Shown here piece by piece: positions 1 through 64,000 of a DNA stretch of 64,000 bases (positions are counted from its first letter, which is position 1; every line of letters begins with the position of its first letter). The DNA is from Hypomyces perniciosus. Its lineage: Eukaryota; Ascomycota; Sordariomycetes; Hypocreales; Hypocreaceae. Made by a program: the position numbers and the translations under genes. The stretch lies in contig SPDT01000007.1 of assembly GCA_008477525.1 (NCBI GenBank), positions 4,092,001 to 4,156,000 on the forward strand, written 5' to 3'. The notes beneath the pieces were generated by a model that saw only the letters and a program-made list of their open reading frames with translations, was not told where the DNA came from and searched no databases.

Positions 1-480
1 GAAGCCTGATTTGCAGCCCCCTGCTCAGAGCGCCACTGGTATTTTTCCATATTGTTTCACCAAGCCCACCTTTTTTGCTGCGCTGCAAATTGGCCTTTTC
101 CGGTGCGGGGTGGTGCTGCGCCCGCTGGGCTCCAATCATCACCACAAGTAGTTGAGTCCATCTGACAGCGGGAAAAATGCCTACAGCCAGCCATCATCTG
201 AGACGCGCTTAATGAGCTGAGCGTGAGACTGATGCATGAATCTGCAGATTTCCAAAGGGCTGGGAGGAGTACTCGTACGGAGTAGTACTTGTAGTAATAT
301 TAATAGTAGTACTCCGTATGGATCATCCGAGTATTGCACCTGATCCTGTGATAATCTCGCTGAGCGGACTCCTCTGAACGCTGAATATTAATTCGAGGCC
401 CCTTTTGTTGATTGGTACAGTGGTACGTACCCAGTAGCTCAGTCTCATCATAAGACACTTGTACTTTGCAGTTGCAGAGG
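1..480. other. gene-free AT-rich flank
   Basis: I see no credible coding sequence here. The stretch has two copies of the short TACGGAGTA/TACTCCGTA motif that recurs through the window (near 275-285 and 309-318), with AT-rich simple sequence between them. It ends at the target-site duplication of the transposon that follows. Confidence 0.6.
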
Positions 481-1261
481 TATTAGTGGGGTGGTCCTAT
501 AATGCATCCATCATTTCATAGATTGTATGTGTGGCTTTTTTGTGGCTGAATGCCGGTCTCGCAGTCAAGGAGATTTATATTATTTTATCCAAATTCCATA
601 AGAATTAAGCTTGCGATATGATTATCTAAGCGAATTCTTAGTGTTCTACTCTTCCTCTAACACATCCACTTCTAACGCAGTCACCTCAGCGCGCAGAGCA
701 GTGTCACGGCCTCCTGTTCATCAAATATCTATCTTATCAATCACATCCTCATCGTCTGGATTGATTAGATCAACCACCCTTTAATAAGGGCCTCGCCCGG
801 GGCGTCTGTATTTGGCTACTATGGCCCTAGGTAATAAGCAGGTTATACTACAGGCAGCCCGTTATCTGGGAGCTCGTCTGCCGGTGGCGGTGCTTTGCTG
901 CTTCCTTATTGCCTTGCGATTTGACCTTTAGGACTTTATCACAGCGAATAGTATATAATAGCAGAAGGCCTTATACAGGCCTTGGCAACAGAGAAGCCGG
1001 TGGCTTTGCCAACAGCATTAATAGCCTCTCGAGGGTGGCAAAACTGCGGCTAATAAGCGACTGCATGATGCTTATTTATCTTTAGTGGTTGGGTAATTTG
1101 AATAATTTGAATAATTTGGATAAAATATCTATTAATGTTAAAGATTTTATGTGCTAGGCTAAGAAAATCTAACGCCGGCGATAATAGCTGCAAAGCCACA
1201 CAGACCCACTTTTTGGATACAATCTACGAGTATGATGCATTATAGGACCACCCTATTAGTG
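481..1261. mobile_element. non-autonomous DNA transposon (hAT-like MITE) with 8-bp target duplication
   Basis: The 765-base element at 489-1253 has perfect 20-base terminal inverted repeats (GGGTGGTCCTATAATGCATC at 489-508; its complement at 1234-1253). A looser match continues inward, including TAGATTGTAT. It is flanked by a perfect direct repeat TATTAGTG at 481-488 and 1254-1261. An 8-base target duplication is typical of the hAT superfamily. The interior is AT-rich and has no transposase frame, so movement would need enzyme from elsewhere. Termini and duplication are read directly; the hAT assignment is inferred from the duplication length. The intact duplication and matching ends suggest a fairly recent insertion. 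It lies about 500 bases upstream of the sso1 start. Confidence 0.85.
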
Positions 1262-1766
1262 CTACTATTAGCCTGGTACCTACGGCTTACCTACGTATGT
1301 ACGGTTGGCGCAAGCGCCCCCCTAAGCCTTCTCTCGCGCGGTTCCTCATCTTAGTCTCCACGGTCACCCTTGTTTGGAATTTGGCCTCCATACTTCGTAC
1401 TCGTCCCATAAACTCATTTTACCTCCTCCAACCTCCATCAACATCTGTCTGACTGTTGCAATAATTCATACCAACCGCGAAGACCAGTGCTGCACTATCG
1501 CTCTGCTCACACGAGACAATAATTGATCGATCGTTTGACTGGGCATTGGACTGCTCAGCGTCTCCGAGACCCTCAGACCCTTTAGATCCTGATCGCCCAA
1601 ATCCACCATGAGTGTGAGTGTTTCATCCCTCTCTCCTACTGTTGCCGTTTCAACCAGCGAGCCTAAAGGCCTCAACGCGGTGGCATTTTCTAACCCGCTT
1701 CTCTCCTCCGCTCATCATCGCTTCAAGATTCATCATCTGTCTCCTCTGTAGACCACTCAGCTAACA
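1262..1766 (+). promoter_or_regulatory. promoter and leader region of sso1
   Basis: This 505-base stretch lies between the transposon and the syntaxin start. It has pyrimidine-rich runs (for example near 1420-1440 and 1690-1745) typical of fungal leaders. I see no conserved upstream coding sequence. Confidence 0.4.
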
Positions 1767-3195
1767 ATGGCGCAACAGTACGGGTTAGTAGCATCTGCTT
1801 CGCGCGTCGCAATTTTTTTCTCCCTCGCGATAACATCTTGTCGAACGCATCACACCAATTACTGACATCAACACTATAACAGATACGGCGGAGGTCAAAA
1901 TCCCTATGACCAACGGGACGATGCTCCTGGTGGCTATGGACAGGGCGGCTACGGCCAAGGTGGTTATGACCAGGGCGGATATGGACAAGGTGGCTATGGG
2001 CAGACCCAAGCCTACAACCAGACACCATATGGCGCCGGCGGCCGTGGATATCCCCAAGCCCAAGCTGACACAGGTATGCGACCAGACGATCAAGCTCCCA
2101 TCAATGCCAGAGTTGACCACAGACTCACAGGCACAACAGTCGAGATGGCTCCTTTAACGCAGAACGCTGGCTCCATGGCCCGCGAAGACCCTAACGCGAT
2201 CCGAAATGAGTGCCGCGACATCAGCAACAGTGTCCGACAAGTCGAGAGCAATCTCGAGCAAATCAAAATGCTCCAGGCGCGCGTTCTTAGCGACGCCGAC
2301 AGCTCATCCTCCAGCCAGTCAAACCGTCAACTCGATGCTCTAACTACGGAAACCATGGCTACGTATCGCACGCTGGCCGATCGTGTCCGCGCCGTCAAAT
2401 CCAAACCAGAAGGTCGCAGCCCTGCAAACAGTGGTCACGTAGACCGAGTCGACCGAGAGGTTAAGACAGTCATCACCAAGTACCAATCTATCGAATCCGA
2501 GTTCCAAGCAGCCGTGAAGAAACAGATCGATCGTCAATACCGTATTGTCCGTCCCGATGCTTCAGAAGAGGAAGTAAGAGCGGCTGTTGAGGGTACCGGT
2601 AACAATCAGATCTTCAGCCAAGCCTTGATGCAGAGCGACCGCCAGGGCCGAGCACGCGCAGCGCTCACTGCCGTGCAGGACCGCCACAAGGAGCTCCTCA
2701 AGATTGAGCAGCAAATGACGGAGCTGTTCCAGCTCATGCAGGATCTGGATACCCTGGTTGTACAGCAAGATGCTGCAGTCATGCAGATTGAGCAGAAGGG
2801 TGAGGAGGTAGTTGAGAACCTCGACAAGGGTAACGAGGAAATAGGGGTAGCTGTCAACACTGCCAGGTCTACCAGGAAGAAGAAGTGGATTTGCTTGGGC
2901 ATTTGCAGTAAGCTGTCCTCGTCGCTCGTGCTTGAGATATGTTCTAACCAGAATAGTTGCCATCCTCATCATTGTCCTCATCATCGTTCTCATCTATGTT
3001 TTCGTTATTAGAGGAACTTCCGGTGGTGGCAAGAGGAAGCGAGATCTAATCGAGGGAATTCAACTCGCTAGCCGTGCACTACCTGCATCCCGCATTGGAG
3101 CTCGTCTGCCCATCGATCAGGATACTGTCGAACGATTCAGTCGTTTGGCCAAAGGACGCCTGCACATGCCCGTGATGGCACCAGCTGCGTTGTAA
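1767..3195 (+). CDS. sso1: plasma-membrane syntaxin (t-SNARE), Sso1/Psy1 type
   Basis: Exons are 1767-1783, 1883-2907 and 2957-3195 (426 aa). The first donor (GTTAGT) lies inside codon 6 and joins MAQQYG to YGGGQNPYDQ. Family role: a Q-SNARE at the plasma membrane that pairs with Sec9- and Snc-type partners for exocytosis. The order is a Gly/Tyr/Gln-rich N-terminus with GGYGQ-type repeats (about residues 20-50), an Habc helical region, a SNARE helix (about 275-345, containing ELFQLMQDLD), a basic RKKKW stop, and a hydrophobic anchor of Ile, Val and Leu residues. A tail of about 60 residues follows the anchor, whereas yeast Sso proteins end almost at once. The second intron sits just before the anchor, so retaining it would remove the membrane segment. 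Identity is secure; the exact C-terminus is less so. Confidence 0.93.
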
Positions 3196-3941
3196 TGGCC
3201 TGTCACGAGGTACTCGGGGGTAATGTGGTGTTGAGGCTTGAAAAGAAGAACATGCGTTCTTAGACTCGCGGAATTTCTTTTTGAAGTCATTGTATAAAAG
3301 CTGGTTATCGACATATGGCAAGACGCACTCGATATTTCATTTGTTAAGAGACTTGGATTCTACGCGTTGAGGGAGCCAAAAACATTCCGGAGGCTGCGGA
3401 GGAGATGTAAGCCGTCGCGGAGTGATCCTGAATTTTCATGTCCCTTATGTGCGGAGGCGTCCGATTGGATTGGATTGTCTTTTTGTTTGCTCTCGTTTGT
3501 GTCTTTTCTGTTAGGCCGTTGTTTGGGAGGAATTTCTTGTTGGAGTTTAGCATACGAGGCGCTCAGCACAAAGTCTTAATCACAGTATTTCCCTTCTAGA
3601 TCCTTGACTTCGTCCCGTATGTAAATGTCATAATTATCTTGGCTGAGTTGCCAAAGAGGGGAGAACCAAACGACCATTGTCATAATCGCTGTGACCAAGT
3701 CTTTCTCATAAATCCAAGCCAGACGCCCAACGATGCTTTCAGGTGCCTTAATTTTCCTGCGCCATTACCAGTTCCAGAAAAAAAGAGAAAAAAGAGAAAA
3801 GAAAGGACATGTCGTCATGAGAGATTTCGTTTAGTTGGCACTAGATGATGTTGGGATGGTGTCGAGGGGAATCTTCACTCTGGATTCGGTGTTGTCCACA
3901 GTGCCGGTGTCGTTCGTAGGAAATACCAATCCTCCCCGGTT
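3196..3941. other. gene-free stretch between sso1 and the next gene
   Basis: This holds the 3' regions of two convergent genes (sso1 on +, the next gene on -). It has an A-rich run near 3776-3805 and no supported coding sequence. Confidence 0.5.
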
Positions 3942-4643
3942 TCATTCATTCTCCTTGCCATCTCCCCTCTTGTCCGCATCATGACTCCCCACCGCCTCTT
4001 CCTCGGGGTATATCTCCTCCCCCTGCCGACTCAGCATCTCCCTTCTCCTCTCCCCCTCTCCAACCACTTTTCTCAACACCCCCATCCGGCGCTTAAATTC
4101 TTCCGCCAAACCCTCTACATCTTCCCGCCCAACTATTCCGCTCCCGGAGCTGGGGAGACTGCTCTCAGGCCGAGGCTCAACACGCTCGTTCTCCACGCCC
4201 TCGACGCGGAGCATCACAGCGCCGTCGTTTTCACCGCCGTGTTGCTGCACGGAGAGGTCCGACCCCGTGACGGCGAAGTGGGGGCTTAAACACGACGCCC
4301 AGGAGACGGACCAATTCCCGTTCGGTGCGGTCGGGGCCGCGAGGTCGACGACGAGAGCCCGGTTGAGATACGGGTCGGTTTGCGGCGTGGTCAGCACGGA
4401 AGCGTCGTCATCGCTAAAGATGTAATGCACGCGCGGATGGACGGTGGTGTTGGTGGTGGTGTTCGTCAAGAGCGTAAACAGCGGCTCAAACGGCGGTATC
4501 GACGCATTTGTCTCGCCGTCGTGGCTGTCCTCGCGATGCTCGGATTCGTTGATGCTGATGCTGCCTGCGGCGGCTGGCGATAGTAGATGCTGTGATGGCG
4601 CTGCCGCGGGAGATGCTTCCCTATCTAGGTGCTCGTCGGACAT
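3942..4643 (-). CDS. conserved fungal protein of unknown function
   Basis: A single-exon gene of 233 aa. I start it at the ATG at 4643 because the in-frame sequence further up has no ATG. The N-terminal third is Ser/Ala/Glu-rich and probably disordered. A compact core follows with PPFEPLFTLL, then HPRVHYIFSDDD (about residues 70-82) and NRALVVDLA. The C-terminus holds a charged helix (EEFKRRMGVLRKVVGEGERR) that could form a coiled coil. I believe the VHYIFSDDD core recurs in other Eurotiomycetes and so treat the gene as real, but I know no function. There is no signal peptide or membrane segment, which suggests an intracellular protein. Confidence 0.7.
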   Translation of the reverse strand: MSDEHLDREASPAAAPSQHLLSPAAAGSISINESEHREDSHDGETNASIPPFEPLFTLLTNTTTNTTVHPRVHYIFSDDDASVLTTPQTDPYLNRALVVDLAAPTAPNGNWSVSWASCLSPHFAVTGSDLSVQQHGGENDGAVMLRVEGVENERVEPRPESSLPSSGSGIVGREDVEGLAEEFKRRMGVLRKVVGEGERRREMLSRQGEEIYPEEEAVGSHDADKRGDGKENE

Positions 4644-5851
4644 GGTGCTGGGACGGGACGCAGATGGCGACGATGCAAGAGGCAAGGAAAGGCGACCGAT
4701 GCCGCGCGGGGCGCATCTTTAGTGACGAGGTTTTATTATGTGGCCTTGAAGGCGCGCGCGCATGTCTTGCAGGCAGTGAGGCTGAGTGACTGCCATGCAT
4801 TATGGAAGGTTGATAGAAGCTCCCCTCAAAAGGCTGGGGTGTTATCTTATCAGCACGTGAGAGGCACACATACGTATCTCGGACTTGACGATTCAGACGA
4901 ACCGCGACAAGCCTCCGGATTGCAACCAAAATGCTATGTATGTCCTAGCAAAGCGGCCATCGTATTTTCACCCATGTCGTTCACAATAGGCGATCTAGTC
5001 TGATTCCTCGATAGGTCGATAGGTTCACATGTCCGAACGGCGAAAATCTTACCCCTCGCCCGAAAACCCGTTTCGGCCATGCCGGTAGAAATATGGCCCT
5101 CTTGACATGCAAGTACCACTAGTCGTATAGTATAGATACATAGTACTACGGAGTACTACTCCTCGATCTCACTCACACAAATACGAGATGGCCTGACTTC
5201 CCAGGGACCCATGTCGCAGGCAGCGACAGTATTTCCAGATCAAGTCAATCCGCACGCTCGCCAGACCCGGTTTTATGCATGTACCTTATGCATCGTATGG
5301 AGCTCCGAATGGAGAACATCCGCACGGGGTCCAATTGCCCAACTCAGTACTTCGTAGATACCTAATTAATACTGTTTGCTTCCCCAGCCAGCAGACCTCT
5401 AGATGGAACCTGGATGACGTCTCTCGGCCGGCGCCACCCGTCTTCCTGTCTTGTATGCAAGTGATGATACGCTGCAATTGCCCAGTGGTTGTTGACTGGG
5501 ACCATCCAACCAGATGGGCATGACGATACGATCATGTGTGGTGGCACTGAGATACCAACCTAGCAAGTCTTGACAGGAATACAAAAATGAAACATTATTT
5601 TGATCTATGGATACCAGACAAACGAAAGCTGCCAACCCCCGTCTATTCAGTCTATAAGGGGATATCATTAAACGCAAGCCAACACCCCCCCCGTATTTTT
5701 TTATGCTGCCATGAGAAGGTTGTGTACCTGTGGATCTATCCACAACGCCAGTCGGGCTACGTCGTGCTGTACGAGAACGAGCCCCCCTTGCCCAGAAGGG
5801 GGGTCGAATGTATAAGTTGTACTTAAAACAAAGGAGGAGAAGAGGAAAAGT
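4644..5851. other. gene-free stretch with a TACGGAGTA-type repeat
   Basis: Holds the upstream region of the gene on its left and the 3' region of the chitinase on its right. A TACGGAGTAC copy with surrounding GTACTAC repeats lies near 5140-5160. The short open frames here have no conserved features. Confidence 0.45.
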
Positions 5852-7208
5852 TCATGAAGTATGCAGAGCGCGGAATCCAGCCGCTATCAGACTCCTCGAC
5901 TGCTCTCGTGAATCAGCCGGAGCGTTCCAATAAAAGAGCCCCTGAGAATCTCACGTTAGCAAACCGTACCACTGCAGTCAATTCTAGACAGGCTGAGCTC
6001 CACAAACCCCTAATCCTTTCTGCTTACAGAAACCGGCCTTGGCATTGACAGTCTCCGGGTTATCGTATGTAACGAATCCTCCATCAGCACCGACACACTG
6101 GGCGGCAATGTGGCGTTTGTCTACAACCTCCTTGCACCCTTTGCGCGGTAACTGGTTATACTCAAAGATGCCATCATCGCCTCCACCACCTTTGAAGTTC
6201 TGTCCTGGGCCAGTGGAATAAAGGAAACTTCGTCCGTATGTGGGAATACCAAACAGTATAGTCTTCGCGGGAACGCCGTGGGATATGAGATATGACACAC
6301 CGGACGACGCTGAAGGCTCGTCCTTGCTCATGGCGTAGAGCTGTGCGTGGTGGCCACTTTTCGATGTCCACAGGCCGAAAAAGTCGTAGGCCATGAGGTT
6401 AATAAAGTCGAGGTACTCAGCGGCCGTCTTCAAATCGATAAACTGTAAGACTTCTTTGCTCGCTGGTAGAGCCGCCGTCAGGATGAAGCGGTCGTCAGGT
6501 AGATGGATACGGACGGCAGCCAACAGGGCTAGAAAGTCGTGTCCCTGTTTGGCATCACACGGGAACTCCCAGACGACTAATTACACCATACATAGTCAGC
6601 AATCCAGCTCTTTCACATGTATCCTGCGTACGCATGTTTCCACCAAACAACTTCTACTCACTGTCAATTCCGTCTAGACCAGAGGCCTCAACAAGTCCCA
6701 GGGCTGAGCGGGCAAAGTTATCTCTGAGTAGTGTACTCGACGCAACAATGGGGTATATCTCGGACGCGGCACCGCCACCAATAGACAAGACGACCTGTAG
6801 GTGAGGATGTTTCTGCTTGAGATGCATCAGGGATCCCAAGCCACCCTGAACACCGTCCACTGGTGCTCTTGCATCGGCCCACTCATCGCCCAGCTTGGTC
6901 ACATCCCGAGTCAGCAGCTGAACCATCTGATATAGGTGTAAAAGCCTTGTCATTTTTTCAGGGGCTGGTTTTACTCCGTAGAGATCAAATGTATCCTGAA
7001 GTCTCCCAGACATGAACAAACTCACAAATACGCTGCCGTCCGCAGTTACATTGGCATAGGCATAGTACACGTGGTTGATGCAACTGTAGTTTAGCATACC
7101 AGGTGAGTCCCCTCGATATATACGACTGCTGGGGAAGTAGACAGCATTGGTGTACATGACCCTTGCCACACTGGTCGCCATGCGTGACTTGCGAGAGGAA
7201 GAACTCAT
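5852..7208 (-). CDS. GH18 chitinase (class III/V type) with altered catalytic motif
   Basis: Exons on the minus strand, in order: 7208-7026, 6893-6662, 6576-6008 and 5941-5852 (357 aa). The intron 6894-7025 (132 bases) is stop-free and in frame; removing it joins GSVF to LGDEWADAR, as the family requires. The last intron (5942-6007, branch site GCTAAC) restores the final barrel strand GGLFYWNAP. The GH18 barrel marks are NHVYYAYANV, VVLSIGGG, DGIDIVWEFP, INLMAYDF, PTYGRSF and GGFVTYDNP. The catalytic motif DxxDxDxE reads D-G-I-D-I-V-W-E: the acid Glu is kept but the third Asp is Val. From memory, an Aspergillus group (CfcI-like, acting on chitin oligomers) also lacks this Asp, so loss of activity does not follow. 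No signal peptide is visible, so an intracellular enzyme is likely. Confidence 0.87.
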
Positions 7209-9183
7209 GATGGTGGTGGCTGGAATGGCTAGAGGAGAAGCAGAATGGCTATGAGACAACCAGTAGTCTGGAGGACAACGCAACCTCAAACGACGAACTC
7301 AACCAGGGGCCGTAGACCGGAGACTGGGAATTAACCATGAAGAAAAGATAAAACCGGGATTCAAATTCTAAGAGAGGGGGAGGGGAAAGGGGGGAGAAGG
7401 GGGGGGGAGCTGAAGGAGCAAAAATGGAGAGTTTTGTAACGGCATGTAGACACCATTCTGATGTCCAAAGCCCTGTCGGAGGCGTGTGTGACACGAGACA
7501 GGGCCAGCTATCGGAAGAACGAACGACCAAGACAGGATCAGGTTAGGCATCAAGGGGGGTAACGGGGGTAGACGCTGGGGTATCGTTCAGTCTTGGGGGT
7601 ATGATTGTCAAACGACACCCGTACGCACACACTGAGCACTCCGTAGAATGGAGCACATAGATACATAGAACACAGAACGCAAAGCCCTACTAGGGCTCGG
7701 TCGAAAGAACAGCGGTCCGAGTGTGGATGGGCACTTATGCCATGTTGCAGTGGAGACGGGGGCCTTGAACAATGTCTTTTGGGCACTGAGGAGGGACACG
7801 GAGACAAGACAGGAAAGAGCTGCAAAATTACGTATATCAAAAAAGAGGTGAGGAGGGTGTAAAGCACTCTTCCTCGCAGGGTCCAAGTAGTAATGCATGA
7901 CATACCTAATTGCGGGGAGCAACAGGTGGTGTGCGTATGAAAAAGAAAGGATCTGAATTCAAGCAAGAGAGCCATGACAATAGTATGCCTAGGATGTGCG
8001 TATAGCTAGGGCCCATCGAACCGAGTGGGAAGAAGCATGCGTGTTGGCTTGATTAGTACGAGTACATAATAGCCAACCATGCTGGCCGGATTTCGCCCAA
8101 TCCAGCATGGAATAGGCCTGGGACGGACCCTCGGAGAATTGATCGCTTCCATCCGCCGTATTGTGTAATGGTTAATAGAAGCTCGACTGACCATGCTTGC
8201 TCATCCTTGGCATGGTACGGCATCATTGGCGATCAAGGTTGTTGAATTGCGGAGAAGGAGCAATAAGCTGGACAGCATTAGACAACATCGGAAGGCTGGG
8301 AGAGCCGGATGGTCAGATGGCTGCGGCCGCTCTTTTTGCTGGTTGATCGCCCGATCCTCTCTTCCACCCTTTAGCCTTGATTAGCTGCCATTCTCAGCCG
8401 GACTCGTGAGTGATGAGACAACACAATGTGATGGGCTGAACACCTCAATGGCAACCCCCCAATCAAGCCAGGCGTTGAGTAGGAAGAGGCGGCATTGCGG
8501 CGGTCTTAGGCGTTCCTTGGCTGATGGATAGTCGCACGTCACGTCAGTCATGTCTGACACACACCTTGTGGGTGTGCATCGACTGTGACACGGGCGTTTA
8601 GCGGCGAAGCCGAAAGGAACGTGGAGTTGCTCCTTTCATTGAAAGCGCGCGCAAAACGGCGCATCATCGACAACAGCCTTGACCTTGGTACGAGGCACCA
8701 ATTTTTCTGGATGGCCATTGGCTCGGGTGGGTGGGTTGTCGTAAGACGGGCTGGAGAAAGACGCCCCAAGTCGACAGAAGAGGAGTGTGATAAGTAAGAT
8801 GGCACCTTGTCGATCCCTGTCCACAATCATCGGGTCAGGCCAGATCTAAGCAGCAGAGCAGCATTGAGGACAATCCGCACGGGCCTGGAGAAGCAATTGA
8901 AGCCGAAGCTAGAACTCGGACTCGAGACTAGAAGGTTGAGCCGCATTTGGCGGGGCGAACCGAGGCAGAGTTCGCCAGGAGAATAGGAATGGACTGGACA
9001 AGATCACATATCAGAACAAACTGCCCCAGAAGAGAGCTGGCTGGCAGTAGTTTAAGAAGAGCTGCTAAGAGGCTGCCAAGAAGCTGCTAATGGGCAACAC
9101 GCATACTACTCATCACAAAGGAGAGGCATGGCATGCAGGTGCAAATGGGCCACAATAATGGGCCCCAGAATGGTTGTACGCTG

Positions 9184-9281
9184 TTGGTTGGTTGGTTGGT
9201 TGGTTGGTTGTCAGAGGAGAAGAGGAGATGGAGAAGAGATGGAGAAGAGATGGAGAGGAGAGGAGAGGAGAGGAGATATGG
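9184..9281. repeat. GGTT and purine-rich microsatellites
   Basis: About six uninterrupted GGTT units (9184-9210) are followed by a strongly purine-rich run built from GGAGA, GAAGAGAT and GAGGA units to about 9281. This is simple sequence with no coding meaning. Confidence 0.9.
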
Positions 9282-9440
9282 CGGTGATGACAGTTGGGCC
9301 TCTTTTGGGAAGCTGCCCGCAGAGAAGTCTTCATTGACTAATACCCAAGTGGATAATGACTTGATGACTACTGCCTTCCATGATACCGGCCCCTCAATAG
9401 TGCGGTCAAAGAGCTAAAATCAATATGTATTTATTTATCG

Positions 9441-9462
9441 TGGTACTCCGTACGGAGTACCA
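9441..9462. repeat. 22-bp perfect palindrome made of two TACTCCGTA elements
   Basis: The 22 bases form a perfect palindrome: the 11-base half TGGTACTCCGT is followed directly by its complement. It is two overlapping copies of the motif found throughout the window's intergenic DNA. No protein known to bind this site comes to mind. Confidence 0.9.
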
Positions 9463-11787
9463 CATACGTCTTTCCGGGCGTATGGCCAATACCACTTCCG
9501 TACTGCTACGTCTACGAAGTATGAAATCTTCATAGGCAACGGAACCCCCCGGCTATTTGATCCAAAGTCATGTAAGATTTGTTATAGGGCAAAGGTCTGG
9601 CCAAGCCCTTCTAAATGCTCACGCCAACGGGGGATGAGCACACTGAGTACGAAGCAATTGCAACCAAGATTCGGCAAAGGCAGTGAGCACTACAGGGAAG
9701 CAAGTACATTATGTACGGAGTACTGCACAGAGCACTAGCATATGTAGTAGTAGTCGGAGTATTAAGCTCTAGTACTAGTAGGTAGTACCTACATTAGAAG
9801 GCAAGTAGGGTACACGTTCTGATGGCAAGCAGGCTCCAGCTTGATATTCGAGAAGAGACATCAAATGCCTTGGCGGTAGTAGTACTCAGTACTCCGCGTG
9901 CCCTATCTTATTATACATTATACAAGCATCGTGTAAGCATGACAAGCAGTAATTGACATCAGCAGGATATCCACCAGTACCACAGAAGGCCTCCCTACAT
10001 ATTGACTTGACGAATGCTGTTGCCAAGGGCTAAATATGCGAGCTCGGCGATAACAGCTAAAAACCACCACTCAGCGACTCGACAAACGTTGTTGCAGGGC
10101 CCTTGTGCGGAAAAACAAAAAAGGAAAAACCCACCCCTGTTGATACCACTTTTTTTCCCCGGCATTGACTATTACTAACTACTACTACCTACATACTACT
10201 GCTAGATGTCCCTGTCTTTTGTCCCACCCTGGCTGGTAACAAGATGCTTTGGGGAGGAGCACGGAAGGCGCCGGGTAAGCTCGTAAAACAAGCACTAAAA
10301 TTTGGCTAAAACCAAGGAAGAATGCTGGATTCTCCAACGCCATATATAGCTGCTACGGAGTACGTCGCTGATAGAAAAACGATGTCTACCGACATTCGAC
10401 TCCGGATTCTCGACATGCCCATACTACTATCAACTCACAGGAACAAAAAGGTCCCCCGATCAGAAACCTAATACGGGTAGATCTCGGATAGTGCCGGGAG
10501 GGTCCGTTTGCCATTTTTCGGAGCGGAGGGCTGAAGAGGGTCTTTGGGTCTCAACACCCTCGACTGCCAGTTTCTACTACGGAGCAGTACTATTACTACT
10601 ACTCCTCCGTACTGCTACTCGTATCGGGAGTCAGCCCATCTTGCCCACTTAGGCTTGCCCTGACGACGACCGATTTTCGAGATGCTTCAGAGCCTGATCA
10701 GACCGAGCAGTCTCAAATACGAACAGAGCGGGCGTTTCGAGTGATTGGTATTAATAGAGGCCAAACAGCATGTCCGTCCAGTGTTAGCGACTCGGCGTCA
10801 GCGGGGCTTGAGAGGGCGCTTCACTACGAAGTAGTACTACTCCGTACTCCGTACAGAAGTGCATACTCGTACGTACGGCCATATGCACACGCCCGCAGGG
10901 TGGCAGTCTGTCCAGTGTCACGGGCCCGGCTCCTCTTTTTCGAGTGCACCGAAAGGCCCTGGACTTGTAACAGAGAAGCAATGAAATGCGCCGTCGAAAA
11001 CTCCATGCAGCAGACGTTCACCAATGATATCGGCCCAGCTCTTCCTGGCCTTGCGAATGTGGCCGGCTGTGATGAACGGCCAGAAAGAACATGGCGCCTC
11101 TTACATCAATTGGTGCCTGTGCTCGAGGTCTTTGTCATATGGACGGAGTACCTGTTTATGTGCTGTCCTGACAAAGGAGCAAAAGTGGGATTGAAGCATC
11201 TTCGTAGGACGGTCGACGACTCAGCATTTCGACCAACTGCCTTCTCGGCAATGAAGCTGCCGAGTCATGAACTGATTACCCATACCCATGGCTGCCCGGA
11301 TTACGGAGTGCCTGGTCCACTCTTCAAACCCCCCCCCTGTTCTTCGCTTCGTACTAAAAGCCCCATTTTCAACGGCCTCCTAAATTCTACGAGAACATGC
11401 TATGGAGTACGGAGTACTTCGTCCGGAATAGTACCGTCCTCTAGCGTGGCAAGAAGCTTTTCACTTTGCAGCGACGGCCGGGGCCATTTAGAGAGGACCA
11501 AACGAGACAGCAATTGATGGCCGCTCGCTTGCTTGACACATGTGTCCAGGGCCATGAGATGCTTCCTTCATCCTCCTTCATCAGTTATCCGTCACTCGCG
11601 CGCGTGCGAGCAATATATACATACTAACCCCCTTGCCCCCGTCTGTCGCTTTGGCCCCAGAACATGGTTTCTGGCCCAGGTCACTGGTAGCGCCGTCAAA
11701 CGAACCGTCAATCGTCAGTGGCGCGTCTTAGAGGTTCCACTTTGGTGCTGACCGTTGGTACGGAGTACCTCCATACGAGGCAGCCGA

Positions 11788-13265
11788 ATGAGTAAAGATT
11801 TGAACCCTTATCCACACTCTTCGCAGGGCACCATGTATGACGACGATGACACCTTCTCTGTGGTGTCAACAGCGACGGGTACAGATGCCACGAGCATCAC
11901 GGCACCAACGGTTGTCGGCCACGAGACGGACGACTTCGATCTTCTAGATACAGACGACGACGATGACGACGGTGACGACGGTGACGATGGCGGCGGCGGC
12001 GGTGATGATGATGATGATGACACGGAGAGCGCTTTCCAGAATGGGCGTTGGGATCTCGCCTCTGGCTGCTCCACCTCCCTGCCTCCCAGCATTTACGAGG
12101 ACGAGGTCGTACACGGCCGCCGATATCATGGCTTCAGGAGAGGCATCTACCCCCTACCGAACGACGAAGTTGAGCGCCGGAGGGAGGAAACGGTGCATGC
12201 CATGGTCCTCCAATTGATGGTATGCGTGGCTAGCTAGCGTCGGTGTTTTCCAACGAGGATTCTCCACGGCTGACCGACCTGTCTTCGCAGGGGGGACATC
12301 TGTTTTATTCCAACATTGGCGAAGAACCTCAAAAGATCATTGATATTGGAACTGGAACTGGTGAGTTCTCTATTCGTGGGGGTGGTACCTGCGTGGGCCG
12401 GACTGTTTGCATGCTGACTGGACCTTGAACAGGAATTTGGGCTATAGATGGTATTGCTACCCCGAGCATCCTCAAAGTATTCATCGCCGCTTGATACATG
12501 GCTGACCGTCTTATACACAGTGGCTGACCGGTACCCGAACGCCAATGTCATTGGCACCGATCTTTCACCAATCCAGCCAGCATGCGTTCCTATCAACGTA
12601 CGGATGTTTATTGAGGATTGCGAGGAGCCCGAGTGGCTCCATGGCTCGGAATACGACCTGATTCACTTCAGACAAATGACAGGTGCTCTACGTGACTCGG
12701 ATGCCCTTCTCGGGAAAATCTACCCGTGAGTCTCTTTTCTCATCATACGTGCCAACCTGGCCGCGAACATGTTGCTGATGGCTAGGACAGACACGTTAGG
12801 AATGGCGGCTGGGTTGAGTTCCACGAACTCATCCCCCAGATTCATTGCGACGATGGCACCATGACAGATGACGATCCCCTTCGAGTATTTAACGAGACGG
12901 TAGAAGATGGCATGCGCGTATATGGCTTTAATAAATTCAGACTCGGTGATATCGAGGGAAGACTAGAAAGAGCCGGTTTTACAAACATTCATTGCATCAC
13001 CAAGAAGGTCCCGGTTTCAACGTGGCCGCGCGACAAGCATTTGCGTGCCCTTGGTGTTTTTATGAAGACAATACTGAGCGATTCGCTCGAGGCCTTGGCT
13101 GCGAAACCGCTTGTGGCTTTAAACATGACGAAAGAGGAACGAGCGGCCATGGTTGCCGCTGCCAGGACGAGTCTGGATGATAATTCCATCCATCGACACA
13201 TCAATTTCTGCGTCTGCTACGGGCAGAAGAGAGAGGGAAGTGATTTTTCGCAGTCTGTTTATTAG
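11788..13265 (+). CDS. LaeA-like SAM-dependent methyltransferase
   Basis: Exons are 11788-12219, 12291-12360, 12433-12450, 12521-12725 and 12791-13265 (399 aa). Splicing assembles IIDIGTGTGIWAID from three exons, including an 18-base microexon; this is the SAM-binding motif I, followed by VADRYPNANVIGTDLSPIQP. Later blocks are YDLIHFRQMTGAL, NGGWVEFHELIPQI and a family-typical C-terminal half. The N-terminal ~110 residues are acidic and low-complexity, with Asp runs broken by Gly (about residues 50-75). This class includes the secondary-metabolism regulator LaeA and many orphan paralogues (UMTA-like); the sequence cannot say which substrate is methylated. The protein is soluble, with no signal peptide. 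No biosynthetic backbone gene is visible in the window, so membership of a metabolite cluster is not supported. Confidence 0.85.
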
Positions 13266-14014
13266 TCTAGTCTTGGGAATGGGCATTTATCGTGTCTGGG
13301 AAACGGGATTCACGAGATTGATGCCATGTATTTGGGTGCATAAGGCATTTGGGCTGGCTTCAAAGCCAGCGTATGTTGTGTTACGAAGGATTTTATATTA
13401 ACATCTATCTATCTGATGGCGGTTGATATTGCAAGAGGCCTGGAAGTCTGTTACCAAGCCACATGAGATGGATCTTATTCATTTATATAATACATAGCAT
13501 AGATATCGGTAGCTACATTATAATATCTTAACTTTGCTCTCGAACAAATCAGTCGGCATTTAAACATCCGCTCCTGAAAGTCGGGCCAATAATGAATGGA
13601 AGATGCACCAATCCTTGCGAATCTCCCTGCATATTCCCCTCTCTCCCATATTAAAGCCATTACTCGTCCTATGAATGCAATTGCCTTTATATTGGTCAAT
13701 CCTCGCAGCGGAGCGTCGCTGCTACTGGAAGAGTATTTATGCAGGCTGACATGGCATTCTTCTTTGCTGGCATTGGGTTTTCTATGCAATTATGCCCAAG
13801 GTGGTTGAAGATCAAGATGTATTCCACCCTCACCTGTCTTATCACCATCGCCCTCTTGATACCCGTCTGAATTGCATGCAGACTGCTCACATCATATTTT
13901 AAATCCTCAATCTTTTTTCTCTGTTTTCTTTCGAGCGGGTCTATTTTGTTCCTTGGACTTTGGTTAATGAAGGCATCGCCACGACACTGATCCACGAAAT
14001 CCACGAAATCAAAC
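13266..14014. other. gene-free stretch
   Basis: AT-rich intergenic DNA with the 3' region of the methyltransferase and the upstream region of the NACHT gene. I see no supported coding sequence. Confidence 0.5.
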
Positions 14015-16779
14015 ATGGACCCTTTCACAGTCGTGTCCTTGGTTGGGAATATCCTCCAATTCACGGTTTATGCTAGGAATGTCTACAGAAAAATCAAGGA
14101 AGCCCGTTCATCCGCCCTAGGGATCATCGTCAAGGACCAGGAGATTCGAGGCTCACTCGAAGACATGATGGAGAACATGGCTGTCGCGACCAGCTCCTTC
14201 AGTCTTCATGGATTGACACCTACCGAAAGAAAAATCCGGCAAGTAGGAGAGAGGTGTCAGAAGTTGGCCAAGGAACTCCAGGGTCTTGTTGATCGCAAGG
14301 GTGTGAAGAGCAAGTCGCATTTTCTCAGGACTGCTGCGAAAGTCGTGACTAGAGCTCAGCAGGTGGATGATATGGACAAGAAGAATACGGAGCTGGATAA
14401 ACTGCAGCAGTCTTTGCTCGAGCACTTTCTTGCTTATATAAAGTATGTTTTCATGAGATGAACGACGTTGTTATTCGCGCGACTAACTGGCATATTCCTA
14501 GTGGCCGACAGTCAAAGATAGAGGGTGTAATTTTGAGAATATTGGACGAAAATCGAAGCCTCAGGATGACCAACGCCGATGATATTGAGGAAATCGGGAG
14601 AAAGATTGGCACTGCGATTGAGTCGAGCCAATGTCGGGATCTTGAAGAGATAGCCTCTCAACTCTTCGACTGGACAGAACGAGTCCATTCCTTGAGAAAG
14701 GAGCATGCTATCCTTGACAGTCTTCGCTTCGACGGTATGCTACATCGACAGGAGGACATCGTAGGCGCTCACAAAGACACGCTGAAGTGGGTTTATGACC
14801 CCAAGCTTCACTTCAAAGATTGGCTGGAGAATGGCGACGGCACTTACTGGATAACCGGAGATCCTGGATCCGGCAAATCTACACTGACCAAGTATGTCAG
14901 CACCCATGCTATCACCGATGAGGCGCTTCTCGAATGGGCCAAACCAAAGACCCTGGTGAAAGCCAGTTTCTACTTCTGGTATTCAGGGACAGCCCTTCAA
15001 AAGTCTCAGGAGGGGCTTTTGCGGTCGTTGTTGTTCGAAATCTTGCGACAATGTCCATCTTCTATTCGCACCGCTTGTGCCTCAAGATGGGAAGGGGGCA
15101 TAAACCGGCCCTGGAGTCGTGATGAGTTGTTGAAAACACTCGAAAACTTGGTCCTCGATCCGAGGGCGCCCATGTATTGCTTCTTCATTGACGGCCTGGA
15201 TGAGTACCAGGGTAACGCAGGCACCCGCAACGAAAACGATGTCAGCAGCCATGTGAAGGAGATAATCCACGTTATGAAGACGCTATCGAAGCTATCGGGC
15301 ATCAAATTGTGTGTCTCTAGCAGGCCGTGGCATGCCTTCGAGCTGGAATTCGGTCAATCCGAGAACCACAAACTATACGTCCACAACGAGAACCACGACG
15401 ACATTCGGAGATATGTGCAAGATAAGTTTGAAAGGGGAAACATCTACGTCAGTGCCACAAAGTCACTAGATGATCAAGAACGTCTGAGAGAGCTCGTGGA
15501 GGAAATAGTGAAGGACTCCAATGGCGTATTCCTTTGGGTCTACCCCGTCATCGAAAGCCTTCTCCAGGGACTTGGCAATCACGACCGAACGACCGAGTTG
15601 CGGGAGAGATTTCAAAAGATCCCCAAGACACTGAATTCGATGTTCGAAAGGATGCTGGGATCGGTAGGGGACGAGTACCAAGAAGAGGCGGCTCAGATCC
15701 TCCAGGTCGCCCAGCACGCTGTTGAACCCATGTACGTGATTGTGTACTCCTTCATCGGCGGCGACAGCTCTAGTGCATTAGGGGCGGAAATAAAAGCGTG
15801 GAGCGAGGAGGAATGTGTCAAGAGGTCACAGGAGGCGGAGGCCAGGATTCACGTACGGTGTCCGGAGTTCATCAAAATCAGAACGCCACGGACGCTCCCA
15901 CAAAAGGCGCAGGAGATGACGGAACACCAGGTGGACTTTCTCCACAGGACGGTAAGGGATTTCCTTGCACTCGAGGAAACGCAATTGCTGTTGAGGCAGA
16001 AGATGAAGAAGCCATTTGACCCCGAGGAGTTCATCTGCCACAGTCTACTCAAAGTGATAAAGGCCGCGTCGATTGCTCAAGATAGTTGGCCTCTTGCGGC
16101 TATATATGAAGATGAACTCTGGGAGCTCCTAGACGACATGACATTCTACGCCAAGAAGCTGGAGGAGAGGAGGGGAGTCGCTCAGGTGGCATTGCTGGAT
16201 GAGCTTCAACGTGTGATGGCTCGTGGCTGTCGTCCAGGCAATAGCGCGCTGAATATAGACGGCGACTCCTTCGTCGGTCTGATGGTTCAGAAGGACCTGC
16301 GACTTTACGTCGAAGAGAAATTACCCCAGGCATTGAAGGCTCCGGGAGTCCCGTTGCTGTATCGTGCAATATTCCCCCGAAACAGCCAAATGTGTCCGGA
16401 CCGACTACCAAACCCAGAAATGGTTGATCTATTGCTCAGCCAAGGAGCACGTCCTGCTCAGCTTGGGCCTCAGCAGATGCCGATATGGCAGGTGTATCTC
16501 TGCAAGGCGTACTTGGCACACCTAAACTCCAACGGCCAGACTTCTCAGGCAATCAAAGACAATCAGAAGTCTATTATCAAGTGTTTCTTACAACACGGTG
16601 CTGATCCCAAGGCAAGCTGCATTACTCAGACAGGACCTGGTTCTGATAGTCACATGGATGTGCTGAGGATGATGGGGGAGTATTTTTCGCCAGAAGAGCG
16701 ACGACGTATGGAGTTTATCGTCCATGAGAGGCGAGCCAATTCATATTGGAGGCTTCCTAGGTGGTTATGTTGGGAATAA
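14015..16779 (+). CDS. NACHT/STAND NTPase (NLR-like) with ankyrin-like C-terminus
   Basis: Exons are 14015-14442 and 14502-16779 (901 aa). The intron has donor GTATGT and branch site ACTAAC. The first ~190 residues form a helical N-terminal domain of the kind that precedes NACHT modules in fungal STAND proteins (opening MDPFTVVSLVGNILQF). The NTPase follows: Walker A GDPGSGKST (about residue 263), Walker B CFFIDGLDEY (about 373), and SSRPWHAFE as sensor segment. The middle part has VDFLHRTVRDFL, common after such NTPases. Near the end are two weak ankyrin-like stretches (MVDLLLSQGARP, IIKCFLQHGADP). Many fungal relatives act in non-self recognition or programmed cell death; that role is inferred here. 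All motifs needed for nucleotide binding are present and the frame is intact. Confidence 0.88.
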
Positions 16780-17116
16780 AAGGAGTACTCGCGATTGGCT
16801 TTGGTATAAGGAGTTTGTGAATTGGAGATAGTACGATATAGATACCCGATAGGATGTGAAATTGATGGATTTTGCAATAATTCTTATCCTTTACAGAGAT
16901 GCTTTGGGGAGGTTCATTGGAATAAGTGATATAGAGTATAGGTAAGTTGGAAGGTCCTTAGGGTGAGGGTCGATGATGGCCATTGAGTTTATTAATAGTT
17001 TGGCTATATTAACAGGCCATAGCCTGGATATCGTTTCATGGCACCCAGAAAGGAATTACTAGTCAGAACAATAACTTCAATAACCACCAACAATAAGACG
17101 TCTTTTTCTACTCCCC
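16780..17116. other. gene-free AT-rich stretch
   Basis: AT-rich DNA between the NACHT gene and the transposase relic. No inverted repeat or target duplication that would mark the end of the relic could be found by eye. Confidence 0.4.
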
Positions 17117-17885
17117 TCAAGGCTTTGTTTGAGAGTTAGCTTGGAGCCACTCTAACGCCATATGATCAGTTGTCCAGCCTTTTTCAGACGATGAGAAGTT
17201 CCAACAACCGGGGAAAGCGAGTTCTTTGGGAAACAATTGCTGCTGAGCAGTTGGACCGTCAAAAATAACAAGTGCCTCAATCGTTCGACTCCTTTTCGAG
17301 ACACACACGATGATTGTGCTTCAACAACTCCATCCAGGAAGAATCTTCATCGCGGCGACTTTCAGCGAGTTTCCAAGCACGAGGCCATCGCTCCTGAGCC
17401 CCTCGGGAATCCTCACCTCCTCCATCTTGTGTCGGTGTTGGGCTGGGATCTTTTTCATGGTCGACAGCATCAGACGGTTGATCAATTTCAGTCGAAGCCC
17501 CAGCAATCTTCGCCGAAGCAACCAACTTGCCTCTCATAGACTTGACTTCCGGGTTACGGCGTAAAAATCCGGCTGTCCAGCGTTTCTCCAGTGGTCTTTT
17601 ATCGCCGGCTACCTCAAGAACCCGAGCCACAAAAGTTTCGAGTTCTTGATGCGTTGGGGGGAATCCAACAGCGGCTTGGGTCAGTATCCATCCACGGACA
17701 TGGCCTTCCTGCTTTTTAGAAAGCCGCTGCGGAGGTTCTCGGGCTGTAGACTTGGGTGAAGCTTCGTTCAACCGGTTAAGGGGTGTTGTCTTTGGGATTC
17801 CCCTTCGTTTTGCAGCTGTCCGTTGAGATGCACGAGTTTGAACCCCCTTGGTCGCGTTTTGGTTATCACTCTCATATCATCAGGC
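17117..17885 (-). mobile_element. relic of a pogo/Fot-type (Tc1-mariner) transposase
   Basis: Read on the minus strand, an open stretch with no ATG runs from about 17885 to 17277. It contains a psq-like helix-turn-helix (GIPKTTPLNRLNEASPKSTA), then a CENP-B type DNA-binding domain (RLSKKQEGHVRGWILTQA through TAGFLRRNPEVKSMRG). A second frame at 17308-17117 holds a piece of the DDE catalytic domain (ALVIFDGPTAQQQLFP, then KGWTTDHMALEWLQ). The segment between, with the first catalytic Asp, is missing and the frames are shifted, so this is a deleted, inactive copy. Similarity to Fot1/pogo elements is judged from motif memory. It lies only 370 bases upstream of yth1. Confidence 0.85.
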
Positions 17886-18259
17886 ATGGTTATTCTATTA
17901 AAAGCTATAGTTGTATAATGGGGAATCGTAAAAAGGCGCGAGTAAACGCGGTCAGAATGTGTACTGTTGAACTTGTGGTGTTGTAAAGAAGCAGTTGGAA
18001 TATAGGAGGAGTAGCCAGAAGGGGTCTTATATTGACAAGCAGGGGCAACGTCAGGTGTGGCTGACATATCTGTTATCAGAATGTGGCTGAAGCTTTCAGA
18101 GCTCTTCCTAGCATTGCCTCACCAAACACCAACCATATCCTAACCTCATTCACCCTTCGACCCGCGCTCTTGAAAATCGCATCGCATAACCAAAGCTGCA
18201 GCGCATATTACACAACAGTCACTCAAATCTTCCTCACGGGAATCGTGCCCTCCCGCACA
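17886..18259. promoter_or_regulatory. upstream region of yth1
   Basis: Lies between the transposase relic and yth1. The frame of yth1 is open upstream to 18083 but has no ATG there, so I treat it as leader. Pyrimidine-rich segments occur near 18120-18180. Confidence 0.4.
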
Positions 18260-19048
18260 ATGGCAACCGCCGCCGCCTCTGAAGGTCCCGCGTCGGCCAT
18301 CCTCAACCACACCGCGCAATCCTACAACTTCCGCTTCTCCCCATTCCTCCGCCAAACATACCAAGTCGGCCTCTCCCCCGATCGTCCCATATGCAAAGCC
18401 TTCCAGACCGGCAACTGCTCTAACGGCACCCGCTGCTCCGAGCGCCACGTCTCGGACGGCCGCTCCGCCAGCGCGCAACAACCCTCCGGCGGCCTCAACT
18501 CCCTCGTCTGCAAGCACTGGCTCCGAGGCCTCTGCAAAAAGGGCGAGCACTGCGAATTCCTCCACGAGTACAACCTGCGCAAGATGCCCGAGTGCAATTT
18601 CTTCATGCGCAACGGGTACTGCTCCAACGGGGAGGAGTGTCTGTATTTACACGTCGATCCGCTGTCGAGGCTGCCGCCGTGTCCGCACTACGATATGGGG
18701 TTCTGTCCGCTAGGCCCGCTGTGTTCGAAGAAACATGTACGGCGTAAGCTGTGTCCGTTTTATCTAGCGGGGTTTTGCCCCGATGGGTTGGAGTGCAGGT
18801 CGGGTGCGCATCCGAAGTGGTCCAAGGATTTGGAGAAGCCTGTGCCCAAGAGCGCGGAGAAGACTGAGGATGAGGCGAGGGGAGAGATGCGGCAGATGAT
18901 GGACGACGATGGAGATCGGTTCAGGGATATGCAGAGGGATAGGGATGATGGGAGACATGGTGGACGGCATGGCAGAGGGGGTGGTGGAAGATGGAGGGGA
19001 GGCGGTGGTGGTGGGAGAGACAGACGGTTTCGAGGCAGAGGACATTAA
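18260..19048 (+). CDS. yth1: mRNA 3'-end processing factor Yth1 (CPSF30)
   Basis: A single-exon gene of 262 aa. The start at 18260 is the first ATG in frame and gives [15 protein letters not shown]. Five CCCH zinc fingers follow in tandem (about residues 42-190): for example [38 protein letters not shown] and [20 protein letters not shown]. The family protein is a core subunit of the cleavage and polyadenylation factor and binds RNA around the poly(A) site. The C-terminal ~75 residues are charged and end in an Arg/Gly-rich tail of RGGGG-like repeats, likely RNA-binding. The gene converges on the DUF1776 gene with 373 bases between them. Confidence 0.95.
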
Positions 19049-19421
19049 GTATGAAAATCATAGCATAAAGGGATGGGATGGAAAGGGAAATCAGTTCAAG
19101 GTTGTAAAGTTGTTGCGTCGCTCTAGTCTTTATGATACCCTATCTGGATGGGAGCTACGGGTCAGGGAACTAGACGTTTCTAAGTCAAGCTCATGTACAC
19201 AAAACGGAAGACATACAATGCAATTCACAAGTCACAAAGTGTTATAAGGAAATAATCATGTTCAATGAAGTCGTAGACACGTCTATGTAACCGTTGATGA
19301 AGTTGGAGTGGTTCCTTTTCATGCACACATAATATCCAGCCGTTAAATACGGGTCGTTAAATATGCTCCAGCCATGGCAAAAATCCTCCCTGGGAAGATC
19401 CCGTCGTAAGAAGAAAAGAAA
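19049..19421. other. shared 3' region of two convergent genes
   Basis: The 373 bases between the stop codons of yth1 (+) and the DUF1776 gene (-) hold both untranslated tails. I see no further feature. Confidence 0.5.
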
Positions 19422-21128
19422 TTAAGAAGCAGGCGCCGCGGCGGCGGCGGCGGCAGCAGCAGCAGCGGTAGTAGTAGCAGCAGGGGCAGCACCGCCGTTG
19501 GCTTGCGCCCAGAGGTTGCCCTCAGGCTCACCAGAGCCCCACACGTTCTTCTCCGAAGGCACAGCAATGAACTCCTTAGATGCGCCGATATCCTCTGCCC
19601 CCTCTTCGCCGTCCTCGCTTCCGTCGTCGGAGCCCTCATATGAGCTCGTCTTCCACGTCGACAGCTCGTCGACCTTGCGGATGCCCATCATCCAGGAGAC
19701 GAGACCACGAGGAGCCCAGCGGCCGACAAAGCCGTAGATGCTGGCACCGAGACCGACCCGCACGGTGTCGGCCTTGATGTCACCATCGAGAACGTCGAAA
19801 ACGGCGTTGTTGAGGTGACGAAGCGAGCTGCCCTTGAGGCCGCGGATTCGAGCTCCAGAGATGGCAGAACTAGTCTGAGCGACGAAGTTGCGACCGTACA
19901 CGTGCCTAGCACCATCGGGCCAGATCAAGGTGTCTTCAGGATTGCCCGCGCTTGTGACCAGACCATGGAGAGGGCCTCCTGGACGGATGGGGACGAAACC
20001 AGAAAAGTCGAAAGTACCAAGCTGCATATGGGTCACGGGGATGTCAAGAGGTCGCAGTTCGGCAGTCAAAACTTCCGTGAAGGCCGACAGTGCGGAGCAG
20101 ACGGTAGCCTCGGGGGCGTGGAAAGGCGGGTTGATGGAGGAGATGATGGATGGGGTGAAGACGAGCACCTTGGGAGGGACCCATTTCTCGCCTATCGGGC
20201 TAAGCCGGGATGTGAGCAGCGGCAGGAAGGTTTGGATGGTAAGGATGGGTTGCAGGAGGTGGGTGTTGAAGAGGTCGGCAAAGCTTGATGGCGGGATGGT
20301 TGCGATGGGAGAAGTTTGATAGTGGAGGCTGGGGATCAGGAAAACGGATTTGAGGGTCAGCTGGTTCGCCTTCATGTTGGGCCCAGGAGCTCTTGGTGAT
20401 GTGAGGAAGTGAGCGAATCGCTCAATGGCAATGCCAGCATTGGGGGGCTGGGGTTTGCAGTCAGTATTTTCATCCCTTGCGTCAAGATGAGCTATTATGT
20501 TATAGAGACTTACGTTGGTGGTATCGATGGTCAGAGGCAGAATATCCGGGCGGGCGAAAGACTGGACCGCAGCCTCATCCTCGGCAATGTTGCACACGAT
20601 GAAGACGATGAATCCCCGTCTTTCAAGATCCAGGGCCAAGGACTTGGTCAGTGGCAGCCGGGGAGAGCCAGCAATGACGACCACTTCTGTCCGCCCGCCA
20701 TTCTTCGCCCTCTTTGCCCTCCGGACCTTTCGCAGAGACTGGTTCCTCTGGTAGCCCTTGTAGGCAATCGTGCCGCTAAGCACAACCATGAAGCCGATGA
20801 GGTACTTGTTCCTTGAGAACCAGTTCTGGACCTGCTGGATCTTGGACAGCGGCACCACGATCACCTCCAGCTTTGGCGGGGGCACGGGTTTTATCATGTC
20901 TGGGAGCCATTCCACAGTTGAAAGCTTCTCACGGACAGTCTCGGACGCCCGGTCGACATTTTTATCGAGGAACTCGGCGGCATGGTCTGCATATCGACGC
21001 ACGTGTGCCGAGACGGTCGATAACTTTGAGGAAGCGGGCCATGTTAGCAGCTATGTAGAGACGGCAGCTTCTCGTCGAGATGGATATATACTCACCACGT
21101 CCAGAGCCTGCTGGTTGTCGGTCGCCAT
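19422..21128 (-). CDS. DUF1776 family protein (SDR-like, membrane-anchored)
   Basis: Exons in transcription order: 21128-21096, 21023-20514 and 20447-19422 (522 aa). The start exon encodes MATDNQQALDV and is spliced to LSTVSAHVRRYADHAAEF. The intron 20448-20513 (66 bases, GTAAGT, CTGAC, CAG) is stop-free and in frame. One hydrophobic segment (YLIGFMVVLSGTIAYKGY, about residue 88) is followed by basic residues and then a Rossmann-like region starting EVVVIAGSPRLPLTKSLALDLERRG. This matches, from memory, the fungal DUF1776 family, distantly related to short-chain dehydrogenases; the usual catalytic Tyr-x-x-x-Lys is not obvious. The C-terminus is acidic and ends in a poly-Ala run coded by GCC/GCN repeats (near 19437-19480). 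Function unknown. Confidence 0.82.
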
Positions 21129-22093
21129 GATGGGTCTCTATGCTGTAGCGAGGAGGAGGAGAGAAGAAAAAGAAGTTGGGCTTCCAGCCCGATGACGATA
21201 ATCAACGGATATTCAGAGGCTTCACTGTTGTGGAGACGGAAAGCCAGTTGGTTCGGGCTATGGATGGCGGGGAGGCTTGCTGGATGGCTCGGCGATTGGT
21301 GGGCGGGCGGCTACTAGAGGATAAGACCAGCTCCCCCTCTAGGCTTTTTTTTTTCAGCGCCCTGATTTTTTTAGTTGGTATGGATGGAAGACAAAGACCT
21401 CACTGCCGAGGCGATGAGGCCTCTATATCCTATCTCTCTCTACGTCTACCCGAGCACAATCATCTTAAGGCATATATGCATGAAATCCCCATCGTTTCCC
21501 AAAGATGGAGGAATTGGTCCAAAATAGCCACTCGCAGCCCAGTTCGGAGATAAATTGCCAGCAGTTCATACGTGTCACATGTGGACGAGCCATGTATCGA
21601 AAATCTTTCCAGCTCACCGCTCAAAACCTTGCATATTGCAGATAAGACCCATGACAGCAATGCACACATGCAGACAGACACAACAGACGACGCTGTTCCA
21701 ACTCTGGTAATAGGAAGTGATTTTCGTATTAGTCGATAAGGATTGTGCCTTTGCTTTCCTTTTTTCTTTTTTTTTTCTTTTTTTTTCTTTCCTCTCCCTT
21801 GACTTGGAGGCTCTCATGTCAGAGCCAGCCAGCCTCCCTTGTCCATGTAACTCCGGCTCCGGGTTCCCACAAGGGGAAAAAAGAAGGGCTAAAAAGAGAG
21901 GGCTGAACTCCCAAGCCGCTGGCTCCCAACCCAAAGCGCATGATCGAAGTACTCCTCCCTGCTTGTATGCATCATGTATGTACTTTGTATGTATGTATAT
22001 AGTACTACTAGTATGTCCAACGCCTGCTGTCAACGTCGCTCAAGGGGGTATATCCACTCCATGTCTAATCCAATCCAATCCGATTCTCAACTT
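21129..22093. other. gene-free stretch with poly-pyrimidine tract
   Basis: Contains the upstream region of the DUF1776 gene, a T-rich run (about 21757-21800) and the 3' region of the DUF4185 gene. I see no supported coding sequence. Confidence 0.5.
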
Positions 22094-23314
22094 CTAAACA
22101 AACGAAACGTATACGAGCGGGGTCACGTACGCCGTGTACGTGCTGGCTTTGAAATACTGCGTCCACGTCAGATAGATCCCGTCGTCAGACGCACGAAGCA
22201 TGTCGGGATGAGCTTGCAAACTGTACGAAGGCAAGTCTCCGTCGCCATTCGCGCCCTGGTAGAGCAGATACGGGCTGATCCAAGGGCCGTCCGGACTTGG
22301 CGCCGTGGTGATGTAAAAGTCTGCCCAAACGCTGGGGCTGGCCTGGCCGATCCAGACAAATGACTGATGTCGTTCCGAGTAGTAAAAGGTTCCTTGCCCA
22401 GTTGTCCCCGCATTTGGGACAGCAGCGGCTGTGTTGTTGATGTCTGGCATCGTGTTCGTCCACGCACCGTTGACAAAGTACTGGTATTTTGACCTGTTCT
22501 CAACATGGCTGGCGGGAACCTTTGCCAAGGCGACTCCTCCGGTACCCGCAAGGCCGTACAGATAGGCAAAGCCGTCCTTGACGACGTTGCCATAAGTCCC
22601 AAATCCGATATCATGCTCCTTCCAGAAAGCCGTGTCAACTGTCGTCACATTCGGCACAACGTTCGGATCCAGATTGGGCTTGTAGGTCAACTTGTACAGA
22701 GTCGTGGACGGCTGAGGGGTCAAAACCTCAAAGGTGTCACTGACCATGTGATGGTTTGACACCCAAGTGTATGCAGTAATCGTCCCATCTGCTGCCGTGT
22801 CTGTAACCAGTGGGGGCGAATCTGGCCAGCCCGTCCAGCGAGTCGTACCATTTTCACATCTACCGGACTGCGGGCACATATCGGGGCTCAGAGGATAGAA
22901 AGTCGGGAGGGTTGGCCGGGGCCCCTTCATGAGCAGAATGTTGTTGGTGCCATCGGATCCCCCGCCTTCTGGGCCCCCTGCCTGAATAGCTGGTGATCCG
23001 TCCATGCAGTGGTCGGTCCAGCCGACGGAGTTGACGAAAACGAATGCGTACTGGTCGGTATTGGGGATGCGGATGGATGTGTCGCGACATGTCCACAGGC
23101 TTCGGAACCCCATCTTGACTGAACCGCACGAATCACGGCTGAGATCCGGATCAGTCACATTTGCGAGGAGTTGGGCACTCTTGGCCTGTGGCATAAATGA
23201 TGGCAAAGACTGATTTTTGGGCATTCGGTGGCTCGCGCCATAGCTGGATCGATGAGGGAGTGTGTGGGCATCAGCCAGGACGGCCAGGTAGCTCAAAAAG
23301 GATAGGAAATACAT
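22094..23314 (-). CDS. secreted DUF4185-type beta-propeller protein
   Basis: A single-exon gene of 406 aa with ATG at 23314. The N-terminus MYFLSFLSYLAVLADAHT is a signal peptide (cleavage probably after ADA). The rest looks like a secreted glycoside-hydrolase-like propeller: Asp-, Trp- and Gly-rich blades such as YAFVFVNSVGWTDHCMDGSP, AYLYGLAGTGGVALAKVPASHV and WADFYITTAPSPDGPW, with several N-x-T/S sites. The GGVALAKVP block and overall layout fit DUF4185 proteins, which resemble GH43/GH62-like folds; this is recalled, not searched. Enzymatic activity is unproven. Conserved Cys residues (for example in CRDTSIRIP and CMDGSP) agree with secretion. Confidence 0.72.
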   Translation of the reverse strand: MYFLSFLSYLAVLADAHTLPHRSSYGASHRMPKNQSLPSFMPQAKSAQLLANVTDPDLSRDSCGSVKMGFRSLWTCRDTSIRIPNTDQYAFVFVNSVGWTDHCMDGSPAIQAGGPEGGGSDGTNNILLMKGPRPTLPTFYPLSPDMCPQSGRCENGTTRWTGWPDSPPLVTDTAADGTITAYTWVSNHHMVSDTFEVLTPQPSTTLYKLTYKPNLDPNVVPNVTTVDTAFWKEHDIGFGTYGNVVKDGFAYLYGLAGTGGVALAKVPASHVENRSKYQYFVNGAWTNTMPDINNTAAAVPNAGTTGQGTFYYSERHQSFVWIGQASPSVWADFYITTAPSPDGPWISPYLLYQGANGDGDLPSYSLQAHPDMLRASDDGIYLTWTQYFKASTYTAYVTPLVYVSFV

Positions 23315-24500
23315 GGTTGATGAAGAAAGGAAAATGAAAGCAGAAGAGGGGGCTAGGTATTAAGAACTAGAATACACTCAGGTCATTGCCCCTGATGTAT
23401 GTTGGGATTTGCGAGTCGCCCTCCGAACTGACTTATCTGCGCATGTGAAGGCTCGTCAAATACAAAAGAAATTGCATCACCATTTTCATGGTGGCAATGC
23501 ATGCCATTTATTTCTTCTCAAATTCTTCGGCATGCTTCCCAAGGTGGCGTAGCATTTTATATGGAGGCTACGCAGGGTCTTTGATCAAAGCCCCCGTCTC
23601 ACATACCAAAGTCCCAAACACCACATGTGAAGCCAGACCAATAATGTGCTATAAAGCTGGTAATAAGACCCAGTTGGCATCTGCAGGTTCACCTTGCCGC
23701 TGAGCCAAGGACGATTCGGCACTCATACTGGAAACTGATAGTCAAATCTGAAACAGTTGCCGCGCTGGATTGTGGTGTAAAGTCGCATTCTCGGGTCTCC
23801 ATATTACTAGGTAGTCGATAAGGGGGGCAGCGGTTGACGCCGTGTGGTGCCGTGTGGTTTAAGTGCATAAATACCGGATAGATGCAAGCATGTGAACGGC
23901 AACTGTGGATCAACCGCTATGATCTCAATCTGGATGTCCCAATTTCTAACTACTATTGCTCGTTGTAGTATGAAGTACGGATCTACGGAGTATTACTCTA
24001 CTTCAATTAGCCCCCGACCAGCCCCGCGATCGGAGGAAACTGGGGGCGTCTCGGTCGGGCCGTCAAAAGGTTCCGCAAGCCGGCAGACCATCGGGACCTG
24101 TTGATGCGGTGCGCTTCCATGCTGACTCCGGCCTACAGAGATGTCGTGGGCCACTATCGCGAAGCATCGGAGACGGGCTAAACGCCCATTGGCAACAGAT
24201 GAGGCCATCATGCCCGCTATGCCGCCTTGCAACCCCAATTGGCAGCTTTAGCAAACAAGCTCGCTTCCCACATGAATGCGGGGAAGCTTGTTGCTCTATG
24301 CATTGGACCGGCATTCTCATTAGTCGGCTATCAGCGGGTTCACTTATTGGCCTCTCGTAATAGCCGCCAGGGCCTCCGCAAAGGAGACACCTTCTTATAG
24401 CTATGGCTATGCCACGCCTTAATCGAGCTTCTCTCTCTTTCTCCGCATTCAATTTCTGGCATCTATCATCCCGCGGAATCAGGTTGGCGGTTGTTTCAAA
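23315..24500. promoter_or_regulatory. divergent promoter region, DUF4185 gene and amidase
   Basis: The 1.2 kb separates two divergently transcribed genes and must hold both promoters. It contains one TACGGAGTA element (near 23983-23992) and no supported coding sequence. Confidence 0.45.
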
Positions 24501-26317
24501 ATGTTTCTTCTAGACTATCTGCAGCATCGACGAGACTGGTAAGCCCTTCGACGAATGCTGCCCAACACTACCGTATCCTACTTGCAATCCATGCTAACGC
24601 CTTCGTCTGCTAGTCGATTTAAGCAAGATCAGCGTGATGCCCGTATCCGAGCATTGACATCCTACCATGGCCCATTCAGCGTTCTGGATCGGGAGACCGT
24701 CAACAAGTCCATTGAGGAGCTTGTTGAGGAAGTACACAAGGACCCCAGCCGCGCCGTCGACATTCTGCATACCTATGGCAAGGTTGCTCTCAAGGCCCAG
24801 GAGAAGACCAACTGCGTTACCGAGATTATGCTGCCTGATGCAGAGAAGTGGGTCCAGGATGGTTCTATCAATCTGAAGGGTCCTCTGGCTGGTATTCCGG
24901 TCAGTCTGAAGGATACCATCGACGTGGTGGGATATGATAGTACTGTGGGATACAGCAGGTATGTTGGAAAGGAGAAATCGGAGGACGGTCTCACCACAAA
25001 GTTACTCAAAGAAGCTGGAGCCGTCCCCTATGTCAAAACCAACATTCCTATTACACTGCTGAGCTTTGAATCTGCGAACGATGTCTGGGGCCGATCTACC
25101 AATCCCTACAACAGCAAGTACACGCCAGGTGGTTCTACCGGTGGTGAAGGCGCATTGCTGGCCATGGGCGGCAGAATCGGAATTGGTAGCGATGTTGCCG
25201 GCAGTGTTCGATGTCCCGCCCATTACTCGGGAATCTACTCATTGAAGTGCTCTACTGGTCGGTGGCTGAAGCTGGGCATGGTCACCAGCATGCCTGGTCA
25301 AGACGGTGTCCCGGCCGTTTACAGCCCTATGGCCCGAACATTGAATGACCTGACCTACTTCACACGCACAATCATCAAGATGAAACCCTGGACCTACGAC
25401 TACTCGTGTCACCCTATCCCATGGAGGTCAGAAGTGGAGCAGGAGTACTTGGAAAAGGAGAAGTTCAGGGTTGGTGTCTTCCGAACAGACGGAGTTGTGG
25501 ACCCCAGTCCCGCGTGCAAGAGAGCTCTGGAGATGACTGAATCTGCCTTGCGCAATGCCGGCCACGAGATTGTCGAGGTCGACCCTCCATTGCCCTTCGA
25601 GGCTCTGCAGCTCGCATCCCACCTTCTGGATAGTGACGGCCTGCAGACGGTCAAGTCTTTCTTCCGCTCCGGCGAGTGGAACGATCGTGGTGTTGCTCAG
25701 ATGCGATTCTACATGAAGCTTCCCCGACCCATCAAATATCTGCACTACCTGTGGGTCAAGTACATTCGACGAGATCCTGTCTGGGCCGATCTTATCCTGG
25801 GCTGGCATGCCAAGGATGTTTATCAGTACTGGCAGTTGATCGCGAAGCGAGAGGCCTACAAGAGAAGATGGTTTGAGTGGTGGGAGGACACCAAGGTGGA
25901 CTTCCTCATTTCTCCACCCAATGCATTGCCGGCCGTTCCCCATAACGGTATGCACGATGCTGTCAGCAGCTGTGGATATACGTTTCTCTTCAACCTTGTA
26001 AGCTCCCCTTATACGACTCATTTGTTGAGAATGTGTCTGTTGTTAACGTGAAATAGATCGACTATACTGCCGGCGTTCTGCCCGTCACCCATGTGGACAA
26101 GAACAAGGATCAGTTGCCAAGCAGCTTCAGCATCAAGAAGTTGAACGGAATTGCCCAAGGTGCCTACAAGCTGTACGATGCGGATGCTATGCACGGCCTG
26201 CCGGTTGGCGTCCAGGTCGTTGGGAGACGGTTGGAGGAGGAGAAGGTCTTGGCCGTTATGAAGAGGGTTGAGGATGCTTTGGGAGACGACAAGTTCAAGC
26301 TGCTGGACCTTGACTAG
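24501..26317 (+). CDS. amidase (amidase signature family, fungal acetamidase type)
   Basis: Exons are 24501-24538, 24614-25997 and 26057-26317 (560 aa). The short first exon encodes MFLLDYLQHRRD and joins to CRFKQDQRDARI; the branch site GCTAAC lies in the first intron. The family hydrolyses amides using a Ser-cisSer-Lys triad. The Lys is in LAGIPVSLKDTIDV (about residue 127), and the glycine-rich signature is TPGGSTGGEGALLAMGGR followed by GIGSDVAGSVR, which holds the two serines. The C-terminal part has the usual LPVGVQVVGRRLEEEKVL. No signal peptide is seen, so it is likely cytosolic. Relatives such as the acetamidases AmdS and GmdA use short amides as nitrogen source; which substrate applies here cannot be told. 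Confidence 0.92.
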
Positions 26318-26697
26318 GAAATCGGTTTGGACAAGGCGTAACGGTTGCTTGTTTGAGCTACAGTGGGTAGTAGAGAGTAGTAATACATGATCCAAAATGA
26401 GGCAGGTCTTCTTCCCGCCCGCCTTCGAATGAGTGACCGCGGCAAAACTGTCCAGCAGCACTCACTGTGCACCGTTGACTTTTTTTCTTCGACAAATAGG
26501 ACAAAATGTGATAGCGAGCGTAGACGGGTGGCTGAAGCCTCCGGAATGACCTTTGCCGGGAAGTAATGGTTACAGCAAATGGAAGGAAGGGGTAGTGTCA
26601 TGGGATATTAATGAAATACTCCAATATAGAGAGAGCTTGAGATATAAAGACAAATTTAAAAAGAAATATGGATAAAAAAGCAAAAAGATAGAAATCA
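26318..26697. other. gene-free stretch between amidase and tRNA
   Basis: 3' region of the amidase and the downstream flank of the minus-strand tRNA. The run of A residues just past the tRNA 3' end (26640-26690) reads as T on the tRNA strand and can serve as the RNA polymerase III terminator. Confidence 0.5.
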
Positions 26698-26782
26698 GGA
26701 CCGGGCGATAATCGAAATCGCGACCTGGAGATGTTTGCTGCATAAGCTGCAATCTCTCACTCTACCACTGAGCTACCAGTCC
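26698..26782 (-). tRNA. tRNA with a 14-base intron, probably tRNA-Cys(GCA)
   Basis: An 85-base cloverleaf on the minus strand. The acceptor stem GGACTGG pairs with CCGGTCC. The D-arm is GCTC-AGTGGTA-GAGT with the G18-G19 pair. The T-arm is GCGAT-TTCGATT-ATCGC. Counting along the standard numbering places T33 and then GCA as anticodon, with AGAGA pairing to TCTCC (one A-C mismatch at the end of the stem). A 14-base intron follows position 37, where tRNA introns lie, and contains TGC, able to pair with the anticodon. G at position 37 is unusual. The tRNA call is firm; the amino acid depends on the intron placement. Confidence 0.87.
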
Positions 26783-27372
26783 TGTGGTTGGGAATGAGCT
26801 GTCTTATCCCGATGCCCCGAATTTAATTAGACTGGCTTATAAACGAATGAATGATGGACAAGGAACAAAGAAACTGCTTCCTCCACTGTGAGGTTAATGT
26901 GCACCTATGTTTTTTGTGTAATGGCCAGATCTGTGCATGTCTTATGAGCAATCTCTTGCGATAACTATATTTTGTGTAAATAGAGCCCTTCTTTCCCTGT
27001 CTGTGGTATTATGACATTGTCGAACAATGCTCTTTGTTTGTTAGGTCCCGTGTTTGGCCTAGATTAGTCATCGAGGCAGACAAACGAGTGGAATTTCCCA
27101 CATCTAAGGTACCTAAGACAGTGATTCCAATCACCCAACTTGTGTTCTCGTAAGCAAGGCAACTCAGTGAACGACAACGGCACGGCTCAAGGCACCTTCT
27201 TCTGACGTGGCCAAATCCAGAAGAATCCAGAGTCACCTGGCGTCATGTAGCCATCATTATTCCCCCCAACTTTGCATGGATTTCTCACTCGTTGAAGAAC
27301 AAGCAGCCTGTACGAAGGGCCCCTGAGTGTACCCGTGCCTACCCTGAACTGTTGAGCGTATTTACAGGCAAC
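26783..27372. other. gene-free stretch, promoter side of tRNA and wss1
   Basis: AT-rich in its first half. The frame of wss1 is open for about 80 bases before its ATG but holds no earlier ATG. The sequence TTTACAG just before the start could be the acceptor of a leader intron. Nothing else is supported. Confidence 0.4.
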
Positions 27373-28638
27373 ATGCCTGAACATGACCCCTTGATATTGT
27401 CGTACATCCACCTAAACCGGCTTGCTCGGGCTGATGAGGCGTTGGGAATTTTGAAGAAGGTGGCCTCCTTGGTAAAGCCGATAATGCGGGAACATGGGTG
27501 GAGGGTCGATCAACTGGCAGAGTTCTACCCAACCCAGCAGAACTTGCTCGGTAAACACAGCTCATATCTACTAGCTACGCAGTTGTGCAGTTGGCTAACC
27601 ATACTAGGACTCAATATACGAACACATCGCAAGGTGAAGATATGTCTACGATTACGGTACCCGTCAGACCAAAATCAGTTCTTTCCGATGGAAAATGTGG
27701 TTGATACGATGCTTCATGAATTGTGCCATATTGTCCATGGACCTCACGATGCTAAGTTTCACGCGCTTTGGGACCAGTTGCGCGATGAGTGGCAGGCTCT
27801 CGTCTTCAAAGGCTACACGGGCGAGGGCTTCTTGTCAGAGGGACATCGGGTAGGAGGAGCGAGGTTGCCGGTCTACGAAGCACAAAGACTTGCTCGCGTG
27901 GCAGCAGAAAAGAGACATTCACAACAATCGTCTGGCCATCGACTTGGTGGAGCGGGACTAACGGGACCATCGCGTCCCTCACGGCCGGGGAGGAATCTGC
28001 GTCAAGCAGCGGCAGAGGCGGCCGAAAAACGAAGGAAGGCGCTCGAGGGCTGCGCCACTGAGAAGCTCAGTGAAAACGAGATTCGCGATATTGCGGATAC
28101 GGCGACCAAAAACGGCTTTCGAACGCAGGCTGAGGAAGACGAAGCGAACGATCTTGCTATTGCTCAAGCACTTTGGGAAATGGCCCAAGAAGACAAGATC
28201 ACCAACGGCGGCTTGAATGCGCAGTCGTCACCAGCGGAGGAGGCTATGGGAACTGTAGGCGCGTCATCGAATACCAGCGCAAAAGGGGTTGTCTCAAGGG
28301 AATCTCAACCTCGCGAGCGTCCATTCTGGGTATGTTCGGTCTGCACACTGCACAACCCATCAAAATTCCTGTGCTGCGATGCTTGCGGAGCAGAGCGTTC
28401 TGAGGTGCCGGTATCAGAGAAGAAGTTGAAGCAGCAAGGATCGCCGCCAGCCGTGATTGACTTGACCGCGAGTCCGCCTAAGAAGAAGAGGAGGCATGAG
28501 ACGTCAACAGACCGCAAACCACCTGTGTTAGCACCTCCGCCGCCACCGACATGGCTTTGTGAGATTTGCAACACGGTGATGGAGCGGCAATGGTGGACTT
28601 GCTCGACATGTGGTCGCATGAAGACGAATTCGCGATGA
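27373..28638 (+). CDS. wss1: Wss1-type DNA-protein crosslink metalloprotease (WLM domain)
   Basis: Exons are 27373-27550 and 27608-28638 (402 aa). The 57-base intron is stop-free and in frame; splicing gives NLLGLNIRTHRKVKICLRL, as in the family. The WLM metalloprotease domain fills about residues 10-190, with zinc site HELCHIVHGPHDAKFH (HExxH plus a third His). Role known for the family: proteolysis of proteins crosslinked to DNA, with SUMO and Cdc48 partners. The second half has two Cys4 zinc fingers of the RanBP2 type (FWVCSVCTLHNPSKFLCCDACG and WLCEICNTVMERQWWTCSTCG). Between them is VIDLT before acidic/basic residues, a good SUMO-interacting motif, and PPKKKRRH as nuclear signal. The start MPEHDPLILSYIHL matches the usual beginning. 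Confidence 0.93.
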   Translation: MPEHDPLILSYIHLNRLARADEALGILKKVASLVKPIMREHGWRVDQLAEFYPTQQNLLGKHSSYLLATQLCSWLTILGLNIRTHRKVKICLRLRYPSDQNQFFPMENVVDTMLHELCHIVHGPHDAKFHALWDQLRDEWQALVFKGYTGEGFLSEGHRVGGARLPVYEAQRLARVAAEKRHSQQSSGHRLGGAGLTGPSRPSRPGRNLRQAAAEAAEKRRKALEGCATEKLSENEIRDIADTATKNGFRTQAEEDEANDLAIAQALWEMAQEDKITNGGLNAQSSPAEEAMGTVGASSNTSAKGVVSRESQPRERPFWVCSVCTLHNPSKFLCCDACGAERSEVPVSEKKLKQQGSPPAVIDLTASPPKKKRRHETSTDRKPPVLAPPPPPTWLCEICNTVMERQWWTCSTCGRMKTNSR

Positions 28639-31295
28639 TGGGTGCGGGTACGAAGTACAATTAGTTCCTTGTTGTTTTAACAGTCGAACAAGGGTCGAGA
28701 TGCGGTCGTGCGTTTCCTTGGCCCATATTAAAAACAGGCCGTTTTTGGACCTGGGCAACTTTGGGAAAGGCGTCGATTGCAAATGGAGTAGATCGGCAAG
28801 GGTGGACCTGTGGGAGTTTTGATCGAATTAAGCACTATGATCTTGAGAAATGGCTGTGGGAATGTTTGACTTTTTGGGACTGACATGCGGAGTTGATACA
28901 CGATAAAGCAGCATCCTGTTGTTTGGGTTTATTATTGTTTGTTTGCCAAGTACCTCGAGAGGTAGTACCAGTAATTGCATAGCGGGTGCCGCCTCACCAC
29001 GTCGGAATTTAGAATATGCAATAAGATGTAAAGTATGAGCATGATACTCCGTATTCGTGGTCGAGTCGTACTCGTAGTTGTACAACCGGACTCCGGACCT
29101 GATCAGCCCCAACGCTCGCGTTCTCCGGAGACAGCCCACAGATCCAGCACTTCGATATTATTACGGAGTAATACAGCAAGCCGAAACCTTGGCAGGTCGC
29201 AATTCGCGGATCATCCCAGTGCAGCATTGTGGGCGATGGGTTTGACAGCTTGATTGGCTGCCAGTGGGTCTAAAGTGGACGAAACTTTGCCACTTCCAAG
29301 CACACCCTCTCCTTGAGCTTTGTCTTTGTCAAACAGGTGGTATGTACCAAGTCGAGGGCGGCTGTGTGGTCTCACTCTTCCTTGGCTACGGGTTGGCTGT
29401 GGGTTGAAGCATCATTAAACAAACAAGGGATGAAGTACGGGTAATATGTACTCCGTATCTCTGGACTTCGTACCTATGGATGCGTCTCGCTTTACGCCCG
29501 CCGAAGGAACCGGGGATCAACGTCCACTTATCCACAGGGGATTAGCTGCATAGTGAGTGATTTGCAGTCGTCGTAGCTGCAGGACAAAGCACCTAGGGCG
29601 GACCGAGCCAGTCACATGGTAGCATCACTAACCAATGCCTTTTTTTTCTTTTTTTCTCGCCAGCCACGGCCAACGGGCAAGCAAAGGCCTTTTTGCGTGA
29701 CTCGAGCGGCGGTGTCATCGAGGCTAAGTCCCGGGCAACAGGTCATGGTGAGTTAGTCAGCCATAGATAAATTCTTCCACATCACGAGAGAAGCCTAACT
29801 TGGATACTGGCTAGCGGACTCCCTTTGCCCAGAAACGGTGTTGCTGATTGCTGAAGGAACCCCAGTCTAGGTTTATGCTTCCATACGCTTATCCGTCGCC
29901 ACCTCATCTGTATGGTTAGAAAATCCTACGGAGAACCACTCCATAGTACTCCGTAGTATGTGTGTATATGTAGTACGAGTACAGGTAGTAGTCCGTACCT
30001 TAGCACCTGATGAATGGCAAGTCTTGGTGGCATGCTGGTGTGTCCGCGCCAAGCCAGGCAAGGCTTGTTTTGGCCTCGACTCGCTTGCGTGAAGCATCAA
30101 CTGATAAATCAGCCCAGTCAAACAAACGGGCGTGCTAGACTGCAGCGTTCTGTACTGCACGTGTGGTCTGGATGCATGGATGCATCCTCCATCTGACTGG
30201 GGATTATTTCCTTTCCGCCCTTTTGTGCTGCCGTGTGGTGGCTGAAGCACGATAACAAGGCCATCCAACGTGGATGTGTTTGCCTCATTGTTTGATTTTT
30301 TGTTTCCGCACATGAGGATGTATGCATCAAACGCGGCATTTTACTACTCAGTTGCCTAGTTGCCCAGCGCTTCCGGATATCGCTGCGAGCTGTATTAATA
30401 GTATGGGAGTGTGCCTGTTGTCTGGATCGGTCGAAAGTGGAGAGGTCTTTTCCAAATCGCCAGCAGCTGCCCCCTGTTCCCCCAACTCCCCTGCCCCTAA
30501 CCCCTGCCCCCTGTACGCCCCGCTGTTCCTTGCTGTCTCAGCTCAGGGTCCTGTCATCCTTGTCGCACGTCAGCCAGTCACCTCGCAATCTGTTCGCGGC
30601 CATCAGAGGCGAAAAGCAGTTGTCGTTCAAAAGCCACAAACCCGCCTTTGATCAAGCCTGTTTGCGCTTTGAACCGTCTTGCTTGTCTCGCGGTCTCTCG
30701 CCCCCGCTTCCGATCTGCAATTGATCCTCAGTTGCCCATCACCCTTCCGCCAAGCTCGTCAGTGCAGTCAGCAAACTTGCTTGCCTCGTCTTCCTCTGCA
30801 GAACTTCCAAGTTTCTGCCCGTCGATCGCCCGGCTTCTAGCTGCTGTGCCCCCCCACGATTTCCCTCCATACACACTACGAGTACTTCGTACACGACTCG
30901 ACCTCCATCGAATGGGTGGAGACAAGGATCTGCAATTTACCACATCCGTGCGATACCGGCAGAGCTTCGACAAGTGAACTGACGGCACCAATCGATCGAG
31001 CTGCAATCGCGCAATGCTCTTCCCTTCTTTATCCAACCAATCTCTAGTTGTGCACTGATCTTCCACCCAAGCTCTTTCGCACCTGTACCGACCCAGGCTG
31101 AGTCGCCTGCTCGTGTCTCGTGTGAGCTCGGCGAGGTGAGCTGCCACCGAGAGTGACCATATTCCGCCCTCATCATCGAACCGACAGTCCCGAGCTCCCG
31201 AGTTTGTTCTCAAGGCAGCAACCCATTGGACGCCGCCTTGTGCTCATCCCCCCTCCCCTCCGGCACCTCTTCCTTATGTGCGGGAAACTCGCGTC
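28639..31295. promoter_or_regulatory. long gene-free region leading into the histidine kinase gene
   Basis: 2.7 kb with no supported protein. Copies of the TACTCCGTA/TACGGAGTA element occur near 29045-29053, 29163-29171, 29449-29458 and 29946-29955. From about 30.4 kb the sequence is rich in pyrimidine runs (CCCCTGCCC, CTTCCGCC), typical of a long fungal 5' leader. Two short upstream ORFs are listed separately. Confidence 0.5.
30912..30977 (+). promoter_or_regulatory. upstream ORF of 21 codons in the histidine kinase leader
   Basis: ATG at 30912 opens MGGDKDLQFTTSVRYRQSFDK and stops at 30977, 318 bases before the kinase ATG. If the transcript starts upstream, it could limit translation of the kinase. 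Presence in the mRNA is inferred. Confidence 0.45.
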
Positions 31296-31299
31296 ATGA
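31276..31299 (+). promoter_or_regulatory. 7-codon upstream ORF whose stop overlaps the kinase start (ATGA)
   Basis: ATG at 31276 encodes MCGKLAS and stops with TGA at 31297-31299. The kinase ATG is 31296-31298, so start and stop share the four bases ATGA. This geometry allows termination and re-initiation, or competition between start codons. Confidence 0.6.
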
Positions 31300-34200
31300 C
31301 GCCGACAGAACAAGCTCGTGCGAGCAGCCAGACTCGAGCTCTACGGCCCGTCCCTGCAGCCCACGACACCCCCCCAAAGCCGCCAGACCTCGATTCCGAT
31401 CCCGTATCGCCCTCAAGAGACCCGACGCCGTCGAAGATTGCCACAACAGATAAGAATCATGTGGAGGGCAGTTCTCACTCAGTCGGCGGCAGCCGGTTCC
31501 TCCGGGACCCCCTAGGCCTGACTGCTGAGGGGGGTCGCTCAGAGTCCCAGAGCCCATTCCGATTGACCATGCCTACGATATCACCTGGCCAACTTGCCTT
31601 CTCCGCGATGCAGTATCTGCCAGTCCCCGTCCTCGTCCTGAATAACTTGAAGACCGTTGTCTTGGCAAATGAGGCCATGGGGAGGATGCTTGGCCTTGTC
31701 TCCGACGACCTGAGTGACGAGGATGCGTTGGCGACTATTGAACAATTACGTGGCCAGACATTATCACAAGTTGGCATTGATATGCTACAGGACGGCCACC
31801 CAATCTGGGTTAAATGGGAAGCCTTCTTGGACACCTTGGTTGCTGAGGTTGGTGCTCGGCCTCCTACTTTGGACCAACAACAAGCTTTCCAGTCCGGAGG
31901 TGACGCCACTCCGACCATCAACTCTGTATCGCAGCTAGATGGCCAATCGAAATCGATCGGACGTCCGACTCAAGATGCCATCGTGGAAGTCGTGATTACC
32001 CGCAAGGGCATCAGCAAAACGACCTTTGATATTCGATACAAGTCCAAGGAATCTGAGTATCAGGCTTTTGCCAAAATGATCATCACAATATGGGAAGTTG
32101 AGGAGAAGCAGACGTATTTCACTCTCACATTTACTAATACCCAATCCACTCCGTCAATGCCTCCAAACACAAAAAGGGCGGTTGCAAGATCCAACATTCT
32201 TGAGGCAGCTGAGCGAAGATCTATCGTCAATTCTAATCCTTCATCCATCGCGTCAAGTCGGGATTCTAGCTCGCCATCATTCTACAGCCCGGGTGTAATC
32301 ACCATGTCTTCAAGCCCATTTCCGCCAATGGGACCGCCGACCATCGCTTCCCATGCTCACTCAAGCACCCCGTCAATGCTGCAGAAGATGATTCGGATGA
32401 AGGACGCCTTGATTGACAGTACTCAGACGCCAGTTGTTGCAATGTGGAAGGACGGGAGCGTGATATTCCCGAATAAAGCGATTAGAAAGTTACTCCCTCC
32501 GAATGCCGACCTCGACTCTACGGATGGATTTCACATCCTGGCGAACTGGAAACTTTGGACTGAAGACTTCTCTCGACCTCTGGATATTGACGAATACCCC
32601 CTTTCAATATTAGTTAGGACTGAGAAGCCATTTCCCGGTATGCGCGTCGGGATGTATGATGACGATGGGAAGAAGATTATATTCGACGTATTAGGCGAGG
32701 GATTATACGATGATACGACACACGAGTTCCTTGCTGGCGTGGTTACTGCTCGCGACGTTACAATGATGACGGAAGAGATATCTCAAATAAAAGAACGTGA
32801 TGAGGAGCGTTTCAAGATCATATGCGATACGATGCCGCAATTGGTATGGACGGCGAAGCCAGATGGGCGGCACGATTTTTTCAATACAAGATGGTACACG
32901 TACACAGGCTTAACGCCAAGTGATTGCCTGGGCAGGGACTGGCTGGGTGCTTTTCATCCTGACGACATGCCTGAGGGCCTCACTAGGTGGAAGCGCTCCT
33001 TAGAGACTGGGGAGCCCTATATGATGGAGTATCGCTGTCGCAGCAAGGATGGGGAATGGCGATGGTTTCTTGGTCGTGCCCTGGCTGTACGGGACAAAGA
33101 AACCGGTCAGATCGAGAAATGGTTTGGTATGTTAACCCTCTACACATGACGAAGTCAGTCTCTCATCAATGGCCAACAGGAACCTGCACCGATATACACG
33201 AGAGCATGCAGACCAAATTGAGTGCCAAGCGCACTCGTCAACAACTGCTCAGCGTCATCGCCCATTCCCATGTCACAATTTTCACTGTTGACCCAGAGCG
33301 ACGGCTCACTATGCTTGAGGGTGCCTTGATCTGGAACAACGCTTGTGAGGACAACCACGACGGTAGCAGGTGGTACATAGGCGAGAATATGTACAAGGTT
33401 TTCAACCGTCTAACGGAGCAGATGCCTGATGATGAGCGCCCCCAGTGGCTTCAATCTATCGAGGATATTCTCGAAGGAAGGAGCAATGAGGATCTCAAGG
33501 AACATGGACTTGGTGAGTTATTCGAAAGTGCAAAATCGTGTTTCCAAACTTACCCAAAGCAGATGACCGCTGGTATCGAACGCGATTTCTACCAATGCTC
33601 GGCAAAAAGACACAAGATAGTAAATCAACAAACGAGACTTGCATCGAGGGCGTTATTGGCGTGATCATGGATGTCACCGAGCTGAAGGTCCGAGGAGAAG
33701 CGTTGCGAGAACAGTCCAAGGAGAAGCGCCGTGCTATGGCGAACGAGGCAGCTGCTAAGGAGGCGACGAGGTTGAAGAGTCAGTTCCTGGCCAACATGTC
33801 ACACGAAATTCGGACACCAATCACCGGAGTTCTCGGAATGGCTGAACTGTTGGGTGACATGCAGTTGAGTGATGAACAGCGTGAATACGTCGACAATATT
33901 CAGAGCTCTGCAACGTCTTTACTGACCGTCATCAATGACATTCTGGACTTTTCCAAGGTTGAATCCGGCCGATTGGATATCGAGGAGGTTCAATTCTCGC
34001 TATCCCTTATTGTTAAGGAGGTCGGACGAATGCTGCAGTTCGCCGTCGAACGCAAGAATCTGGATTTCCAGTCGGACATTGGAGGCGACATCGCAAATGA
34101 CATGGTTGTTATCGGAGATCCCGGCAGATTGCGGCAGATTATTACCAACCTTCTCACCAATAGTATCAAGTTTACCAACCAAGGATACGTGAGATTCTCC

Positions 34201-35547
34201 GTGGTTAAGGAGCGTGAGACTGCAGAGGCGATTGAGGTCAAATTTGTTATTGAAGACTCCGGAATTGGCATCCAAGAAGATGTGCGCAGAAAGCTCTTCA
34301 AGCCTTTTAGTCAAGGCGACGCATCAACCGCGCGGCGATTTGGCGGTACCGGACTTGGACTCACCATCTGCAAAAATCTGCTAGACCTGATGAATGGCCG
34401 CATCACCTTGGAATCAACTGTAGGAATTGGGACCACAGCAACATTTTGGGTGCCATTCATTAAACCAAATGGGACCAGGGACCCAACCTTGGCGGGACCC
34501 GGGGCTATACCTGACCGGTTGCAGTCTGAACTCAGCATATCATGCAACAGTTCGGAATATGAGCAATTCACCACGACATCCCAGGGGTCAGATGGTGCAG
34601 TGACTTCCTCGTCCAAACCTCGTCGCCGCCCGTCCACACGGACACCGCCATCGACCGAGCAAGAGTTGCCCCTGTCAGAACGTTCTCGGCTGCATATCTT
34701 GGTGGTAGAAGACAAGTAAGTATTTATCATCGAGAAACAATAGAGTGGAGATACTGACCAGTACTTCCAAAGCCCAGTTAACCAAAAGATCGCCACCAAG
34801 ACCATTGGGAAGCTCGGTTTCCAGGTCTCTGCAACCTGGAATGGCAAGGAAGCATTGGACTATATGATGGGTGCATCCCAAGGACAGAACAAGAAGCCAG
34901 ACATTATCTTGATGGATGTACAGATGCCGATCATCGACGGATACAAGTGCACTCACCTTCTACGACATCACTTCCCCTATAAGAGTTTGGTTCAAGACGT
35001 CCCCATTGTGGCCATGACTGCTTCCGCGATCCAAGGCGACCGTGAGAAGTGTACGAGGGCAGGTATGGATGACTATCTCTCGAAACCGGTGACGATGAAA
35101 GTGCTGGAGAAGATGTTAATAAGATGGTCCCTATCACGGCGAGTCCAACCACGGTCGGAGCCCACCGCTTCTGATTGTTCAGAGATCGGTGAGCATTGTG
35201 AAAACGCGGACATTCCACATGTGGGTATCGAAGAAGATCTACCCACAGTTCCCTTGTCTGAGGATATCCACAACAGTCCGGTAACGCCCCGTCCGTTGAC
35301 CACGAATGGGCAATACGAACCATCACTATTTGACTCATCAGTCGCCGAGATGGCGCCACCAATCAGGCGGCCAGAAGGCGAGGAGGAGTGGTCCAACATG
35401 CTTTATGAAACGAAACTCATCGACGCAGCAGGGGGGGTGCCTGCTGATCTCCGTAGCACTTCGTTCACCGAACCAGGAACAGGAGCAGCCCTGACAGAGG
35501 AAAACGTCAACAAGTTGGAAAAGGTGCGTGAGCAGCCACGGAGGTGA
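31296..35547 (+). CDS. PAS-domain hybrid histidine kinase
   Basis: Exons are 31296-33126, 33180-33512, 33563-34715 and 34773-35547 (1,363 aa). ATG 31296 is the first in frame. The ~85-residue N-terminus is disordered. Sensor part: a PAS-like region (PVPVLVLNNLKTVVLANEAM), a second region near residue 370 (PVVAMWKDGSVIFPNKAI) and a clear PAS/PAC (FFNTRWYTYTGLTPSDCLGRD through GEWRWFLGRALAV). Transmitter: H-box NMSHEIRTPITGVLG (phospho-His about residue 800), N-box ITNLLTNSIKFT, G-boxes DSGIGI and GGTGLGL. Receiver: LHILVVEDNPVNQKIA, phospho-Asp in ILMDVQMPIIDG (about 1153), Lys in LSKP. No membrane segment is seen, so it is probably cytosolic. It should pass phosphate through a Ypd1-type carrier. 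I cannot assign it to a named fungal HK group. The C-terminal ~170 residues are disordered, and a last intron at GTGCGT (35524) is possible. Confidence 0.93.
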
Positions 35548-36561
35548 CAAAACATGACTTCGAATGAGACGTTTGACGTTTGATGTGCTTGTCGCCATGC
35601 CCTCCATTGCCTTTTTTATTATTACCACCATCCCTATGTTTTTTTTCTTGGACGGAAAAGTTTTTATGAGATCTAGCATTGCCTGTGAGCGAGGCAACCT
35701 GAAACTTTATGTGCTACGGATTTTTATTTTTTTGTGGATATTTTACAGGATGTTGCTCTTGAAGAGGCGTTGCATAAGGGGTCAAACAGAGCGGTTCAGC
35801 GACGCACACGCACACACACACGAAGGAAACCAGGAATACGTACAAGGACGCTTTGCCTAGTTGGCCGGAATGGTGAGGGATCATCTCGTTATTCGGCTTT
35901 GTCTTTTTTTCTTCTCATCTTCCTGTTATAGGATGGCCCCCCTTTTTTTCTCTGTTGGGCCTCATTTTGGAGACATACTATTAGAACGGACTGGGCTTAT
36001 GGCTTTGGGCATTCCCCCCCCCTGAATATTGGCTTTTATGGATGGATGGATGGATGGGCGTCAACATCACGCGCTCGCAAATATGCTGAGAAGGATGGGT
36101 ATTATGGCAGACTTGTATCGGGATATCACAATTAAAAAGTGGTGTAATGAGCTATATGGATGACAAGGTGTGCTGAATAACAAGACCTCAAACTCTTTTT
36201 TATACTATTAAACCCCATTGTGGTGACACGATGGAGAGATTCATGTTTCATGATTATGCCATGAGCTCAGCTACGATTCTTCTGCTCTTTCCAAGACACA
36301 TTCACTGTTCTTGACCCATTCAATGCTGTGATGATAAATACCATTCATCGGTGTACGAAAGCAACTAACTGGCCTGGGCCTACTACTATTTAACAGCCCA
36401 TTTCCGCTGTTGTGGATCCGATCCTTCTGGGATACATACCTCATATATGGCTATGCAAAACCATCATGATAAGGGGGAAATCAAAAAAGAAAATGTGTAT
36501 TGCTTAGTATACAAAAAACTAATTGGTTAGAGCAAATGTAGAGTTATAGCGGGAAAACGCT
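35548..36561. other. shared 3' region of histidine kinase and noxA genes
   Basis: 1 kb between two convergent genes. It has T-rich runs (35600-35760, 35900-35960), a GGAT microsatellite (about 36040-36058) and no supported coding sequence. Confidence 0.5.
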
Positions 36562-38374
36562 TTAGAAATGCTCTTTCCAGAAGCGGAAGTCAACTTCCCG
36601 CGTCGTGGCGGCCTTGCAAGCAGTCCTGATATCACGAGCTGTGCAAGTTCAGTTAGTAAGGGGGTTCACGATGGAGGAAAAGGGGCTGGAAGCTACGTAC
36701 CTGCTGCGGAAGGACCGCAGAAGTAAACACCAATTTTTGTCTTCATGCTTCCCTCCAGGCCACTGATATATGTCCTGTCGAGGATACCGTCCCGCATGGT
36801 TGTGAATAGGCGGGAAAAGTTGGGACGACCAAAGTTCGTCCGGGACTTGAGCTCAGTCAGGGGGTCCATATCAGCACCAACACTGTTGAGAACAATGTTC
36901 TGGGTGGTGTCCATGTCGAGCTTCTGGGTCAAGTAGGTGTGGATCTTGAGAAATTCGACGCCTCCGCTTCCGGGCACGCGGGCAGCCTCGTTCGACTGCT
37001 CCTCAAGCGAGGAGAGCAAAGTCTGGAACCACTCGAATGAGCCAGTATCCTTGCAAACCCAGATGAACTCGACTCGGCGGAGACGAGAAGGAGGGTTGGG
37101 GGAGTTGCGGAGGTGCCAGATGTTCTTCAGGATGGATGCCCATGGAGTGACACCGATACCGGTGCCGATGAGTACAGCGATTTCGTTCTCGAAGACGTCC
37201 TCGGCGGGAGCACCATAGGGGCCGTCGATACGAAGGGCAGGCATCTGCTGGCCATTCTGCAAAGCGACTTCGTACATACCCATAGGGTCAACGCCATCGT
37301 AGAACTTGGCCTGAGCTGCACCCGCACCGAGGGCGTCACCCAATTGCCGCGTAAAGTCACCAACCTGTCGTACATGGACAGAAATATAGGGGTCGAATGG
37401 GCAAGAGGTAATGGTGAAAGGGTGCCACTGATACTTGGAGATGGAGGGGACCTGCAGGAACAGCCACTGGCCTGCCTTGTACTTGAAGGATGGCTTATTG
37501 AACTGGATCTCGACCGCATCATATGGGTGGCGGATGACACGGGTGATCTTGGTCTCACGACGAGCACGAACCTCGCGGTACAGACGCTCAAGCAAGTAGA
37601 AGCCACCAGTGACAAGTTCCCATCGCCATCCGAGATAGCCAATGCAGTGCGTCCAGTACTGCTCGCCAGCAAAGGGCGAGAATGCGTCGACGGAGTCACG
37701 GACGAAGCAGCCGACAGTGTGGGTGTAGAGCGCCAGGAAGAAGGGGATGAAGAGGTGGTGCGTGTACCAGAAGGTCTCAAAGGACTGTTGGCGGATGCGG
37801 GCGTGCGCAGTGGTGTACATCAGCAACATGCAGAGAAGCATGACGTGACCAGTAATACCACCGGGCTGAGCGTAGTGGATTTGAAGAGCTGAAACGGGAC
37901 GAATCTGAGTCAGCTCGACGTTGTAGAAGTTGACGTAGTGAGCTCCAACGTGACAGATGGTGAAGAATAGCATCGCATACGCAAGCTGGCGGTGCATCCA
38001 CAAGTTCTCATCGAGAGGAATGAAGCGGATCTTGGGACGAACCCAGCGCATGATAGTTCGACAGACAGGGAGTAGGATGAGCATGCCATCGACACTGAGA
38101 ACCAGACCAGCACCACGAGAAATCCATACTGAGAACTTGAGTGTATTTAGACCCTTCAATCGCTCATCAGAAGCTTGCTTATACCTGGAGAGGGATCTTT
38201 GCATTAGTTTCTTTGCTGTTGTTTTGGGTCAGGTCGAAGAGGCCAGGGAAAGGGGACTCACCATCCATAAGCGAAGATTCCCCAGTGGAACCCCCAGAAA
38301 AGAATGTGGAAGAGGAATTTCTGGGGAGTAAACTGCTTGCGAATCAATTCGCCATATCCAAGTTGGCCTGCCAT
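36562..38374 (-). CDS. noxA: NADPH oxidase NoxA catalytic subunit
   Basis: Exons in transcription order: 38374-38262, 38184-36701 and 36638-36562 (557 aa, usual length). The first exon gives MAGQLGYGELIRKQF and ends at FAYGW; the last encodes ARDIRTACKAATTREVDFRFWKEHF. Role: a membrane flavocytochrome moving electrons from NADPH to oxygen to form superoxide, used in fungal differentiation. Features: ferric-reductase transmembrane bundle with paired heme His residues (HRQLAYAMLFFTICHVGAH and THHLFIPFFLALYTHTVG), FAD site HPFTITSCP, NADPH sites GPYGAPAEDVF, IGTGIGVTPWASIL and YFCGPS. There are no EF-hands, which agrees with NoxA/B and not NoxC. In other fungi activity needs NoxR, Rac and a NoxD-type partner, none encoded here. 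Confidence 0.97.
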
Positions 38375-41300
38375 CTTGAATGATGGCTTTTATATCCCCC
38401 CTCTTGAATTATGGCTAGCAGCGATTAAGCGTCGACCCGTGACGGTATCAACAGAGAGGATCGGTATTCAGGGAGGGTTGAAGGCTTGTCTCCAGCAACC
38501 GCTAGCCCAATCGATGCCTGAACTCGACTGATGAGATTGTCGTCGTCCCGTCTCTTTTCCAGATGTTTCCCGATTAAGCCTGAAGTTCCACTTTAAATCC
38601 AAGACCGGTGCTGAAAACCACACAAATGCCCAAGCCAGAGAGAATAAAGAATGAGATTCGAACTAGAAGATAAAGGAGAGTAATCCGAGCCAGCAGTAAT
38701 TAGAAAGAAAAGGTCCAGAAGGACGTTGAAGAAAGAAAGAAAGCAAAAGTCGGCTGCTCTTGGGCCTCGCCGGGTGACAGCTGGGGGAAACAAGAAAAAA
38801 GAGAAGTTCAAGTCTGGGCGAGACCAGTATGATAAAAGAGGACTCTGCCTGGGCCAGGCGGTTTCAAACACGGGCGAACCAGAGTAGTGACGGGAAAGTG
38901 TGGGATCCGGGAATGGTGGCACAGGTTTCTTCCTTTGAGTTCGGATGTTGAGTTTCCTGGTATGATGAAACCAAGACCCCTGCGGGTGCCAGACAGGCTG
39001 CGGCCAAATAAATGGTGAAGCCTTGATGTCCAGCGAGGCTCGGCAAATTTGCTTGTTTAATGGCAGAAAGATCAGGCGTAGCAAGTGGCGCTTCGATGTC
39101 CCGAATGCTCAGAAGGTCGCAGACGATGGAGCCACGGCGCGATAATGAGACGACGGGGGAACGGGACGTGCGACGATGCGTGTGAGAGACACACAGTTGA
39201 CGGTTTCGAAGTGGACTGGGGCTGTTTGGAGCTGCTGGAGGGGCGTGTCCTGAGTCAAGCGATGCCACCCGCTATGCAGTATTAGCTCTATTGCGCTGTG
39301 CGATGAAATGCAACGCGACGCACAAGTCCCAGACGAAAAATCGAAATGCAAGTGAAGCCAGAAACGAGGGCGTTGTGTGTAATTGTATGCCGTACCTACA
39401 TGAGGACGCATGTCGGGTGTTCCCCGCTTCTCCACCACTTCTTGCCCATGGATTCGAATCTCTCGCCATAAAAATAGCCTCCAAGAGCATGGATTACAGA
39501 TGTTCTCGGTGCAAATAGCTCATGTCCATGCCGTCACCTCTGGGCTGCCCGCCCTTTTCGCGTTCCACAACGTCTGTGACTGGCTGGGTACCTTTCGCAC
39601 CGGCGCACGATGGGGGGCCGCCAGGCCTGATGTGGCAATGGTGATGGGAGCACGGCGCTTAAGAGGCTGGATGTTGGCCAACGAGGGCGCAGGCTGGTGT
39701 CCCCTGAACCGGATGCACGGTGATGGCCTGGCGCACGATTCTGTAGTGCCCTTCCCGATCAACCCCTGTCTGTCTCGCTATCATCGATTGTCGGGGCACA
39801 TGCTCGCCAGGTCAAGGTCGGGTTCTGACAGGTCACAGATCGAAGACATGCGACGAGCCTCATGTGATTGAGGGATTAGGACGGATAGAGTTCAGACTCT
39901 TCTCGCTTCGAGCACTATTCCACACCTGCTCCGTAGTAGTAGAATTCGTATCTTTCGTAAGTGCACCAGCCATCAACGGGGGGGTTTGTTTGAATCGATT
40001 CAAGTCGTGATTTAGATAGAATGCAATGTGTAGAGTTTCCCTGCCAAACGCTCAGAGGCCTAGAGCTAACTGCCCAGGCGCTGAGTGCACGCACTCCTTC
40101 CCCGCTAGAATTCCAGGCGGTTATCGTTATCTAGATACCTAGTACTTCGTACTTCGTACATATCTACCTAGTAGGTACAGCATGGCTTCCATTCTCCTGC
40201 AATCGACACGCCCGCTGCCTCTTCCTGCTCCCTGCTGACCCAATTGACAAATCCCCATTGAATGAAACGAGCAACTGCCCGAAACCCGAAACGCTGGTGC
40301 CGCCACCTAGATCGGTCGCATTACATGAATACCTTAATTATGCAACCGCCCCCACCACGGGTTTATGGTGGGTAAGATCCTGCAACTGTTTCTGGTTCAT
40401 TACCGAGGCCTCGGTGCTCTTGGCCAGCAAAGCGAGATGTGAATAGGCGGCCAGGAACCAGAAACCGATTGTGCTAGCGAAGCAGCTTCCGGGGTTGTCC
40501 TCGGAAACACAATGGGATGATGGGAATATTGTACGATTCTGACCTCATTGCTCACAACTAGTGTTCAAAGCGCAGCATTCGCATGGTATATATAACTGAG
40601 GGCTGAGGACTGAAATGGGTGCTTCAAGACTCGACTCCCTCCAATCCGTATTTACCTGAAAACCCAGCCGGACCACCGTCTCGAACGCCGATGATCCAAC
40701 GCTTACGGATATGAGGAGGCCAAAATACTAGGAAGATAGATACTTCAAGAAGGGCATCGGAAACCCACTCGATCGATATATGAACAAGGTGCCAGAGCTT
40801 GTCGCTGGTACTGAAAAGGTATCGAAAGTAGTGGAATTGTCGACAGCCTGGAAATCCCCTACAGCGAGCCGAATGATCCAATGGAGAGGACAAACAACTC
40901 AGCTCCTGTTGCGGCCTCTGGTTAACGAAGAGGAAAATATATTTCTGGGGGAATTGCGACGTCTGTGTTTCTATGAGAGATACTCGACTGCACGAAGATG
41001 ACCGCTTGCAGATATCGACCGTTTGCTACCCGGGGATGTTTCTAAGGATAACTCGCAGGTGAATGGGTTTTGGTCATTAATACGTGGCGGAGGCACTGGC
41101 GATGGGGAAATTGAAGTGCCTAGCCTGAGGCCCCATGCAACCTACCTACGTGGCTGGCAGTATGAAATGTAAAAGTGTATCCTATGGCTGCCAACTCCAG
41201 TGAATTGTACCTGGGATTTGAGACTGGAAATCCGAGGATAGAAATCAGCTGGCGATGCGTATGCATAGGAAGGTGATGAGCTAAAGGGATCTTCAACTTC

Positions 41301-42218
41301 GCCGTTCAGAAACAACATAGTAGCTACTTATTAGTTACCTTCGAAGGCAATGAAATTTATAATAATACTGTATGCGTTTAGTGTAGTAGTTGTTTCGGCT
41401 GCCAGACATACTACCGGATGGAGACAGGCATACCCTACAGCTTCCAATTGGAAAGGAGATTTTGAGAGAGCCACGTCTTGTTAATTAAGCTTGTGTGTAG
41501 AAAGGGTTAGTATTCTTTAAAAAAAAGTGCTCTTCTGGTCAGAAATAGTACGACTCAATATTCGGGTTATTCGGATGCTAGCAATATGTTGGAGAGAGTT
41601 GCACATTCATGATGGGTGAATAGTCCTTGAGACATTGCCGACGTCATCGACACTGCACGAGACAACCACAGAGAGGATAGGGTATAAAGGGAGGCAAGTT
41701 AAAGATAAAGGATCCTCAAGCAATAGCGATAGTTCTGACAATGGTGAGGTAGTCTTAACTAGCTTGTGTCTCACCCATTTAACTGAGGTATCTAGCCGCA
41801 GTTACAAACTAGTTCATCAATCATTCACTGAACCTCATCTTCCCCTGTGAATCATGCCACAGTAACTCCATTAGTTTTTACTGCATTGTACCACAGGCAG
41901 CTAGACTTGGATTTGTATGCTTGACCACCGAGCGAAAGAAACAGGCATTGAGACTGAGAGGTCCAAGCCGCAAGCTATGAAGTCATGAATAGGGCATGTC
42001 ATTTCGTAACCTAACTACCGCCATACAGCGACACATCATAAGCCTGTTTTGTGCGACAATACAAAAAGAGCCGAAGCAAAAGGGGTATCTGCGCAAGAGA
42101 AACAATAGCAGCGGCACATTGTAATGATACCAGCATCACTCAACGCAATCGCTACAGCATTCGAACAAAGCATCTCAATCCCCCCCCAGCACCTCAAATC
42201 ACTTGTCCCGTTGAAAGT
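38375..42218. other. 3.8-kb gene-free region upstream of noxA
   Basis: Holds the noxA promoter on the left and the 3' side of the small membrane-protein gene on the right. Open frames here (up to about 150 codons) lack family motifs. A TAGTACTTCGTACTTCGTAC-like run lies near 40140-40165, related to the TACTCCGTA element. The 41.3-42.1 kb part is AT-rich. A small unrecognised gene cannot be excluded. Confidence 0.45.
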
Positions 42219-43085
42219 TTAGTAAACTCTCGCCGACGACCCCCAAGGCAAATCTGTCTCGGAACTTTCATCAGAAGAAACTGGGGTGGTCTTGCTCTTG
42301 CGTTTCTTCTTTGAAATCACCTCCACAGCCGCCGGCGGCTCGGCTGCCTCGTCGCCGCTCTCATCATGGTACCGCTCCTGATCGTCTTGAGCCAGCACTC
42401 TTACATAGCTGCGGCGCCGCTGGAAATACTTAAGCCAGGGGAGCTCGGGCAGTGAGGAAGGTCTTAGGTGATAGCTGCAGCTGGGGCACTCCGGTGGCAC
42501 AGCGCGCCACGCGAGCCACTGGACGATGCTGTGGATGGCGAGGCCTTCGTAGATGGCTTGCAAGCCGGCAAGGAGATGGGCAGAACTAAAAATTGGGCAT
42601 GTCAGTCCCAGTGCCAGCCAAGGCATCGATTGGGCTTCAATCATGAGAATGGCAGGGGTGACCTACAAGCTCGCGAAGATAGGCATGGTGGCATAGGCAG
42701 CAAGCATGCTAAGCGAAGGAGAGTCGCTATGATCAATCCATGTGAAGACAAGGACCACCATCAACGACGCGGCAAGGACAATATCCAAGGCAAAGACAGT
42801 GATGGGATGCGTCAGCCGGGCACGGATACTGTTGGCGCAGTGGGGCTCGGAGCTGACAACCGACTCAGCATCGACATCAGCATCGGCAGGATTGGCAGCA
42901 GCACGGAGGAGCAGGATGGCGGTGACAGCCGACACTGTTTGGGGAACAAGCCCAACTGCTGGGACAGGCTGATGCGAGAGGACGCCGTGGGCGATGCAGA
43001 GGGCAAAGGACGGAGCGTAGGAAGCAATGGCCAGGAGGCGGAGAGGACGGGCCACGGTGTCGGGGGTGGGTTCTTCCATTTCCAT
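42219..43085 (-). CDS. small four-helix membrane protein of unknown function
   Basis: Exons in transcription order: 43085-42667 and 42585-42219 (261 aa). The intron has donor GTAGGT, branch site ACTGAC and acceptor TTTAG, and restores the frame. A second ATG at 43079 is equally possible as start. Hydrophobic segments: LRLLAIASYAPSFALCIAH, VGLVPQTVSAVTAILLLRA, VFALDIVLAASLMVVLVFTW and a fourth across the splice junction (MLAAYATMPIFASFSAHLLAGLQ). The C-terminal ~90 residues are hydrophilic, with ELPWLKYFQRRRSYVRV and an acidic end before a basic KKKRKSK run. I recognise no family. Splice signals and composition support a real gene. Confidence 0.72.
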
Positions 43086-44059
43086 GACGGGCAGCGTCTG
43101 AGAGGCTGGAGCAAGAGGAGGAGGAAGAGAGATACGAGTAGTAGTAGCAGTAGATGATTTGGGGGTGGAGCTCGACAGGAAAAGGGGAGAGCTCTCTTTT
43201 TGAGCATTGAGATGGAGCTTAACTGCGTCAGCTAACCGCTAACCAGCCCCGAGATAGGCGGAAAGAACCCCTGCCGACCAATCCAATGGGGATATCTGGA
43301 GTGGCGGCAGTTAGTGTGGCGCGATCTTGGAGCTATGGCCTATAATGTGATCTGATATCGATATCAATACTACTACTACTACTACATACTACCACAACCT
43401 CCGTACATAATACTGCATCCGCAGGAACATGTTGTAGTTTGTAATCTCTGTGTGTATGGAGACTGTTTAGATGGATATTTGCAGACCTGCGATTGCCAGT
43501 CCGCTTGCGTGGGTTTGTTGGTGCAATGCAAGGTTGAATGGGCTATCCACCCCGGCTGCTCATGAACAGCAAACTTGGTATGCCTTCTACAACATCCCGT
43601 GCAACTATTCAAGAACAGTCATGAACGCTTGTTTCCATTTTACTTAGCTATTGTTTATTACTCTCTTCTATGTATTGAATAGAAGTTTTCACTACCTAGT
43701 ACCCCAAAATACCTAGTTGGGCAGCCGCCCAAAAAAAAAAAAGTGCAGCGTCTGCCTCCGTTTGGCCTCATCGACCTGACAGCTGGCAGTCAGTCTGACA
43801 CTCACGACCTTTTCAGAAAAATAAACAAAGGCTAGTTCAGAAATTTCTCAGATTCGACTCAGGGCAACTGGTCGTCAGGCATAACTAAAAAAATCCCCAC
43901 CTCCCCCGAACTTCCCTCTTTTTCCCTCCATCTTCAGACCTCTTCACGTCTTCACGATTTTCATCACGAACGCACGAACAACGCCTCGATAACCTATCCC
44001 ATCATCATATTGACTCTATATCCCTCTTCTTCTTCTTCCTCTTCCTTTATTTCGTCAAG
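43086..44059. promoter_or_regulatory. divergent promoter region
   Basis: 974 bases between the small membrane-protein gene (-) and the large acidic protein gene (+). Contains a TAC-repeat run (43366-43392), an A-tract (43732-43742) and long pyrimidine runs just before the + strand ATG (43900-44055). Confidence 0.45.
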
Positions 44060-47000
44060 ATGGAGTATAGCACGATCTTCGAAATCGTTCCCTGCACGAA
44101 CGTGCCTCTCGAGTTCCTCCTCCTCCTGCCCGTATGGGCTCTCTTCTTCCTCGTGTGCTTCTGCGTTAACGCGGTCATGGCCATATGGCCTGCGTTATAC
44201 GTAATTTATTTCACCTACGCCGCCTCTGTCCCCAACTTCAGCCCTCTCGTCCTCGTTGTTTCCTGGTTGAGTCTTCTGGCTCACCTGAATCAATGGAGTT
44301 TTTCGACCGAGAACCGAAGACTGGATGTCCAGCTAGCCATCGTCTGCTTACGCACGTGGCTACTCCTGGCATCCCCTGTCATCGTCAGGTCAAGTTGGGT
44401 TGGCTTCAAACACATCTTCACGTTGATCGTCCGCCGAATCCATGCCAGCATGGATTTTGATCTTCCCTACCCGGACTACATGATCAAGTGTTACATGCCA
44501 ACTCCTCCTGGGTCGCAATGCGATATCGACATGGCTGCACTCGTCGCCGATGCCTCCGGGGCATCACGAGAGCGCCACTCTTCTACCGTCATGAGCAAAG
44601 CGGTGTACGAAGCCGTCTTCGGACGGGGACGACCACTCCGCAGGCCTGTTCCTCTGACGGCTGAAGAGAACCGTCGGTATGAGACATTCAAGACCTATGT
44701 CAAGGAGCGATGCCGACAGATCAAGGCCGCACAGCAGGTGCTTGAACCGGCCACTGAGCAACCTGGTTTGGGTCTGAGCTCGAGCTCCCCAATTCCCCCC
44801 GTTCCCGCGACTTCTGGTAGCCCGCAGCAGGCGTCCCGCGACAGCGATGTCAACGGAAACGATGCTGAATCGGTGATGACGACAGCTGAAGCTCCCGCCC
44901 AGTCGGTTGAGATGTTCGCGCGTCACGCTGATCCCGAGCCGGATAACGCCACGGACACAGTCATGGCTGAGGAACCCAAGGTCTCTCGCGAGTCCGAAGG
45001 TGAAAGCATGGCTGTCACGGTTGCCACAGAGCCAGTTACGACAGCAACCGAGGAACCGGCGGACCACGAAGAGTCCAATGGTGAAGGTTCGCTTTTCCCT
45101 GGTGCAGCACAGGAGGCAGTCTCCCAGGAACCTGAGTCCTCTTTTGAGGAGGAGGGTGACGGAGAGCTGCATATCCTCGATGCAGCCCAGTTTACAGCTG
45201 AGGAACCGGCGGACCACGAAGAGTCCAATGGTGAAGGCTTTGTACACGCCGAGGTACACGGAGCAGCTGAGGAACCAGCGGTCTCTTCCGAGACCAACGG
45301 TGAAGGCTTGCATTTCTCGAGCACATTGTCTGAGGTCGCTCAGGAACCCACGGACTCTCGCGAGTCCAAAGGTGAAGGCTGGAACCTCACCAACCCGTCC
45401 CTCTTTGCGCCATCGTTTGACGATGCTGAGGTTGACTTTGGTGGCAACATGGGCGAGATCTCGTATGAGAGGGAGCCCAATGTTGATGACATTGTTGCCG
45501 AGTACTACGTACCAAGGCTTCTTAGCGGTCCGGAGGGCATCTCAGACCTCCCATGTCCACCCTTGGAAGTCGAGGACATGCAATGGGAGCCTGCTGGTCA
45601 GGCCCTTGCCTCTGTCCACGACGATACCAGTGGACCCATGGAGTTGTTGCCCGTCCTGGAGGACAGTCGGCCTGCAGTCATGGCACAGTAGGATGTGACC
45701 ATTGCAGATGTCGACCCCTCTACATTGGCAGACCTCCCGAGTTTCGAGATGGACCCTGCCGATATGGACCCGGATATGCTCGACCAGATCCTCGAGAATC
45801 TGATCGCCGACACCGACGCACCGGCTACCAACGTGCACGACTCTGTTCCCGATGAGTTCGATGCATGGTTGACTTCGTTGAAGCCGTTGGAGGAGTTCCT
45901 CGCGTCGGTTTCGAGTCCGCCTGGCGAGTCGGCAATGGAGTGCGAGGGCCTGGTATTCCAGGACCCAGCATTTCCAGAGGTTGACCCGGGCATGGACATC
46001 GACATGCCAATGGAGCCGCAGCATCACCGCGGGCCGAGTGTCCTTATGGACTCCAACTCGGATACGGAGATGGACTTTTACCCCGATGAAGGGTCGGACT
46101 CCGGCATGAACGTCGGTCAGGATGAGACATGCCCTGACGTAGAGTCGCTAACTGCAGCTTTGGCTCAGTTGACTCTCACGACAGTGGACGATGTCGACAT
46201 GGAGGTCGTTGCAGAGGACGACGCGGAGTACGGGGATGATACCCTCATGACGGAGCCCGAAGGGCATGATACCTTAATTGAGGACTTCCCCGCCGCCGTC
46301 CCGCAATATTTTACCGGCGTTTCGCCCCCGCGATCGCCTTCTATCGCGAGCACCGAGTCATTGGACGATTTGGAGGCTGAGCTGCTTGGTGTATCGCCTA
46401 CGCGATCCCGAGCGGCTTCGACAGACTCGGATCTTCTCCATGACTTGGAGGCCGCCTTTGCAGGGTCACCTGTCCGGATGCCCTCACCGGACTTGAATGG
46501 ACCCCCTCTCTTTGCGTTTCCCGCCGACATGGTTGGCTTGCTCTCTTCGGCCCCTGGTGGAACGGTCACCAGCCTGCCCCTGAACCAGTTGTTTGACTTC
46601 GGTCATAGGTCAGTGGGTGAGAACGAAGTCTCTGAGGAGCAACCTGCCGAGGGAACCAACTCGGACCCGACAGAAGATTCGTCTTCTGGTCAACTACCCT
46701 CTCCGAGCCAAGAGGAAACCGGGGAAGAAGCCACGCTTGCTGAACCCCAAAACGAGGATGACGAGAAGGTCATCGACGGCCGCGTGTTCCTGGAAAGCAA
46801 CACGACCGAAACGACACCGGCGCAAGAGCCAGCAGCTCTCGGCACTGAGACGGATGCTGTCCCGACCGTTACGACGGACAGCCAACCTCCATCTGGAGAG
46901 GTAATTCCCGCCTCAGGGCCTGAGACGCAGGCACCGGCACCAGTGTCGTCCGACGATGTTCCGACGATTAGGATGGGAGGCCTGGTATTCCCCGGCGGCA

Positions 47001-47482
47001 ACGCCAAACAACCAGCGACCCCGGATGTGACACGGTCGAAGCCGATTGCGAGCGTGGCTCCAATCAAGATGGGTGGCTTGATTCTCCCTGGCGGTAACAC
47101 CGTCCAGCCAAGCACCCCTGCTCCCGTCACTCCGGTCAAGCCATGTGACAAGACCCCCGACCCTGAAGCTCTGAAGAGGCAAAAGGAGGAGAGCATCAGA
47201 CGGGACTTGCGCAATAGGCGAATGAGGAAGCCTGACTCGGTTTTCAACACCAGGAGGACCCCGACGGTCGCTCGCTCGGTAGCCGCGGAGAGAGAACAGA
47301 AGTTCCAATCTCCGCAGTCACTCGAAGCCATGCTCGCCGCTGAGAGTGCAGGCAAAGCCCGAGCCGACACGGAGGAACGTCCAACTGGCACGACGATCGT
47401 ATCGCTTGCCGTTGTGAAGGCGATTGATCAGGCCGCTGCTCAACGAGGGGAACTGCGTGAGGGTGACGCAGATTCCGACTAA
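44060..47482 (+). CDS. large acidic membrane-anchored protein, frame interrupted by one TAG
   Basis: One frame of 1,141 codons runs from ATG 44060 to the stop at 47482, except for TAG at 45689-45691. Upstream part (543 aa): two or more hydrophobic helices (EFLLLLPVWALFFLVCFCV, then AIWPALYVIYFTYAASV and PLVLVVSWLSLLAHL), a basic region, then an acidic region with EEPADHEESNGEG-like repeats. Downstream part continues in the same frame with the same Asp/Glu/Pro-rich style and has two GGLxxPGGN blocks (about residues 975-1020) before a basic C-terminal segment (RRDLRNRRMRKP). The TAG could be a recent nonsense change, a readthrough site, or lie in an in-frame 54-base intron (GTAGGA at 45688 to CCCGAG); the last has poor splice signals. 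I know no homologue. Confidence 0.68.
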
Positions 47483-47950
47483 GGGGACGGTTAACCCACA
47501 AAAACATAAAAAGACAAAAAAAAATTTCGTTGATTTTCACGGGAGTTTGGTTTTGTTTTTTGTGTTTGTTCTGCGTGCAGAACAGCTGTTTGAGTTTTGT
47601 TGTGCGGGCAAGAAGCAGTCCTACTTTCAGATTTTTGGATACCCTTGCCTTGATGTCGTCGAACATCCAACATAATACGAACGATATTTGCTGCGGAACG
47701 GAAGAGGAATCACCAGACATTGCATACGGCGACCGACGAGCTATTACCAAGAGAGCTATCCTTCCATTTGCTCATCGACTTGCTCATCACGTTGCTTCGC
47801 GATCATGTCAATCAATCACCATGACGCACACCTTGCAATATCACAACACAAGTGATTTTTTTTGGTTTTTTTTGGAAGAGGCAGGCCAACCAGTGAGCTT
47901 TCGCTTTGTGAGCTGAATATATCCGAAAAATCGCTCTACATCTCGCTGCG
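47483..47950. other. 3' flank of the acidic protein gene
   Basis: Starts with A- and T-rich runs (47500-47580) likely to form the 3' untranslated region, followed by CA-rich sequence leading into the repeat array. No gene seen. Confidence 0.5.
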
Positions 47951-50900
47951 AGGTCGACCTATCTCTGGCTGTGGCAGGCATGCATCAGACAAGCTATTGC
48001 TTTGGGGCTGAAGACATCATACACTTTCGCTCTGCGATGAGATGCCAAACGAACTTCATGGCACATTCGTTGCAATGCCACAACACATCACATGAAGAGA
48101 AGAGGATCATGCATGGCAGACGACACCAGACATTGTTGCTGCTAGTACAGAGAACATGGAGAGGCGACAAGATCAGACTTGAAGACAATCTTGCTGCCAA
48201 TTCATTCATCTGACCTGCGATGTGGACGTCAAACACCAAATGTGACAGATGCATCGCAATTTCATACTGAAGAGGAATCACTGCACATAGCGACACACAA
48301 CACTTGAGTCGTGGCTATGTGGGCGGAACAGACGGAGAGGCGATGAGAGACATAACCATCTTTGCTCTTGCTCTCAGGCGGAATCAATCACTGCCGGCCG
48401 CACGTCGAACTGCTCAACTAGGGTGTCACACACACATCGTGACACACAACTGAAGAGGAAATCTTCGGGCCTGGCGGAAATAATCATATGAGCCGTGCCC
48501 GGATGGACAGAAAATGGAATGGCAACGGGAGACATAGTCGATCATCTTGCTCCCTGGCAGAAACACAGCTGCCAAGCCACACATCAACCTGTTCTGCGAT
48601 GGCGCCAAACATACTGACTGGCACTACATTGCAAAACCATAACTGAAGAGGGAATCTCTGGAGTTGGCAAACGACAATTGGCCATTGCCACCTCCAGGTC
48701 CGCAGAAGAGATGCAGAGGCTACGTGACACACTTACATCTTTATTTGAGACCACTGAGCCACACATCGAACTGCCCTGCGGCGATGTCAACGCACATAAT
48801 CATGACATGACATCGCAGCAACAAAACACAAGGGAAGCTCCGGTGGCAGTGACGAACCACAACATTCGAGTCATTGCTATCCGGGTGGACATGGATGAAG
48901 AGACAACTAGAGATGCAACATCAATCCTTTCTCTGGTGCTAGTCTCGCATTCAATGTCCAGCAGTTCTGTCTGACAACCAACACAGCAGACACACCGCGA
49001 ACACACAACATAAGAGGGAACTTTCTGGGATGGCGGACAACAACAAATCGGTTGTCGCCATCCTGGTAGGCAGAGGGGGTGGTGAGGCAAGGAGAGGCTA
49101 ACAAAATCTTCTCTCTGGGCAGAAAACAAGACTGCCAGCCTCCCACCCCAACTGCTCAGCGATGTTGTCAACAAACCACATGACACACATCACCAACATC
49201 ACAATGCCACCCGCCGAATACTGAATTACATCGGTGGTGGCACGCGAGAGATGAGAACAACTTCCTCTCTTGCGGAAACATCGGGGAGACAACAAGAAGC
49301 TGACGAACTTCTTGCTCTCCGGGCGGAACACATCACTGCCCAACACACAACCAAACAATCCAACCTGCCCTGCGATGGTGTCAACACCAAACAAACAATC
49401 CGACACACAGCGCGATGCCACATGACGAAGGTGGCAGGGCAATTGCTGCCTCTCTCTCAGAATTGAAGAGATTGAGAGGCAGCGCGCGAGAAATCAACTT
49501 GCTCACCAGGCAGACCACATCACTGCCTAACACAAACAAATTCAAACTTCCTGCGGTGATATTGACGTCAAACACACAACACGCCATATCCATCGCAATG
49601 CCGGAAACAAACACGGTATCAACGCCGGCACACCAAACATCGACAGCGATATCCCCCTTCTCCTAACAGACAATGAGGGAGAAACGGGACATATCAAAAA
49701 CGGGGATGTCGTTGTCTTGGCAGAAAACACGACTGCCACTCACCAAACAAAACAAAAAAAACACTTTGCGATGGTGTCAACTTCAATCCTACACGACACA
49801 TCCATCGCCACCGTCGCTTGCCAAAGTCCACGCATACATACAAAAGTATCACCATGGCAAGCGACGGTTGCGGATAGCTTTGCCCTCTCTACCTACATCA
49901 GGGACTTTGCTATCATGGCAGAAACATCACTGCCACTCACTCACACAAAAAAAACACTTTGTGATGGTGTCAAATTCAATCCTACATGACACATCCATCG
50001 CCTCCGTCGCTTGCCAGCACACACACACACACACACACACATAAAGGTATCACCATGGCAAGCGACGGTTGAGGATAGCGCAGTCTTCTCTCTACATAAG
50101 GGGCTTGCTATCCTGGCAGATCTCACAGCCACTCACTCAATCAAAAACACTCCGCGATAGTGTCAACTCTAATCCTATACGACACATCTATCGCAACCAT
50201 CGCAACCATCGCTTGCCAAAAACACACTCAAAGGTATCACCATGGCAAGCGATGGGTGCGGATAGCGCAGTCCTCTCTCTACATAAGGGACCCTGCTATC
50301 CTGGTGGAAACCAAAACTGCCAATCACATTTCCAAAACCCCTGCGATGATTTCGGTGTCGACAAATCTCACACGACACACATCGCAACCGTCACTGTGCC
50401 ACTACAAAACGATGAGGGTATCGCTTGTGGCCAGACAGACAAACGAGGACAGCTCCCCCTTCCTCCATCTCTCTTCAATCAGAATATGGAGAGATGGAGC
50501 ACAAAAATGGGGATGTTGTCCTGGTGGTCATAACATCACACATGGCCACCGCAAAACACACCAAAACATCTTGCGAAGGCGTCAAACATGTACACGCCAT
50601 CGCAATCACTCACAATATGAGAGCACCGCCGGTGGTCCCCGATCCAACATAATGAAGAGGACATCACCGGTGGTGACAGAGCATTTGAGCCTAGCTCCAC
50701 CCCCCCTCCCTCGTCTAACAGAGAAAATCGGAGAGACGAGAGGAAAAGGGGTGTTGCTATGTCCGGGCAGAAAACACGCCTGCCTGACACATCGAACAGT
50801 TCTGTGCCGTATAGTGTCGGAATCTATACTACATCTACGATTCGACACCGTACATCACGAGAGGCAACGCCCGAAAACAGCGAGCAACTGAAGGGAATTG

Positions 50901-51660
50901 CCTTCTCTGTCTCCCTCAATGGAAGAAATGGGGGAGTCAACAACACCAGAAAAGATCACCAGATTCTCTTGTCTCTTAATGCAGAGAACAGAGACTGCCT
51001 CTTGCGACCTGTGGTATTGAACACGGTACACTTACAATTCGACACCATGGGTCGCGAGAGGCAGTCCCCCAAGACCGCAAACATTGGACTGGGGCTGCTC
51101 TCTCTATCCACCCTCATTGGAAGGAATGAGGAAGGACATTGAGAGACAAGATTCTGTGATCTTTCAAGGCAGAAATCAATGGCTGCTTTTGCGATGGCGA
51201 CAAACAAATATGACGCAACATCGCAATGCCACACATCAAGAGACAATCTCCCAAATCATAAACATCAAACGGGGATTGCTTTCTGTCTCCTCCCATTGGA
51301 AGGAATGGGGGAAGACATTGAGTGACAAGATTCTGTGACCTGTCAAGGTAGAAAACAATGGCTGCCTTTGCGATGGCGACAAACAAACACGACGCAACAT
51401 CGCAATGTCACACATAGAGGCAATCCCCAAAATCACAAACAACAAACGGGGATTGCCCTCTCTATCTCCTCTCATTGGAAGGAATGAGGGGAGAAAACAG
51501 GAGACACAAATCTCTGGTCTCTTTGGGCAGAAACAATGCCTGCCAACAACAAAATCTGCGATCATGTCCATCACACAATCACACATACATCGCAAACCAC
51601 CAAAAAGAGGCGCCCCCCCTGACATCACTCACACACACAGAATGGGGGTGCCTCTTCGTC
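47951..51660 (+). repeat. degenerate tandem array of hairpin-bearing units, about 170-230 bp each
   Basis: About 18 head-to-tail units. A landmark resembling TGCGATGGTGTCAAC recurs near 48034, 48217, 48595, 48779, 49159, 49371, 49553, 49767, 49959, 50154, 50342, 50572, 51191, 51370 and 51557, with degenerate forms between. Most units hold a long hairpin, for example stems 48658-48670/48685-48697, 48840-48853/48870-48884, 49028-49041/49051-49063, 49207-49217/49231-49240, 49445-49454/49474-49483, 49642-49656/49702-49716, 49810-49823/49855-49868, 50463-50473/50489-50499, 51417-51428/51448-51460 and 51606-51617/51644-51655. A short GGCAG/CTGCC hairpin follows in most. Loops are A/C-rich on the + strand. 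Unit lengths are not multiples of three, and no frame persists. I cannot match it to a known element class. Confidence 0.85.
49765..50315 (+). repeat. three closely similar consecutive units of the hairpin array
   Basis: Units starting near 49765, 49959 and 50154 share most of their sequence. Each contains a 13-14 bp stem (TCGCTTGCCA paired with TGGCAAGCGA plus flanks), then GGATAGC paired with GCTATCC or GATAGC with GCTATC, then the short TGGCAG/CTGCCA hairpin or a remnant. The middle unit also has a (CA)n run of about 13 repeats in its loop. They look like the youngest duplicates in the array. Confidence 0.88.
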
Positions 51661-52114
51661 TCTCTCCCCCAAAAACACACAGAAAGGGATAGATAATGAG
51701 ACTCTCACGATGATGGGATGTTGCCTGCGGGCAAAAGCAAGCTGCTGATCAAAAAGCCTTGCAACACCAACGCCCCGCGCCTTGCAACATGAACACAGGT
51801 CCATTTCGAACAAACCACAAGCAAGAGCGGCACATCCCATCGTGAACATGCACAAACAGTGCAAACAAAAAAGTCACGAAACAAACACACAACCACATCC
51901 AACACAGGGGAGCCGGTGGAAGCTTCACAGGCACCACCACCACCACCACCACGACTATCAAACCACCAAGCCAAGAGCGAACCGAACAACACAAAACAAA
52001 TTCAAGGCGACACTAGAAAGCAGCGAGGGAGCTGCCAACGGACAACGCAGTCATAATGCACAAAGCCACAAATCAAAGAGGCAATCATTGGAGAAAGCTT
52101 GATTCCTAGCTACA
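51661..52114. other. right flank of the hairpin array
   Basis: CA-rich sequence in the same style as the array, but without a clear hairpin unit; a CAC run lies near 51930-51952. Contains the 3' region of the minus-strand atg14-like gene. Confidence 0.45.
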
Positions 52115-53938
52115 TCATCTGCTTTTCACCTTCATCCATCCATTTGAACTCGTCCGTGGCGATCCCCTCGCATCCAGAGTCCCGACCTTGTCAACATGGG
52201 TCTTGGACTCAACCGCCCCGTTGCCGACGCTGTCCTCCTTCCAGGCATCGTCATCCAGCATCTCCCAATCGGGAGCGGGCGCGTCGCCAAGCAACTTCTT
52301 CTTGAGCTTATCAGCAAGCTTCAATGGACTTGGAAGCTTGAAGCTCTTGATCAATTCGGTTCCCTCGGCACCAGCTAAGAAATAATAGCTCGTGCCATGA
52401 GAATATCGGCCAATCCAGGTCTGACTCGCATTGGCCCCCTGGCCCCCCGTGTTGGCATCGGATCCCGGCGCGTTGACAGAAAAATTGTTCGCGCCCTGGA
52501 ACTGATGATTTATTAAAAGACTATACAAATTCCGACCCATGTTGCAGATGTCCTCGAATGAGCTCTTGTCTCCGATGGACACGCCCTGGGAACAACACAA
52601 CCAGGCGATATCATACGCAAGAAGTGTGACGCCTTCAAGAAACAACGAATAAGTCGCTGGATCCTCTTTTGAGAGCTGCGGCAATGGTTTGTCCACAAAA
52701 AGTGGACGGGGCCTCGGGACGTGGGTGTTGGCACCAGGGGATTCCATAAGGGGAATCGAGGCCAGGGGAGTCCCGGGGAAGGAAACATCACCATGGCGAT
52801 AGGAACTTTGGAGGTTGAACATGGTTGGGCGCGGGTAGTCGCGATGTGGAAGGGTGATCTCGGCAGGGAGTCGAATGGCTAGATAGTGGGAAACAAGCAC
52901 AAGGATATGTGCAATGTGAGAAAGGGATGTTGAGATGGCTTCTGGAGCCAAAGCTGGGTAGAGTTAGCATTTGGACATGGCAAAGCTGGCAAAAAAAAAA
53001 AGGCTAGCAACGAGATGGCATAAAATGCCGGGAGAAGAAGCTGGAAAGCCGGCAAAGAGAAGGCATGAAATGCCAGGACAAAGGGGGCATAAAATGCCTT
53101 TGGGAAATGGCAAAAAAGCCAGGGGAAAGGGAGAGGCATAAAATGCCAAGAGGGAAGATGTCATGAGTGCCAGAGGGAGAGAAGGCATAAAATGCTATGA
53201 TGAGAAAAGGCATAAAATGCCAGAGGACGAGAAGGCATAAAATGCCAGGAGATGAGAATGGCAAAAAAGCCAGAGGAAAGGGATTAGGGTGGCAAGGCCG
53301 AGAGATGGTCATTGATGGGATATATATACAAATGGCATAAATGACATCAATGACTTACAGTCCATGCTCGTGAGGTCCACAACCGGAATCCTGCCTAGTT
53401 GATATTCATGTCGTGATGTGCTCCCTTTCTTATTGATCCTCTTGAGACCATAGAGTCTGGCGGCTTCCGTACAGAGAAATGCGCGTGTCGCGGCCATGTC
53501 CTCGGCACTCTGCGACCATCGGTACCGGAGCATGTTGATGGACTTTTCGACATCCTTCTGCTGCTTGGATCTCCGCTCCGCGAGTCCGGCAGAGACGGAG
53601 GCGAGATCGGACTTGCGCCGGGCAAGGGCGGCCTTCCGGGCCTGAATCTCCTCTCTGGCGGCCTTGATTTCCTCTCGTAGCTTGTCCGCAGCTGCAAGAA
53701 TCTGGTCCGTCTTCTGCTCTGCCGTGTACTGCTGCGCGAGTGCCTGATCCCAGGCGTCCTTGCCGGGGTTGGCTGTGTCTGATAGGAGGTCATTGATCTG
53801 GTTCTGGAGAGCTTCATTTTCGAGGATAAGCTGTAGGTGCTTCATGCGGCCTTCGTATATCTTATTCCTGGCGTCCACAGCACAGAGGAAGGGCTGCCTC
53901 TGGGCATCGTGGTACCGATGACAGATGTCACATTCCAT
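52115..53938 (-). CDS. atg14: Atg14/UVRAG family autophagy protein (PI3-kinase complex subunit)
   Basis: Exons in transcription order: 53938-53359 and 52953-52115 (472 aa). The 405-base intron (52954-53358; GTAAGT to CCCAG) joins LTSMD to SLAPEAISTSLSHIAHIL. The N-terminus MECDICHRYHDAQRQPFLCAVDARN carries the Cys pairs of the Atg14 domain. A long coiled coil follows (about residues 40-135, Glu/Lys/Arg/Ala-rich). Then a conserved block ILVLVSHYLAIRLPAEITLPHRDYPRPTMF and further conserved helices (FLEGVTLLAYDIAWLCCSQG). Family role: the subunit that directs the Vps34-Vps15-Atg6 lipid kinase to autophagosome formation (Atg14) or endosomes (Vps38/UVRAG); these two cannot be separated safely here. 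The intron holds a palindromic minisatellite. atg6 lies 9 kb away. Confidence 0.85.
53017..53272. repeat. palindromic minisatellite inside the atg14-like intron
   Basis: Eleven short inverted repeats at 15-49 base spacing. The main form is GGCATAAAATGCC (53017, 53086, 53135, 53209, 53234). Variants are GGCATGAAATGCC (53062), GGCATAAAATGCT (53184), GTCATGAGTGCC (53160), GGCAAAGAGAAGGC-like pieces and TGGCAAAAAAGCCA (about 53108 and 53259). Between them are purine-rich spacers. Most variants keep the GGC/GCC arms complementary. Confidence 0.92.
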
Positions 53939-54814
53939 GTCTAAGGAGTGGTGGTTACCGCCGCCGTGATGAGATGAGATGAGATGAGATGAGATGCGAT
54001 ATCGTGGCTCAATGGTGACTCGATACCATATGAGAGAAAGACGGAGGCGGTACCCGTCAGTATTGGACAGGACTTCCTGGTATCCCTTTCGGGGGCTTTG
54101 TCAAGGTGCCTGAAGGGGATCTATATAGGCACAAAGATATGAAAAATCGGTCGGAGCGATGACGGCGACTGGACAGATGACTTCGAACAAAGACGAGGGA
54201 GTATTAGGTTGAGATCACGCGGCGAGATAACGACATTCAAAGTAGACACAAGCCGCCACTGTTAGTGCCACAAGGTTAGGTACTAGGCAGCTATGTTAGG
54301 GAGTTGGTGGCGGGCAAACCCCACTGTGAGTTGATCACTGGGCCCCCAAGGAACAGCGGGCCCACTGAGTGAGATCTCTCCTGGCTCGTCTTGGTTGACT
54401 CTAGGGCCTGTTCTGTGTCGCCAGGCTCAAATTAACCTCGCTGCATTCATCATCCAACGTGTCTGGACGTGACTTGAGGAATCGCGCCCGCCACTGGAGA
54501 TGTCGCTGTAACTGAGACTCTGATTGAACCTCCTGTGTCCAATTATTCGTTATTCTATGCGAAAATCACCGTCACTTATGACACGATCGCATTAACGCGC
54601 CCAATACTCTTTGTCCGGGGACCGTCTTTGTTTGGCGACGCGACAGGCATTGCTACACGGTGCTCGTACTCCGTGCCTGCCTCCTGTCTCTACGCCCTGA
54701 TTCATAACAGCCTAGGCCCTGACCAAAAAAAAGCAATCAGGGCAAACCTCTGAGGCGTATCAAAGAGGCTGCAGAAAAGAGCACCTCTGAACTCTGCCTA
54801 GCAAGCTCTCAAAC
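53939..54814. promoter_or_regulatory. divergent promoter region with a GAGAT microsatellite
   Basis: 876 bases between the atg14-like gene (-) and the next gene (+). About five GAGAT repeats lie at 53968-53996, in the presumed 5' leader of the atg14-like gene. One TACTCCGT element is at 54666-54674. Confidence 0.5.
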
Positions 54815-55416
54815 ATGGCGTCTCCGTCCAGATCACCCGCTGGCGAGGATCATATTCCGGTCTATGGGACCAAGGAAGATGTTGAAGAAGAAACAGCCGT
54901 GCTGGACTTTGAGAGGCGTCCTAATTTGAAAGCGAGAACACCAGAGCCGCCAGCAGATCAACACAATGGCGGTCATTCAACACCGCCTGGTACTCCCGGC
55001 GTCTTGGGGCCGTTTGACTGGGATGAATTTGAATCCCGGTACGAGAAGGCATTGCAAGAGGCAGACGAGCATGAGAAGGAAATCCTGAAAGAAGCTGAAG
55101 GGCTTTCAAAGGTGAGCTATCTCTCTCCCCTTGCCGATGATAGTTTCGGCCGCGCTGACTGTCTGCTACAAAGTACTTCCAAGTCTGGGCCTCTACTGCG
55201 TCTGCTCATGACGATGAGCGCGCCGTGAAGCGTTTGCAAACGCGACAGCGCTTTGTGAACCTCTCGGAGGAGAAGATGGCGCAGAAGCAGCAACACTGTG
55301 AGTCTTCATCTATAAATTCTATTACGATGAGCCTCCTGCTAACTAGTCTTCGCTCAACAGACGAGGAAGTTGTACGAGCGTTTGAGAGTGCGCTGGCGTT
55401 GCTTCGGTCCACATGA
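54815..55416 (+). CDS. small conserved fungal protein of unknown function
   Basis: Exons are 54815-55111, 55174-55297 and 55361-55416 (158 aa). Splice sites are good (GTGAGC/AAAG and GTGAGT/ACAG with CTAAC). The N-terminal half is disordered (Pro, Glu, Ser). A helical segment FDWDEFESRYEKALQEADEHEKEILKEAE (split here by description: starts FDWDEFESRY, ends ILKEAE) runs into YFQVWASTASAHDDERAVKR and a C-terminal helix EVVRAFESALALLRS. The whole looks like a coiled-coil adapter. I recall no named family. Conserved splicing and strongly helical design support it as a gene. Confidence 0.72.
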
Positions 55417-55666
55417 GCAGGCCATGACACACGAGTAGGTGTCATGAGTCCAATCTCGTGTCAGACAAGCATCGGTGTTCATCTAGCTACTATGCGATTG
55501 GCACATCATCTCAGAATTGCCTTGGTTGTACGGAATACCGTACATGCTGTCCTGATCTCCTGCGTCGCCTCGTTCCCCTGGCGACTTGTGAGGCCCAGGC
55601 TGAGAAAAGTGTGCACGTGACCAGCAGGCTTCAACAGCGCGTCTCACGCCTGTCGCGGTGCCAACC

Positions 55667-56250
55667 ATGCTAGTACCTCCTCACCCGCGTTCCATGATGT
55701 CGGCATCTCGAGGTTCAAACGCTCACTTCCCCTTCGCCCTACCACAAATATCTCGCGTAAGTTCCAACTTCTTTTTCTTTAAATATGGTGCCATGGCTAA
55801 ATCTTTCTCTAGGATGACTTGGCTGCCTTTCATGAGAGCCACTTCGCTGAGGGAGCCATTACGGATTTTGGTCAAACATTCATAAATCCAACTGCCGCCC
55901 CTGAATCCCACGAGAACCCAAATTTTGATGAAGGGGACGAAGACGAAGACGATCTTGGTTACTATGAAGATGGCGTCAAACGCACCCTCACTGATGTGCA
56001 AATCGAGATCTTTCGACATTCGGAATTGAGGGAGCTTCGCCGACAAGAAGAACAAGCATTGAATGCGAAAACAAATACATCCACCAATAGCACGGTGGTC
56101 AATTCTCAACAGCAAGAGACTGGTCGTCCTCCAGGCTTCCGGAGCAAGAAGAAGAAGAAGAAGCCTACGAAACAGGAACCCAAGCCAGATTTGCGGAAAC
56201 GAACCTGGGATGTGGTCGAGGCTGGATTAGACTCTCTTGACTATGATTGA
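55667..56250 (+). CDS. DUF3807-like conserved fungal protein
   Basis: Exons are 55667-55756 and 55813-56250 (175 aa). The start is uncertain: ATG at 55667, 55694 or 55697 are all in frame, and the conserved part begins at NAHFPFALPQISRDDL. That opening and the block DDLAAFHESHF resemble fungal DUF3807 proteins (recalled). An acidic run (EGDEDEDDLGYYEDG) is followed by LTDVQIEIFRHSELRELRR, a poly-Lys stretch (RSKKKKKKP) and a conserved-looking end TWDVVEAGLDSLDYD. The basic run suggests a nuclear location. Function unknown. The gene lies 250 bases downstream of the preceding gene on the same strand. Confidence 0.72.
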
Positions 56251-57277
56251 AGCCGCTCGCCACAAAGTGGCCTGAAGGATCGAACGGCGTTACTGTGTTT
56301 CGTCTTGGGGAAGATGACAAACAATGAGTCTCGTGTTGGAAGGTGTATTTGACACAGACTTGCCAAAACTGTGTGTGAGACTCGCTATCGTAGCCCAAAA
56401 GGTACGTTCCCCCATATATCGCCCAAACTGCCACACACATCATGATGAAAACCTTTGTATCGTCATCCTTAGTCTGACCGCGGACGTCGGCGTTATGAAC
56501 CATTCGCTTTGCTTATGGGGAGGCCTGACAATGCGACATGACGAGTCAATTAATCTTCTCTCTGAGTCTATGTCTTTTAATAGCTTTAATTCACCGATCA
56601 CTGTTGATGGATGGCGTGAGCTAATCTGTGTTGGTGGCAGGTTGACAACCAAACTCGAGAGTAGTATATTGAACCGTGGCAACAGAATGGATTTCTCCAA
56701 GCAAGGACACGACCATTTTGGAGGATATACAGGATGAAATGATGGAACGGTCCAATACGGTGCACTAGGTAGGACAAGACATAACCTCCTGTTGATGTTG
56801 ATGCTTATATAAACGCAATGCCTGGTCTTGAGTGTAGTGTAGCAAATAGAAGTGCCCATGGTACAGAGGCAGGATGCATGAACTCTACGCTTGGAGGCAA
56901 GATTCCAGGTGACAGTAATTAATGATCGTATTACAAGCAAGATTCATCCCGTGAACAGTTCAGTAATGGTAGTAGCAGTAGTAGGTAGTACTGGTATTAC
57001 TTTGTACTCTGCCCTATGTACTCCGTAGGACTGCCAAAGGCTAAGCGACAAGCGCTGCAGCCAATAGACTCTGCGCCCTTCCGCCATTATGGGGCTCCTT
57101 TGGCGGCACTAGATCCATGGCCATCCCACCTTGCGATTCTGACATCTCTCACCAACTGGTCCCGTCTCCAGCGTGGTTCTCTCGTCGAATCACCTCCACG
57201 CGACCATCGCCTCGCGCATCTGCATCGCTCTCTCCCGACTTCGATCGCGTCGCAGCTGTGCGACGCTGCTTTTCAAG
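56251..57277. other. gene-free stretch upstream of casein kinase 2 alpha
   Basis: 1 kb with the 3' region of the DUF3807-like gene and the promoter of the kinase. A TACTCCGTA element lies at 57018-57026. A 106-codon frame that overlaps the kinase start in another frame has no family features. Confidence 0.5.
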
Positions 57278-58635
57278 ATGGCGCGCGTGTACGCCGACGT
57301 CAACCAGAACATGCCCCGCAGCTACTGGGATTATGACAGCGTCAACATCAGTGGGTAGACCCTTATTGTCCCAGGCGACATGCCCTGCGCGAGGCACTGA
57401 CACAAGAGCAGGCTGGGGCGTTCTGGAGAACTACGAGGTCGTGAGGAAGATAGGTGCGTGCTTCTGCTTCTTGTCCGCCGCGTCGCGTGGCGCCTGTGCG
57501 CGTAATTAACCTGTGTGTGGACGGGGCAGGCCGGGGCAAATACTCTGAAGTCTTCGAGGGCATCAATGTCGTCAACTACCAGAAATGCGTCGTCAAGGTC
57601 CTCAAGCCGGTCAAGAAGAAGAAGATCAAGAGGGAGATCAAGATCCTGCAGAACCTGGCCGGCGGCCCCAATGTTGTTGCCCTTCTCGATGTTGTCCGAG
57701 ACTCTCAGGTTGGTTTTGCACGGTACATTCCAGGAATGTGGCTGTTTGTACGTGCTAACAAAACTCTGCCCTTAGAGTAAGACGCCGTCTCTCATTTTCG
57801 AATACGTCAACAACACCGATTTCCGGAACCTCTATCCCAAATTCAATGACCTCGATGTGCGGTTCTACATTCTTGAGCTGCTCAAGGCTTTGGACTTTTG
57901 CCACAGCAAGGGAATTATGCACCGAGACGTGAAGCCTCATAACGTTATGATCGATCATGAGAATAGAAAGGTGCGAACCCGGGCTTAGGACTAGATATGA
58001 AGGGAATTGTATAGACTTGATTCATCTTTTACTAACTCTCTTGGTAGTTGCGTCTTATTGACTGGGGCCTGGCTGAGTTCTATCACCCCGGGACGGAATA
58101 CAACGTACGCGTTGCATCTCGCTACTTTAAGGGTCCTGAACTGTTGGTCGACTTCCAGGAATACGACTACAGTCTAGACATGTGGAGTCTAGGTGCCATG
58201 TTTGCCTCCATGATCTTCCGCAAGGAGCCTTTCTTCCACGGCGGCAGCAACCCCGATCAGCTGGTCAAGATCGCCAAGGTGCTTGGCACAGACGATCTCT
58301 TCGACTACCTGGATAAATACGAGATTGAGCTGGATGCTCAGTACGATGACATCCTCGGGCGCTTCCAGAAGAAGCCCTGGCACAGCTTTGTCACCTCGGA
58401 CAACCAGCGCTTTGTCTCTAACGAAGCCATTGACTTCCTGGATAAGCTGCTGCGATATGACCATCAGGTATGGCCTCTTTTGTCCCTCTCACTGTCGGGT
58501 TGGGTCTAATGTTTGAATTAGGAACGTCTCACTGCAAAGGAAGCCCAGGCCCACCCTTATTTCAACCCTGTTCGTGATCCTGAAGTCTTCAAGCAGAACC
58601 TTGCAAACGCCAATGGAGGACCCTACAAGTCCTGA
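57278..58635 (+). CDS. cka1: casein kinase 2 catalytic subunit alpha
   Basis: Six exons: 57278-57350, 57412-57453, 57530-57708, 57776-57970, 58048-58467 and 58522-58635 (340 aa, usual length). One donor is the weaker GTTGGT (57709). Serine/threonine kinase acting on acidic sites in many nuclear and cytoplasmic proteins, as a tetramer with beta subunits. Marks: [20 protein letters not shown] start, glycine loop [11 protein letters not shown], the CK2-specific basic run [12 protein letters not shown], catalytic loop [13 protein letters not shown] in place of DFG ([12 protein letters not shown]), and [11 protein letters not shown]. The C-terminus [13 protein letters not shown] is typical. All catalytic residues are present. 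Confidence 0.97.
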
Positions 58636-59316
58636 AGGACAGCAAATCATGTTATTCTAGCATGACGACTTATCCGACTACCATTTCCGACATTCCACCT
58701 TTACTCCCCCATGATACCCTGGTCGGGCTGTATTCATCTCTCTCTTCCCATCATCGGTAGAACTATTCTAGGAGAAAAGTTATCATTATCTCATCAGCGA
58801 GACATCCTGGAATTATGACAAGCGGCCCGCCCTACTACTGTTTTAGGTCGAGCTCCATTTTTTCGCGACTATGGGATAGTATGTGATACTGCGAAGATCA
58901 GCGTTGTGGAAACCGGCTGTTGCCAATCTCGAAGATGGAGTTCCCTCTTACTTGTAGGAATTCGAGAAAAATCATTCGGCCCAGGATATTATTTCAGTCA
59001 GTTAGTCGGCTAGGAATGCAGCGGTCTTTGGCGTTTTCAGGGATTGGGCATCGAAACATGAGGTGCGGGACGGAAAGGGGGTCTCTTTCTTCGGTTTCTG
59101 CTTCTTTGTCGCCTTGAAATTTGATTTGCAGGTAGTTATTACGAGGTAGCGAGTAATACAGTATGGTTGAAAAGAAAAAAGGGTTGCTTCAATAGTCGCA
59201 TTGTATTAGGTGGCTATCTTGCATCGCTCATTTCCCATTATCATTCCTCCCTATCCGCCACTTTTATCTTTGTCTGGTTCAGAAGCCGAAACAAATAGGT
59301 TGTAGTAAACCCATCT
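58636..59316. other. shared 3' region of cka1 and scm3
   Basis: 681 bases between two convergent genes. No supported coding sequence or RNA gene seen. Confidence 0.5.
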
Positions 59317-62316
59317 TTATAAGCACGTAAAGCAAAAATCCCTACCACATCGGTACCCATTCAACCCACAAGCCCTGACTGTACCACCAGGTGTCTTCAC
59401 TATGCTGCCGGGACTGATAGGTTCTGTGGGACGTTTCTTGATGGGCGTATGGTACACCTCTGTTGTGCGGGCACTTGACTTCCAGATCCTGCGCGCAGCA
59501 GTGGTGTGTGCCCCAGAACTAAGCAGCTTCGGCATGGCGGCAAGGTTCCGCCCCAGCTCGTCCATCTCCTCGTCGTCATCGTTGTCGGAGAGTAAAGAGA
59601 GGATGGAGCGTCGGGAGGAGGGTGCTTTGGTAGTCGAGTAGCGCTTCGCGTGACGAGGAGTTTGGGGGTTCTTTAGGGATAGAAACGGTGTAGATGTGGG
59701 CTTCTGAAGAGTAGTTGGCTTGGAGGGTGAGTGTGCAGGGGTTTGTTTTTCGACCCGTGTGGGAGAGGCGGTGCGTCTGGGAGATGAGAGGGTGGTGTCG
59801 ACTTGAGGCTCTTCTGCAGTTTCGTAGGTGCTATCTTCAAGCACAGGAGGACCAACTGATGTGTTTGCTGGTTGCTCATCCTGGCTGACCTCCGTGGTTG
59901 ATGGTTGCTCGACGGGAGCGGCCGATTTCCTCGGCCTACCTCGCGTTCGTTTGCCCCTGTTTGGTTCAGGGCTTCCAGGGCTATGGCTAGCGGATGGACT
60001 GGAAGAAAGGATAGCGGCAGCTTTTGTCCTGAGCCACCGAACCTCTCTGGAAAGGCGCTGAGGCTTTTCATCCAACGATACCTCAGCTGTAAACCGAGTC
60101 AAGGCGCGAGTAGGGGAAGAAGACATTGGCGGCGCCCCAATCGAATCATCAGATGGGAGACAGATATTATCATCCAGCTCGATGTTGAGCTCAGGTACTA
60201 TAAGCTTTTCTGTAGCAGCACCGTTCTCGTTGGACGACTTTCGCAGTGGGCTGGATTTGGCTGGTGGGTCGATAGTATCGACTGTTGAATCTGTTATTGT
60301 ATCATCCGCACTCAAGACCGGTACCTCGGCTTCCGCAGTAGCTGTCTGTTGCAAAAGAGATGGATCCTCAGCCTCTTGTTGATGTCCGTCCTCCCTTGCT
60401 ACTTCATCATTTATTGCTCCACAGTCGACTGAGGGTTTCATGACGGACCGTGTGAGGGCTTCGACTGCAGGAGGGCTCTCCACCTCAGAGTGATGCGATT
60501 TTTCGGCTCGTCTGTTCCTTGGTTTAGACAAAAATGTAGGAGCTTCATCATCAGAGAGAATACAGGCAGAGTCTGTGTCTTTATGCACAATGATCTCCAA
60601 CCTTGGGACTTGGTCATGATCAGCGACATCCTGCTCGGAAGCTTTCTCATCTAAGGAATTGTTTTGAGAGTCGACGGTAGTATCCTCTTCAGGAGGCGTG
60701 TGCGTGTTGTCCTGTTTTGTCTCGGCCACACTTGGCTCGACAGCCAATGATGTTGACTGATTCTCCAGGTTGATATCACTATCAACCCGTTTGTAGTCCC
60801 CACGGCTCTGTGGGTCTACAGAGGGAAGTACAACAGTCATTTTCTGTGACCTTCTCTCTGCCAAAGCCTCAGCCCATGATATCTTATTGAGAAACTCGAC
60901 CTGTTTTCGCACTCGGCCAGATCGCCTGCGATCACTAGGCCCTTGGCTGTCTTCTTCTGTAGAACGTGTCCACTCAGCATCAAGGTGCGTTACTTCTGGT
61001 TGCTGTGGTTGAGACTCTAGTTGGGACCCCGACGTCTCTTCAACGGATCCAAGTTCTGATGTTTGAGTATCTGTCATTGTGGCATCTTCCGTTACCTTTC
61101 GTTTTCTTTTGCGACCACGTTTGGCGCTCTGTGCAGCCGACGGCGCATCTTCATTCGCATCCTTCTCTGTTTCTTCATGCTCGGCGTTTGTTGGCTTCAA
61201 GGAAGATCCAGAAAGCACCATGTCGTCATCCTCCTCCTCGGTAGCACCTATAACCGTGCTTTCATGAGACTTTCTCGCCCCGGAAGCTTTACCGGTTAGA
61301 ATAGCTTCTTCGTCATCCTCGTCATCATTTATTGGCTCTGTAGGTTCAGAAGGTGGAAGGCTCTTTCGGGCCTTCATTCGTTTCCTGGCCAAATGTTTCC
61401 CGAAAGCTGCACTGAACACTGATCGAAGCGGCTCGTCCTCGGCCTCCTTGTACCTTGATCGAGGCGCCCAAATCGAGCTTTGGCCGTCTTTGGCTGGAAA
61501 GTTGTACCGATCGGCTGTGAGTGGTAAACGCCGCGTCGGTGCTCGACGGGCGATGGCAAAATCCGGATGATCCCATAATGGGTCTGAGAATTGGCCTGGG
61601 AGGTCCCAAACCCCCCCAGGGAGCGGTGACGAGGAAACGGCGAAAGGCGTTGAGTATGCTAGAGGCGAAGGCCCAAAACCCAGAGCACTGCTTCCATATC
61701 GATCTGGAAACAGACCAGGCTGATGTGTCCTCATCATAGTTGATGGGGTTCTCGAACCGGATATAGGTACCAGGGCCGTTGATTTTTGTGAGGGCTCCCG
61801 ACCCTGCATGATGCGATCCTCTTCCTCGTCGTCCGTAGCATCTTCACCTTGGTCTTGACGATGCTCGTTTTCAGTACCCTCCTCTTCTTCTTCAGAACCA
61901 TCCCCTTCCCCCTCATCTTCCTCCTCGTCTTCATCTACGAGGTCTTCCAGTAATATCCCCTCGTCCTCGTCCTCGTCCTCATCTTCTTCTCCTTCATCTA
62001 GATCGTATCCAACATCGGCTTCGTTGCGCATATTGCGGATATGGCCGTTGTTCACCACGATTTCGCCCGTCACTAGATCGATCTCGTCGCCGATGCCCTC
62101 GAAATCGCGGCCATACTTGTCGAAGATATGCGCCATTGTTGCTTGAAAACGCTGGTCGGCATAAGCCCGCTCAATAGAAAGCCTGTACCCAGGATCGCGC
62201 TGGGCCTCGACCTCAAACGGCTGGAAGAAGAGCTCATCGCCATTTTCGCCGTCGCTTTCTTGGTCCAACGGTGACTGGCCCTTTCGGCGTCGTTTCGGCG
62301 GTGGCTCCAGGGCCAT
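59317..62316 (-). CDS. scm3: Scm3/HJURP-type CENP-A histone chaperone
   Basis: A single-exon gene of 999 aa with ATG at 62316. The conserved Scm3 region is near the N-terminus (about residues 48-98): AYADQRFQATMAHIFDKYGR, then GDEIDLVTGEIVVNNGHIRNM. Family role: binds CENP-A/H4 and delivers it to centromeres. The rest is long, acidic and disordered. It includes a Glu/Asp run coded by CTC/CTT-type repeats (61860-61990), basic patches such as KRGRKRKRKV and RGKRTRGRPRKS (an AT-hook-like GRPRK), and many Ser/Thr-Pro sites. The C-terminus ends in YRCGRDFCFTCL after SPGSIVKTPGGTVRACG, a compact Cys cluster that could bind zinc. Yeast Scm3 is far shorter; long forms are usual in filamentous fungi as far as I recall. 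Confidence 0.85.
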   Translation of the reverse strand: MALEPPPKRRRKGQSPLDQESDGENGDELFFQPFEVEAQRDPGYRLSIERAYADQRFQATMAHIFDKYGRDFEGIGDEIDLVTGEIVVNNGHIRNMRNEADVGYDLDEGEEDEDEDEDEGILLEDLVDEDEEEDEGEGDGSEEEEEGTENEHRQDQGEDATDDEEEDRIMQGREPSQKSTALVPISGSRTPSTMMRTHQPGLFPDRYGSSALGFGPSPLAYSTPFAVSSSPLPGGVWDLPGQFSDPLWDHPDFAIARRAPTRRLPLTADRYNFPAKDGQSSIWAPRSRYKEAEDEPLRSVFSAAFGKHLARKRMKARKSLPPSEPTEPINDDEDDEEAILTGKASGARKSHESTVIGATEEEDDDMVLSGSSLKPTNAEHEETEKDANEDAPSAAQSAKRGRKRKRKVTEDATMTDTQTSELGSVEETSGSQLESQPQQPEVTHLDAEWTRSTEEDSQGPSDRRRSGRVRKQVEFLNKISWAEALAERRSQKMTVVLPSVDPQSRGDYKRVDSDINLENQSTSLAVEPSVAETKQDNTHTPPEEDTTVDSQNNSLDEKASEQDVADHDQVPRLEIIVHKDTDSACILSDDEAPTFLSKPRNRRAEKSHHSEVESPPAVEALTRSVMKPSVDCGAINDEVAREDGHQQEAEDPSLLQQTATAEAEVPVLSADDTITDSTVDTIDPPAKSSPLRKSSNENGAATEKLIVPELNIELDDNICLPSDDSIGAPPMSSSPTRALTRFTAEVSLDEKPQRLSREVRWLRTKAAAILSSSPSASHSPGSPEPNRGKRTRGRPRKSAAPVEQPSTTEVSQDEQPANTSVGPPVLEDSTYETAEEPQVDTTLSSPRRTASPTRVEKQTPAHSPSKPTTLQKPTSTPFLSLKNPQTPRHAKRYSTTKAPSSRRSILSLLSDNDDDEEMDELGRNLAAMPKLLSSGAHTTAARRIWKSSARTTEVYHTPIKKRPTEPISPGSIVKTPGGTVRACGLNGYRCGRDFCFTCL

Positions 62317-62835
62317 GACGCCAGTATTGATATTTCCGCTTCAATGGTAACCAAACTCGCTACTGGCGCTGAGATACTGCACTCGATTGGCCGTAGTGCC
62401 GCATACGTTGGTGGGTTGGACAAAATCCGAGATGGGCGATAATGCGACAATGCTCAATCAATCATGGTACTGCTGGTACTACAGGTGGTTGCGGGAGCAA
62501 CCTACAGTCATCCAATGGCTGTCGCGCATGTCGCGATCTGATCTCTAGGCGCGTTAAGTGCTTGCACGCACTAAAAAGAGCCCTGGCGCTAGTGGGGTTG
62601 CGGCGCTGACACTCCCGCTCCAGCGCCTTAGAGTTGCGTCACACATGTTAACCAGACACAAACACCTCGCTCAAACCACACTTCCAACTTGAACCTTTAC
62701 CTTATCTGTCCAGCCAAACTCACCAGCTTCTCTGTGTTCCCTTCTTGAGAACTGCCATGTATAGAGTATAGCGCCCTCCGATCCTTTCGAATAACCGCCT
62801 CTCCCAAATGCTACCATACAAACGAGTCCGCCAAG
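62317..62835. promoter_or_regulatory. divergent promoter region of scm3 and atg6
   Basis: 519 bases between the start codons of two divergent genes. Contains GCGC-rich segments near 62560-62620 and no open frame worth calling. Confidence 0.55.
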
Positions 62836-64000
62836 ATGTATTGCCAAAAGTGTCGCCAGCCGCTGAAGCTGGACGGTTCCCTGGAAGACCTCAACCCAGC
62901 GGCGTATGACCTTCTTGTGTGTGAGTTGTCCTATTACCCGCATACGAGAATGCATTCTGATTTGAGTCACTCATGGCACAGCATCATCGTCCCCGCAAGC
63001 GTCCAACCAGCCGTCCACCTCCCGAGCACCGATGCCCCAACCACAAGAGCAGAACCGGAGGTCCCTCTACGACAAGGTGTCACAAAATGCAGGCCCGCCG
63101 ACTTTCAAGCGCCACCACGGCGGGTTGCCGCGTGACTATGCAATGTCGTTCATCTACCTCACCGAGTCGCAAGTCGGCCATCCACAGCCACACGAGCAAG
63201 TCAAGGAGCGGGTCACAACACCAACCCATCATCGGCGTTCCAGTGCGGGCGGAGCTGCCGACAGCGGGCCGCAAGCAAACAAAGCGAATGAGATGGACCG
63301 GATAAACCGGCTATTCGAGATCCTGTCGGCCAGGTCTGACATTGACCACCCGGTGTGTGTAGACTGCACAGAGATGTTGGTTGAAGGTCTTCAGAAGAAG
63401 CTCGATGTAGCCTCGAGGGAGAGGGATACATATGTCCAGCATCTAAAAGAAATCCAGGCCAACCAGCCTACTGATGACGATGTCAAGGCTTGGAAGGAGG
63501 CGGTTAAGAAGGCAGAGAAAGACAAGGCCGCCGCCATGAATGAGCTTAAGAAGCTAGAGACAGAGAAAGAGGTGCTAGATAGTGAGATTCTAGCTCTGGA
63601 GGAGGAGTCACGGCAGCTCGATAAAGATGAGGAGAAGTTCTGGAGGGAAAGGAATACCTTCGCCGCAAAAATGACCGAGTTCCAAGCGGAACGGGACAGC
63701 ATCAACGCCAAGTATAGCAACGACACACAGCTGCTCGAGAAATTACAGCGTTCCAACGTCTACAACGATACATTTTGCATTAGCCACGACGGAAGTTTCG
63801 CCACCATCAACGGTCTGCGCTTGGGTCGGCTCTCAAATAAGCCAGTGGACTGGCCCGAAATCAATGCTGCTTGGGGTCACGCGCTACTGCTTCTTGTGAC
63901 GGTTGCTGACAAGCTGGGTTACAAGTTCCAGGGGTATGACCCACAACCAATGGGAAGCACCTCCAAGATTATCCGATACGATGTGTCCAGTCCGGCATCC
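62836..64000 (+). CDS. atg6: Atg6/Vps30 (beclin 1), 5' part, cut by the window end
   Basis: Exons are 62836-62920 and 62982-64000, open at the right edge. The first exon gives MYCQKCRQPLKLDGSLEDLN, the usual zinc-ribbon-like CxxC opening. Splicing (GTGAGT to CACAG) gives DLLVSSSSPQ. Then SFIYLTESQV, a disordered linker, RINRLFEILSARSDIDHPVCVDCTEML (two pieces: RINRLFEILSARSDID and HPVCVDCTEML), a long coiled coil (Lys/Glu-rich) and the start of the BARA domain with YNDTFCISHDGSFATINGLR and INAAWGHALLLL. Family role: core subunit of the Vps34 PI3-kinase complexes in autophagy and vacuolar sorting. It binds the Atg14-type subunit through its coiled coil; such a gene lies 9 kb to the left. Confidence 0.95.

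What the first reader, a model, noticed from the sequence alone, without database searches (positions are those of the whole stretch)
47951..51660. Undescribed tandem array of hairpin-forming units
Seen directly: about 18 head-to-tail, highly diverged units in 3.7 kb, nearly every one with a long inverted repeat of 11-15 bp and an A/C-rich loop of 8-46 bases. Stem sequences differ completely between many units (for example CTCCATCTCTC at 50463, GCTGCCTCTC at 49445, GAGGCAATCCCC at 51417) yet each pairs with its own partner. Random decay of a duplicated palindrome would destroy pairing, so structure seems maintained. No reading frame persists. Possible roles are a long structured non-coding RNA, a small-RNA precursor, or a DNA structure such as a cruciform. 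No known class fits.
Basis: seen in the sequence. Interest (0 to 1): 0.92.

Follow-up and report, generated by a model that had tools for sequence, protein, structure and literature searches.

The report
Tandem four-hairpin RNA array in fungus
In a mould related to Trichoderma, a stretch of DNA between two genes holds about twenty copies of a module that would fold into up to four hairpins when copied into RNA; the letters have changed greatly from copy to copy while the folded shape has been kept, which suggests a long, shape-based non-coding RNA of unknown function.

Summary
The array is real, larger and more regular than described. About 20 head-to-tail units of 177-235 nt run from about 47.77 to 51.79 kb. 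Each has up to four hairpins: H1 and H2 largely keep their sequence, H3 and H4 only their shape. All 14 + strand 200-nt tiles from 48801 to 51600 fold far better than shuffles (z -3.1 to -8.9). H1/H2 pairing survives substitution better than a tree-based null (89% vs 73% paired; 0 of 2000). H3 and H4 arms pair with their own partners (-20, -21 kcal/mol), not with other units' (-9). Single mismatches in stems are 15 G.T to 2 A.C in a strand-neutral fold, favouring + strand RNA over a DNA cruciform. No second copy was found in the genome; no Rfam family reaches its cut-off. Best reading: a structured non-coding RNA (or very long 3' UTR), built like mammalian NORAD, acting as a multivalent binding platform. 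Transcription, partner and relatives are untested. Against: the 5' quarter folds weakly; only 1 of 18 pairs passes a per-pair covariation test; a cruder unit-by-unit test gave a modest excess and no strand asymmetry.

The parts
47767..51790 (+). whole array of about 20 tandem structured units; + strand taken as the RNA strand
   Evidence: strand
47799..48033 (+). unit 0, degenerate; H2 GCGATCATGTCA / TGACGCACACCTTGCA
   Evidence: 47767-47837, E 0.015
48034..48215 (+). unit 1; H2 48034-48073, H3 48114-48144
48216..48417 (+). unit 2; H2 48216-48258, H3 48284-48321, H4 48344-48376, H1 48377-48395
48418..48594 (+). unit 3; H2 48423-48445, H3 48467-48500, H4 48527-48554, H1 48555-48574
48595..48776 (+). 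unit 4; H2 48595-48633, H3 48657-48698, H4 48718-48760, H1 not recognised
48777..48964 (+). unit 5; H2 48777-48820, H3 48839-48885, H4 48886-48960, H1 not recognised
48965..49156 (+). unit 6; H2 degenerate, H3 49025-49066, H4 49069-49156, H1 49118-49136
   Evidence: no model hit for its H2 at E < 1
49157..49370 (+). unit 7; H2 49161-49191, H3 49205-49242, extra hairpin 49243-49274, H4 49283-49320, H1 49321-49341
49371..49551 (+). unit 8; H2 49372-49413, short H3 49417-49435, H4 49444-49484, H1 49508-49528
49552..49766 (+). unit 9; H2 49552-49597, short H3 49599-49630, two-tier H4 49642-49716, H1 49718-49738
49767..49959 (+). unit 10; H2 49767-49804 (its outer 3' arm to 49809 overlaps H3), H3 49806-49872, H4 49873-49914, H1 49916-49935
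   Evidence: recent duplicate of unit 11
49960..50152 (+). unit 11; H2 49961-50001, H3 50004-50068, H4 50072-50114, H1 about 50114-50131 (not in the fold)
50153..50341 (+). unit 12; H2 50154-50194, H3 50202-50259, H4 50260-50301, H1 50302-50322
50342..50570 (+). unit 13; H2 50342-50386, H3 50394-50434, two-tier H4 50446-50522 with inner stem 50463-50499, altered H1 50523-50550 (GGTGGTCAT/ATGGCCACC)
50571..50805 (+). unit 14; H2 50571-50605, H3 50624-50675, two-tier H4 50692-50759, H1 50760-50789
50806..51004 (+). unit 15; H2 50804-50858, H3 50859-50907, H4 50908-50939, further hairpin 50967-50992
51005..51189 (+). unit 16; long H2 50993-51066 (28 pairs), H3 51067-51094, H4 51096-51148, H1 about 51168-51187 (not in the fold)
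   Evidence: no model hit
51190..51368 (+). unit 17; H2 51189-51226, H3 51239-51284, H4 51285-51316 (loop GGAAGG), H1 about 51345-51368
51369..51556 (+). unit 18; H2 51369-51404, H3 51416-51461, H4 51465-51494 (loop GGAAGG), hairpin 51499-51523, H1 51526-51544
51557..51739 (+). unit 19; H2 51557-51594, H3 51605-51656, degenerate end
52115..54100 (-). downstream neighbour atg14 (PF10186 in two open frames), convergent with the array

Best explanation
The locus encodes one long structured RNA on the + strand, either an independent non-coding RNA gene or the extreme 3' end of the upstream gene's transcript. It is built from about 20 tandem modules of up to four hairpins. SHOWN by computation: the modules, their folding, retention of pairing through substitution, and a mismatch pattern that selection on a + strand RNA explains most simply. 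INFERRED: each module is a docking site. H1 (GGCAG-AAA..-CUGCC) and H2 (UGCGAUG..GUGUC / GACAC..CAUCGCA) largely keep their letters and are the likely recognition elements. H3 and H4 keep only their shape and act as rigid spacers. A/C-rich, G-poor unpaired stretches stop the modules from mispairing. Repetition gives a multivalent platform or decoy for a double-strand or hairpin-binding protein, as NORAD does for Pumilio.
For: Fold z-scores against the window background. Tree-based null on 18 H1-H2 rows: 89.0% of cells paired vs 73.1 +- 1.9; 24 double-change cells vs 6.8 +- 2.6; 0 of 2000 for each. Own versus cross partners: H3 -20.1 vs -9.0, own best in 14 of 19; H4 -21.1 vs -9.1, own best in 11 of 17; H2 -16.6 vs -11.9, own best in 4 of 18; H1 -8.5 vs -7.8, own best in 3 of 15. 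Strand: 1x1 mismatches in a fold that forbids G.U pairs are G.T 15, A.C 2; the reverse complement, folded alike, gives the mirror image, A.C 14, G.T 4; 20 shuffles 56:184, 15 other window tiles 75:89 (Fisher p 0.0007 vs tiles). On H1/H2 cells A.C is 11 vs 20.8 expected (2 of 2000 as low), G.U 27 vs 24.9. Unpaired bases are 47% A and 9% G, paired bases 32% G. Kept words lie in H1/H2 stems: GCGATG in 11 of 20 units (50 shuffles, at most 3), GGCAGAAA in 7 of 20 (at most 1) (words picked as the commonest).
Against: No transcript evidence could be obtained. No related species could be compared, so the only evolution seen is between units. A sequence-only alignment of 17 rows gave RNAalifold no consensus pair (0 pairs), so the H1-H2 structure was set by hand from unit 10. 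The alignment behind searches was fitted to that structure and leans towards it. Per pair, only 1 of 18 reaches E < 0.05 against the tree null. Unit-by-unit comparison over the 7 of 19 unit pairs at 60% identity or more gave 31 two-sided kept pairs vs 17.4 expected, but also 21 two-sided broken vs 16.4, and one-sided changes to G.U (56 vs 69.6) and to A.C (53 vs 66.8) equally below expectation, so no strand asymmetry there (the folds include many chance pairs). Including 2x2 loops weakens the strand test to 21:10, p 0.015. The reverse complement without G.U folds as well as the + strand (-1151.8 vs -1132.0). Units 0-4 fold weakly. The role as a binding platform rests on analogy alone.
Confidence: 0.53

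Rival explanations
1. It is the very long, structured 3' UTR of the acidic protein gene upstream (same strand, stop codon 47480-47482) and controls that mRNA's stability, localisation or translation rather than acting on its own.
Against: About 4.3 kb would be an exceptional 3' UTR for a filamentous fungus (own knowledge, not looked up). A T-rich stretch at 47540-47600 could be a promoter (not tested).
Confidence: 0.25
2. DNA-level origin: a hairpin-prone satellite whose stems are kept perfect by template switching (quasi-palindrome correction), or which acts as a cruciform or fork barrier between convergent genes; no RNA function.
For: Would produce double changes without selection; convergent intergenic position; most array tiles fold better than shuffles on both strands; unit-by-unit one-sided changes show no strand asymmetry, 56 G.U to 53 A.C.
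Against: Strand-symmetric processes do not predict 15 G.T to 2 A.C mismatches within stems, A.C scarcity in H1/H2 or G-poor, A-rich unpaired bases on one strand. A transcription-coupled C-to-T bias could mimic the first, but T is scarcer than C among unpaired bases (16% vs 27.5%).
Confidence: 0.13
3. Small-RNA precursor: a multi-hairpin transcript diced into milRNAs or siRNAs.
For: The genome has two places that match the Dicer-dimer domain; 7 of 107 predicted helices have 17 pairs or more, the longest 28 at 50993-51066.
Against: Only 2 of 107 helices reach 20 pairs and most H1 stems have 5-6; the whole-array DNA search at E <= 10 found no second locus; Rfam miRNA matches are far below gathering score.
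Confidence: 0.08

Closest known systems
NORAD lncRNA of mammals (PMC4947167 and PMC7617650, passages seen)
   Same: Central ~3.5 kb of 12 repeating units of ~300 nt from tandem duplication, diverged until no stretch is identical in all; repeats 1-10 hold some combination of elements that include a short and a longer stem-loop; units lose elements individually; structure proposed to position protein sites.
   Different: Up to four hairpins per unit here; about 20 units of ~190 nt; no Pumilio element: 0 matches in the array to TGTRTATA, the consensus given in that paper, nor to the recalled form TGTA[ACT]ATA; function not shown; homology across kingdoms not expected and not tested.
roX1/roX2 of Drosophila (PMC4719309, passages seen)
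   Same: Repeated stem-loops carrying a short conserved word; sequence turnover so fast that stem-loops and synteny are often the only landmarks.
   Different: roX stem-loops share the roXbox; here H3/H4 arms are private to each unit; no dosage compensation is known in fungi (own knowledge).
Fungal lncRNAs such as HAX1 of Trichoderma reesei (PMC5865335, PMC6948969: listing and start of abstract; review PMC12566771: passages)
   Same: Probably the same family of fungi; a protein-decoy mechanism is proposed for HAX1.
   Different: In the review's text 'hairpin', 'stem-loop' and 'repeats' do not occur and 'tandem' only in a reference title. No sequence comparison made.
Candidate structured RNAs of fungi (PMC5640933, PMC8216456: passages seen)
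   Same: Non-coding structures in intergenic or untranslated regions found by comparative analysis.
   Different: The passages describe single motifs; 'tandem', 'repeat' and 'Trichoderma' do not occur in either main text.

Membership tests
NORAD-type tandem-unit lncRNA (works like, not homologous) | Many diverged tandem units each with stem-loops | tested here: met
NORAD-type tandem-unit lncRNA (works like, not homologous) | Pumilio response elements in the units | tested here: not met
   0 matches to TGTRTATA in 47767-51790 and 0 to TGTA[ACT]ATA in 47790-51800; so not filed as a NORAD homologue
NORAD-type tandem-unit lncRNA (works like, not homologous) | Stable abundant transcript | not testable with these tools
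   no RNA data
Known RNA family (Rfam 15) | Covariance-model match at gathering score | tested here: not met
   only a tRNA at 26697-26782 in the window; at E <= 5, 7 matches in 47480-52110, all far below cut-off, best mir-8364 28 bits vs 67
milRNA / hpRNA precursor | Small-RNA reads from one strand of a hairpin (criterion in PMC9757828, passages) | not testable with these tools
   no small-RNA data
milRNA / hpRNA precursor | Host has Dicer | tested here: met
   PF03368 matches at two places in the genome
milRNA / hpRNA precursor | Duplex of about 20 pairs or more in the hairpins (size recalled) | tested here: not met
   2 of 107 predicted helices reach 20 pairs
Dispersed transposable element or MITE | Further copies elsewhere in the genome | tested here: not met
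Protein-coding tandem repeat | Frame kept from unit to unit | tested here: not met
   unit lengths mod 3 mixed; the longest frame, 263 codons, has no homologue
H/ACA snoRNA cluster | Two long hairpins with guide pockets, H and ACA boxes | not tested
   only Rfam was run; by eye the hairpins are short and lack large internal pockets

The most novel reading that the evidence does not exclude
A non-coding RNA that is inherited as a shape. In a fungus whose kin mutate repeated DNA (RIP), a tandem RNA can persist only if its units differ in sequence; so two hairpins per unit keep their letters because a protein reads them, while the other two are free to change completely so long as both arms change together. 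Sequence turnover itself would then be the adaptation that lets a repeated RNA survive genome defence, and the array would be a fungal counterpart of NORAD that arose independently.
Probability: 0.13. Interest if true: 0.85.

Novelty: new variant of a known kind. Interest (0 to 1): 0.62.

Why it matters
Conserved structure in long non-coding RNAs is disputed, largely because covariation is hard to show (own knowledge). Here about 20 internal copies in one locus give such evidence within a single genome, with a contrast between letter-kept and shape-kept hairpins. If transcribed, it would be a repeat-unit structured RNA in filamentous fungi, where deletion, compensatory mutants and pull-downs are practical. 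It would also allow a test of whether multivalent, NORAD-like RNAs arose independently outside animals.

Tried and rejected
Protein-coding repeats: frames do not persist and the longest open frame has no homologue. Transposon or dispersed repeat: no second copy found (one search was too strict to tell). Known RNA families: none at cut-off. RNAalifold on a sequence-only MAFFT alignment of 17 rows found no pairs; I took this as misalignment of short arms and set the H1-H2 structure by hand on 8 easy rows; a 14-row alignment was not used. Unit-by-unit substitution test (19 unit pairs, both directions; totals over the 7 pairs at 60% identity or more): noisy because unconstrained folds add chance pairs; modest excess of two-sided kept changes and no G.U/A.C asymmetry, reported as such. 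RIP-mutated repeat: the indices point away from RIP (TpA/ApT 0.35, (CpA+TpG)/(ApC+GpT) 1.47; rest of window 0.66 and 1.27; their reading is recalled). Raw folding energy alone is not special: a tile from 43021 in the acidic gene is as low (-1138.8 vs -1132.0); only the comparison with shuffles is. Rows dropped: two chance matches outside the array (43255, 56325) were in the 20 rows and were removed. Units 6 and 16 gave no model hit and are absent from those rows. In one search, units with no recognisable hairpin were left out of each class, so n is 15 for H1, 18 for H2, 19 for H3 and 17 for H4 out of 20 units; hairpin borders there were set by me from the fold, which favours own partners. Unit borders were set by eye. 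Literature: nine searches; those were aimed at such an array and their listings showed none, those sought parallels; the library lacks most subscription papers.

Full report
SETTING. The window is G000:C4:4092001-4156000, inside a 6.94-Mb contig of a 44.0-Mb, 23-contig genome. For the DUF3807 protein at 55813-56250 the best of 859 hits is Cladobotryum mycophilum (64% over the whole query), followed by Trichoderma species at 53-60% among the 120 listed, so the host is probably a member of the Hypocreaceae (inference). The array fills the space between an acidic protein gene on the + strand (open frame to 47482) and atg14 on the - strand (PF10186), whose ends face each other.

ANATOMY. Laid out by eye from the H2 arm, 20 units of 177-235 nt follow each other. 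A fold with pairs limited to 120 nt shows up to four hairpins per unit. H2 is UGCGAUG + GUGUC / GACAC + CAUCGCA with an A/C-rich loop and a bulge. H3 is a longer stem of unit-specific sequence. H4 is another unit-specific stem, in units 9, 13 and 14 two-tiered, in units 16-18 closed by a GGAAGG loop. H1 is GGCAG / CUGCC, mostly with an 8-9 nt A/C-rich loop. Units 10-12 and 17-18 are recent duplicates (74-85% identical; 193- and 179-nt periods); the 14 other neighbouring pairs compared are 44-67% identical (the pairs 0/1 and 1/2 were not compared). Units 0-2 and 6 are degenerate in part.

IS IT MORE THAN CHANCE? Tiles of 200 nt from 48801 to 51600: 14 of 14 have + strand z of -3.05 or lower (mean -5.7), while the - strand ranges from +0.34 to -6.2 (mean -3.4) (30 shuffles each; means worked out from its table). 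Background: 296 tiles per strand, mean -0.05 and -0.10, sd 1.33 and 1.26 (20 shuffles each). The five tiles before 48801 are ordinary (z 1.1 to -2.4). Ungapped stems: 39 vs 17.6 in shuffles. Without G.U pairs the array folds to -1132 kcal/mol (reverse complement -1152), shuffles -785 on average, best -818 of 20.

IS THE SHAPE KEPT WHILE THE LETTERS CHANGE? (i) H1-H2: a covariance model from 8 units, with the structure set by hand from unit 10, finds 18 places at E <= 0.015 in 47.3-52.3 kb, head to tail on the + strand, 10 of them not used for training; in three 10-kb stretches elsewhere on the contig the only match has E 2.8. On the 18 rows 274 of 308 cells are standard pairs and 11 of 18 pairs show a change on both sides. 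With substitutions re-dealt along a FastTree tree, paired columns kept apart from unpaired, the null gives 73.1 +- 1.9% and 6.8 +- 2.6 double-change cells against 89.0% and 24 observed; 0 of 2000 reach either. The tool's own count on 20 rows, two of them chance matches, gives 28 against 7.8, and sliding the partner by 1-3 columns drops pairing to 21-49%. The alignment was fitted to the structure, which inflates all of these. Pair by pair, 1 of 18 passes E < 0.05 and 7 of 18 have p < 0.05; of 2908 non-pairs none passes E < 0.05. (ii) H3 and H4 cannot be aligned. Instead I paired each unit's 5' half with every unit's 3' half. H3: own -20.1, cross -9.0, shuffled -10.9, own partner best in 14 of 19. 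H4: own -21.1, cross -9.1, shuffled -13.0, best in 11 of 17. H2: -16.6, -11.9, -10.1, best in 4 of 18. H1: -8.5, -7.8, -6.3, best in 3 of 15. So H3/H4 stems are mostly private to each unit, H1/H2 largely shared. Folded alone, 15 of 19 H3, 15 of 17 H4, 16 of 18 H2 and 9 of 15 H1 have z below -2. Hairpin borders came from the fold, which favours own partners. (iii) A unit-by-unit substitution test was weaker. Over the 7 of 19 unit pairs at 60% identity or more: two-sided kept 31-32 vs 18.3 expected (31 vs 17.4 as Watson-Crick), two-sided broken 21 vs 16.4, one-sided G.U 56 vs 69.6, one-sided A.C 53 vs 66.8, one-sided otherwise broken 64 vs 71.0. It shows no strand asymmetry.

WHICH MOLECULE? RNA tolerates G.U; on the opposite strand the same site reads A.C. 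In a fold that forbids G.U and so does not favour either strand by wobble, single mismatches within stems are 15 G.T and 2 A.C; the reverse complement gives 4 and 14; 20 shuffles 56 and 184, 15 other window tiles 75 and 89 (Fisher p 0.0007 against tiles). Adding 2x2 loops gives 21 to 14-2=10 excluding none, that is 21 G.T to 10 A.C, p 0.015. A separate ungapped stem scan gave 13 to 5. In H1/H2, A.C cells are 11 against 20.8 expected, G.U 27 against 24.9. Unpaired bases are 47% A, 27.5% C, 16% T, 9% G. Most of this points to selection on a + strand RNA; one search does not. Cruciforms or template-switch repair would treat the strands alike.

HOW IT MAY WORK. The kept words are GCGATG (11 of 20 units), CATCGCAA (8), GGCAGAAA (7) and TGAAGAG (7), each above all 50 shuffles; the first three lie in H1/H2, the last is 59% unpaired and in 4 of its 7 sites lies in the linker after H2 (the linker placement read off). 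I infer that H1/H2 are read by a partner and H3/H4 space them. Repetition argues for avidity: a scaffold or decoy. NORAD is the nearest parallel: 12 units of ~300 nt over ~3.5 kb, diverged until nothing is identical in all, with short and longer stem-loops in some combination, the structure proposed to place protein sites. The array has no Pumilio element, so the likeness is of build and perhaps of mode, not of descent.

RIP. In Trichoderma reesei crosses induce C-to-T mutations in tandem and unlinked duplications (PMC5496416, passages). This genome has cytosine methylase matches at two places (which, if either, is RID was not tested). The array shows no RIP bias. Divergence between units may be what lets it escape. 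This is speculation.

LIMITS. No RNA data, no second species, structure set by hand, function by analogy. That it is undescribed rests on six aimed searches of one open library, seen mostly as listings, and on Rfam 15.

Noticed in passing
53017-53271 (between the two atg14 open frames, probably an intron): A second, unrelated array of nine tiny hairpins (GGCATAAAATGCC type and GGCAAAAAAGCC), spaced about 25 or 50 nt; fold z -5.6 on + and -3.8 on - in the tile from 53001; DNA search of the genome finds only itself.
   Followed up: partly
43889-47482, + strand: Acidic protein gene with a hydrophobic N-terminal part and repeated EEPADHEESNGEG-like stretches, no Pfam match; two successive open frames.
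   Followed up: no
51800-52200: The + strand stays A/C-rich beyond the last unit (skews) although folding there is close to shuffles (z -2.0 and -1.9).
   Followed up: no
47568-47583: Short inverted repeat GTTCTGC-GT-GCAGAAC upstream of the array, next to a T-rich stretch that could be a promoter.
   Followed up: no
201-400 (+) and 46801-47000 (-): Isolated 200-nt tiles with z of -5.0 and -4.7 (the second was -3.2 and lies inside the acidic gene).
   Followed up: no
26697-26782, - strand: tRNA-Ala (TGC), 86-88 nt by the two tools, perhaps with an intron (guess).
   Followed up: no
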